A DNA stretch of 39,515 bases, taken from NCBI GenBank assembly GCA_017387505.1, contig JAFOFB010000007.1, forward strand, positions 1-39,515. Reading direction: 5' to 3'. The translations under genes were made by a program, and so were the position numbers. This document shows, piece after piece, positions 1 to 39,515 of the stretch; the stretch's first letter is position 1; each line of letters begins with the position of its first letter. The notes beneath the pieces are model-generated. The model saw only the letters and a list, made by a program, of their open reading frames with translations, was not told where the DNA came from and ran no database searches. Origin of the DNA: Methanocorpusculum sp. (GTDB lineage: Archaea > Halobacteriota > Methanomicrobia > Methanomicrobiales > Methanocorpusculaceae).

Positions 1-131
1 AGAGCTTGCTCGAGCCATGAGCAAGCCTTTGGCTTGCGACCCTTACCTGCATGCGGCTCTTCGAGCCTTAGCAGGAACAAATCTCTTTTTCACTATATGT
101 TGAGTTTTGAGAAAACAGTTTAGATAATTTA

Positions 132-176
132 GACATGCATCCTTTTTTCGCGGTCACAACTCCGCGGATGCATGTC
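132..176. repeat. Perfect 11-bp inverted repeat
   Basis: GACATGCATCC at 132-142 pairs exactly with GGATGCATGTC at 166-176. Inside it, CGCGG and CCGCG can extend the stem. It could be an RNA hairpin or a protein-binding palindrome; no gene is adjacent to decide which. Confidence 0.6.
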
Positions 177-299
177 TGTTATTGAATCATGTCAAGATGA
201 CACTAAGAATGTAGAGCGACTGCGGCGGCAGTTAAACTCTAATAAATATATTGTCTTGTCAAGTATAAAATATTGTCCCAGTGGGGAAATAATAGATGA

Positions 300-330
300 G
301 AAAAGGAGGATGAGATTCATCATCCTTTTC
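300..330 (+). terminator. Hairpin with T-rich tail, possible terminator
   Basis: GAAAAGGA-G-GATGA at 300-313 pairs with TCATC-A-TCCTTTTC at 317-330 with one mismatch and a short loop. The plus strand continues TTGTTTTCTT, which suits a terminator of a plus-strand transcript, although no upstream gene is visible. Confidence 0.4.
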
Positions 331-540
331 TTGTTTTCTTAGTTTCATCCATTCCCGTATTTCACGGGATACAGCTGCAAGAGCTGTTATGATTAGACAT
401 ATAGTGTCCGTCATGATATTCAATAACAGTCAGTTTGTGGACTGACCATATCTATATTGAACGTGAATCTATTTGATGGTAACACAAAACCGAATTAATC
501 ATATAAAATCCCAAATCCCTTTCTAAAATCCGGGGTGCGG

Positions 541-566
541 GGCGGCGACTCCGACGCGGAGCCGCC
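541..566. repeat. GC-rich palindrome, interspersed repeat copy 1
   Basis: GGCGGC...GCCGCC flanks an inner CTCCG/CGGAG stem, giving an almost perfect 26-bp hairpin. The sequence to its right (CGCGGTGGAAGTATCC) matches the right arm of the palindromes at 12151 and 23444, so it is a degenerate member of the same intergenic repeat family. Confidence 0.6.
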
Positions 567-797
567 CGCGGTGGAAGTATCCTGTTTGTTGTGTCCTTAC
601 ATGAAAACGGTATCTGCGAATCTCTATCCGCAGGCAAAAGCGTGCCCTGCCTGCTTTTGTCCCTTGTCGTCCCGCAGGGCTTTGGGGCTTTTCAAAAGCA
701 GGCGGCTCATGGTTCAGGTGAGTTTCTGGGGCTTTGGAGATTTTTGTTAGTACAAAGTCTCAGACGCAGGGATTCTCCCGCGGGCTGAAATTGGTGA

Positions 798-826
798 GGA
801 GTGAACCTCGGAAAGGTTCAGACTCC
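798..826 (-). terminator. Hairpin directly after the pilin operon
   Basis: GGAGT-GAACC (798-807) pairs with GGTTC-ag-ACTCC (815-826). It begins within two bases of the stop codon of the last pilin gene. No T-tract follows on the minus strand, so it may protect the mRNA 3' end rather than terminate transcription itself. Confidence 0.5.
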
Positions 827-827
827 T

Positions 828-1502
828 TTATGCCTTTGGGACGATAAACTCGCCCTTTGCGATGACACCGTTTGTACGAGTGTCAGAGAGAGTCCACTTA
901 ACGAGGGTGTCTGATGGCATATCATCATAAGATCCATTTCCCTGTCCAACAGGCACTCCATCTGGGTCAGTACTAAAGTCCAATATCATACCGATGGGAG
1001 AATATCTATTCAGTTTGTCCGTAACTCCGTCATATTGAGCAAGAACTCTGATTCGATTTCCAGTTGAGATATCAACATCATCTCCTGATTTTCCAGGAAC
1101 AGTTAACTGTTGTAAGTCCCCTTCCAGGTCTTCGACAGAGTATTCGGGTATGCCCATGTTGGCCATTTCGGGAAGAACCGCAGGCGGTTGGAATATAGCT
1201 CCAGTTCGTACAAGAATGATTCCACCAGATATTTTGGGCCCAATGGGTTCAAGGGTGACCTGGAGATTTTTCAGATTCATTTCATCTCCTCCCTTGTGTA
1301 CTAAATCAAAGGTATCAAGGTAACCACCTTTCATGACTATATTATCCACTTCATATAGAGCCATAGGGGTTGTTGTGGCATCTCCAGCCATTCCTGTACC
1401 AAATGTGACAACAACTGCAGCGATAACAATCGTTACCACCAGCATCAGCATGACCCCAATCACAGGGGATACTGCATCATCCTTTTTTGTGTGGGGATTC
1501 AT
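828..1502 (-). CDS. Class III archaeal pilin, third gene of operon
   Basis: A 224-residue protein starting with a short charged leader ending KKDDA, followed by VSPVIGVMLMLVVTIVIAAVV. This is the class III (DUF1628/Pilin_N) prepilin signal of archaea: the prepilin peptidase cuts before VSPVIG, and the hydrophobic helix packs in the pilus core. The rest (about residues 35-224) is predicted to be a beta-rich exposed head, and it is larger than a minimal major pilin. Its ATG overlaps the stop of the preceding gene by four bases (ATGA), so the two are translationally coupled. It is probably a minor or tip pilin. The subunit role is inferred from operon position and size. Confidence 0.85.
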   Translation of the reverse strand: MNPHTKKDDAVSPVIGVMLMLVVTIVIAAVVVTFGTGMAGDATTTPMALYEVDNIVMKGGYLDTFDLVHKGGDEMNLKNLQVTLEPIGPKISGGIILVRTGAIFQPPAVLPEMANMGIPEYSVEDLEGDLQQLTVPGKSGDDVDISTGNRIRVLAQYDGVTDKLNRYSPIGMILDFSTDPDGVPVGQGNGSYDDMPSDTLVKWTLSDTRTNGVIAKGEFIVPKA

Positions 1503-2230
1503 TGTACCGTCACCTTCTTATCATAAATTGCTTTGTCGCTTGGAAGATGGATAATCATCACATCAACTACAGTACCTGGTGTTAAGTGGCTCATGATACC
1601 GTTCTCACCCGCTGTCTCAATATTTCCATTATCGAAAATTATGTTCATGAATGGGCTCTTTTGATAGGGGGTCTTTCCGTTAATATAATTAATACAGTCA
1701 GTACTTGCCGTCAACTTTAATCCGGGAGTTAAAGTGACCTCTCCAAAGTAGTGGTCAAGACCATTTGGTCCTTTTCCTCCAGGCATGGTGGATTTCACAT
1801 ACATTGGCTGATAGCGTTCCATACCTACTCCCAGATTCCCATTTGACTTAATGCCTCCAATCTCCATCCCATACATGTCTGTCTTTATTGGGTACTTAGC
1901 ATAAACCTGTTCTGCGGAATAGGTACTGTAGTGAGAACAACCATCATGTGTCCATGAGAGCTGAATTTCAATATCCCCTGTATCAACAGCATCACCTGAG
2001 ATATGAGTTATCTGGAAATCAGGTCCGGCATATATTTTCCCATCTGCTTCCAATGCCAGAGAATTACTGAGAATCTCTACTTTTAGAACTGCATTTGGGG
2101 TGGGTTCTGTATCGGCAACCATTCCTGTTGCAAAAGCGGCGATTACTGCCCCAATAACGACCGTAATCACCACCATCAGCATAACACCCAGTACGGGTGA
2201 GACGGCGTCATCAGATTTTTTCTGAATCAT
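1499..2230 (-). CDS. Class III archaeal pilin, second gene of operon
   Basis: A 243-residue protein with leader MIQKKSDDA followed by VSPVLGVMLMVVITVVIGAVIAAF, the class III prepilin signal and N-terminal hydrophobic helix. The motif TEPTPNAVLKVE after the helix is nearly the same as TEPTPNVVLTAD in the first gene, so the operon arose by duplication. The head is large and contains two cysteines (in DGCSHYS and TDCINY) that could form an extracellular disulfide. A GGAG about 11 bases upstream of the ATG is a usable ribosome binding site. It follows the first pilin gene by 23 bases. Confidence 0.85.
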   Translation of the reverse strand: MIQKKSDDAVSPVLGVMLMVVITVVIGAVIAAFATGMVADTEPTPNAVLKVEILSNSLALEADGKIYAGPDFQITHISGDAVDTGDIEIQLSWTHDGCSHYSTYSAEQVYAKYPIKTDMYGMEIGGIKSNGNLGVGMERYQPMYVKSTMPGGKGPNGLDHYFGEVTLTPGLKLTASTDCINYINGKTPYQKSPFMNIIFDNGNIETAGENGIMSHLTPGTVVDVMIIHLPSDKAIYDKKVTVQ

Positions 2231-2253
2231 TTCTGATACACTCCGCTGTTATC

Positions 2254-2706
2254 TTATGTTGTAGGGACTGCCTTCTTTACCAGAACTTTCTTGTCGTATA
2301 CAGTGTGCTTGTCGTTTGAGGTGACGACAACCTGAACTGTGTTGCCCTCAGCTAATGTTTTACCGTCTTTGAAGGTAAGCTTGAAAATTGCTCCCGGGGT
2401 AAAGTACGTTCCTGCATTCGTTGGGAATGTTCCCTCTGCAAGCTGTGTTCCGTCCTCACCATAAACTCTCACGCTGAGTTTTGAAATTTCCAGTCTGTCA
2501 CCGGAAAGGGACTGCAGAGTAAGCTGATTTACATATGCATCAGCCGTCAGAACTACGTTTGGTGTCGGCTCGGTGTCCGTCGCGATTCCGCCTGCAAAAG
2601 CCGCAACGACAGCCGCGATAACGATTGTTACAACCAGCATCAGCATAACACCAATAACCGGCGAGACTGCATCTTCTTTCTTCTTTAAAATAATATTAGC
2701 ATTCAT
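2254..2706 (-). CDS. Class III archaeal pilin, first gene of operon
   Basis: A 150-residue protein. I place the start at 2706 (MNANIILKKK) because AGGAG sits six to seven bases upstream; a longer reading frame to 2739 has no such site. The leader ends KKKEDA, followed by VSPVIGVMLMLVVTIVIAAVV, the class III prepilin cleavage site and core helix. The head is short and beta-rich (about residues 45-150) and ends in repeated YDKKVLVKK-like strands, also seen at the end of the second pilin (YDKKVTVQ). As the first and smallest gene it is the best candidate for the major subunit, which is an inference. Confidence 0.87.
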   Translation of the reverse strand: MNANIILKKKEDAVSPVIGVMLMLVVTIVIAAVVAAFAGGIATDTEPTPNVVLTADAYVNQLTLQSLSGDRLEISKLSVRVYGEDGTQLAEGTFPTNAGTYFTPGAIFKLTFKDGKTLAEGNTVQVVVTSNDKHTVYDKKVLVKKAVPTT

Positions 2707-2802
2707 GAAGAATCTCCTAAACATACAACCCAAAGCCAAGGGCTGTATGCCTCAGCTTTGCGGCAACAAAAAAGCTGGAGTACGGACTTCTCAGTTGCTG
2801 AT

Positions 2803-2836
2803 AAATCTATCTAAAAAAAACACTTAAATCTATCTA
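2803..2836. promoter_or_regulatory. Tandem AAATCTATCTA boxes upstream of pilin operon
   Basis: AAATCTATCTA occurs at 2803-2813 and again at 2826-2836, 23 bases apart, about 100 bases upstream of the first pilin start. Read on the minus strand they are TAGATAGATTT boxes. Tandem spacing of about two helical turns suggests an operator or activator site. No protein is assigned. Confidence 0.4.
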
Positions 2837-3042
2837 ACTTTAGTAAAAAATTGGGCGTTAAAACAAGTTGATTTGATTTATTCTGCGGATTAATTCTAAT
2901 CTCGAAAATAATTTATTTGATTGGTGAATGCGAGTGTGTGCGGGCTTGGATGAATTAATCCTTAGTGTGAATGATTCGCGGATTTTTAGATGCGGGTGGT
3001 GTATGAGGGATGGGTGTCCGCGCATGGAGATTTTTAGACCGT

Positions 3043-3174
3043 CCGCTAATCCACGCTAATCTCAGCCAATCGCATCTCGATTCCCTCGCTCTCGCATACT
3101 CTAAAGAGTATGCTCGTGTCTAATCGCCACCGCTCGGCGAGATGCGATTCGCCGAGATTCGCGTAGATTAGCGG
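3043..3174. repeat. 132-bp palindromic element
   Basis: The 37-base arm at 3043-3079 (CCGCTAATCCACGC...CATCTCG) is the reverse complement of 3138-3174 with about four mismatches. Inside is a smaller perfect hairpin, GCATACTCT-aa-AGAGTATGC. There is no coding capacity. The right arm resembles sequence at 39366-39403, so it belongs to a dispersed family, perhaps a MITE-like or REP-like element. The 720 bases between the pilin operon and 3427 otherwise show only AT-rich sequence. Confidence 0.75.
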
Positions 3175-3426
3175 TTTTCCTTTTTTTCTATCTATTCGGA
3201 GATGAAATATATTTCAAAATCTATTCGTGGTGAAAATTAGCGAACTACTGGATAAGCAGTGAAATGAGCTGTGAATAGGCACACGACTTGTTTTGATTCG
3301 TGTTTTATTGAATGTTGAGATACAGAAAAGAGAGAGGTTAGCGGATGTGTAAACTTATTTCGGGATTCAACACAAAACACCCGACAGAGAAAACATAAAT
3401 CTCAGACAGTCCCAAATACTATTACT

Positions 3427-4854
3427 ATGCATGTGTTATTTCCCACGGGACGACAGACTGAGGCATCTCTTTCTGCATCTCTTCTAGGTGTATTGGACTT
3501 TACCTATGAAATCATCGTATCCGGGGAAATAGCATCATTCTTAACGCCTGAGCGTCTCAGGACTATTATCAAAGAACATCCATGCGATGCTGCGGTGGTT
3601 TCAGGAATGTGTACCGCAGACTTTTCTGCTGTATCAGAAGAGATGAAAATACCAGTATATCGCGGAACACGTCACGCAGCAGACATGAGGCTTGCTGTCC
3701 CTCTCATCATGAAAGGCACTCTATCTACAACAGAACCGGCTGATGTTCTCCTGGATGAAGAGCGAAGAATCGCCGCTCAAAAACGTCTTGTCACAATGGA
3801 GGAAGAAGCAGTTGCTGACTTTGAAATAAGAGGTGTCAAGTTTGGAAAAAATTCCAGAATCAAAGTCCTCTGTGAAATAATGGATGCACACCGGAGCACA
3901 TCGCTTCGTGAAAAAGCTGAGCGTGCCTTAGCAGAAGGTGCGGACGGAATAGATTTAGGATTCGGGTTTGACGCAACCGAAGAGGATGTTGTCCGCTGTT
4001 TTACAGAACTCGAAGACCTTGACTGTGTTTTGTCTGTCGATACATTATCGCCTGAACTAATCAGGGCATCTCTCTTTAGGGCTGACATCATCTTTTCTCT
4101 TACGGCAAAAACAATTCCGCTTCTTGCAGAGGATGTGAAAAAGGCAGGGGCGGCGGCTGTAATTATTCCGCGTGACGGCTTTTCGCTTTCCGAATCTGTA
4201 AAGGCTGCAAGGGACGTCGGTCTTACAAAAATATTTTCAGACCCTCTCTTACAGCCTCCATTATCAGGTATGACTGAATCACTTTCAGGATTCCTGGCCG
4301 ATTTTGGCGCTCCAAAGGTAATGGGGTGTGTGAATGTTGTTGAGTTAATCGATGCAGACAGCCCTGGAATCTGTGCTCTGCTTGCAGCCTCTGCTGCTGA
4401 ATGCGGATGCTGTGCGGTTCTGGTCTCTGAACATTCGGATAAAACAGCAGGGGCAGTTTCAGAGATGTATCGGGCTGTGTCTCAGATGCAGCTTTCAAGA
4501 GGCCGCCCGTATCCAAAGGATGCCGGAGTTGATGTCTTCGTCATCAAAGAGAAAAGAAAGAGAAAAGAACCTGCTCCGTCTTATGAGTCGGTGAGAGATG
4601 TCGAAGGAGTTTCGGAAAATCTGACATATGATCCGATGGGAAGTTTTAGAATCGGAATCGAAGGAGGTAAGATTGTTGCAGTCAGAAAAGGTCATGCGAT
4701 TCGTGGAAAAACTGCTGAAGAGGTTTTTTCCGCTATCCTTGCTGAAGGCGGCGTCTCTCTCTTAGACCACGCGGCATATCTCGGACGGGAACTTTACAAA
4801 GCCGAGCTTGCAATCAGATTCGGCAGAAGCTTTGAGCAGGACGGGGAGTTCTAA
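3427..4854 (+). CDS. Dihydropteroate synthase-like protein
   Basis: A 475-residue archaeal protein of the dihydropteroate synthase-related type. The N-terminal ~140 residues form a separate domain that I do not recognise by function. Residues ~145-370 look like a TIM barrel of the pterin-binding fold (ALAEGADGIDLGFGF, then DCVLSVDTLS). The C-terminal ~80 residues (YDPMGSFRIGIEGGKIVAV...) look like a DUF4346-type domain. Methanogens make methanopterin rather than folate, so the substrate is unlikely to be the bacterial one; a pterin or C1-carrier role is inference. Its stop overlaps the stop of the convergent NERD gene. Confidence 0.75.
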   Translation: MHVLFPTGRQTEASLSASLLGVLDFTYEIIVSGEIASFLTPERLRTIIKEHPCDAAVVSGMCTADFSAVSEEMKIPVYRGTRHAADMRLAVPLIMKGTLSTTEPADVLLDEERRIAAQKRLVTMEEEAVADFEIRGVKFGKNSRIKVLCEIMDAHRSTSLREKAERALAEGADGIDLGFGFDATEEDVVRCFTELEDLDCVLSVDTLSPELIRASLFRADIIFSLTAKTIPLLAEDVKKAGAAAVIIPRDGFSLSESVKAARDVGLTKIFSDPLLQPPLSGMTESLSGFLADFGAPKVMGCVNVVELIDADSPGICALLAASAAECGCCAVLVSEHSDKTAGAVSEMYRAVSQMQLSRGRPYPKDAGVDVFVIKEKRKRKEPAPSYESVRDVEGVSENLTYDPMGSFRIGIEGGKIVAVRKGHAIRGKTAEEVFSAILAEGGVSLLDHAAYLGRELYKAELAIRFGRSFEQDGEF

Positions 4855-5468
4855 CGTCCTCTTTTCTTCTCAGCCTTTTTTCTCTGTTTTGCATCGCGTA
4901 TTCCTGCCGCATGTGCCTCCGCATATTTGTCAGCTGATGATGCCGCCTTCTCAGTTTTTTTAATCAGGCGTTCTGTTTCCTCTTTAGAAAATCTCTTCTT
5001 CAAAAGATACGGGGCAAGCTCTGCTTTTACTTCGCCTGTCTTCCAGATACGCTCTCTGCCTTTTTCTATGCGTGATATATCGCACGCGTCATTGAACACA
5101 ACACACGAAAAACAGTCCTCTCGTTTTACTCCGAAAAAGACAGCGGCTGCCTCGGCATGTTTTCTGTTCTGAATAACCGGGTTCGTAAAAGAAAGAACTC
5201 TTCCATCTCCAGTTTTTGTCCACATACGATCCCGTAATTTCCCGGAAACAGCTCCTGTCATGTGTTTGCATTCAAACACATATACGCCGGATTCGTGGAT
5301 AAAAACCGCATCTGCCTCGGTTACACCATTATCTGTTGGTAAGTAGAGGGCAACAGGCGAAACATACGATAAACTGCCGGCAGATTTATCACATACAGAT
5401 AGTACTTTTCTTAGAAGTGCTTCCTGTTCTCTTCCGCGAAGTTTTGGAAGCTCGATATCGTCTGTCAT
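4851..5468 (-). CDS. NERD-domain (nuclease-related) protein
   Basis: A 205-residue protein. Residues ~10-130 carry the NERD pattern: GVTEADAVFIHESGVYVFECKH, then a W, then FTNPVIQNRKHAEA. The D...E-C-K arrangement matches the distant PD-(D/E)XK nuclease relationship proposed for NERD domains. The last ~60 residues are lysine-rich and predicted helical (KKTEKAASSADKYAE...KKAEKKRGR), suggesting nucleic-acid contact. Its start overlaps the end of the HAD gene, so the two are co-transcribed. The biological substrate is unknown. Confidence 0.75.
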   Translation of the reverse strand: MTDDIELPKLRGREQEALLRKVLSVCDKSAGSLSYVSPVALYLPTDNGVTEADAVFIHESGVYVFECKHMTGAVSGKLRDRMWTKTGDGRVLSFTNPVIQNRKHAEAAAVFFGVKREDCFSCVVFNDACDISRIEKGRERIWKTGEVKAELAPYLLKKRFSKEETERLIKKTEKAASSADKYAEAHAAGIRDAKQRKKAEKKRGR

Positions 5469-6265
5469 ACAAACCTCTTTGTAATTGAAATTACTTCTCT
5501 GATATCCTCAATCACGAAATCTGCCGCATCAAACAAAATATCAGGCCTTCTTCCCTTCTGTTCGAGTGTTAGAACTGCATAATCTGCTTTGTGGAACGCT
5601 GAGATATCATTGATTCCGTCTCCGACCATAATCACAGTTCCGAAACTTTGGAGGTCTGACACAATCTCAGCTTTTTTATCCGGAGTTGCCGCTCCGAACA
5701 CATGGTCTTTTGGAATCCCTAAAAACTCAGCGGCCGCTTCAAGTTTTTCCTGTCTGTCTCCGGAAGCAACGAAAACTTCAGCCCCCATATCTCTTAGGGC
5801 AGGTATTACTTCCTTCACTCCGTGGAATGGATATCCGGCGGCGGCCACCATGAATTCGATGGAATTTTTTCTAAGATTCAGGATAAGCCCTGTGTTCAAA
5901 GCAAAAACACTGTTCTCCTTCTCAGCTTCTGCTTTGCACGCCAAAGCTGCGTCCTGCAGATTTTGTAATGTGGAAACTGAATCATTTTTGATGATACGTG
6001 TTGCATCCTCAAACGTATCATGTCCGCAGGACACTGCATATGAGATATTGTTTTCAGAAATCCAGCTAAAAAGAGGCATGTTAGGATTTCCTGATAAAAT
6101 ATCACAGTTTCCTGCATTAATTAAGACAAGCACTCTGTCTTTATCCTCGAATACAAGAAGCGTTGTCTCAAGCCCTAATGTAATCTCTCCTGTCTCTCTT
6201 GAAAAAACAGCCCTTTCGGTCTTCATCAAAGTGCCTGCACTGTCAAAAACAACAGAAAGAGACAT
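5465..6265 (-). CDS. HAD-superfamily hydrolase, P-type ATPase-like
   Basis: I choose ATG at 6265 (MSLSVVFDSAGTL), giving 266 residues; the longer frame to 6301 would need TTG. Motif I is DSAGT, with the first aspartate as expected nucleophile but serine in place of the usual second-position residue. Motif III is the lysine in TPDKKAEIV and motif IV is VGDGINDISAF. The arrangement resembles the soluble phosphatase domain of P-type ATPases. It would be a cytoplasmic phosphatase of unknown substrate. It overlaps the NERD gene by four bases (ATGA) and is divergent from PAN. Confidence 0.8.
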   Translation of the reverse strand: MSLSVVFDSAGTLMKTERAVFSRETGEITLGLETTLLVFEDKDRVLVLINAGNCDILSGNPNMPLFSWISENNISYAVSCGHDTFEDATRIIKNDSVSTLQNLQDAALACKAEAEKENSVFALNTGLILNLRKNSIEFMVAAAGYPFHGVKEVIPALRDMGAEVFVASGDRQEKLEAAAEFLGIPKDHVFGAATPDKKAEIVSDLQSFGTVIMVGDGINDISAFHKADYAVLTLEQKGRRPDILFDAADFVIEDIREVISITKRFV

Positions 6266-6332
6266 AGATACATACTTTTTGTCCGCTCTGATATTAATCA
6301 ATGCGGATACTATTTCGAAAGACCTTTTATGT

Positions 6333-6340
6333 TATATACC
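6333..6340 (+). promoter_or_regulatory. TATA box of the PAN gene
   Basis: TTATATAC lies about 25-32 bases before the ATG at 6365, the spacing expected for an archaeal promoter with a short leader. It overlaps an upstream in-frame ATG (6329), so translation from that codon is unlikely. Confidence 0.6.
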
Positions 6341-6364
6341 AAATACGAATTATCAGAGGGTTAC

Positions 6365-7636
6365 ATGACAGATTCTGCAGAAAATACAGGGGATGTTTTA
6401 AGTCCGAAGAACATCCCGCTCGAACCTATCATCTCCTCAGAAGAGCTTGCGAAGCTTAGAAAGACCAACATTTCTCTTGAAAACAGAAATTACGAGCTTC
6501 GCGAGACCGTCCGCCAGCTAAGGCTTCAGATAGCGGCGGCTGAGTCTGAACGCGATCAGTTCCGCAGAGAATCACGTAAGTACAAGACTGAACTTTCCCA
6601 GATGAAGACCCCGCCTCTTGTCATCGGCTCTGTTGAGATGATGCTGGAAGATGGTCGTGTTGTTGTCCGAAGCACGACCGGTCCGCAGTTTTTATCCAGT
6701 ATCTCAGAAGGTGTTGACAAAAGCCTGGTGGTTCCGGGAGCTCAGTGTGCCCTTCATCCGCAGTCATTTGTTTTAATCGAGGTTCTTCCAAAGAAGTACG
6801 ATCCGGCAGTGACCACTATGGAGGTTGAGGAAGCTCCGGATGTTGAGTATTCCGACATCGGCGGTCTTGCAACTCAAAAGAATCTGCTTCGCGAGGCCAT
6901 TGAGCTTCCGCTGTTAAAGCCGAAGCTCTTTGAGAAAACCGGAATCGAACCGCCAAAGGGAGTTCTTCTCTACGGTCCGCCAGGAACAGGAAAGACTCTT
7001 CTTGCAAAGGCGGCGGCACATGAGACGAATGCATCCTTTATTCGTGTTGTGGCATCAGAACTTGTTCAGAAGTATATCGGAGAAGGGGCACGCATGGTTC
7101 GAGAGCTTTTCGCTCTTGCAAGGGAAAAAGCTCCGGCGATTGTTTTCATCGATGAGATTGATGCAATCGGGGCATCGCGCTCTGCTGATGCATACTCTGC
7201 CGGTGATCATGAGGTGAGCAGAACTTTAATGCAGCTTTTAGCCGAGCTTGACGGATTCAATGCCAGAGGAAATGTGAAAATCATCGCGGCAACGAACAGA
7301 ATCGATGTGCTTGACAAGGCACTTCTTCGTCCGGGTCGCTTTGACAGAATCATCGAGTTCCCGCTTCCAACAAAAGAAGAACGCGAGACTATCATCTCGA
7401 TTCATACAAAGAGCATGCATCTTGCAAAGGACGTGAGTCTCTCTTCTCTTGCAGAAGAAACTGAAGGATTCAACGGTGCAGAACTTATGGCTGTGACTGT
7501 TGAAGCAGGTATGCAGGCAATCAGACACAACCGCTCGACTGTTCGCGGAAATGATTTTGCCGAGGCATTAAAAGCAGTAAAACGCGGAAGAGAACAGCCG
7601 GAAGCAAGAGAACTTCCGCCTGGAATGTATCTCTAA
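6365..7636 (+). CDS. pan: Proteasome-activating nucleotidase (PAN)
   Basis: A 423-residue AAA ATPase that unfolds substrates and opens the gate of the archaeal 20S proteasome. Residues ~25-75 form a coiled coil (EELAKLRKTNISLENRNYEL), followed by an OB-fold domain to ~130. Walker A GPPGTGKT is at 204-211, Walker B IVFIDEID at 259-266, and the second region of homology ends RPGRFDRIIEFP. The C-terminus is MYL, a hydrophobic-Tyr-any residue (HbYX) motif that docks between proteasome subunits. I start at 6365 (MTDSAENTG), because the longer frame begins within the TATA box. All key residues are intact. Confidence 0.96.
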   Translation: MTDSAENTGDVLSPKNIPLEPIISSEELAKLRKTNISLENRNYELRETVRQLRLQIAAAESERDQFRRESRKYKTELSQMKTPPLVIGSVEMMLEDGRVVVRSTTGPQFLSSISEGVDKSLVVPGAQCALHPQSFVLIEVLPKKYDPAVTTMEVEEAPDVEYSDIGGLATQKNLLREAIELPLLKPKLFEKTGIEPPKGVLLYGPPGTGKTLLAKAAAHETNASFIRVVASELVQKYIGEGARMVRELFALAREKAPAIVFIDEIDAIGASRSADAYSAGDHEVSRTLMQLLAELDGFNARGNVKIIAATNRIDVLDKALLRPGRFDRIIEFPLPTKEERETIISIHTKSMHLAKDVSLSSLAEETEGFNGAELMAVTVEAGMQAIRHNRSTVRGNDFAEALKAVKRGREQPEARELPPGMYL

Positions 7637-7641
7637 AAAAA

Positions 7642-8580
7642 TTATCCGGAGATTTCTCTCCGTCCTTTTTTCGACATCACCCATTCAGCAATGTACGGGT
7701 ATGCAATTCCAAAGAAGAGCATTACAACTCCGACCCATTGAAGAGGCGACACTGCTTCTGCGAGGATTATCACAGAGCATATGATGCCTGCCGGAAGTTC
7801 TGATGAACTTAGAATCGTTGCAGCTCCTGTTGATATCTTTGGTGTTCCAATCGCGAAGAAGAATGATGGAATCGCACATCCAAGAATTCCAATTAAGATT
7901 CCATACTTCCAGATTCCGGCCTCAAGAACTCCTGAGACAAAGTATGCCGGAGAGAACACACAAAGCAGGAACACCAGTGCGAATGAGAGAATCACAAAGC
8001 TTCTTGTGATTGGATGAACGTTTACTTCCACCTTTCCAAGGAGGAAGATGTATATTGCATAGAAGAATGCAGAACCAAGTCCGAGAAGGATTCCTGTCGG
8101 GTCTAAGTTTTCCGCTCCTGCTCCAACTCCTGCCGCGAGCAATGTTCCAGCCGTTAGAATCACAAGTGATGTCAGGATTGAAATCTTTGGAAGCTTTCTT
8201 GTGTAGATGGCTTCTATTACAATATCCATCCAGGTGTACTGGAAAAGCAGAATTACTGCTATGTGTGCGGGAACGGTCTGCAAAGCAAATATGTAGCATG
8301 TGCTGACCAGAGCAAGACTTATTCCGACAGCGGCAATGCCTGCTATATTTTTCCACTTTGGAAGATGCGGCACGGACTGTTTTTTTCTTGCCGCCGATGA
8401 GATAAACAATCCTCCGGCAAGTATTGCCATCATTATCCAGCCGAAGAAATACTGGCTCATTACCACATCGTTTGCGGCAAATCCTGCTTCGTACGCCATT
8501 TTGATAACCGAAGAGGAGGGTCCGAAACTGCATCCGCCAAGAAATACAAGGAGGGGAAACAGTATGTGATATGGTTTCAT
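7642..8580 (-). CDS. EamA/DMT-family transporter
   Basis: A 312-residue integral membrane protein with about ten hydrophobic helices in two homologous halves, as in EamA (drug/metabolite) carriers. Recognisable stretches are ALVSTCYIFALQTVPAHIAV in the first repeat and GWVGV/QWVGVVMLFFGIAYPYIAEW near the end of the second. The N-terminus (FLGGCSFGPSSSVIK) enters the membrane directly. The substrate cannot be told from sequence; amino acids or metabolites are typical of the family. It converges on PAN with a gap of five bases. The start lacks a Shine-Dalgarno motif, so the message may be leaderless. Confidence 0.85.
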   Translation of the reverse strand: MKPYHILFPLLVFLGGCSFGPSSSVIKMAYEAGFAANDVVMSQYFFGWIMMAILAGGLFISSAARKKQSVPHLPKWKNIAGIAAVGISLALVSTCYIFALQTVPAHIAVILLFQYTWMDIVIEAIYTRKLPKISILTSLVILTAGTLLAAGVGAGAENLDPTGILLGLGSAFFYAIYIFLLGKVEVNVHPITRSFVILSFALVFLLCVFSPAYFVSGVLEAGIWKYGILIGILGCAIPSFFFAIGTPKISTGAATILSSSELPAGIICSVIILAEAVSPLQWVGVVMLFFGIAYPYIAEWVMSKKGRREISG

Positions 8581-8611
8581 TTGTTATTCTAGTGTCGGAT
8601 TTCGACTACGA

Positions 8612-8637
8612 ATAATGTTTTCATTCGCGAACATTAT
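8612..8637. promoter_or_regulatory. Inverted repeat between divergent EamA and CDC48 genes
   Basis: ATAATGTT (8612-8619) and AACATTAT (8630-8637) form a perfect 8-bp inverted repeat with a 10-base spacer, about 30-55 bases upstream of the EamA gene. A shorter GTCG-n5-CGAC lies nearer the gene. An operator role is plausible but unproven. Confidence 0.35.
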
Positions 8638-8814
8638 CTCTCTGTTCTCCAAAAACCCAATTTTTACATAAACCATTATGAAGTTTATTTCAAACACAAA
8701 ATACTATGTGCAGAGGTATTTCGAATAATTTGTTTCTGCGCGTCACGATTTTTGACGTGTTGTGTGACTATAAATACTCTTCGTATGTGGTTTATTTGTT
8801 TGCCGTATGGAATT

Positions 8815-8824
8815 TCTTTAAATA
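8815..8824 (+). promoter_or_regulatory. Probable TATA box for CDC48
   Basis: TCTTTAAATAG lies about 50 bases before the ATG at 8872. A second candidate, ACTATAAATAC, lies near 8768, preceded by a CACG-n7-CGTG palindrome. Two promoters would fit a gene with basal and stress-responsive control, but this is inference. Confidence 0.4.
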
Positions 8825-8871
8825 GTTCGATATCTTACCTAAAGTAAACACAAAAACCAATGTGATGAAAT

Positions 8872-11208
8872 ATGACCGATAACAAAAAAATCTCTTTAAC
8901 CGTTCAGCATGCATACAGCAATGAAAGCGGTTATGCATTCTTCTCTTCTGATGACCGGGGAAAACTCGGAATCTCAGCAGGAGACTATGTAAAAATCTCA
9001 GGCGGCAAAACCGCACTCGCCAGAGCACACTTCCATCCGGATGTACATCCTGGAAAAATCGTCTTAACTAAAGATGTCAGATTAAAAGCAGTCGCAAACT
9101 TCGACAGTCCGGTCGAAATTGAAAAGATTACTCCGCTTTACGCAGATAAAATTACCATCCAGCCAAGAGACGAAGGTGTCAAAGTAAAAGACAGCGAAAT
9201 CTTCCGTGATACCCTCCAGGGAGAACTTGTCTACAAAGGATACGAATTCAACTACTCATACTACTATGGATTCATTGTATCTGATGTATCCCCGTCCGAG
9301 TATGCAATTGTAACATCTGCCACTCAGTTCATCTACAAAGACCGCGTACACAAAGAAGATGAAGAAAGTGACCGCCCCGAAGTCCACTACGAAGATATCG
9401 GAGGCTTAGGCCGCGAACTCTCGCAGGTTCGCGAGATGATTGAATATCCGCTTCGTCATCCTGAAGTCTTTGAAAAACTTGGAATCGAACCGCCAAAGGG
9501 AGTTCTGCTCTACGGACCGCCTGGAACCGGCAAGACCTTAATCGCAAAAGCTGTAGCCACCGAATCACAGGCAAAGTTCTACGAAATCTCAGGACCAGAA
9601 ATTGTCTCCAAGTACTATGGAGACTCTGAAGAAAAGCTTCGCGAAATCTTCAAGGAAGCAGAAAAGAACGCTCCTGCAATCATCTTCATCGACGAAATCG
9701 ACTCCATCGCCCCGAAGCGTGACGAATCCAAGGGTGAAATGGAACGCCGTGTTGTAGCTCAGCTCTTATCCTTAATGGATGGAATGAAATCCAGAGGAAA
9801 AGTCATTGTAATCGCCGCAACAAACCTGCCTGACTCAATCGACCCTGCACTTCGCCGCGGCGGAAGATTCGATCGCGAAATCGAGATTGGAGTGCCTGAC
9901 AAGGATGGAAGAAAGCAGATTTTAGAAATCCATACCAGAAACATGCCTCTTTCTGAAAATGTGGATATCAAAAAGTATGCTGACAGAACTCATGGATTTG
10001 TCGGAGCAGACTTATCCCTCGTTGCAAAAGAAGCAGCCATGCATGCCCTTCGCCGTGAGTTCCCGAACATGAACCCGGACGAAACCCCAAGCCCCGAAAA
10101 GCTTGAAAGCCTTCGTGTCACTGCAGAAGACTTCGAGTCCGCATTAAAGATGGTTCAGCCAAGCGCAATGCGTGAGGTGTTTGTAGAAGTCCCGGACATT
10201 AGATGGTCACATGTCGGAGGTCTCGACTCTGTAAAAGAAGAACTTCAGCAGGCTGTCGAATGGCCGATTAAGTATGCTGATGTTTACAAACAGTTTGCAA
10301 CCAAATCTCCAAAAGGCTTCCTCCTCTTTGGACCGCCTGGAACCGGCAAGACCCTTCTGGCGAAAGCTGTTGCAAACGAATCTGAGTGCAACTTCATCTC
10401 TGTAAAAGGCCCTGAGCTCATGTCCAAGTGGGTTGGAGAGTCCGAAAAGGGTGTTCGCGAAATCTTCAGAAAGGCACGGCTTGCATCCCCGTCGATTATC
10501 TTCTTCGACGAAATCGACGCAATCGTTCCAAAACGCGGAAGCTACGAAGGTTCATCTCATGTAACCGAGAGTGTGGTAAGCCAGTTCTTAACCGAACTTG
10601 ACGGCCTTGAAGAGCTCAAGAACGTCATCGTAATCGGCGCAACCAACAGACCTGACATGATTGATCCTGCCTTAATGCGCCCTGGACGTCTTGAACAGCA
10701 CATCTTTGTGCCTCCACCGGATGAAGAGGGAAGAAAGCAGATTTTCGAAGTCTACCTCCGCGAAGTATCCAACCTCTTAGCAGATGATGTAAAGATTGAA
10801 TCTCTCGTTGAAGCAACCGACGGATTTGTCGGAGCTGATGTCGAAGCACTTGTCCGCGAGGCAAAAATGACAGCCATTCGCGAGTTTGTCAAAGCCATGG
10901 CAGGACGCGATGCCGCAGAAATCTCTCTTGCTGTATCGAGCGTTAAAATCTTTGCAAGACACTTTGATGCTGCATTAAAGCGCGTAAGACCATCTCTTGA
11001 TACTGCAGGACGCCGCGATGCTGAACGTAATTCCTGGCAGTACCGTTACAACGAGGATGAGAGAAAACTCCTTGAGCGTGCTTTAATCCGCGTAGAATCC
11101 GCAGACTACAGCGGAACGGAAGAGGATGCTGAAGTAAAGGAACTGTCTTCTCTTCTGATGGCTCATCAGAAAGACTTTAGCAGAATCAAAGAGATACTTA
11201 ATCAGTAA
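8872..11208 (+). CDS. CDC48/VAT AAA+ ATPase
   Basis: A 778-residue double-ring unfoldase of the CDC48/p97/VAT family. Residues 1-~165 are the N domain (double-psi barrel plus C-lobe). D1 has Walker A GPPGTGKT at 215-222 and Walker B IIFIDEID at 270-277. D2 has Walker A at 487-494 and Walker B IIFFDEID. Both second regions of homology are present ([12 protein letters not shown] and [12 protein letters not shown]). The C-terminus (LKEILNQ) lacks an HbYX motif, so docking to the proteasome by that motif is not expected, unlike PAN. It is followed by a small heat-shock-like protein and a regulator on the same strand. Confidence 0.95.
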
Positions 11209-11212
11209 TATT

Positions 11213-11233
11213 AACCAGGTCCCCCACCTGGTT
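11213..11233 (+). terminator. Hairpin between CDC48 and small heat-shock-like gene
   Basis: AACCAGGT and ACCTGGTT form a perfect 8-bp stem with a CCCCC loop, four bases after the CDC48 stop, followed by TT and the GGAGG of the next gene. It may partially terminate, or set a processing point that changes the ratio of the two products. Confidence 0.5.
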
Positions 11234-11247
11234 TTGGAGGATACGTC

Positions 11248-11658
11248 ATGGGAAACCCGACTGACGATTCATACAAAGATCTGATGGATATTATTCATAA
11301 AATACTGGGAAACCAACTTCCAGGAAAAGACGGTGTTCCGCCGATTGTCGGAGTCAAGTTCGTGGTTGGAGGTCAGCCAATCTCTGCTGCCCCGTCACGT
11401 ATGATTCCTGTTGAGGTATTTGAGTCTGAAACCTCATTTACAATCCAGACCGAGCTTCCGGGAGAGTGCCCGAATGATTTCACACTCTCCTATATTGATG
11501 GAAAGCTCAAACTCCAGGCAGGTGAGAACCGTGAGTACTGTGCTGAGCTTCCGCTTGCAGGAATCGACCCGTCTGCAATCAAAACCAGACTGAAAAACGG
11601 TGTCCTTGAGATTTTCTGCGGAAAACTTCCGGCCGCGGTCCCTGCTCCGGAGGCATAA
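11248..11658 (+). CDS. Hsp20/alpha-crystallin-like small chaperone
   Basis: A 136-residue protein. Residues ~45-128 fit a compact alpha-crystallin/CS beta-sandwich: IPVEVFESETSFTIQTELPG, a strand LSYIDGKLKLQAG, and LKNGVLEIFCGKLP, which corresponds to the conserved A/LKNGVL motif of Hsp20. The N-terminus is short and predicted helical (YKDLMDIIHKILGN). GGAGGATACGTC before ATG is a strong ribosome binding site. Its place 39 bases after CDC48 suggests it holds unfolded clients. The family call rests mainly on the KNGVLEI motif and strand layout. Confidence 0.75.
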   Translation: MGNPTDDSYKDLMDIIHKILGNQLPGKDGVPPIVGVKFVVGGQPISAAPSRMIPVEVFESETSFTIQTELPGECPNDFTLSYIDGKLKLQAGENREYCAELPLAGIDPSAIKTRLKNGVLEIFCGKLPAAVPAPEA

Positions 11659-12056
11659 TGGAAGCATCAATCTGCTCTCCGGCACACTGCAGGCTTACGA
11701 TGAAGGAGGAGGATTATTTAGAATCCATCCTCAATGTTTCAGAGGTTAAGGGATATGCAAAGGCCCGTGATATCTCGGATGATTTAGGCGTATCTCCATC
11801 TTCTGCTTCCGAGATGTTTGTAAAGCTCAGCAAAAAAGGTCTGATTGTTCACCGTAAGTATGAGGGTGTGACTTTAACTGATACAGGAAAAAGCGTTGCT
11901 GTTCAGGTGAGATTCAGACATGATGTGCTTGTTGAGTTTTTGAAGCATATCGGTGTTTCTGCTGAAGTCGCAGACAAAGACGCCTGTTTCATGGAACACG
12001 AACTCCATTCTGAGACTATTCAGAAGATTAAGGAGTTTGTGGAGATGAAAAAATAA
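11658..12056 (+). CDS. DtxR/MntR-family metal-dependent regulator
   Basis: A 132-residue regulator with an N-terminal winged helix (EEDYLESILNVSEVKGYAKA, DISDDLGVSPSSASEMFVKL, GLIVHRKYEGVTLTDTGK) followed by a helical dimerisation and metal-binding part. RHDVLVEFL and DACFMEHELH match the His and Cys/Glu-His metal ligands of DtxR-type proteins. It lacks the C-terminal SH3-like domain, like MntR. GGAGG precedes ATG 11658, which overlaps the stop of the heat-shock-like gene; Met15 (11700) is a possible alternative start. Coupling to a chaperone operon suggests metal or redox stress control, which is inference. Confidence 0.85.
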   Translation: MEASICSPAHCRLTMKEEDYLESILNVSEVKGYAKARDISDDLGVSPSSASEMFVKLSKKGLIVHRKYEGVTLTDTGKSVAVQVRFRHDVLVEFLKHIGVSAEVADKDACFMEHELHSETIQKIKEFVEMKK

Positions 12057-12150
12057 TTCTTAGGATTTCTAACATCCTCTATTTTGAAAAATATAGATTT
12101 AGCCTCACTTGATTTTGAAAATAATCTTCACTCCTTGTAGCCCAAAATAG

Positions 12151-12187
12151 GATATTCCACCGCGGAGCGGCTCGCGGTGGAAATATC
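12151..12187. repeat. Palindromic interspersed repeat copy 2
   Basis: GATATTCCACCGCG (12151-12164) pairs with CGCGGTGGAAATATC (12173-12187). The 190-base gap around it contains only this element and AT-rich flanks. The right flank ...GGATAAATTTTTGAAAAATAG is also found beside copy 3 near 23510. Confidence 0.75.
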
Positions 12188-12245
12188 TTATGTTCAAATA
12201 AGTATTCAGGATAAATTTTTGAAAAATAGAAGTTGTTAGAATCTA

Positions 12246-12965
12246 TCAATCCCAAACAGCACACGGGACACAAACCGCACATTTACCGCAGACATCCGCC
12301 CCAAGCTCTTCTTCTGCCTTACGGCATACAAAATAGCATACATTCCTGTCAAACCCGTCCGCAGATAAAGCCCCGGTCGGACATCTCTTAACACAAGCTA
12401 AACACCCGCCCCCTGCCTTTGAGATACAAAGTTCCTCTGTCATAGGCAAATCGGCTTTTTCTTTCAAGGCTGTCACAACAGAACCGAACCGTCCCATACT
12501 GCCTGCTCTTGTGATTAGCATATTGTTCACCCCGAAAGTGCCAAGGCCGGCTGCCTCTGCAACATGCCTCTGAGACCATCGGCTAAGCAACCTCTCTGTA
12601 TCAAAACCTCCGGCAGGAACTGCTGCCTTCACACCTTCTGCTTCGAGAGCTGACACAAGAGCCTCGTTAATCTCAGCGATTAACGCATTGGTCCTGTTAT
12701 ACAAATCAGCCCAGAGCTGAGACGGGAAATCCCCGTCTCTATTACACTCTCCGGCGGCTCTTGTGAACGGTAAAAAATAGGAGATAATAATCTCTGCTTC
12801 TGGAAAAACATCCTCAGGCATTAGGTGGTCATCTGCAGCAGATGACCTAAGACCGCGGATATGTGCTGACGAAACATCAGCGAACCCGACAAGAGGTTCG
12901 CGAATCCAGTAAGCCCCGCGAATCTTTTCGCGGATAATCTCCAGAGCAGTCTCTCTAAAACTCAC
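12246..12965 (-). CDS. QueG-like 4Fe-4S protein
   Basis: A 239-residue protein resembling epoxyqueuosine reductase-like iron-sulfur proteins. The N-terminal ~165 residues include EAEIIISYFLPF and LSRWSQRHVAEAAGLGTFGVNNMLIT, typical of the cobalamin-binding QueG-type domain. The C-terminus has one ferredoxin-like cluster motif (GCLACVKRCPTGAL) and a second Cys-rich group (CGKCAVCVPC), enough for two 4Fe-4S clusters. The start is GTG and overlaps the ApgM stop, so translation is coupled. True QueG is longer, so tRNA queuosine reduction is not assured; archaeal homologues are mostly uncharacterised. Confidence 0.75.
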   Translation of the reverse strand: MSFRETALEIIREKIRGAYWIREPLVGFADVSSAHIRGLRSSAADDHLMPEDVFPEAEIIISYFLPFTRAAGECNRDGDFPSQLWADLYNRTNALIAEINEALVSALEAEGVKAAVPAGGFDTERLLSRWSQRHVAEAAGLGTFGVNNMLITRAGSMGRFGSVVTALKEKADLPMTEELCISKAGGGCLACVKRCPTGALSADGFDRNVCYFVCRKAEEELGADVCGKCAVCVPCAVWD

Positions 12966-14125
12966 TCTGAGAACACCATCGGAAGAAGGTCAACTGCCTT
13001 CATCAGACCATAGGCACCGTTCTCGCGAACATCCTTTTCGGTGTATGCAGAAACACCGTCAGCCTCATCTTTGCCCATAACAACGAACGGGACTGCATCA
13101 TGGGTGTGGGTCTTTTTGGCGATTGGTGTCGGGTGGTCCGGCATAAGCATAACGCATCCGTCGAAGTTCTCGAGAATGTATCCGACAGCTTCATCGAGAC
13201 GCTCGATTGCGCGAATCTTCTCCTCAACACTTCCTAAGTGTCCTGCCTCATCTGTTGCCTCGACATGCATGTAAACAAAGTCTGCGTCTCCTTTTAAGGT
13301 CTCGACAGCCGCCTTTGCTTTGCCCATGTAGTTTGTGTCTAAGTATCCGGTTGCCCCTTCGACTTTTACAATCTCCATACCGCAGCATGCCGCAATTCCA
13401 AAGAGCAGGTCAACTGCGGAAATCATGGCTCCCTTCTTGCCGAACATCTCCTCGAACTTCGGCATAGCAGGCTTCTTACCTGAACTCCACGGCCAGATGG
13501 TAGTTGCCGGGTTCTTTCCTGCGGCCTTTCTTGCAACGTTTACCGGGTGGTTCTCGAACACATCAGCCGCACGAACCATAGCCTTCATTACAACGTCTGC
13601 ATCAGGACCTTTCGGCATGTAGTTGTCAACAACCTCGTCAACGATATCGTGAGGCGGATAGGACTCAACTCCCTTTCCTCCCGGAAACATCATAACATTT
13701 CTGTAGGAAACACCTGGATAGAATTTAAGTCCCGGGACCTTCTCCTGCAGGGACTTGAAAAGCTCTGCTCCTTCCTCGCTTGTGATATGTCCTGCTGCAA
13801 AGTCCTTCATCTTTCCGTTCTCGATGGTGACTAAGTTACAGCGGTATGCCATATCATCATCTCCGAATGGAACACCCATGCTGAGTGCTTCAAGAGCCCC
13901 GCGTCCCGTATAGTACTTCTCAGGGTCATATCCTAAAATGGACATGTTTGCAACATCAGACCCCGGAGTCATAGACTCGTCAACGGTCTTTAACATACCG
14001 CATCTGCCTTTTTTGGCAATCATATCCATATTCGGTTTCTTGGCGACTTCAAGTGGAGTCTTTCCGCCTAACTCCTCAAGCGGCTCATCAGCCGCACCGT
14101 CAGCTAAGATTAACAGATATTTCAT
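12962..14125 (-). CDS. apgM: Phosphoglycerate mutase, 2,3-BPG-independent, archaeal type
   Basis: A 387-residue cytoplasmic enzyme interconverting 3- and 2-phosphoglycerate in glycolysis/gluconeogenesis. It belongs to the archaeal ApgM branch of the alkaline phosphatase superfamily. Visible motifs are YLLILADGAADEP (first metal aspartate), TPGSDVANMSILGYDP with the catalytic serine region, YTGRGALEA, and the C-terminal metal set VYMHVEATDEAGHLG, MLMPDHPTPI and HTHDAVPFV. The length is normal. Minus-strand TATA-like sequence (AAACATATAG) lies about 30 bases upstream of the ATG. The Fe-S gene follows with a four-base overlap. Confidence 0.95.
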   Translation of the reverse strand: MKYLLILADGAADEPLEELGGKTPLEVAKKPNMDMIAKKGRCGMLKTVDESMTPGSDVANMSILGYDPEKYYTGRGALEALSMGVPFGDDDMAYRCNLVTIENGKMKDFAAGHITSEEGAELFKSLQEKVPGLKFYPGVSYRNVMMFPGGKGVESYPPHDIVDEVVDNYMPKGPDADVVMKAMVRAADVFENHPVNVARKAAGKNPATTIWPWSSGKKPAMPKFEEMFGKKGAMISAVDLLFGIAACCGMEIVKVEGATGYLDTNYMGKAKAAVETLKGDADFVYMHVEATDEAGHLGSVEEKIRAIERLDEAVGYILENFDGCVMLMPDHPTPIAKKTHTHDAVPFVVMGKDEADGVSAYTEKDVRENGAYGLMKAVDLLPMVFSE

Positions 14126-14175
14126 TATAAGGAAATATATCTGGTTTCTATATGTTTAAGTGTTCGCCTTTGGGC

Positions 14176-14181
14176 AAAAAA
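14176..14181 (-). terminator. T6 tract directly after pyrI
   Basis: On the minus strand the pyrI stop is followed by C and TTTTTT. The same TAACTTTTTT arrangement ends the acyltransferase gene at 15624. Short T-tracts are sufficient terminators for archaeal RNA polymerase. Confidence 0.55.
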
Positions 14182-14182
14182 G

Positions 14183-14647
14183 TTAGATGTAGTTTCCGAT
14201 ATCTCTCTCGCGGGAGATAACGGTATCACAGTATCTGCAGCGGAAACCTCTGGAGTGTGCTGCAAAGCGGGTTGGAACAGGTTCTTTGGTGTTTGTAATG
14301 CAGTTCGGGTTCGGACATGTAATAACACCCTCGATTTCCTGCGGAACTTCGACCTGTTTTTTGTCAACGACCTGATAATCACGAATGATACTAATCGTTG
14401 CATCTGGGGCGACGAGCGCGATTTTGTCGACCTCTTCTTTTAAGAGCTCACGGTCGGCGATCTTTACTAAATCCTTTCTTCCGCCGTGAGAACTTTCAAC
14501 GTTGCATGCAACAGTTACCATAACTCCGCTTCCGCGGGTGATTCCAAGGATTCTGATAACGGTCAGTCCTTCGCCCGGAGTGATATGGTCGATAACCGTT
14601 CCGTGCTGAATCGGCGAGATCTCTAAAGTTTTCTTGACCTTTGTCAT
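14183..14647 (-). CDS. pyrI: Aspartate carbamoyltransferase regulatory subunit
   Basis: A 154-residue regulatory chain of aspartate transcarbamoylase, which binds nucleotide effectors and the catalytic chain. The N-terminal effector domain includes GTVIDHITPGEGL and VNK-like DLVKIADRELL; the C-terminal zinc domain has CPNPNC and CRYC, the four structural zinc cysteines. I start at 14647 (MTKVKKTLEI), where GAGGTGAAGCA precedes ATG and the start overlaps the pyrB stop; the longer frame lies inside pyrB. Order pyrB-pyrI with four-base overlap gives coupled, equal synthesis. Confidence 0.95.
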   Translation of the reverse strand: MTKVKKTLEISPIQHGTVIDHITPGEGLTVIRILGITRGSGVMVTVACNVESSHGGRKDLVKIADRELLKEEVDKIALVAPDATISIIRDYQVVDKKQVEVPQEIEGVITCPNPNCITNTKEPVPTRFAAHSRGFRCRYCDTVISRERDIGNYI

Positions 14648-15558
14648 TGCTTCATCACCTCGTTTAACATAGCCATTCTGACAGGGACACCGTTGTGTGC
14701 CTGTTCGAAGTATTTTGCACACGGCAGGGCATCTACTCTCGGGTCAATCTCATCCACTCTTGGAAGAGGGTGGAGAACAATCATGTTCGGCTTTGCCTCC
14801 TCTAAGAGTTCAGGGTTTATTCTGTAGGTGGATGCATAGCTGTCGAAGGCAACCGGGTCCGGGAATCTTTCACGCTGAAGGCGTGTAACATAGAGGACAT
14901 CAAGTTCAGGGAGGCACTCTTCTACTGCATCATGGCAGATGAGTTCAACTCCGAGTTCTGATAAGTCAGCCTTTAATGATGACGGGAAGTCCAGACCTTC
15001 CGGGGCAATTGTGTGGATTCTTATGTTGTCGTATTTGGAAAGTGCGAACGCTAACGAGTGGACTGTTCTTCCATAGCGAAGGTCTCCCTGAAGTCCGATA
15101 TCAATATTTTTAAGCGGCATCGACTCTCTGATTGTGTAAAGGTCAAGAAGAGTCTGGGACGGGTGCTGACCTGCTCCGTCTCCTCCGTTAATCACCGGTA
15201 CTGATGCCACTTCGCTTGCGAGGCGGGCTGCACCTTCCTTTGGATGGCGGAGAACGATTGCATCGGCATATCCTGATACAACACGGATTGTATCAGAAAG
15301 GGTTTCTCCTTTTGCAATTGATGTAGCCTCAACTGAGCCAAGGTTCAGAATTTTACCTCCAAGTCTCATCATAGCAGATGAGAAGGACATACGGGTTCTG
15401 GTACTTGGTTCGAAGAAAAGAACTGCCAGAATCTTTCCGTCGAGTTCATGACCAGTTCCATTTCCATGGTCAAACTCTGCAGCAGCGGATAAGAGTCTGT
15501 CAATCTCTTCCCTGTCCATGTCACGGACAGATAGGATGTTTCTCTGGTTTACAGTCAT
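14644..15558 (-). CDS. pyrB: Aspartate carbamoyltransferase catalytic subunit
   Basis: A 304-residue catalytic chain forming carbamoyl-aspartate from carbamoyl phosphate and aspartate, the committed step of pyrimidine synthesis. The carbamoyl phosphate site FEPSTRTRMSF is complete, as are GDGAGQHPSQTLLDLYTI, GDLRYGRTVHSLA and the aspartate-binding HPLPRVDEID. I start at 15558 (MTVNQRNILSV), which gives the standard length; the frame could extend eight residues. A CTATATTG TATA-like box lies about 25 bases upstream, suggesting a very short leader. It forms one unit with pyrI. Confidence 0.95.
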   Translation of the reverse strand: MTVNQRNILSVRDMDREEIDRLLSAAAEFDHGNGTGHELDGKILAVLFFEPSTRTRMSFSSAMMRLGGKILNLGSVEATSIAKGETLSDTIRVVSGYADAIVLRHPKEGAARLASEVASVPVINGGDGAGQHPSQTLLDLYTIRESMPLKNIDIGLQGDLRYGRTVHSLAFALSKYDNIRIHTIAPEGLDFPSSLKADLSELGVELICHDAVEECLPELDVLYVTRLQRERFPDPVAFDSYASTYRINPELLEEAKPNMIVLHPLPRVDEIDPRVDALPCAKYFEQAHNGVPVRMAMLNEVMKQ

Positions 15559-15617
15559 TAGTGAGCGCCTTGAATGATACAATATAGGCGCGTATGGGAT
15601 ATATAATCAACCATCTG

Positions 15618-15624
15618 AAAAAAA
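15618..15624 (-). terminator. T7 tract directly after acyltransferase gene
   Basis: The minus strand reads TAAC then TTTTTTT right after the stop. This separates the gene from the pyrB promoter, which lies only about 25 bases further on. Confidence 0.55.
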
Positions 15625-15625
15625 G

Positions 15626-16846
15626 TTAGTAGTACTCTTTTCCAATAAGGAAGCGGTAGAGTACCATGTATTTTACAGCTGACCTCGGAATCTCGGAGTC
15701 AACCTCATAGTAGGTTCCATCCTTCATGGAGAAGAGAATCTTCATCTGCAAAGAGAATGCAAATCCTCCAATCTCTTCGAACGGGAAGACGTACTTTTCC
15801 TCTTCGGTCTGGAACTCGAAGCGGTCTTTGTAGATTGCAAAGCGTCCCTTTCCAAGGACATCAACGGATTTGAGTGCTCCGATTCTCTTTAAAATCTGGT
15901 TGTCGTCGAATTCGACAGGTTTGTCTGCCGGGTATTCGAGGAACTCAGGAAGTCTTTCTTTGAAGTAGTCTCTCTGCCAGTGATCCCAGGTTGCGATGTT
16001 GTCGATGATAAGCTCATCATCACCTGCGGCTTCGAAGAGTCCGTCCTCAGTGAATCTGACTTTGTATCCGCATTCGCAGGATAAGATGTTGTCTTTGCTG
16101 TGAAGCTTTCCAACTGCACGGCATTTTGGACAGACGTATAAGGTGGTTTCCAGATTCTCTGCTAAGGCTTCTCCCTTGTACGGGGTCGGGTTTTTCTTCT
16201 GGTCGTCGAAGGTATTTACATACATGTCGCGGTTGATGATTTCGTTGATTTCATCAACGGACTTGGACATGAGTTCTTCCGGTGAATATTCTGCGACAAA
16301 CTCTCCCCACATTTTTCCCTTTCTCTGGTGTTTTCCCCAGCGCGGACGGCGGAGGTATCCTCCGTGGATTCTGTAGGTGATAAGTCCTGCACCCAATTCG
16401 GCACATTCTTTTACGAGTTTTCCGGTTGCAGGAGAGATGAAAGCACTTTCTCCGTTAATCGAACGTGCTCCTTCCGGGCTCATCCAGACGTTGGCTCCGG
16501 ACTGTAAGACCTTCTTCATCTCACGAATCATGTCATCTGCAGGTGCTCCCTTCTTTCTAATGATAAGACCTGCACAGTTCATGACAACAGTTCTGAGAAT
16601 CTTGTTTCTAAAGAGGTGTTCTCCTGCGACGTAGTACATCTGACGTCTGAACGGAACGCCAACTAAGAGATAATCCCAGAGGGTTGTGTGATTTGAAAGA
16701 GCTAAGTACGGCCGGTGTTTTGCATGCACCTTGTCATAGGTGTAGTTGATTTTAAACCTTACAAACGGTGTTGCGGCGCATCGTGCAAAGAAGTAGCAGA
16801 ACCGATACCATAAAAGATGCGGAGAAGCCATATCTTCCATATACAT
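15626..16846 (-). CDS. PlsC-like acyltransferase with zinc ribbon
   Basis: A 406-residue protein counted from ATG 16846 (MYMEDMASPH); an upstream GTG at 16888 is possible. Residues ~50-230 hold a lysophosphatidic acid acyltransferase domain: LSNHTTLWDYLLVG contains the catalytic NHxxxxD, and SPEGARSING is the substrate-binding EGxRS block. Around residues 255-285 there is a four-cysteine zinc ribbon (CPKCRAVG...CECGYKV), and the tail is a beta-rich domain (FAIYKDRFEFQTEEEKYVFPFEEIGGFAF). The combination is unusual to me. Archaeal core lipids are ether-linked isoprenoids, so the acyl acceptor is unclear. Confidence 0.8.
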   Translation of the reverse strand: MYMEDMASPHLLWYRFCYFFARCAATPFVRFKINYTYDKVHAKHRPYLALSNHTTLWDYLLVGVPFRRQMYYVAGEHLFRNKILRTVVMNCAGLIIRKKGAPADDMIREMKKVLQSGANVWMSPEGARSINGESAFISPATGKLVKECAELGAGLITYRIHGGYLRRPRWGKHQRKGKMWGEFVAEYSPEELMSKSVDEINEIINRDMYVNTFDDQKKNPTPYKGEALAENLETTLYVCPKCRAVGKLHSKDNILSCECGYKVRFTEDGLFEAAGDDELIIDNIATWDHWQRDYFKERLPEFLEYPADKPVEFDDNQILKRIGALKSVDVLGKGRFAIYKDRFEFQTEEEKYVFPFEEIGGFAFSLQMKILFSMKDGTYYEVDSEIPRSAVKYMVLYRFLIGKEYY

Positions 16847-16999
16847 CAACTTAAGATTAGATAATACTATCTGCAAATCCGAAAACACAGCGTTAAACAG
16901 CGTCTGATATCTGATGTGCCGAGAGCTTATTTTTAGAACTTCGAGATAATTTCACCATAGTTTTATCGTCTTACACGTTGCATTAATAGAGGTATCGTT

Positions 17000-18376
17000 A
17001 TGAGTGAACACAAGAATATTTTAACGGAAGGTAATGTAGGAAAAGCCCTCCTCATTATCGCCCTGCCGATTATTATCAGCAATATGCTCCAGAGTGTTCT
17101 GGAAATTGTTGATATGTACTTTATCGGACAGCTTGGTGATACCTCAATCGCCGGCGGAACTTTAAGTGTATCGGTTATCATGGTCTTAACGACTGTGCTT
17201 ATGGGTATTGTAACAGCTACGGCTGCGTTTGTCTCGCGTGCGTACGGGTCGGAAAAGTACGAGAGAATTCAGGTTGTGTTGGCTCATGCAATTTATCTCG
17301 GTCTGATTTTCAGTTTCATTCTGGCAATTGTTGGTTTCTTCTGGTCTGAGGAGATTTTATTCTTCATGAGTCAGGGAGATGCAGTTATAGCAGCTGAGGG
17401 TGCAAACTTCCTTCGTCCGGCTTTGATTGGAAGTTTCATTATGATGCTTTTGATGACGCTGACCACCGTTTTCCAGAGTACAGGGGATTCCAGAACTCCT
17501 ATGTTTGTTATGGTTGGGGTCAACATCGTCAATATTATTATGAACCCGACTTTAATTCAGGGTCTCTGGATTTTCCCGGCCCTTGGTCTTGCAGGTTCGG
17601 CATATGCTTCCTTGTCTTCCAGATTGGTCGGAGTTATTCTGCTGATTCTTTGTATGTACTATCTTCCAAAGCACAAAAAGGGTCCTATCAAGTTCCCGAA
17701 GAAGTTTATCTTCGAGCCGCGTTTGATTCGCGATATCTTTGTTATCGCAATCCCGTCTGCTGTTCAGAGCGGTATTCGAAGCTTTGCTATGGTCTTAATG
17801 ATGATTATAATCGCAGCATACGGCCAGGCGGCAATCGCAGCCTATGGTATGTGCATCAGACTTGATATGCTCGGTTTAATTGTGGCTATGGGTCTTTGTA
17901 CCGGTGTCGCCGTTATGGTTGGTCAGAATTTAGGAGCTCAGAATCCTGAGAGGGCAAAGAAAACTGTTCGCTATGCGGTAACAGCCAATATTATCTTCAT
18001 GCTTTGTGTTGCGGTTCTGTACTTATTCACCGCCCCGGTGCTTCTTGGATTCTTTGGTCTGACAGGCGAGTCTCTTGCAATCGGAATTACTTTCATGCAG
18101 TTTGTTCCATTCTCATACTTCATTATCGCATCCGGTATGACTATGGGATTCGCGATGAATGGAGCGGGAGCCACAAGACCGGGTATGTATGCGGCAATTA
18201 CAGGTCAGGTTATTGTTCAGGCAGGTCTTTCTGCTCTGCTTATGCTTACCGGTCACCCGATTGAGCAGATCTGGTTTGCAATCGTTATTGGTTCAGTTGT
18301 TGTGTTCCTTGTTGACCTCTTCTTCTACAAGAGAGGAGCATGGATGCGTCAGCGTTTGAATCTTGACGGAAATTAA
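17000..18376 (+). CDS. MATE-family efflux transporter
   Basis: A 458-residue membrane protein with about twelve hydrophobic helices in two halves, the MATE (MOP superfamily) layout. The start MSEHKNILTEGNVGKALLI is the typical MATE opening, followed by LPIIISNMLQSVLEIVDMYFIG and FVSRAYGSE; the second half has GVAVMVGQNLGAQNPERAKK, the matching repeat. Such proteins export drugs or metabolites using sodium or proton gradients; the substrate is not predictable. GAGGTATCGTT before ATG is a ribosome binding site. It is transcribed alone, divergent from the acyltransferase gene. Confidence 0.9.
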   Translation: MSEHKNILTEGNVGKALLIIALPIIISNMLQSVLEIVDMYFIGQLGDTSIAGGTLSVSVIMVLTTVLMGIVTATAAFVSRAYGSEKYERIQVVLAHAIYLGLIFSFILAIVGFFWSEEILFFMSQGDAVIAAEGANFLRPALIGSFIMMLLMTLTTVFQSTGDSRTPMFVMVGVNIVNIIMNPTLIQGLWIFPALGLAGSAYASLSSRLVGVILLILCMYYLPKHKKGPIKFPKKFIFEPRLIRDIFVIAIPSAVQSGIRSFAMVLMMIIIAAYGQAAIAAYGMCIRLDMLGLIVAMGLCTGVAVMVGQNLGAQNPERAKKTVRYAVTANIIFMLCVAVLYLFTAPVLLGFFGLTGESLAIGITFMQFVPFSYFIIASGMTMGFAMNGAGATRPGMYAAITGQVIVQAGLSALLMLTGHPIEQIWFAIVIGSVVVFLVDLFFYKRGAWMRQRLNLDGN

Positions 18377-18490
18377 TTTCAGAGAAACCAAAACCTCTTA
18401 TTTTTTACGCTGAAGAATTATGTTGAGAGAATATAATTCCAAAGCCGCTGATGTATGTCATATGGTGTAAATTCCTTTTTTCAACCCACT

Positions 18491-18507
18491 CTATAGTATA
18501 GTTAATT
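18491..18507 (+). promoter_or_regulatory. TATA-like element of glyS
   Basis: CTATAGTATAGTTAATT lies about 30-45 bases before the glyS ATG. No Shine-Dalgarno motif is seen between it and the start, so a short leader is likely. Confidence 0.45.
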
Positions 18508-18535
18508 ACTTTACAAAACCCATAACTAGACACAC

Positions 18536-20260
18536 ATGGCCGAATACGAAGATACTTACGAAAAAGTAATGGAACTCGCCAGAAGAAGAGGATTCGTCTG
18601 GCCGTCTTCTGAAATATATGGCTCGGTAGCTGGTTTTATCGACTATGGTCCGCTTGGAGCAATGCTCAAACGCCGTATCGAAAACATCTGGAGAAACTTC
18701 TACGTTGTCCAGGAAGGATACTACGAAATCGAATGCCCGACTGTTGGTATTGAACCTATCTACGTTGCATCCGGACACGTTGGAGGCTTCTCCGATAAAA
18801 TGTTCCAGTGCCCGCACTGTCAGGAATTCCTCCGTGCAGATCACGTTGCAGAGGCATTTGGAATCCCGCACGCTGGAACTATGTCCAAAGAGGAACTCCA
18901 CGATGTCTTACTCGATAAGGAGTGCCCGGCCTGCGGCAAAGTCTTAGGAGACGTCGAAGTCTTCGACTTTAACTTAATGTTTACCACCTCCATTGGTCCT
19001 GGAGGACAGAGAAAGGGATACTTAAGACCGGAAACCGCACAGGGAATGTTCGTCGACTTCCCAAGACTTCTTAGATTCTATCGCGACCACCTGCCGTTTG
19101 GTGCAGTCCAGATTGGAAAGTCCTACAGAAACGAAATCTCCCCGCGTCAGGGAATGATTCGTCTTCGTGAGTTCACCCAGGCAGAAGCAGAAATCTTCGT
19201 CCACCCGGAGGAAAAAGACCACCCGCAGTTCTTCCGCTACGCAGACTACTCCATGCCGCTTTGCGGAATCGCACAGCAGGAAAAAGACGAGCCGGCAATT
19301 GTCAGAACTATGCGTCAGGCAGTTGACGAGGGCATCATCGCAAACGAGTATGTCGCATACTACGTTGCAATGACTCACGACATCTTAACAACGGTTGGTT
19401 TCAACCCGGAGAAGATCAGATTCCGTCAGCACATGCCGGATGAGCGTGCACACTACGCAACCGACTGCTGGGATGCAGAAGCATTCTCCGACCGCTTCGG
19501 CTGGGTCGAGATTGTGGGTATCGCAGACAGAACCAACTACGACTTAAAGGCACACGCAGCAGTCTCCGGACAGAAGAACACTGTCTTTGTTCAGTACCCG
19601 GAGCCGAAGAAGGTTCACCACAAGGCAATCGTTCCAAACTATGGTAAGATGGGCCCGGTCTTCCGCGGAAAGGCAAAGGCAGTTGCTGAAGCAATGGCTT
19701 CCGCTGAGCCGACTGAGGAAGGAATCCGCGTTACCGTTGACGGTGAGGAAATCCTTGTCGCACCTGAGATGTACACTGTCAAGGACGAAATGGTTGATGT
19801 CTTCGGTGAAGATGTTATGCCGCACGTCATCGAGCCGTCATACGGTATTGACCGTATCTGCTACATGGTCTTAGAGCACGCATACTCTGAAGATGTTGCA
19901 GACGGTGAGACCAGAACTGTTATGAGATTCAAGAATGGTGTTGCCCCGGTTCAGGTTGCTGTTCTCCCGCTCATGGCACGTGATGGAATGGACGAGATTG
20001 CAAGAAAGCTTGTCTTAGACCTCCAGGCAGAAGGACTCCAGACCGAGTACGATGATGCAGGAGCAATCGGCCGCAGATACAGAAGACAGGATGAGGTTGG
20101 AACTCCGTTCTGTATTACTGTCGATTACGACACCAAGGAAGACGGAACCGTCACCCTCCGTGACCGCGACTCCATGAAGCAGGTAAGAGGCAAGATGGAA
20201 GATGTCGTCGCAAAGATTCCGCTGCTCTTAAAGGGCAAGCTCACCTTCGACGCTTTCTAA
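18536..20260 (+). CDS. glyS: Glycyl-tRNA synthetase, homodimeric type
   Basis: A 574-residue class II synthetase of the alpha2 type used by archaea, charging tRNA-Gly. Motif 2 is FRNEISPRQGMIRLREFTQAEAE-like (YRNEISPRQGMIRLREF) and motif 3 lies near EPSYGIDRICYMVLEHAY. The N-terminal part has RRGFVWPSSEIYGSVAGFIDYGP and a zinc-type pair of cysteine motifs (CPHC, CPAC). The anticodon-binding domain covers about the last 110 residues (APVQVAVLPLM). All expected regions are present at standard length. The gene ends one base before hef. Confidence 0.96.
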   Translation: MAEYEDTYEKVMELARRRGFVWPSSEIYGSVAGFIDYGPLGAMLKRRIENIWRNFYVVQEGYYEIECPTVGIEPIYVASGHVGGFSDKMFQCPHCQEFLRADHVAEAFGIPHAGTMSKEELHDVLLDKECPACGKVLGDVEVFDFNLMFTTSIGPGGQRKGYLRPETAQGMFVDFPRLLRFYRDHLPFGAVQIGKSYRNEISPRQGMIRLREFTQAEAEIFVHPEEKDHPQFFRYADYSMPLCGIAQQEKDEPAIVRTMRQAVDEGIIANEYVAYYVAMTHDILTTVGFNPEKIRFRQHMPDERAHYATDCWDAEAFSDRFGWVEIVGIADRTNYDLKAHAAVSGQKNTVFVQYPEPKKVHHKAIVPNYGKMGPVFRGKAKAVAEAMASAEPTEEGIRVTVDGEEILVAPEMYTVKDEMVDVFGEDVMPHVIEPSYGIDRICYMVLEHAYSEDVADGETRTVMRFKNGVAPVQVAVLPLMARDGMDEIARKLVLDLQAEGLQTEYDDAGAIGRRYRRQDEVGTPFCITVDYDTKEDGTVTLRDRDSMKQVRGKMEDVVAKIPLLLKGKLTFDAF

Positions 20261-20261
20261 G

Positions 20262-22544
20262 ATGAGTTACGTAAGCCGCAAAAATATCCCGGAGAATACG
20301 ATTGAGGCACGGTCTTATCAGACCGCGATTGCAGACAGTGCTCTGTCTGCAAATACTCTTGTTGTTCTTCCGACAGGTATGGGCAAGACGGCTGTTGCCC
20401 TGCTTGTTGCGGCCGCCCGGATTGATTCGGGCAAAATTCTGATGCTGGCTCCGACTAAACCTTTAGTCGAACAGCACTTCCGCTATTTTTCCAAAAACCT
20501 TCTCTTAGAAGAGGGCGATGTTGTGATGTTTACCGGGTCAACCGCTTCTCCTAAGCGTGTTGAGGCCTGGAATTCGGCACGGTTTGTTGTAGCTACTCCT
20601 GAGGTTATCAAGAATGACCTGATTGCAGGCCGGTATGACGTAAAAGATGTCTCGCTTCTTGTGGTTGATGAGTGTCACAGAACCGTTGGAAATTATGCGT
20701 ATGTTTTTATCGGCAGAAGGTACAATGAGACAGCGTCTTCTCCTCTTGTTCTTGGAATGACGGCGTCTCCTGGTTCTGACCCTGAGCATGTTGCAGAAAT
20801 CTGCGAGCATCTTTCAATTACGTCTGTTGAGAGCCGTGTGGAAACCGATGCAGATGTTAGGCCCTATGTTCATGAGAGGGATTTGGAGTATATGACCTTA
20901 GAGCTCCCTGAAGATTTGTGGCTTGCTGTGTCTGTCTTGAACAGTCTTTTGGATGACAGACTTACGAAACTTGGTGATATGGGTTACCGTGTTCCAAGGC
21001 GCGAGGCTCTTTCAATGAAGGCGTTAAATGCTCTTCGTGCCCAGATTCAGATGCGGATGCAGGAAAAAGACAAGACTGCATATACTGCGGTCTCGGTTCA
21101 TGCTGAGCTGATGAAGTTAAAGCATGGGGTGATGCTTGCCGAGTCTCAGGGCTCAACAGCTCTTCGTGCTTATCTTCTTCGCTTGCAGACCGAAGGGCAG
21201 GGCGGGGGAAGTAAGGCTTCGCAGAGAATCTGTGCAGACAGCCGCTTCCAGAGGCTTCTCTCTCTTTCCGAGTCATGGACGAAGGAGCTTCATCCAAAGG
21301 CGGATGCTGTTGTTCGAATCGTTCAGGAGCAGATGACGGAGTTTGCGGATTCGAAGATTATTGTTTTTGTGACATATCGCGATTCTGTGCAGATGTTAGT
21401 GGATTACCTAAATGATGCAGGAATTACCGCCCGCCGTTTTGTAGGGCAGGCTTCACGTGACAGCGAGAAAGGTCTGTCGCAAAAGCAGCAGATTGAGGCA
21501 ATCAGGCAGTTCCGCGAAGGAGAGTATTCGGTTCTTGTTGCAACGTCTGTGGGTGAGGAGGGTCTGGATATTCCTGCAACAGACCTTGTTGTGTTCTATG
21601 AATCTGTGCCGTCAGAGGTTCGAAGTATTCAGAGGAAGGGAAGAACCGGCAGAAATACTTCAGGAAAGGTGATTGTTTTAATCACGAAGGGTACGGCTGA
21701 TGAAACTTTCCGCTGGGTTTCGAATGCTAAGGAAAAGCAGATGTTAAAGGGTGTGTCTGCTATGCGGAACGGGAAAGTTCCAACGAAGCTTTTTACAGTT
21801 CCGGCAGCAGGTGAGTCTTCGTACGGTGTTTCCGGGCAGCAGACTTTGTCTGACCTGTTCTCTGCAAAACAGGAGGTGGAGGGGGACGAGGATGTTATTT
21901 CTGTGACGGTTGATAACCGTGAGATGCAGTCTAAAGTTCCTGAGTATTTAAGTAATCTCGGGGCAAAAATCCATCTCGAACATCTTCCGGCAGGTGATTA
22001 TTCTGTTGGACGGGTTTTAATCGAGCGAAAGACTATTCAGGATTTTGTGGATACTTTAGTTGACCGCGATCTTTTCGGTCAGGTAAAGGCTCTTGCGGAG
22101 TCGGCTATCCGCCCTGTGATGATTGTTGAGGGCGGCAGTATTTCGGATTTGTATGAGCTTCGAAACATCCATCCGAATGCTATTCGAAATACGCTTGCAT
22201 CTATTGCGGCGGACTATGATGTTTCGGTTCTTTTTACAAAGGATGCAAATGAGACTGCTGAGATGATTTATGCATTTGCAAGACGCGAGGCAGGCGGAGA
22301 GAGAGCTGAGCGGTCTAAGCATTCTGCAAAGGGTTCGCGAAATGCAAACGATGCTCTGCTCTATATCTTAACTGCGTTCCCTGAGGTTGGTCCAAAGGCA
22401 GGACGGGATCTCCTTCGTGAGTTTGGATCTCTTCGGCGTATTCTTTCAGCATCTAAGGAGGAGCTGATGGATGTAAAAGGCATTGGAGAAAAGACAGCAT
22501 CGGCTATTGTGTCGACGGCTGTTAAAATATGGGAGGAAAAATGA
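20262..22544 (+). CDS. hef: Hef helicase-nuclease
   Basis: A 760-residue archaeal Hef (XPF/FANCM relative) acting on stalled replication forks and branched DNA. The N-terminal superfamily 2 helicase has Walker A LPTGMGKT at 36-43, DECH box near 136-139, and motif VI QRKGRTGRN. The C-terminal XPF nuclease has VDNRE at ~550-554, LPAGDYSVG, and the signature ERKTIQDFVDTL at ~588. Two helix-hairpin-helix motifs end the protein (FPEVGPKAGRDLL and VKGIGEKTASAIV). It starts one base after glyS ends, so both are probably on one transcript. Confidence 0.95.
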   Translation: MSYVSRKNIPENTIEARSYQTAIADSALSANTLVVLPTGMGKTAVALLVAAARIDSGKILMLAPTKPLVEQHFRYFSKNLLLEEGDVVMFTGSTASPKRVEAWNSARFVVATPEVIKNDLIAGRYDVKDVSLLVVDECHRTVGNYAYVFIGRRYNETASSPLVLGMTASPGSDPEHVAEICEHLSITSVESRVETDADVRPYVHERDLEYMTLELPEDLWLAVSVLNSLLDDRLTKLGDMGYRVPRREALSMKALNALRAQIQMRMQEKDKTAYTAVSVHAELMKLKHGVMLAESQGSTALRAYLLRLQTEGQGGGSKASQRICADSRFQRLLSLSESWTKELHPKADAVVRIVQEQMTEFADSKIIVFVTYRDSVQMLVDYLNDAGITARRFVGQASRDSEKGLSQKQQIEAIRQFREGEYSVLVATSVGEEGLDIPATDLVVFYESVPSEVRSIQRKGRTGRNTSGKVIVLITKGTADETFRWVSNAKEKQMLKGVSAMRNGKVPTKLFTVPAAGESSYGVSGQQTLSDLFSAKQEVEGDEDVISVTVDNREMQSKVPEYLSNLGAKIHLEHLPAGDYSVGRVLIERKTIQDFVDTLVDRDLFGQVKALAESAIRPVMIVEGGSISDLYELRNIHPNAIRNTLASIAADYDVSVLFTKDANETAEMIYAFARREAGGERAERSKHSAKGSRNANDALLYILTAFPEVGPKAGRDLLREFGSLRRILSASKEELMDVKGIGEKTASAIVSTAVKIWEEK

Positions 22545-22672
22545 GTTTCTGGAAAGGTTTTCTTGAGTGGTTCTGCGGAAAGCAGGAGACCACAACCTCT
22601 GCGCAGTTTTCGAAGATGATGAAGACTGTGTCGAAGATGGAAGAGGAAGGACGAAAAGGGAAAGAGGAGTAG
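22541..22672 (+). CDS. 43-residue ORF coupled to hef
   Basis: A small open frame with GGGAGGAAAA directly before its ATG, which overlaps the hef stop (ATGA). It encodes 43 residues starting MSFWKGFLEWFCGKQ and ending in a charged EEEGRKGKEE tail. The N-terminal half could be an amphipathic helix rich in Trp and Phe; the C-terminal half is highly charged. The strong ribosome binding site and overlap support real translation. Function unknown; a Hef-binding peptide is speculation. Confidence 0.6.
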   Translation: MSFWKGFLEWFCGKQETTTSAQFSKMMKTVSKMEEEGRKGKEE

Positions 22673-22689
22673 GTAACTTTCCTCTGCTG

Positions 22690-22730
22690 TTTTTTGCTCA
22701 ATAATTTTAATACACATCACGCCGATTATC
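22690..22730 (+). promoter_or_regulatory. T-tract/TATA repeat element copy 1
   Basis: TTTTTTGCTCAATAATTTTA followed by ATACACATCACGCCGATTATC, ending five bases before the ATG at 22735. It begins 18 bases after the stop of the preceding ORF. The T6 can terminate the upstream gene and the AATAATTTTAATAC block can serve as TATA box for the next. Four further copies occur at 24474, 25859, 26371 and 27648. Confidence 0.65.
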
Positions 22731-22734
22731 TTTC

Positions 22735-23376
22735 ATGAAACTATCGAAGACTACAGCACTGCGGCTGATGGCGCTCTCAGGTCTTCTGCCGCTTCTCTAT
22801 GTGATATCCCGCATAAATTCTCATGGATATCCGTTAGTTGAGCCAACTTTTCCACAACTGATTCTCTCAGCATTTATTGTTATCCTGACATCAGTGATTC
22901 TGGTTTTAGGAATCATTGGAGGAGTTTTACTCACAAAAAAGACAGAATCATTTTCTCCATTTGGCTTTACGCTTGCATCCGGGATTATGTTCCTCTTTAT
23001 GATGTTTTATGTGTGGCTTCTTTTTAATTCATCAAATCCGATCTCTATTGCAATCAGTTTGGGTGATTTTGCAGGATTCAGCTTCTGTTTTACAGCTATA
23101 TTCTATGCTGTGTTTCTCTCTTCAGTTGTGGGAAAAGAAAACAGAAAGATTCGTTCACTCTCTACCGTTTATGGTGTTATTAGTATTATCTCTATTATTC
23201 AAATCGTCATGATGCCTGCTATAGGGGACAGTATGGATGTGGCAAACGCTGTGTATCCGGCATACTATTCTCTGTTTACAATGGATGCCGTTACAGTCAC
23301 CTGCATTATCCCTGCATTTCTTGGAATCCTGCTTCTGATTTTTGTCTGGAAGGCTGACTTATTTTTAGAAGAGTGA
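22735..23376 (+). CDS. Small multi-pass membrane protein
   Basis: A 213-residue protein with about six hydrophobic segments (for example PQLILSAFIVILTSVILVLG, ISIISIIQIVMMPAIG) and short hydrophilic loops. No family is recognised. There is no cleavable signal peptide, and the C-terminus ends in a charged WKADLFLEE. It begins directly after repeat element copy 1, which is its likely promoter. It is the first gene of a run of envelope proteins sharing that element. Confidence 0.7.
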   Translation: MKLSKTTALRLMALSGLLPLLYVISRINSHGYPLVEPTFPQLILSAFIVILTSVILVLGIIGGVLLTKKTESFSPFGFTLASGIMFLFMMFYVWLLFNSSNPISIAISLGDFAGFSFCFTAIFYAVFLSSVVGKENRKIRSLSTVYGVISIISIIQIVMMPAIGDSMDVANAVYPAYYSLFTMDAVTVTCIIPAFLGILLLIFVWKADLFLEE

Positions 23377-23443
23377 GTATTCTCACTCTCTATCTTGTCA
23401 TCTGATATTTTGATAAAGTAATTTTCTGATTGTAACCACACAT

Positions 23444-23489
23444 AAGATATTTCCACCGCGGGCGGCTCCGGCTCGCGGCGGGATATCTT
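23444..23489. repeat. Palindromic interspersed repeat copy 3
   Basis: AAGATATTTCCACCGCG pairs with CGCGGCGGGATATCTT around a GGCGGCTCCGGCT centre. Flank GGATAACTTTTTGAAAAA matches the flank of copy 2. It lies between the ends of the convergent genes at 23376 and 23546, consistent with a bidirectional terminator or a mobile palindrome. Confidence 0.7.
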
Positions 23490-23545
23490 CTTTCTGGTGT
23501 AAAAACAGGGATAACTTTTTGAAAAAAAGAGGTCTGAATTATCTT

Positions 23546-24400
23546 TTATTTATCATCCACTCTTACAGGAATCCATACATCAGATTTCTTCTCAGTCTTT
23601 GCTCCCGGTTTGAACTGTTCCATAATCTTTTCAAACTGTATCTTTCTAAACGGCTCGCGGTAGTTTTCAAGTTTTGATACAAATGAACGGTCAAGCAGTG
23701 ACCTGCGTTCTTTTGCGTCAGAGAAGAACAGCAGATATCCGTCACGGAATGTTCTGAGGTTTTCTACTGCGTACTGGTCTTTGTATTCAGAGATTTCTGC
23801 ATAGACATCTTCGGTGAACTCCACAGGTTCGCTGTCTCCAATCTGGATAGAATCAGATGTCCAATACAGGATTTGTAAAACCTCTTTCCACTCGTCCTCT
23901 TCTCCAAGAAGATATGGAACTCCCCACTGCATGGAATACATGGGAATCCTGGTTGGAGTTTCTGCGATTCGTTTCTCCTCTTCAATGAATGTCTTGTCAA
24001 TATCTGTGAAGTACTTAGCATTTATGGAGAATCTGTTGTGATGCGGGACGGCTTCTAAAAGCCATGTGTCATCTTCTTTGGTGAAGTAGAATTCGACATT
24101 GTCCTCATGTGAGCGGAAGTTTTCTGCTTCGGCTAATATTTCCATGACCTCTTTGGTGTAGGAATGAACAAACACCTCACCTCCGTACTGGTTTGTACGT
24201 TTTTCGATAAGGAATGGTTCAAGCCTTTTTTGAAGGTTTGATGTTCCGTCAAATACAGTGATTGTAAAGTATGCGGCTTTTCCAAGCAGACATGAGAGTA
24301 TGGAAAGGTATGATTCATGACTTCTGGAACGCGGAGAGTACTGCTGTTTTTCTTTCACTTTGTTTTCAAAAGAGTAGGTTGTATTTGAACGAAAGAGCAT
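23546..24400 (-). CDS. Hypothetical soluble protein
   Basis: A 284-residue protein I do not recognise. It has no signal peptide or membrane segment. It is rich in Glu, aromatic residues and charged helices (VMEILAEAENFRSHEDNVEFYF, FTDIDKTFIEEEKRIAETP). The last 30 residues are basic (FEKIMEQFKPGAKTEKKSD). A minus-strand CTTATAGTC about 30 bases before the ATG could be its TATA box. It is the only minus-strand gene in this cluster and lacks the shared T-tract/TATA element. Confidence 0.65.
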   Translation of the reverse strand: MLFRSNTTYSFENKVKEKQQYSPRSRSHESYLSILSCLLGKAAYFTITVFDGTSNLQKRLEPFLIEKRTNQYGGEVFVHSYTKEVMEILAEAENFRSHEDNVEFYFTKEDDTWLLEAVPHHNRFSINAKYFTDIDKTFIEEEKRIAETPTRIPMYSMQWGVPYLLGEEDEWKEVLQILYWTSDSIQIGDSEPVEFTEDVYAEISEYKDQYAVENLRTFRDGYLLFFSDAKERRSLLDRSFVSKLENYREPFRKIQFEKIMEQFKPGAKTEKKSDVWIPVRVDDK

Positions 24401-24473
24401 TGGTAATTCTGTTGTTTTTGGGACTATAAGGGGCTTTTGGTCATTTTCCCGCAGATTTTTTGTGGGGTGTCAG

Positions 24474-24500
24474 TTTTTGCTCAATAAATTTATTACACAT
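24474..24500 (+). promoter_or_regulatory. T-tract/TATA repeat element copy 2
   Basis: TTTTTGCTCAATAAATTTAT followed by TACACAT. This copy keeps the T-tract and AT block but diverges in the 3' CACGCCGATTATC part, and the gene start lies 46 bases further on with its own GAGGTGAG ribosome binding site. Confidence 0.6.
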
Positions 24501-24546
24501 GATGGATATAAGAAAAATCATCAGGAATCAGATGAGGTGAGATAAA

Positions 24547-24972
24547 ATGAAAAGCGCATCAACAATATTTTTCAGTATCGTACTCTGCATTGTTTTGAGT
24601 GCTGTTCTTGTTCCGGGCGTTTTCGCAGCTGAGTCTTCCGATGTTATAACAACGGAGTCTCAGTTCTTCAATGTCGGCTACTCTGTTACTGAAGGCTATG
24701 GTAAATCCTATTGGATGCTCTGGGACTCTGAGGACATGTCAAAATCTGCTGATGTTCCAGGCGATGATGCTCTGGTTTTGGAGCGGTTCAGAAATGCAGT
24801 TGATACCTGTGTTATCTATGAAGACAGATTTAATCAGGGAATTTCATCTCTCATTGCGGGTTGTATCTCTCCTTTTGTGTGGGTAGTAACTGTCCCTGAT
24901 ATCTTTGAGTCATGGGAACAGGCAGAGTTTGCCGCAAAGAAGGCGGATTATTTCTTCTCGCTGCTTGAATAA
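24547..24972 (+). CDS. Small secreted protein
   Basis: A 141-residue protein with a classical Sec signal peptide: charged MKS, hydrophobic core IFFSIVLCIVLSAVLVPGV, and an AxA-like FAAES site near residue 28. The mature part (~113 residues) is acidic, contains two cysteines (TCVIY, AGCISP) that could pair outside the cell, and has no recognised domain. The start is set by GAGGTGAGATAAA before ATG. It sits under repeat element copy 2 and upstream of the membrane-anchored regulator gene. Confidence 0.7.
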   Translation: MKSASTIFFSIVLCIVLSAVLVPGVFAAESSDVITTESQFFNVGYSVTEGYGKSYWMLWDSEDMSKSADVPGDDALVLERFRNAVDTCVIYEDRFNQGISSLIAGCISPFVWVVTVPDIFESWEQAEFAAKKADYFFSLLE

Positions 24973-25029
24973 TTCCCTCACACTTTTTTTGTTCTGCTGT
25001 TTTTCAAGTGTTAGAAAATGCTTAAAATA

Positions 25030-25037
25030 TTTATATA
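25030..25037 (+). promoter_or_regulatory. TATA box of membrane regulator gene
   Basis: TTTATATA lies 27 bases before the ATG at 25064. This spacing places the transcript start at or a few bases before the start codon, so the message is probably leaderless. This settles the start at 25064 over the longer frame. Confidence 0.65.
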
Positions 25038-25063
25038 GCAGTCCGTGCAACAGGATTAGCAGA

Positions 25064-25843
25064 ATGCGTCTTCGTCTGTTTGTTGTAGTACTGATTATTT
25101 TATCTCTTTTCGTGATGCCAGCGGCAGGAGAGACTGATGGGGTGATACATTATCCTATCTCTGGTTATACAGTAATGCCGGTAGATGGGGATTTTGTATC
25201 TGACGAAACGGACGCTCCAATTGTTGAAATTACTGAATTTCAATTTTCAGTACCTTATATTCTAGCATCTCTTCTCATTTTCTTTAATGTTGGTGTTGTT
25301 CCTGTCTGGGCTGCTGAAACGATTGTTATAATCATAGGAATCTTCACAACCATAATCACCCTAATCACATCAGGTTATCTCATCATCCTCTACTCCAAAA
25401 GAAAAACATCCGACAATCCAAAAAGCCGCACCATGCAAATTCTCTCATATCTCAAAGAACATCCAGGGGTGTCAGAGACTGATATTGTCAACGCAACAGG
25501 ATTTTCCCGAGGCTCGGTTTCGTATAATCTGAGAAAACTATTGGAGGATGGAAGAGTTTCTAAAATTTCATCACGTTACTATCCCTATGATGCTTCTCCG
25601 TCAGAAACCGAAGCTAAGGCAGAAAAGGTTCTGGGCAATAAAAGAAGACAGCGTATCTTTAAGATAATCTTGGAAAATCCAGGAATCTCTCAAAAACAGC
25701 TCTCTGATGAAATGCAGATGCCGCTTTCTACTCTTCGATGGCATCTTGGAAAATTAGAAGATGCAAATCTGATTCAGATTGAAGCAAAACAGCACATGAC
25801 CTGTTACTCGGTAAACAATGTATTTTCCTCTGAGGAAGAATAA
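25064..25843 (+). CDS. Membrane-anchored regulator with two winged helices
   Basis: A 259-residue protein. Residues 1-22 are a signal peptide or anchor (FVVVLIILSLFVMPAAG), 23-60 an acidic outside segment, and ~62-110 one or two membrane helices (VPYILASLLIFF, TIVIIIGIFTTIITLITSG). The cytoplasmic part has two winged-helix units: ~123-172 (ILSYLKEHPGVSETDIVNAT, SYNLRKLLEDGRV) and ~195-250 (IFKIILENPGISQKQLSDEM, LRWHLGKLEDANLI). This is the layout of methanogen membrane-bound winged-helix regulators. It could sense an envelope signal and control its neighbours, which share a repeated promoter while this gene has a different TATA box. The regulatory link is inference. Confidence 0.8.
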   Translation: MRLRLFVVVLIILSLFVMPAAGETDGVIHYPISGYTVMPVDGDFVSDETDAPIVEITEFQFSVPYILASLLIFFNVGVVPVWAAETIVIIIGIFTTIITLITSGYLIILYSKRKTSDNPKSRTMQILSYLKEHPGVSETDIVNATGFSRGSVSYNLRKLLEDGRVSKISSRYYPYDASPSETEAKAEKVLGNKRRQRIFKIILENPGISQKQLSDEMQMPLSTLRWHLGKLEDANLIQIEAKQHMTCYSVNNVFSSEEE

Positions 25844-25858
25844 GCAGTGGAGTGTTAG

Positions 25859-25898
25859 TTTTTGCCCAATAATTTTATTACATCTCATGCTGATTATC
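25859..25898 (+). promoter_or_regulatory. T-tract/TATA repeat element copy 3
   Basis: TTTTTGCCCAATAATTTTAT followed by TACATCTCATGCTGATTATC, four bases before ATG 25903. It starts 16 bases after the regulator stop codon. Confidence 0.65.
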
Positions 25899-25902
25899 AG
25901 AT

Positions 25903-26346
25903 ATGAAAAAGCCGTTGAGTAATACGTCATTCTACTTAGCTCAGGCAGTACTAATTATACTCTTCCTTGGAGTTGGAAAGGCATTAACTTTCTATGAAGA
26001 AAGCTCTCCTTCGCTTGGCGAGTTTTTCTATCCGGCAACGGTTGTCATAGGGTTCATTGTAGGTACTGTGATGACGATTGGTGAGTTTTTCATTGAACAA
26101 AACCTAAAATATCTCAGAGAAAATCCAAGACCGAAGAGATGGGGAGTTGTCCTCATCACAGTTCTGGTAGGTCTGACTATAGTTCTGGCTGCTGCAGGAG
26201 TTATTGTCTCAATGCTGTGGCATCCCGATATGGCATCCCATGCAGCATTTACCTATCTCTTTGGAGCAATTCCGGCAGTTATTGCTGTGTGTGTTCTGCG
26301 TTATCTTCCGCACAAGCTCCCGCAAAAGGAAGACGAATCATACTGA
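25903..26346 (+). CDS. Four-helix small membrane protein
   Basis: A 147-residue protein with about four hydrophobic segments (FYLAQAVLIILFLGVG; PATVVIGFIVGTVMTIG; WGVVLITVLVGLTIVLAAAGV; AFTYLFGAIPAVIAVCVL) separated by short charged loops (EQNLKYLRENPRPKR). No family is recognised. It is directly downstream of element copy 3, probably as a leaderless or short-leader gene. Confidence 0.7.
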   Translation: MKKPLSNTSFYLAQAVLIILFLGVGKALTFYEESSPSLGEFFYPATVVIGFIVGTVMTIGEFFIEQNLKYLRENPRPKRWGVVLITVLVGLTIVLAAAGVIVSMLWHPDMASHAAFTYLFGAIPAVIAVCVLRYLPHKLPQKEDESY

Positions 26347-26370
26347 TAATATTTAACCTTCCTTCTGCTA

Positions 26371-26411
26371 TTTTTTGCTCAATAATTTTATTACACATCA
26401 CGCCGATTATC
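26371..26411 (+). promoter_or_regulatory. T-tract/TATA repeat element copy 4
   Basis: TTTTTTGCTCAATAATTTTA followed by TTACACATCACGCCGATTATC, four bases before ATG 26416. It matches copy 1 at all but one of about 41 positions, although the genes they precede are unrelated in sequence. Confidence 0.7.
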
Positions 26412-26415
26412 TTGC

Positions 26416-26793
26416 ATGGTAAAGAAGGAAAACTCTGGAATCCGTACCATCATTGGTCTGGCTGTCCTCGGCATACTTCTTGTTGCCGCAGTACCACTCT
26501 TAGCCGCAATCACGGATGGACTTGACTCTGAATTTGATTTCATTGAACAGGAGAGTGTCCCGGAAAACGCTGTGATTATCAAACTCACTGAGGAGGATTA
26601 TGAAAAGTATCCTGCTTTTAGAAATATCCCTCAATCATTCTGCGTTGATGCATCACTTATATCTGGATTCTATATTCGTCCAGGATGTGTTGACAAAGAA
26701 ACAAGAGATGAAATCCTGAAAACCTACGCAGCGCAGAATACCTACATAGAACACAATGGAGTAGTCTACAAAATAGGTCTTGCTCCTTTCTGA
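26416..26793 (+). CDS. Single-pass membrane-anchored small protein
   Basis: A 125-residue protein: a basic MVKKENSG start, one hydrophobic helix (IIGLAVLGILLVAAVPLLAA) and an outside domain of ~90 residues. The domain has two cysteines (SFCVDAS, RPGCVDK) and ends in NTYIEHNGVVYKIGLAPF. No family is recognised. The helix may be an uncleaved anchor. It lies under element copy 4 and is followed ten bases later by a 26-residue membrane peptide ORF. Confidence 0.65.
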   Translation: MVKKENSGIRTIIGLAVLGILLVAAVPLLAAITDGLDSEFDFIEQESVPENAVIIKLTEEDYEKYPAFRNIPQSFCVDASLISGFYIRPGCVDKETRDEILKTYAAQNTYIEHNGVVYKIGLAPF

Positions 26794-26802
26794 ATGTAAA
26801 AA

Positions 26803-26883
26803 ATGAACCAGAAACAGATTGAATGTACAGGACTTATTGCCCTTGGATGTATTGCGGGGTTGATTCTTCTTATTTTTGGATAA
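26803..26883 (+). CDS. 26-residue single-helix membrane peptide
   Basis: A tiny frame starting MNQKQIECTG and continuing with a purely hydrophobic helix (LIALGCIAGLILLIFG) to the stop. The layout, a polar start and one membrane helix, is that of known small membrane proteins. There is no clear ribosome binding site, and support is limited to composition and its fit between two cluster genes. Confidence 0.4.
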   Translation: MNQKQIECTGLIALGCIAGLILLIFG

Positions 26884-26907
26884 AACAGATGCCTAGGAGG
26901 TAATGTC

Positions 26908-27630
26908 ATGAAAAAATCATTTGTAATTCTAATCCTTATGCTTCTCGCAGTTGTTCTTTCTGCGGGATGTGTGCAGAATCCTGATACTCCGCTTCTTCCA
27001 TTAACACCGCCTCCTGTCCCGGATGACTATATAGACTATCCGCATGCAGGTTCGATAGATAACGAAGAAACCTACTTCACCGGATTAAATGAGCATTATA
27101 ATCTCGGCTTGACCGATGAAGAAATCCAGAAGTATGCAAAAGAGCTGAGGAACGGATATCTCAAAGATGCAAAACGGGACGAATACTATGTTCACATTAA
27201 TGACCTTGTTGAGTTCCAGACTGTGGTTACAGAAATGATAAATCTTGACCCGGCAATTCATGAGGAAATTGTTTCGCAGATTCTCACACCACCAGAGTTC
27301 CCGGAACAACCTGTCGAATATGTTGACCCGAATGACCCGACACTGCCTGATGATTATTTCTACACATTTGTTCCAAATACAGAGACATATCTCAACCATA
27401 GATTAAATGAGGGTTATGGACTTGGTTTCACCAAAGAAGAGATTGCCGCATGTGCTGAGGAACTGAACAATGGAATCCTCAAAGATGCAAAGCCGCATAA
27501 GTATGGGCTTTATGTGGAAAATGAGATTGAACTATGGCTTGAAGTTGTGCGGATAATGAATCTCAGTGATGATATTCGTGACCAATACATCAAAGCTCTA
27601 TGTATTATTCCGCCGGACATTGTCTATTAA
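26908..27630 (+). CDS. Lipoprotein with internal tandem duplication
   Basis: A 240-residue protein with a lipoprotein signal: charged MKKS, hydrophobic core, lipobox LSAGC (cysteine 21). The mature part opens with a proline-rich linker (TPLLPLTPPPVPDD). Two copies of an ~85-residue unit follow: ~38-124 and ~147-229. Matching blocks are LNEHYNLGLTDEEI / LNEGYGLGFTKEEI and ELRNGYLKDAK / ELNNGILKDAK. The unit is mostly helical; I do not recognise it. GGAGG seven bases before ATG fixes the start. It sits outside the cell on the membrane. Confidence 0.75.
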   Translation: MKKSFVILILMLLAVVLSAGCVQNPDTPLLPLTPPPVPDDYIDYPHAGSIDNEETYFTGLNEHYNLGLTDEEIQKYAKELRNGYLKDAKRDEYYVHINDLVEFQTVVTEMINLDPAIHEEIVSQILTPPEFPEQPVEYVDPNDPTLPDDYFYTFVPNTETYLNHRLNEGYGLGFTKEEIAACAEELNNGILKDAKPHKYGLYVENEIELWLEVVRIMNLSDDIRDQYIKALCIIPPDIVY

Positions 27631-27647
27631 TCACCTCCCATACACTA

Positions 27648-27676
27648 TTTTTTGCTCAATAATTTTATTACACATC
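27648..27676 (+). promoter_or_regulatory. T-tract/TATA repeat element copy 5
   Basis: TTTTTTGCTCAATAATTTTA followed by TTACACATC, then TTTTTT in place of the usual 3' part. It stands before only a 21-codon frame, so it may be an orphan promoter left after gene loss or simply the terminator of the lipoprotein gene. Confidence 0.6.
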
Positions 27677-27683
27677 TTTTTTC

Positions 27684-27749
27684 ATGCGCGACAAGCTCTT
27701 AACGCCGCAAATTCTCAAAAATCACACCCTCCAAAATCTATTTACATAA
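27684..27749 (+). pseudogene. 21-residue frame after element copy 5, possible remnant
   Basis: ATG lies seven bases after element copy 5, in the position of a true start in the other copies. The frame encodes 21 residues (MRDKLLTPQILKNHTLQNLF...) with no signal or membrane helix. It may be a remnant of a lost cluster gene cut at the boundary with the foreign module, or not translated at all. Confidence 0.25.
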
Positions 27750-27883
27750 AGCCGGCATCCGCCATACGCTTTTCTAAATTAAAATCAGATTGAACATAAA
27801 TTATGCGTAAATATTAGGCATTAATTTTACAAAAATTCAAAAATACATCATAATTAAAAATACTATTTTGTACGATTTGGAGG

Positions 27884-28119
27884 TGATACATCACAAATCA
27901 TGAATCACAAATCACCATGAAATATCAGGAAAAAAAGATACGTGGGGTCTGCGTCTTCCTTTCTTCTCGAAAGGGACGAGACAGACTCCGTGTGTCTTCC
28001 TTGTTGTATAGTTTAGCCTTCAAGTTTATTTAAGAATATTTGTAGGAAAAATGCAAAAATCACCGGCACATCAAAAAAAATCACCAGAAAATGGGTGATT
28101 TATGATTTATGATTCATGA
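27884..28119. promoter_or_regulatory. Inverted heptad arrays upstream of RHH genes
   Basis: At 27884-27914 the plus strand carries four tandem 7-bp units of the form aATCAYa (CATCACA, AATCATG, AATCACA, AATCACC). At 28090-28119 the minus strand carries the matching set (CATCATG, AATCATA, AATCATA, AATCACC). Two more AAATCACC sites lie near 28055 and 28078. The unit fits 5'-WATCACW-3', the heptad bound by the RHH omega repressor of Gram-positive plasmids. Three RHH genes start at 28145. The 395-base gap around it otherwise holds AT-rich sequence and one hairpin. Confidence 0.55.
27944..27989. ncRNA. Strong 18-bp-stem hairpin between heptad arrays
   Basis: GGGGTCTG, CGTC and CCTTTC pair in order with GAAAGG, GACG and CAGACTCC around a TTCTC loop, with only small bulges (TT and AGA). 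A stem of this length outside any gene suggests a structured RNA, a replication or recombination hairpin, or an attenuator. It does not match a tRNA or other RNA that I recognise. Confidence 0.45.
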
Positions 28120-28144
28120 TGTGTCATTGAAAAAACACGCTCAC

Positions 28145-28600
28145 ATGTCAACCAAAACAAAAAATGGGCTCATGTGCTCGTTTAGATTAGCGCAAAAAGA
28201 TGTCGAAAAATTCGACCGCAGAATAAAGCGGGCAGGGTTTAACTCTCGAAGCGACTTCTTCTCAGCGCTTGTCAGAATCGTCATAAGCGAACCAAAGCAG
28301 AACCCGAAGGACACGGCTTCCGCCTGGATTTTAAACCAGATGCCTCCTCTTTCAGAAGAAAAAATAGAGCAGGCAATCGAAGACGCGATTCGAAAACATC
28401 TGTTTGCAGTTGTCGCGATTCATGGGGCTGATGTAGCCTTCGAGCGTACATGGATGGACTTGCGGACAATCGTCCACGAAAAAACCGACATCTGGACGAC
28501 TGCAAGCGAACTTCGATGCGCATACATACGCTTCGAAGATAAGTACCGCCGCGAACTTTGCGAACACCAGAACAAGATACTTGCAGGAGAGATGCCATGA
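28145..28600 (+). CDS. Ribbon-helix-helix protein with C-terminal extension
   Basis: A 151-residue protein from ATG 28145 (MSTKTKNGLM); a frame starting at 28109 would run through the heptad array. Residues ~10-50 fit a ribbon-helix-helix DNA-binding domain: strand LMCSFRLAQ, helix KDVEKFDRRIKRAG, turn FNS, helix RSDFFSALVRIV. The remaining ~100 residues are a helical, charged domain without a recognised family (SEEKIEQAIEDAIRKHLFAV). It may act as dimer or tetramer repressor on the heptad repeats just upstream. Its stop overlaps the next ATG. Confidence 0.65.
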   Translation: MSTKTKNGLMCSFRLAQKDVEKFDRRIKRAGFNSRSDFFSALVRIVISEPKQNPKDTASAWILNQMPPLSEEKIEQAIEDAIRKHLFAVVAIHGADVAFERTWMDLRTIVHEKTDIWTTASELRCAYIRFEDKYRRELCEHQNKILAGEMP

Positions 28601-28812
28601 GAAGCGCAAAATTGCCGCCTGATTCAAGGCTGTACAGTCAGGTCACTCTCACTGTCTCCAAAGAGGAACTTGAGACCATAGACCGGCTTGTTTCTGATTT
28701 CGGGTTCAAGAATCGCGGAGACCTGCAAAGAACAGCACTTGAGACATACACAAAGACCAAAATCTTCCGCCCAAGGGAGGCAAACCCCGGCAGAAGAGTG
28801 AGGAAGGTATGA
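28597..28812 (+). CDS. Ribbon-helix-helix protein, second of three
   Basis: A 71-residue protein from ATG 28597, which overlaps the previous stop and follows GCAGGAGAGATGCC. Residues ~13-55 form the RHH core: SQVTLTVSKEELETIDRLVS, turn FGFKNR, helix GDLQRTALETYTKT. The tail is strongly basic (PREANPGRRVRKV). The end of the core, TKIFRPRE, closely matches GTKIFRER in the third gene, so these two are tandem paralogues. Overlapping starts show co-translation. Confidence 0.7.
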   Translation: MRSAKLPPDSRLYSQVTLTVSKEELETIDRLVSDFGFKNRGDLQRTALETYTKTKIFRPREANPGRRVRKV

Positions 28813-29000
28813 ACAACAAACACTTCGACAAGAAAACAAGACTGTCCTGTTCCATCTCGCTCGCTGTAACCGCTGACGAGTTGGAAGCTGTAAACAGATG
28901 TTGTGAAAGGCTCGGACTTTCAAGAACCGACCTTGTGAGATCCTCAATCGAGGCTTTTGTCGGCACAAAAATCTTCAGAGAAAGGACATGCGAAAAATGA
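28809..29000 (+). CDS. Ribbon-helix-helix protein, third of three
   Basis: A 63-residue protein with strand RLSCSISLAV, helix TADELEAVNRCCERLG, turn LSR, helix TDLVRSSIEAFVGTKIF: a complete RHH domain and little else. It overlaps the second gene by four bases (ATGA). As three different RHH proteins are made together, they could form mixed dimers. It most resembles the second gene. Confidence 0.7.
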   Translation: MNNKHFDKKTRLSCSISLAVTADELEAVNRCCERLGLSRTDLVRSSIEAFVGTKIFRERTCEK

Positions 29001-29089
29001 AACGAAAAATACAGGCTGACTCACAGAATTGCACCTCCGTAATCAGCCGTAATAAAGTCGTTGTTAAACGAGATAACTGTATCGCATAA
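28997..29089 (+). CDS. 30-residue basic ORF
   Basis: A frame whose ATG overlaps the stop of the third RHH gene (ATGA), continuing the coupling pattern of this operon. It encodes 30 residues, starting MKRKIQADSQN, rich in Lys and Arg with two cysteines. No fold is recognised. Only the overlap supports it. Confidence 0.35.
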   Translation: MKRKIQADSQNCTSVISRNKVVVKRDNCIA

Positions 29090-29136
29090 AATCAAACGCC
29101 CATTATCATAGCAAAAGAGGACACGGGGGTTATTTT

Positions 29137-29403
29137 ATGACTGAGTACAAGAATCCCGCAGGAGATAAGGACTTACCTTTTAAGAGGGACAGCCTTGTCG
29201 AGAGCCTGGAAAAGCAGGAAGCAATGCTCAGCTTCATCACTCAGTCCTTCTACAGTGACCCAAAGTCCGTTGAGGAACTCAAAGCTACTGTGTTAATCGC
29301 CTCGGATAATTCATCCTCGACACCTAATGCGGATAGATGGTTCATCAAAGGAGCTTTTGCTCTTCTCAAATACCTCTCGAAAGGTAAGCAGGAGGTTATA
29401 TGA
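29137..29403 (+). CDS. Small hypothetical protein of mobile module
   Basis: An 88-residue protein, mostly helical and charged (SLVESLEKQEAMLSFITQSF, FIKGAFALLKYLSKGKQEVI). A purine-rich GAGGACACGGGGG lies upstream of the ATG. The size and composition resemble viral or plasmid accessory proteins, but I recognise no family. Its stop overlaps the HNH gene start (ATGATG). Confidence 0.6.
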   Translation: MTEYKNPAGDKDLPFKRDSLVESLEKQEAMLSFITQSFYSDPKSVEELKATVLIASDNSSSTPNADRWFIKGAFALLKYLSKGKQEVI

Positions 29404-30020
29404 TGGTAATTCTTTGCAGTGCAGCAGATTTCTATATCATGGAAAAAATCCGCTCCGGCGAGTGGGTTCCATCACTCGACACAGGACAGGTTTACTCAAC
29501 GCGGAAAAAAGGATTTCTCACACCAAGAAAAACACGCGGCTATTCAATGATAAGTTATGTGCGGCTCTCTCACATCATCTGGATTGCGGCAAACGGAGCA
29601 ATCCCGTATGGGATGCAGATAGACCACATAAACGGAGACAGAGAAGACGACAGACTCTGTAACCTGAGACTTGTAAGCCGTTCAGAAAACATCATGCTTA
29701 GTACGGCAACACTGACTTATTCTCAGGCAGAAGAAATCCGACGAAAATATACAGAAGGCAATTCAATTCGCAAACTCGCAAAAGAATATAGTGTTGAAAA
29801 GACCGTTATTTGGAGAGTTATCAACAACAAAACATACACCAAGCCGATTGACACAAGCGGAGTTTCCAAGGAAACCAGAAAGGAACTTCTGGAATACTAC
29901 AAGAACGGCGGAAAAATTGACACCGCAAGAAAAGTATTCAAGGTACAGCAGGCAGTAATCCGGCAGGTTTTGGAAGAAGAATTGAGCAGAGAAGCAAAAG
30001 AACAGGAGATAGAATCATGA
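29400..30020 (+). CDS. HNH endonuclease with helix-turn-helix tail
   Basis: A 206-residue protein. Residues ~55-100 hold an HNH_3-type nuclease site: the first His in LSHIIW and the core QIDHINGDREDDRLCNLRLVS, where DH...N...N matches the metal-binding pattern. Residues ~105-145 form a helix-turn-helix (EEIRRKYTEGNSIRKLAKEY, VEKTVIWRVINN), and a second similar unit may follow (KIDTARKVFKVQQAVIRQVL). This is the layout of phage-type homing endonucleases. GGAGG precedes the start. It is a hallmark of viral or plasmid DNA. Confidence 0.8.
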   Translation: MMVILCSAADFYIMEKIRSGEWVPSLDTGQVYSTRKKGFLTPRKTRGYSMISYVRLSHIIWIAANGAIPYGMQIDHINGDREDDRLCNLRLVSRSENIMLSTATLTYSQAEEIRRKYTEGNSIRKLAKEYSVEKTVIWRVINNKTYTKPIDTSGVSKETRKELLEYYKNGGKIDTARKVFKVQQAVIRQVLEEELSREAKEQEIES

Positions 30021-30505
30021 AAACTCCTCAGGAATATTTAGACATCATACAGGAAGCACACCCGTGTCCTGTTGAATACGGGTTCGAGCGTGCCGCATGG
30101 CTTTACGAAACAAGAGAAGCTCTCAGATGGGCTTTGAATTTTGTCGAGCTTGAGTTTAAGCATCAGGTTGCAGACATACAGGATAGAGGGCTTACTTCTG
30201 AGAAGTACAATCTCTGCGGAAGGTTCAGGAACTATACGCGGGTGAATCTTGAAGCCCTGCATCAGTACAATGTTGAGCTTTTCGATTCTCTGGTGCATGT
30301 CAAGGCAACTGACGCCGAGAAGATTATTGGAAGACGTGTTCTTTATCTTGAGGCGAGGGATGTTCTTGGTGATTTGGATATCCGGCAGTATCAGACGGTA
30401 AATGCTACTGAGTTGTCGAAGGTTGTTCCGTCTCATGTTTATGATAGATTGACTGAGAAGGAGGAGCGTTTGATGGATTATGTTATCGAGGAGGTTGCTG
30501 TATGA
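30017..30505 (+). CDS. Hypothetical helical protein of mobile module
   Basis: A 162-residue acidic protein, probably all-helical (WLYETREALRWALNFVELEF; VNLEALHQYNVELFDSLVHV; TEKEERLMDYVIEEVAV). No family is recognised. Its ATG overlaps the HNH stop after AGGAGATAGAATC, and its stop overlaps the next small gene, so it is part of the same coupled operon. Confidence 0.6.
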   Translation: MKTPQEYLDIIQEAHPCPVEYGFERAAWLYETREALRWALNFVELEFKHQVADIQDRGLTSEKYNLCGRFRNYTRVNLEALHQYNVELFDSLVHVKATDAEKIIGRRVLYLEARDVLGDLDIRQYQTVNATELSKVVPSHVYDRLTEKEERLMDYVIEEVAV

Positions 30506-30669
30506 AGTTCTTTATGCCGCAGATGCTTCGCTGTCTTTCCTGCCGTTTTGGCAGCTGCGGGTTTACGGTTTTTGAGAATGTGGATAATTACTATCTGGTG
30601 TGCGAGAAGCAGATTAGACTGCCTGAGAAGAAATGCAAATTCTATATGCCGCAGGAGGTTTTCTTATGA
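30502..30669 (+). CDS. 55-residue Cys-rich small protein
   Basis: A small frame linked by four-base overlaps at both ends and preceded by GAGGAGGTTGCTGT. It starts MKFFMPQMLRCLSCRFG and contains CLSC plus further cysteines at about 19, 34 and 45 (SCGF, LVCEK, KKCKFYMP), which could form a small zinc or Fe-S knuckle. Such Cys-rich mini-proteins are common in archaeal viruses and plasmids. Function unknown. Confidence 0.6.
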   Translation: MKFFMPQMLRCLSCRFGSCGFTVFENVDNYYLVCEKQIRLPEKKCKFYMPQEVFL

Positions 30670-30845
30670 TTCCTTCTTGGAGGTCTCATGGGGAGCTTTC
30701 TGACCGTCACAAGCTTGCTGTGCTCGTTATGGAAGAAGGTTCTGTCCCTGCTATCGCCCGCAGGGTTGGTTGCTCTAAGGCTTCTGTGAAAAGTGCTTTA
30801 ATTTTCCATGGATTGGCGGAGGGTGATGTGTTAAAGAAGCTCTGA
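30666..30845 (+). CDS. 59-residue helix-turn-helix protein
   Basis: I choose ATG 30666 (MIPSWRSHGEL) over an upstream in-frame start at 30633 because GCAGGAGG sits ideally before it and it overlaps the preceding stop. The protein has one helix-turn-helix: HKLAVLVMEEGSVPAIARRV-GCSKASVKSALIFHG, like the short transposase/phage type that reads a binding site with the GCSKASVKSAL helix. It ends the tightly coupled operon; a 110-base gap with T-rich sequence follows. Confidence 0.65.
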   Translation: MIPSWRSHGELSDRHKLAVLVMEEGSVPAIARRVGCSKASVKSALIFHGLAEGDVLKKL

Positions 30846-30955
30846 GTGTTGTTTTTCATAATGGGGATTTTCTACACTCCGCCCCTCTCTCTTTTTATTT
30901 TTTGTTAATATTTTATTCACAGAGTCTTTTTCTATTCTTGCGTTGAAGATAATGT

Positions 30956-31597
30956 ATGGAAAGGTACGTTTCCGAGCCGTATTCGCCGTATGATTATGTT
31001 CGGCAGAACGCTCCGTATCCTGCTTATAATTCGTGGTGTGAGTTGACGGATGCTGAGCGTGATGCTGTTTTGTCGTTTCAGGATTTGGGAAGCAGGCAGG
31101 ATTCGTGGACTGTGGAAGCTCCTGACCCTGTGCATGTAAACTGCTCTATTGTTAATTCGTATCTGCGGTTTCCTGAATTTCGTGATTTGATGAGTGGTGA
31201 TGATGTATGTCAGTGTGAGGAGTTAATTTCGTTTCTGGATTCTGCTGTATCGAAGAGTGTTCTGCCTGAGGGATTGAATGTTATTCGAGGGCTTGCTGAT
31301 TCGCGGTGGATTTCCGAGTTCTGTGTTGGAGACACATATGTTGAAGATGGTTATGGAAGTTATTCTCTTTCTGTAGATGCAGCTTTACGTTATGCGCGGG
31401 TGAATGATGATGGAAAGATGGTGTTTCTTGCCCGTATTCTTGAAAAAGGAGAGAGGGTATTGTATTTGGGATGTAAGGAGGAGGAGATGCTTGTTGAACG
31501 TGGTTGTGAATATGTGATTAAGGAGATTAGTCCGGTGGATAAGGGGATTCTCTCTCCTGACACTGAGGCAATTGTTTATATCCTTCGGAGGATATAA
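30956..31597 (+). CDS. Probable ADP-ribosyltransferase (R-S-E class)
   Basis: A 213-residue protein without signal peptide. The C-terminal half shows the three conserved elements of toxin-type mono-ADP-ribosyltransferases in order and spacing: Arg111 in LNVIRGLADS, Ser-x-Ser 137-139 in GSYSLSVDAALRYA, and E-x-E at 175-177 in KEEEMLVERGCEYVI. The E-x-E form usually modifies arginine, while Q-x-E modifies Asn or Gln. The N-terminal ~100 residues are a separate acidic helical part (LTDAERDAVLSFQDLG). It could be a viral host-takeover enzyme or a toxin. It has its own upstream T- and AT-rich gap and is followed by a 51-residue ORF. Confidence 0.65.
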   Translation: MERYVSEPYSPYDYVRQNAPYPAYNSWCELTDAERDAVLSFQDLGSRQDSWTVEAPDPVHVNCSIVNSYLRFPEFRDLMSGDDVCQCEELISFLDSAVSKSVLPEGLNVIRGLADSRWISEFCVGDTYVEDGYGSYSLSVDAALRYARVNDDGKMVFLARILEKGERVLYLGCKEEEMLVERGCEYVIKEISPVDKGILSPDTEAIVYILRRI

Positions 31598-31605
31598 GAT
31601 AAGTT

Positions 31606-31761
31606 ATGTATCCAACAACTATGGAGTATTGCCGATATACAGGACATCGGGAATTAACGGAGGAGGACAGGCGTGATGCACGCAGGATACGTGAGGGTTT
31701 CGAGCGTTGTTTCCTTCCGCCTGGTGTGAAGCTTACTCCGCGTTCTGAGATGCGGGACTGA
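31606..31761 (+). CDS. 51-residue charged ORF after the ADP-ribosyltransferase
   Basis: A frame starting MYPTTMEYCRYTGHRELTEE, eight bases after the transferase stop, with GGAGGATATAAGATAAGTT upstream containing GGAGG about 13 bases from the ATG. The middle is a strongly charged helix rich in Arg, Asp and Glu (DRRDARRIREGFERC). It has no recognised family. Position suggests a partner, regulator or antidote of the enzyme, but that is only inference. Confidence 0.45.
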   Translation: MYPTTMEYCRYTGHRELTEEDRRDARRIREGFERCFLPPGVKLTPRSEMRD

Positions 31762-31839
31762 ATATTTTCTATACTTTTTTTTGTGTGTTTGTGATGTGAT
31801 TTGCCGTTTGATTTATATGTGGGATTTGTTTTCGTGAAA

Positions 31840-31895
31840 GGCGAGAGCCGAAGGCTCAAGCCATGAGCAAACCGAAGGTTTGCGAAAGTGCGTTT
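31840..31895. repeat. Copy of AAGGCTCAAGCCATGAGC repeat
   Basis: GCCGAAGGCTCAAGCC-ATGAGC-AAACCGAAGGTTTGCG carries two small palindromes. Related sequence occurs at 1-45, 38570-38650 and 39285-39345, marking a dispersed intergenic repeat family. Confidence 0.5.
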
Positions 31896-32025
31896 TGGCT
31901 TTTTGCGGGGTTTGTTTTTCGTTTATTCTTTTGTATGGGCTTGGATTTTTATGATTTTTTGAGGTGTGGGGCACTTTCGCACCGCGCGGTATGGGGTTTA
32001 TATAGGTCTATGTCGTATTTGTATG

Positions 32026-32135
32026 TGTAGCCGGGGTGAAGCTACCCGGTTGCAGTCTTATGTCTTACCGGGCATATGTTTGGTGTATAGGGCTAAGCGG
32101 GGTCTTTCTGAATCCGTCCCGCGAAAAACTAACAC
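32026..32135 (+). ncRNA. Candidate structured RNA downstream of a TATA box
   Basis: A perfect TTTATATA (31997-32004) lies about 25 bases upstream. The following ~110 bases contain no frame but two clear stems: CCCGGT/ACCGGG (32045-32072) and GCGGG/CCCGC (32097-32122), plus a TAGC/GCTA pair at the start. An ACA trinucleotide at 32132 follows the last stem by nine bases, so an H/ACA-type guide RNA is one possibility. It is not a tRNA. The rest of 31762-32560 is repeats. Confidence 0.35.
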
Positions 32136-32220
32136 CCTTTGCTAAGAGGGGAGAGGGAACAAGGAAATTGCTCTCTCCTCCTTAGTTCTCCTTTGATGTT
32201 TTTGTATTTTGTATTTATTC

Positions 32221-32500
32221 TACTGCTCCGCCTAGCCGCTACGCTGACGCGGCGGCTCGAGACGGCGGAGAGAGACTTAGGTGTTTGGGTTCGGGTGTTT
32301 CTTTGACTCTCCGCAGCGTCAGCGAGGATTCCCCGCCGAAAAAGCCGCCGCGTCAGCGATAGCAAGTCGCTTTAGCGGCTTGCGTGCGTCCCGGCGGGTT
32401 GTTGATTGTTTTTTTTTGTGTTATTTGACTGCCCCGCCTGACTGCTCGCTGACGCGGCAGTCCGAGACGGCGGGGAGAGACTTAGGTGTTTGGGATTCTG
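32221..32500. repeat. Pair of GC-rich direct repeats with palindromic units
   Basis: Two ~70-base copies: 32221-32290 and 32431-32500, each with GCTGACGCGGC-n-GAGACGGCGG-GAGAGACTTAGGTGTTTGGG. Between them is a palindromic unit beginning CCCGCCGAAAAAGC and ending CGGCGGG; a unit with the same ends lies at 38174-38268 on the other side of the defence island. No coding capacity. Confidence 0.65.
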
Positions 32501-32574
32501 GTGCAGAGCCGTTTCGACTACAAAAAATCGCATAGCATATTTCGCCCACTGACGCGGGCTTCATATGCCTGCTT

Positions 32575-32817
32575 CCGTGTGCTCCTTCGCCTTCGGTCTT
32601 CGACCTGCAGGCTCGGCGCACCCGTCTTTTTTGCTTAACGTCTCCACTACCCATATACATGGTTGGATGGGGCGGGGCACAGGCGTTTACCCGCGAGAGG
32701 ATAACCTCGTCGGTCTGTTCGCCTTCGGCTCTCATCCCGCCAAGGATATCGTCTCGCGGTTCACACGCCCGCGTTGTAAGCCCGCCGAGTTTCCCGGGCA
32801 GGCTTCGGAGTTATATT
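32575..32817 (+). repeat. Conserved structured leader of GxxExxY gene, left copy
   Basis: About 240 bases closely similar, in inverted orientation, to 37826-38085. Predicted stems: GTGTGC/GCGCAC (32577-32582 with 32616-32621), GGCGT...CCGCGAGA (32682-32698) with TCTCGCGG...ACGCC (32752-32769), and AAGCCCGCC with GGGCAGGCTT (32778-32805). The last hairpin ends at the CGGAG ribosome binding site of the gene. Frames running through it differ between the two copies, so conservation is at the nucleic-acid level. Confidence 0.6.
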
Positions 32818-33195
32818 ATGAAAATGTTAGATGACAACTCGGATTTACTGAAAGTGCTTCGCTGCGCTTTTGAGGTTTATGCAACTCTGAAATACGGTTA
32901 TCTGGAATCGGTGTATGAAGCAGCTCTGGAATACGAGCTTTTGCAGGCGGGTTTTTCTGTTTCCCGTCAGGTTCGGATTCCTGTTTTCTACAAGGGTGTT
33001 GAGCTGAGGAAGGATTTCTATGCGGATATGGTTGTGAATGACTGCATTCTTTTAGAGTTAAAGGCTGTATCAACAATCAATCAGGCTCACGAAAAACAGC
33101 TTCAAAGTTATATGAAATCTACTGGGATTAAGGAGGGGATGCTTCTGAACTTCGGGCATGTTAGGAGCTTACAGTGGAGAAGTTATTCTCCATGA
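32818..33195 (+). CDS. GxxExxY protein (PD-(D/E)XK-like), left copy
   Basis: A 125-residue protein from ATG 32818 (MKMLDDNSDLL), with CGGAG nine bases upstream; longer frames run through the non-coding leader. The family signature is GYLESVYEAAL (G-x-x-E-x-x-Y). The core FYADMVVNDCILLELKAV has the D...E-x-K arrangement of PD-(D/E)XK nucleases. The C-terminal half pairs with HEKQLQSYMKSTGIKEGMLLNFG. It is the same length as, and about half identical to, the protein at 37448-37825. Biochemical role is unknown for the family; nuclease activity is inferred from the fold. Confidence 0.85.
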   Translation: MKMLDDNSDLLKVLRCAFEVYATLKYGYLESVYEAALEYELLQAGFSVSRQVRIPVFYKGVELRKDFYADMVVNDCILLELKAVSTINQAHEKQLQSYMKSTGIKEGMLLNFGHVRSLQWRSYSP

Positions 33196-33196
33196 T

Positions 33197-33625
33197 TCAA
33201 TCCCATTTTACTACGCAGGGATTAGGTCTTGCGGTGAATGTGGTATTACATTCTGCACAGGTTATGGAAAATGGAATATCCATTTCCAAGGGGTTACATT
33301 TTTGCAGTTCCGTTCCGCAGGATTTACAGATGAACTTGGGGGTGTATGTTTCCCCGTCTTTTTCGAGGGTGAATGAGGTGTACTGTTCTAATGTTTTGCA
33401 TTTGGGACAGAAGCAGATTTGGTATTCGTAGTCTTTTGGTTTCCATCCATTTTCCATTAGGGATATACAGGCTTCCCAGATTTCTTTTGGTACTTCTTCT
33501 TTGAGTTCTGGCTTTTCTCCAAAGAATAGTCTCTCAAATGTGTAATGATAGAGAATACCCACTCCTTCATGAAGGTTTATTTTTGATTTGCAGTTCGGAC
33601 ATTTAAAGCTGTATCCGTGTCCCAT
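33197..33625 (-). CDS. Zinc-ribbon protein
   Basis: A 142-residue protein with four pairs of cysteines: CPNCKS near the start, CFCPKCK in the middle, CKSCG, and CAECN at the end, enough for two zinc ribbons. Between them is a helix (VPKEIWEACISLMENGWKP). There is no recognised family beyond the ribbons. It ends one base after the left GxxExxY gene, converging with it, and is divergent from the MmeI-like gene with a 124-base gap. It may be island cargo. Confidence 0.7.
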   Translation of the reverse strand: MGHGYSFKCPNCKSKINLHEGVGILYHYTFERLFFGEKPELKEEVPKEIWEACISLMENGWKPKDYEYQICFCPKCKTLEQYTSFTLEKDGETYTPKFICKSCGTELQKCNPLEMDIPFSITCAECNTTFTARPNPCVVKWD

Positions 33626-33749
33626 GAGTAATGGTATTTAGGAGTGGAGAAGGGATAAGGGTTTGCGAGGGAGCGGACATGTGCTAAACTATTCAGAAGT
33701 CATCTTAATCTATATTGGAAGATAATAGTATCTTACTCACAGGGAAAAT

Positions 33750-36497
33750 ATGGCAACAGTAAAACAGAAATTAGCGGCAGAAAAGTTTGCAAAAGATTGG
33801 GAAGGAAAAGGATATGAGCGTGGGCAGAGCCAGACATTCTGGCTGTCTCTTTTGAACAAGGTTTTTGGTATCGAAGAGCCTGACAAGTTCATTTCTTTTG
33901 AAGATAAGGTTAGTCTCAGTCACGCGAGTTTTATTGATGCAAGAATCCCCTCTACAAAAGTTATTATTGAGCAGAAAAGCCTTGGAAAAGATTTACGCAA
34001 GCCGATTCGTCAATCAGACGGTTCGATGCTGACACCTTTAGGACAGGCTATCCGCTACAACATGAGCCTGCCTTTTTCTCAGCATTCAAGGTGGGTTGTT
34101 CTGTCTAATTTTTCAGAGTTCCATGTTTACGATTTGGAGCATCCTGAGAAGAAAGAGCCGGAGGTCATTCTGCTTAAGAACTTAGGAAAGGAGTATTCCC
34201 GCTTACAGTTCCTTGTGGATTCTGAAAACGACCGAGTGTCTAAGGAAGAGGATATCTCTTTACAGGCAGGAGAGCTCGTGGGTAAAATTTATGATGCTAT
34301 TTTGAAGCAGTATCATAATCCAAAAGACCCGCATTCTCTTAAAAGTCTGAATATGCTTTGTGTGCGGCTTGTGTTTTGTATGTATGCGGAGGATGCAGGT
34401 ATTTTTCCGTATGCTTCACAGTTCACTGATTATCTTAAAGCATATCGCGCTGAGGATGCCCGCGAGGCTCTGATTAATCTGTTCAAGGTTTTAGATACTA
34501 AGATTGAGGAGAGAAGTCCGTATCTGAAAGATTCTTTGAAGGATTTCCCGTATGTGAACGGCGGTCTGTTTGAGGATGAGGAGATTGAGATTCCGATGTT
34601 TACTGAGGATATTATGACCCTCATCTTACAGAATGCAAGCTCTGATTTTGATTGGTCTGGTATTAATCCAACTATTTTTGGAGCGGTGTTCGAGAGTACG
34701 CTTAATCAGGAGACGCGGCGTTCTAATGGAATGCACTATACATCTATCGAGAATATCCACAAGGTTATCGACCCTCTGTTTTTGGATAGTTTAAAGGAAG
34801 AGGCAGAGCGTATCAGAAATGTCTCGAACAGGGAAACAAGAAAGAAGTACTTTGATGATTTAAGAAAGAAACTCGGCGGGCTTCGCTTCTTAGATCCTGC
34901 GTGCGGTTCTGGTAATTTCCTGACCGAGACTTATCTCTCGCTTCGCCGTCTGGAAAATGAGATTCTGAAAGAGACCTTTGCAGGTCAGATGGTTTTTGAT
35001 GTGGACGGGGTTATCAATGTTCCCATCGACCAATTCTATGGTATTGAGCTAAACGACTTTGCGGTAAATGTCGCAAAGACGGCTCTCTGGATTGCTGAGT
35101 TCCAGATGATGAAGGAGACGGAAAAGATTGTGCAGGTGGACTTGGATTTCCTGCCGCTTAAGTCATACACGAATATTGTGGAGGGCAATGCCCTGCGGAT
35201 TGATTGGGAAGATGTTGTGCCGAAGGATAAACTGAGTTATATCTTAGGAAATCCACCGTTTGTTGGTTTTTCCCACATGAATGCTGAACAGAAAGCAGAC
35301 ATGCAAGAACTTTTCCCCGGTGTGAAAAATCTGGATTTTGTTTGCGGGTGGTATAAAAAGGCATCAGATTTCTCAGTTGGTATGGAGATAGAGACAGCAT
35401 TCGTGTCGACAAATTCTATTGTACAGGGTGAGACAGTTAGTCGTTTCTGGGCGTTCCTTCCAGATGATATTATCAACTTTGCATATCGTAGTTTTATTTG
35501 GGAAAGTGAAGCATCACATGCCGCACAGGTTCATTGTGTGATTATTGGATTCTCTAAAAAAGAACGCTCGTTAAAATTTATCTTTGATGGGGAAAAGAAA
35601 ACTGTAGCACAAAATATCAACCGGTATTTGTTTGACGCTCCAAATGTTCTTGTTATGAGCAGGGCAAAACCGTTATGTGATGTTCCAAAAATGGTTTATG
35701 GAAACAAGCCCGCAGATGGTGGTCATCTAATTATTGAGAAAGAGGACTATGAAGACTTCATAACTAGAGAACCACAGGCTCAAAAATATATCAAGCCTCT
35801 TCTTGGAGCGTCTGAATATTTACATGGGAAGAAACGGTGGTGTCTGTGGCTGGTTGGTGCATCGCCTGCTGAGTTGAAGAAGTGCCCCTTAGTTTATGAG
35901 AGAGTACAACGCTGTAAAGAGACACGAGAACAGAGTATCGCTGCTGCTATCCGAAAGTTTGCAGAGACACCAACTCTCTTTGCACAGCGAACTCAGCCTG
36001 TAGGAAAAGCATCTGTAATTATTCCACGCCATTCTTCAGAGACAAGAAAGTATGTTCCATTCGGATTTATTGGTCCTGAAATCATCGTTAATGATGCAGT
36101 ACAAATTCTCCCAGATGCGTCACTTTATCATTTTGGTGTTATCATATCTAACATTCATATGGCATGGATGCGAGCGATTTGCGGTAGAATAAAAAGTGAT
36201 TACCGATACTCCAAAGATGTCGTCTACAACAACTTCCCCTTCCCCACTCCCACCGAAGAGCAGAAATCCGCCATCGAGAAAACCGCTCAGGGCATTTTAG
36301 ACGCACGGGCACTTTATCCAGACAACAGTTTAGCAGACTTATACGACCCGCTGACTATGCCGCCGGAACTCAGGAAGGCTCACGAGGCAAACGACAGGGC
36401 TGTCGAGAAGGCGTATGGTCGCAAATTCGCGGATGAGGCAGAAATAGTCGCATATCTGATGCAGGAGTATCAGCGGCTTGTTGGGGAGAAGAAGTAA
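33750..36497 (+). CDS. MmeI-like type IIL restriction-modification enzyme
   Basis: A 915-residue single-chain restriction-modification enzyme resembling MmeI along its length. Residues 1-~160 hold the nuclease with D63...E74-x-K76 (FIDARIPSTKVIIEQK). The helical connector follows. The gamma-type adenine methyltransferase has motif I DPACGSGNF at 382-390 and motif IV NPPF at 501-504. The specificity domain is about 620-810 (GHLIIEKEDYEDFI; RRHSSETRKYVPFGF). The C-terminus ends in SLADLYDPLTMPPELRKAH. All catalytic motifs are intact. It methylates one strand of its site and cuts about 20 bp away, by family knowledge. An AATCTATATTGG TATA-like box lies ~40 bases upstream. Confidence 0.93.
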   Translation: MATVKQKLAAEKFAKDWEGKGYERGQSQTFWLSLLNKVFGIEEPDKFISFEDKVSLSHASFIDARIPSTKVIIEQKSLGKDLRKPIRQSDGSMLTPLGQAIRYNMSLPFSQHSRWVVLSNFSEFHVYDLEHPEKKEPEVILLKNLGKEYSRLQFLVDSENDRVSKEEDISLQAGELVGKIYDAILKQYHNPKDPHSLKSLNMLCVRLVFCMYAEDAGIFPYASQFTDYLKAYRAEDAREALINLFKVLDTKIEERSPYLKDSLKDFPYVNGGLFEDEEIEIPMFTEDIMTLILQNASSDFDWSGINPTIFGAVFESTLNQETRRSNGMHYTSIENIHKVIDPLFLDSLKEEAERIRNVSNRETRKKYFDDLRKKLGGLRFLDPACGSGNFLTETYLSLRRLENEILKETFAGQMVFDVDGVINVPIDQFYGIELNDFAVNVAKTALWIAEFQMMKETEKIVQVDLDFLPLKSYTNIVEGNALRIDWEDVVPKDKLSYILGNPPFVGFSHMNAEQKADMQELFPGVKNLDFVCGWYKKASDFSVGMEIETAFVSTNSIVQGETVSRFWAFLPDDIINFAYRSFIWESEASHAAQVHCVIIGFSKKERSLKFIFDGEKKTVAQNINRYLFDAPNVLVMSRAKPLCDVPKMVYGNKPADGGHLIIEKEDYEDFITREPQAQKYIKPLLGASEYLHGKKRWCLWLVGASPAELKKCPLVYERVQRCKETREQSIAAAIRKFAETPTLFAQRTQPVGKASVIIPRHSSETRKYVPFGFIGPEIIVNDAVQILPDASLYHFGVIISNIHMAWMRAICGRIKSDYRYSKDVVYNNFPFPTPTEEQKSAIEKTAQGILDARALYPDNSLADLYDPLTMPPELRKAHEANDRAVEKAYGRKFADEAEIVAYLMQEYQRLVGEKK

Positions 36498-36526
36498 ATC
36501 TCCCAATTCCTTGTCTGCTATTTCTA

Positions 36527-37417
36527 TTATTCAAACTCAATATTTTTGACTATGAGAATGGTATGAATTACACAAAATAATTGTACACAGTGACACTTTT
36601 CAACAATCTGGTTACTTCTCCCATGAACAAACCAATGTCGGTTGATAATATCCGGTTCGTCTGATGAGAAATCGAATGTATCATAAAATACTTCTATAAA
36701 ATCCATTAATGCATAGAAGAGAAAAGCATATGAGAAATCATCCTCTAGATTTTTCATCTCTATTTGTTCTTTAAATGAATCCTTAATTTTCTTGAATCCT
36801 GACTTTCCAGTATCAAAGAGCAGAAATCTTTCTACAAGAGGGATTAAAACATGTGCACATGGTGCATAAAGACCTGCATTATATGCCTGGATTCCCTCTC
36901 TAATTTTCTGCAGTTCACTTTCATCTGAAATTATGGATAATATCTCTTGACTCAGTCTATCAAAGTATTCACTGTCATCTGAAAAGTACTTGTCAAGTAT
37001 GTATTTGTTGAAATCTGAATTAAACACATCATCAGCACTAATCGGAATAAACAGAGGAATAACCCATCCATACTTACCAATCTGTGCTCGTGGTGACAGG
37101 ATAGAAATAGAGGCAGTAATCTCACTTTTCCACTGAGAGGTAATACTTTGAATTAGGGATATAGCAGGATTCGTATATAGCTGCTTAAATCTATTTGATA
37201 TCTCAGCAATTTCTTCCCCAAGAGGAAATTCAAACATAACTGGACTATAAACTCTGTTTGATAACTCTCTTAGATTTTCTTTTATTTTTTCTAAAGGGGC
37301 GATGTACTCTAACAGCGGATTTGTAAATTGATTGGTTATGTTCCCCTGCTCATTCTTCTGGTTATGCTCATCATCCATATGTATGATAGACAATAGGACG
37401 AGAGAGAGATTAAGCAT
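36527..37417 (-). CDS. HEPN-like protein with RHxxxH motif
   Basis: A 296-residue protein (Met14 at 37378, MDDEHNQKNE, is an alternative start). The C-terminal ~130 residues are helical: EGIQAYNAGLYAPCAHVLIPLVERFLL, then a helical block, then IINRHWFVHGRSNQIVEKC. Arg260-x4-His265 fits the R-x4-6-H catalytic motif of HEPN ribonucleases, and the Y-x-x-A-x...-l-x-P-l-v-E-r pattern is shared with abortive-infection-like families. The N-terminal half is unrecognised. It converges on the MmeI-like gene with a 29-base gap, in the same island. RNase activity is inference. Confidence 0.6.
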   Translation of the reverse strand: MLNLSLVLLSIIHMDDEHNQKNEQGNITNQFTNPLLEYIAPLEKIKENLRELSNRVYSPVMFEFPLGEEIAEISNRFKQLYTNPAISLIQSITSQWKSEITASISILSPRAQIGKYGWVIPLFIPISADDVFNSDFNKYILDKYFSDDSEYFDRLSQEILSIISDESELQKIREGIQAYNAGLYAPCAHVLIPLVERFLLFDTGKSGFKKIKDSFKEQIEMKNLEDDFSYAFLFYALMDFIEVFYDTFDFSSDEPDIINRHWFVHGRSNQIVEKCHCVQLFCVIHTILIVKNIEFE

Positions 37418-37447
37418 TTGTGAAATTGAGATTTTTCTGTTGAAAAA

Positions 37448-37825
37448 TCAAAGAGTGACTAACCGCCACTCCAACCTCCTCAAATTTCCAAAGTTCACTA
37501 AAAGCCCGCTCTCCATCCCTGTTGTTTTCAGATAACTCTCAACCTGCCGCTCGTGAATCTTTGCGAGGTTCGACACTGCCTTCAACTCTACAAGAACCGC
37601 ATCATTCACAATCATATCCGCGACAAACGGCGCATCCAGAAGCTCGCCCTTGTAATACACGGGAAGTTTCACCTGACGGCGAACCGCAAAGCCTTCTGCC
37701 GTCAGTTCCTTTTCCAACGCCTTCTCATACACCGATTCCAGATAACCGGGCTTCAAGTGATTGTACACCGCAAGGGCGCATCCGACAATTCTGTACATAT
37801 CCGAGTTAACATCTAACTTATTCAT
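37448..37825 (-). CDS. GxxExxY protein (PD-(D/E)XK-like), right copy
   Basis: A 125-residue protein from ATG 37825 (MNKLDVNSDMY), preceded by CGGAG at the right distance. Signature GYLESVYEKAL and core FVADMIVNDAVLVELKAV are conserved, and the end HERQVESYLKTTGMESGLLVNFG aligns without gaps to the left copy. The two genes face each other across the 4.25-kb island. Protein divergence is clear, so the duplication is not recent or the copies came independently. The larger frame to 37903 runs through the leader and is unlikely to be used. Confidence 0.85.
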   Translation of the reverse strand: MNKLDVNSDMYRIVGCALAVYNHLKPGYLESVYEKALEKELTAEGFAVRRQVKLPVYYKGELLDAPFVADMIVNDAVLVELKAVSNLAKIHERQVESYLKTTGMESGLLVNFGNLRRLEWRLVTL

Positions 37826-38085
37826 GGTTACACTCCGAAGCCAACCGGGCAACCCGGCGGGCTTACACCGGGGGCGTGTAAACCGCGAGACGATATTGCT
37901 CACGGGATGAGAGCGAGCAAAGCGAGCGAACAGACCGGGGGCATTATCCTCTCGCGGGTGAACGCCTGTGCCCCGCCCATTTTTTGTATATTAAGGAGGG
38001 CGTCAAAAAAAAGACGGACGCGCCGAGCATGCAGGTGTGAAGAGGCGATTAGCCGATGAACACCGAAGGCGAAGGAGCGGCTCGG
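37826..38085 (-). repeat. Conserved structured leader of GxxExxY gene, right copy
   Basis: Inverted counterpart of 32575-32817. Shared blocks, read on the minus strand, include CTCCTTCGCCTTCGG, GGGCGGGGCACAGGCGTT, ACCCGCGAGAGGATAA, CTCTCATCCCG and ATCGTCTCGCGGTTTACACG. Stems: GCTCGG/CCGAGC (38080-38085 with 38023-38028), TCTCGCGG/CCGCGAGA (37950-37957 with 37883-37890), and CCGGG/CCCGG inside AAGCC/GGCTT next to the start codon. Confidence 0.6.
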
Positions 38086-38099
38086 ATTTTTTTAGCCCG

Positions 38100-38690
38100 A
38101 CGGAAACACCACTAAAAGAGCATCAACCATTTTGTCTATCTTAAAAAAAGAATCATCACAAAAAATCTGATTGCCCGCCGAAAAAGCTGCGGCGATTGGC
38201 GAGGGAGCGAAGCGACTAAGCCAATAGCACGGCGATTAGACGTGCGTCAGCCAAGCGGCTCGGCGGGAACTCCTAAACCAACACCAGAACAGGCGCATAA
38301 ATCAAGCAAAAACCGAAAGCGAAGGAGCGGACGGAAGCAGTCATACGAAGCCCGCCGCGACATGCGAGAGGCGCGAAGAGACTCGAAGCTAAAGCACGAC
38401 GGAACGGCGTGCGAGTGCGTAGCGGGCAGGCGGAGCAGTACTATAAGAAAAAAGAAAACCCAATAATCTTTACACCAAAGAGCCTATAGTGTCAAAAAAC
38501 CAATTATTGAGTAGAGAGAGGGGGCAGGAAAACCAAACCCCCTCGCACGTCTTTCGCAAGCCCTTTGGTCTTGCCCACGGCTTGAGCCACTTCGTGCCTC
38601 TCGCCTTCAGCCGTGCTCAAGGCTTGAGTCACCTTCGGTGCCTCTCGCCCCTCTAACCTCTTTTTCTGCCCCGTCTCGGGAACTATTACA
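38100..38690. repeat. Repeat-rich gene-free stretch
   Basis: No supported gene. It holds a palindromic unit (38174-38268) starting CCCGCCGAAAAAGC and ending CGGCGGG, like the one at 32332-32398; GC-rich sequence to 38450; and a tandem repeat in which GGCTTGAGYCACYTTCGKTGC occurs at about 38580 and 38622. The leader repeat at 38472-38530 is listed separately. Confidence 0.5.
38472..38530 (+). promoter_or_regulatory. Leader repeat copy 1 upstream of acidic protein gene
   Basis: ACACCAAAGAGCCTATAGTG followed by AAACCAATTATTGAGTAGAG and AGAGGGGGCAG. The same sequence with few changes occurs at 39430-39496. It contains AT-rich TATA-like segments (CAATTATTGAG) and lies about 160 bases upstream of the gene at 38691, so it is a probable promoter or transcript start region. 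Confidence 0.5.
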
Positions 38691-39179
38691 ATGGCTGACT
38701 TTACAAAAACTGCAATTAACCAGAATACAAAAAGAGAGTACGTCTCTCCTATTCCATCCCTTGACGCCTTCGAAAGCGTAATTAACGCATTCAAAAACGA
38801 CACCACAATGGGATTCACCAAAAAGGAACTGACCGCTGAGACCTACAAGACAAAGATTGTTTACTTCGATGCAAAAGGAGATGAGAAGGCATATGTGAAT
38901 GTCTATGCAGGTGACAAGACATCTCTTGAAGACGGCACTTCTCTTCTTAGAGGAACCGAAGCCGCAGAAACTTTCGCAGGTGTCGGAGGTTCTGGCTCTG
39001 TCGAAGACAAAGAAGACAATTGGACTGCAAAGTTCTCCTGCGTCAACAAAGTTGACGACAAAGAAGACGCCTTCACCGTCACCATCGGCAAAGACTACAT
39101 GCTTGTCACAGGCTTCTCCTATGACGCAACCATCGAGAAGATAGAGACTTGGGCTGACTCTCAGGCAAATCTCGCATAA
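38691..39179 (+). CDS. Acidic protein of unknown function
   Basis: A 162-residue acidic protein starting MADFTKTAINQNTKREY. It has no signal peptide or membrane segment. The middle is Gly/Ser/Glu/Asp-rich (AAETFAGVGGSGSVEDKEDN), followed by strand-like sequence (AKFSCVNKVDDKEDAFTVTI, YMLVTGFSYDATIEKIETWA), suggesting a beta-sandwich. The codon use is smooth and strongly biased as in well-expressed genes, and a strong terminator follows. I recognise no family. A repeated leader at the window edge suggests a second copy downstream. Confidence 0.65.
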   Translation: MADFTKTAINQNTKREYVSPIPSLDAFESVINAFKNDTTMGFTKKELTAETYKTKIVYFDAKGDEKAYVNVYAGDKTSLEDGTSLLRGTEAAETFAGVGGSGSVEDKEDNWTAKFSCVNKVDDKEDAFTVTIGKDYMLVTGFSYDATIEKIETWADSQANLA

Positions 39180-39213
39180 GCAGAAGGAAGATTCCTTCTG
39201 CTTTCTTTTTTTT
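39179..39213 (+). terminator. Strong terminator after acidic protein gene
   Basis: AGCAGAAGGAA and TTCCTTCTGCT form an 11-bp stem with a very short loop, followed by TTCTTTTTTTT. It overlaps the stop codon. This is the clearest hairpin-plus-T-tract in the window. Confidence 0.75.
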
Positions 39214-39229
39214 CACTCTTCTATTACGC

Positions 39230-39405
39230 GAGCGCCGGAAGCGCGAGTCGAGCGTTCCGCCGGACGTTGGCGAATGGCGAGAGCATGCTCGAGCCTTGAA
39301 CATGGCTGAAAGACATGCGATGCCACGAACAAGCCAGAGGCTTGTGAGAGTCCGGGTGAACGGAACGCGATTCGCCAAGATTCGCGCCGATTCGCGGTTT
39401 TACTT
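39230..39405. repeat. Palindromic element near right edge
   Basis: CGTTCCG-CCGGAC (39253-39265) pairs with GTCCGG-n5-CGGAACG (39350-39367). The right flank CGATTCGCCAAGATTCGCG resembles the right arm of the 3043-3174 palindrome, and the centre carries CATGCTCGAGCC and AACAAGCC-AGAGGCTTGTGA repeats like those at 1-45. It is a composite of the window's dispersed repeats with no gene. Confidence 0.55.
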
Positions 39406-39429
39406 TACCAAATAAAGCCAAAGCAAATC

Positions 39430-39496
39430 TCAAAATCCTTACACCAAAGAGCCTATAATCCCATAAAACCAATTATTAAGTAGAGAGAGGGGGCAG
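39430..39496 (+). promoter_or_regulatory. Leader repeat copy 2 at window edge
   Basis: ACACCAAAGAGCCTATAATC followed by AAACCAATTATTAAGTAGAG and AGAGGGGGCAGA, nearly the same as 38472-38530. By analogy a gene should begin roughly 160 bases further on, outside the window. Confidence 0.5.
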
Positions 39497-39515
39497 AAAT
39501 AAGACACTCTGCAAA

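Follow-up and report, generated by a model that had tools for sequence, protein, structure and literature searches.

The window analysed here is the whole 39,515-nucleotide stretch of Methanocorpusculum sp. DNA (contig C4, positions 1–39515, of a genome designated G000, whose assembly comprises 1.43 Mb in 24 contigs and is 83.5% complete), and the locus of interest within it is an island enclosed by two arms that face each other. The left arm is marked on its outer side by a palindrome on the forward strand (CCCCGCC ... GGCGGGG; 32432–32475), read from the sequence, which has similar counterparts at other ends of the same class (class A; see below) and is one among several GC-rich hairpins lying outside the leader. 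Next on the forward strand comes a leader core (32671–32817), delineated by covariation in an alignment of 27 copies, in which the main hairpin (32691–32759) is followed by GGAG and then by ATG; this core scores 167.9 bits with covariance model R1, which was built from this leader among others. The adjoining class A GxxExxY gene (125 amino acids; 32818–33195, forward strand) is predicted from TIGR04256/PF13366 matches, a structure model and Foldseek to encode a Cas4/lambda-exonuclease-like PD-(D/E)XK nuclease. A small hairpin together with the stop codon at the end of this gene (33175–33197, forward strand) forms the inner boundary of the A arm, placed there by the end, at 33197, of homology to an arm with other cargo. 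On the reverse strand at the opposite end lies a class B GxxExxY gene, also of 125 amino acids (37448–37825; TIGR04256/PF13366, similarity and tree), with its leader core (37826–37977, main hairpin 37883–37957; identified by the leader alignment, covariation and the covariance model) and, farther out, a reverse-strand outer palindrome (CCCGCC ... GGCGGGCAATC; 38174–38267) that was read from the sequence, contains a nested insertion, and occurs in uninterrupted form at other B and C ends. The initial annotation of this locus had described inward-facing 125-residue GxxExxY genes, inverted repeats at the ends of the block and a common, structured upstream segment, and all three are borne out: the genes enclose 33196–37447 (~4.25 kb), the arms align at 70.6% identity over 589 bp, and the structure of the upstream segment emerges from the leader alignment. 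Its view of the two genes as copies of one repeat needs amendment, as they belong to classes that have diverged (a pair usually unites an A with a B) and share the structured leader. The arrangement in the window is more than a chance one, because the same genome contains 13 places matched by a 297-bp leader query and 18 matched by a GxxExxY protein query.

Three cargo genes lie between the arms. The first, on the reverse strand, encodes a 142-residue protein with several CxxC pairs (33197–33625) that had been called a zinc-ribbon protein, a label for which there are weak matches, the best of them (E 0.0029) below cut-off, as is a match to Zn_ribbon_IS1595 (E 0.11); a similar protein adjoins MmeI in G002 C48. 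The MmeI-like type IIG restriction-modification enzyme (915 amino acids; 33750–36497, forward strand) is confirmed by Pfam and PADLOC, with all five MmeI Pfam domains present and a match to REase_MTase_IIG of 1151 bits. The 296-residue protein (36527–37417, reverse strand) belongs to no family matched here, and neither Pfam (at E 1) nor PADLOC (at E 0.01) gave a match that would support its earlier description as HEPN-like. The remark that no transposase is visible in the block agrees with a scan of 48 island proteins (small ORFs left out), in which none was found above cut-off; the same set yielded no integrase, and the island proteins scanned gave no Pfam match to Cas1 or a TnsB-type enzyme.

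Both GxxExxY genes of the window are clear members of the GxxExxY/PDDEXK_3 family, scoring 128.6 and 133.2 bits with TIGR04256 (cut-off 35), matching PF13366 (PDDEXK_3) and possessing the motif residues. Across the 32 GxxExxY proteins of at least 118 amino acids, G27, E30, D70, E80, K82, Q94 and Y98 are invariant (32/32), and the median dN/dS of the genes is 0.11 for class A and 0.16 for class B. In a structure model of the window's class A protein (pLDDT 93.1) the predicted fold resembles Cas4 and lambda exonuclease, with catalytic residues intact; the top Foldseek match is SSO0001, which we take to be Cas4, and a VIA search also gave matches. The fold and the D, ExK and QxxxY residues of PD-(D/E)XK nucleases are thus found in the predicted structure and sequence, and Cas4, lambda exonuclease and RecB-type nucleases are the nearest known relatives of the predicted arm protein; assignment to the RecB/Cas4 branch is not certain. 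Literature on the family was found to be almost nil, with no role published in the literature searched, where coverage of subscription journals is weak; PMC8934634 reports GxxExxY at a place expected to hold a cas4 gene. We infer from its fold, its selection and its position that GxxExxY would drive recombination by way of the hairpin.

The distribution of the arms was surveyed in 41 genomes, comprising 25 of Methanocorpusculum (including that of the window) and 16 of other genera. The 808-bp arm is present in five of the 25 and in none of the 16. The four carriers compared with G000 are apparently M. parvum SIG11 (G009), the goat metagenome-assembled genomes (MAGs) RGIG2143 (G018) and RGIG1678 (G002), and the water-deer MAG RGIG8706 (G023). 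The same arm/GxxExxY element is borne by two contigs of RGIG9419, a yak MAG labelled Bacteroidaceae, which look like Methanocorpusculum contamination; a gut origin is likely for the window genome as well, judging from the gut-type relatives that carry the element. With the leader covariance model, 42 places are found at E ≤1.5e-18, confined to the same five of 25 genus genomes, and 40 of them lie directly before a GxxExxY gene or fragment (the other two are a scar on G000 C13, described below, and a contig end). Weaker matches precede five distant GxxExxY genes and, in one case, another ORF. The arms, of ~0.8 kb, consist of outer palindromes, a long imperfect hairpin, the inward GxxExxY gene and often a small hairpin at the stop codon; they have a mosaic make-up and are frequently cut off by the end of a contig, so that misassembly of MAGs could affect single cases.

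Arm-type genes occupy 46 places in loci from the five genomes, three distant paralogues having been set aside. Thirty-four of these places form 17 neighbouring pairs (four in G000, three in G002, five in G009, three in G018 and two in G023), where a pair may include an incomplete gene, several partners being truncated by contig ends and that of C22 being a remnant matching over 31 residues. The 12 unpaired places comprise seven cut by a contig end, one at 1.3 kb from a contig end, two decayed fragments and two intact singles, the latter (G018 C3 and G002 C17) at one orthologous site with the partner absent in the stretches read. Further places are two fragments cut by contig ends (G002 C55 and G023 C110) and two pairs on the RGIG9419 contigs. 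Each of the 19 pairs is convergent, an outcome for which random orientation would give a probability of 0.25^19 = 3.6e-12. By class, drawn from similarity and a tree in which clades A, B and C have support of 97/99, 94/98 and 93/88 and the D genes are not placed, 15 pairs are A+B, one is A with a divergent C-like gene (G000 C5), one is A+D and two are C+D; when the 38 genes as classed are matched at random, at least 15 A+B pairs arise in 2 of 200,000 trials. On BLAST bits to the two window proteins, taken by themselves, the G000 C5 gene would go narrowly to A (174 vs 168 bits), and G018 C7 and G023 C155 would have their C and D genes assigned to B, giving three same-class pairs, whereas the tree sets those genes outside the A clade, and C apart from B. 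Selection against identical inverted repeats could be a cause of the A+B excess.

The cargo between paired arms is biased to defence and restriction genes without being confined to them. Restriction-type genes occur in 14 of the 19 islands: type I systems in G000 C5, G000 C22 (HsdMSR) and G018 C13; MmeI in the window, G002 C48 and G009 C13; DpnI/DpnD in G000 C6, G002 C37 and G009 C14 (by Pfam in the first and by identity in the other two); a C5-methylase in G009 C5, in G018 C11 (with a type II enzyme) and in RGIG9419 (with a MutH-domain protein); an HSDR_N-domain protein in G018 C7; and GmrSD in G023 C155. Other cargo fills the remaining five, namely lipoprotein-like proteins, by our reading of the signal sequence (G002 C58, G009 C31 and RGIG9419 c61708), a repeat surface protein (G023 C137), and a zinc-ribbon/TPR/AAA cluster (G009 C25) in which the AAA protein gives a PADLOC match to IetA (E 2.7e-33).

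Comparison of orthologous sites reveals both exchange and absence. At one site, with flanks 90–95% identical, G000 C22 carries HsdMSR and G009 C13 carries MmeI, the homology extending through the A arm to 3 bases beyond the stop codon; G009 C31 and G018 C13 likewise share a left flank (88% over 3.4 kb) and differ in cargo, the G018 contig ending before the right flank. Conversely, like arms enclose unlike cargo: the window's A arm matches an RGIG9419 contig at 97.3% over 766 bp, ending at 33197, 2 bases past the stop codon. The DpnI/DpnD cassette is found at three sites with different neighbours, and G009 C14 and G002 C37 share a B gene with its cargo at 96.1% identity over 2,034 bp, as compared with 82% in the A arm and 84.4% in the metG region of the two genomes. 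The cleanest absence is at the glnA site (~22 bp in G002 vs 8.7 kb in G000); the alaS-ligase site is also island-free in G002 (~110 bp vs 3.7 kb), and at the metG site G010 has ~330 bp of other sequence in place of the island. Where G018 C7 holds an island, G000 C13 has a scar in which only the D-side leader is left, joined at a palindrome; the left flanks of the two match at 88% over 3.1 kb, and the G018 contig breaks off within its right arm. At the start of G000 C14, the end of an A gene is followed by ~300 bp and then by a B outer arm lacking the B gene. For the window's own site no empty or alternative form was found in the genomes compared; its flanks beside the island match those of C22 in the same genome at 83–90% (lower further left), and resemble a second copy of that site. 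No target-site duplication is visible at the glnA, alaS and metG sites, where intergenic divergence is high, and the compared sites revealed no fixed outer end of the islands. By comparison of genomes, then, islands are shown to be present or absent at orthologous sites, to occur at many sites, and to have had cargo replaced between related arms. The initial proposal that the leader/GxxExxY unit captures or mobilizes defence cargo fares accordingly: in relatives the pairs recur, and cargo is absent or different at orthologous sites, so that the island family is neither unpaired, nor remote from variable cargo, nor fixed as a block; the multiple copies, the convergent pairing and the variability of cargo stand, its restriction to defence genes does not, and mobilization by the unit itself is at most suggested.

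The inner breakpoint usually lies near the GxxExxY stop codon. Of 155 comparisons of arms within a class, 139 lose homology in the interval from -30 to +10 relative to the stop codon; in 3 the loss comes before -30, in 5 at +11 to +60 and in 8 past +60, a group that includes comparisons with shared DpnI and MmeI cargo. From the positions of these breakpoints it is proposed that arms at many sites would act as homology for recombination, so that an incoming or sister cassette would replace the old cargo between arms. The nuclease, acting on its own hairpin or on broken ends, may start or resect that recombination, and the divergence of the two arms would reflect the existence of two kinds of end or else a tendency of identical inverted repeats to be unstable. 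The reading that we favour, with moderate confidence, is that these are two-armed modular cargo islands whose cassettes are exchanged and moved through the arms, probably via recombination stimulated by the arm nucleases. Counting against it are the two intact single copies without a partner (G018 C3 and G002 C17), the failure to find a target-site duplication or a fixed outer end, the mosaic and incomplete state of many arms, and the fact that exchange of cargo between repeats could be the work of host recombination alone, with no role for GxxExxY. A more specific and rather doubtful version of the same idea is a transposase-free archaeal cargo vehicle, in which two diverged Cas4-like nucleases would each act on the hairpin of their own end and only unlike arms (A+B or C+D) would form a functional island, able to capture, exchange and relocate genes for defence and surface proteins.

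Instead of arms of one island, each hairpin–GxxExxY unit might be an independent IS-like or homing-like selfish element, an inverted pair of which traps DNA and is moved as a composite by another enzyme, perhaps in trans. This is consistent with units that are multicopy and have their own inner and outer hairpins, with the two intact singletons, and with the related hairpins before five distant GxxExxY genes. However, it predicts tandem, divergent and same-class pairs, and those seen are convergent in 19 of 19 cases and A+B in 15 of 19; with the lack of a transposase above cut-off in the scanned island proteins, we regard it as unlikely.

The nature of the leader hairpin bears on a further alternative, in which the leader would be an RNA that regulates GxxExxY, with GxxExxY serving in its own right for defence or control and the islands being ordinary defence islands exchanged by host recombination. 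The hairpin does precede the start codon, with a conserved GGAG before the start and a TATA-like stretch (a candidate promoter) upstream, and restriction genes make up most of the cargo. A pattern search of the fetched loci gave 39 leader cores, of which 27 were aligned; we excluded ten that carry inserts, are cut or lack a gene, and two (G002 C37 A and G002 C48 A) that begin like an included one. Our 32-pair structure has 94.1% of cells paired in this alignment, and two-sided changed cells number 128 as against 41.7 in shuffles and 2–12 in slid controls, these figures counting sequences and not independent events; further pair types (28 vs 29.0 in shuffles) give the structure no support. In the full structure (864 cells) 801 are Watson-Crick, 12 G-U and 51 mismatched, the G-U pairs including some in the two outer helices, as an RNA would allow. 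In the main hairpin, by contrast, the 594 cells divide into 577 Watson-Crick, 1 G-U and 16 mismatched, as compared with 1,443, 390 and 15 of 1,848 cells in the SRP RNA of 21 of the 25 genus genomes. This comparison is between sets of unequal divergence (mean identity 0.84 for leaders vs 0.69), and it sets an SRP structure predicted from the SRP alignment itself beside a leader structure that is ours (the leader's own prediction gives 714, 2 and 13). Changed cells are two-sided in 125 and one-sided in 1 in the main hairpin vs 85 and 132 in SRP RNA, and further pair types, a count that leans less on relatedness than that of cells, are Watson-Crick and G-U in a ratio of 23:1 vs 43:24 (Fisher p 0.0027). 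The main hairpin thus lacks the G-U covariation seen in RNA of the genus, and because G-U is nearly absent from it, unlike SRP RNA, the evidence points to pairing at the level of DNA; the word leader in the sense of an RNA leader is to that extent misplaced. Rfam gave two matches over 28000–39515 of the window (E up to 1), both of them away from the leaders. As the lipoprotein-like and surface proteins among the cargo also speak against regulatory RNA in defence islands, and convergent A+B pairing is left unexplained by it, this alternative is improbable. The near-total lack of G-U pairs offers a simple means of separating DNA hairpins from structured RNAs. The strongest stem occurs in two forms (CCGCGAGA/TCTCGCGG and CCCAAGGA/TCCTTGGG), each found with both classes (A 8 and 4, B 7 and 3), which suggests some exchange between classes; that exchange is limited, since the nearest hairpin is of the same class for 18 of 22 A or B hairpins.

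Least probable of all is that the palindromes are folded single-strand recombination sites, like integron attC, worked by a tyrosine recombinase in trans, for although the hairpins are symmetric and imperfect with covariation nearly confined to Watson-Crick pairs, and the G000 C13 scar by our reading joins halves of two CCCGCC palindromes that stand in direct orientation in G018 C7, that scar is the only one, no cassette arrays were seen, and no integrase is among the 48 island proteins scanned.

To return to the two-armed islands, they work like a composite cargo-swapping element, yet within the islands they qualify as neither transposon, integron nor casposon. A 2010 paper cited in PMC10609329, going by its title, reportedly treats restriction-modification cassettes as mobile units. 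The only gene of the flanking units is GxxExxY, and no transposase above cut-off is found in the island proteins; neither is an integrase with a cassette array, nor the Cas1 or TnsB-type enzyme of casposons and Tn7-like elements, found among the island proteins scanned. The movement of restriction-modification genes by composite transposons or in linkage with IS elements (PMC3031569) is alike in that repeated units bracket or accompany such cargo, and differs in that the island units encode a Cas4-like nuclease and no transposase, the ends are mostly of unlike classes, and no target duplication was seen. Integrons and attC, which occur also in Archaea (PMC9668308; attC folding, PMC11641012), share folded DNA hairpins and exchangeable cargo; unlike integrons, the islands yielded no integrase, have nuclease genes at both ends, and hold one cargo block per pair and no array. 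No published description of these arms was found in the literature searched, most subscription journals lying outside its coverage. If the favoured reading is true, it would provide a function for a nuclease family with almost no literature and a concrete system for how archaeal defence genes move when a transposase is not evident, and convergent GxxExxY pairs with hairpins would be a hallmark for finding defence cargo with no need to rely on known defence genes. Outside the island, an HNH gene in the flank (29400–30020) matches HTH_Tnp_IS630 at 21.8 bits (cut-off 21.3).

Two genes to the left of the window island have relatives associated with islands elsewhere in the genus. The nearer one, which adjoins the island (30956-31597), encodes an ADP-ribosyltransferase-like protein (PF03496, E 1.1e-5), a relative of which is carried as cargo within the island on contig C13 of the goat MAG RGIG2143 (G018); the other encodes an HNH endonuclease (29400-30020; PF13392, with a borderline match to HTH_Tnp_IS630) whose relatives lie in the flanks of the islands on contig C22 of the window's own genome and contig C13 of M. 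parvum SIG11.

To the right, an 80-bp direct repeat is present in copies 85% identical (38451-38530 and 39420-39499), and is placed upstream of a gene for a 162-aa protein (38691-39179), relatives of which occur in 17 of the 25 Methanocorpusculum genomes compared and at 8 places in the window's own genome. Near such a 162-aa gene on contig C7 of RGIG2143 (locus L188, 7970-15886), a distant GxxExxY gene (PF13366), with a weak hairpin match upstream, adjoins type I HsdR, HsdS and HsdM genes.

At the gene ends of the window's A arm (33175-33197) and of other arms, the last codons also form, in many copies, a small hairpin followed by T's; thus the coding end overlaps a terminator-like signal. The arm hairpin type also precedes a non-GxxExxY ORF on contig C6 of the window's genome (about 88,850; L029, 4350-4420).

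Islands are also present on two contigs (L166, L177) of the yak MAG RGIG9419, labelled Bacteroidaceae; these contigs are probably bin contamination. Genomes of family f10 (e.g. G208, G227 and G293) each contain many short or broken GxxExxY fragments, a pattern as of a decaying repeat family.
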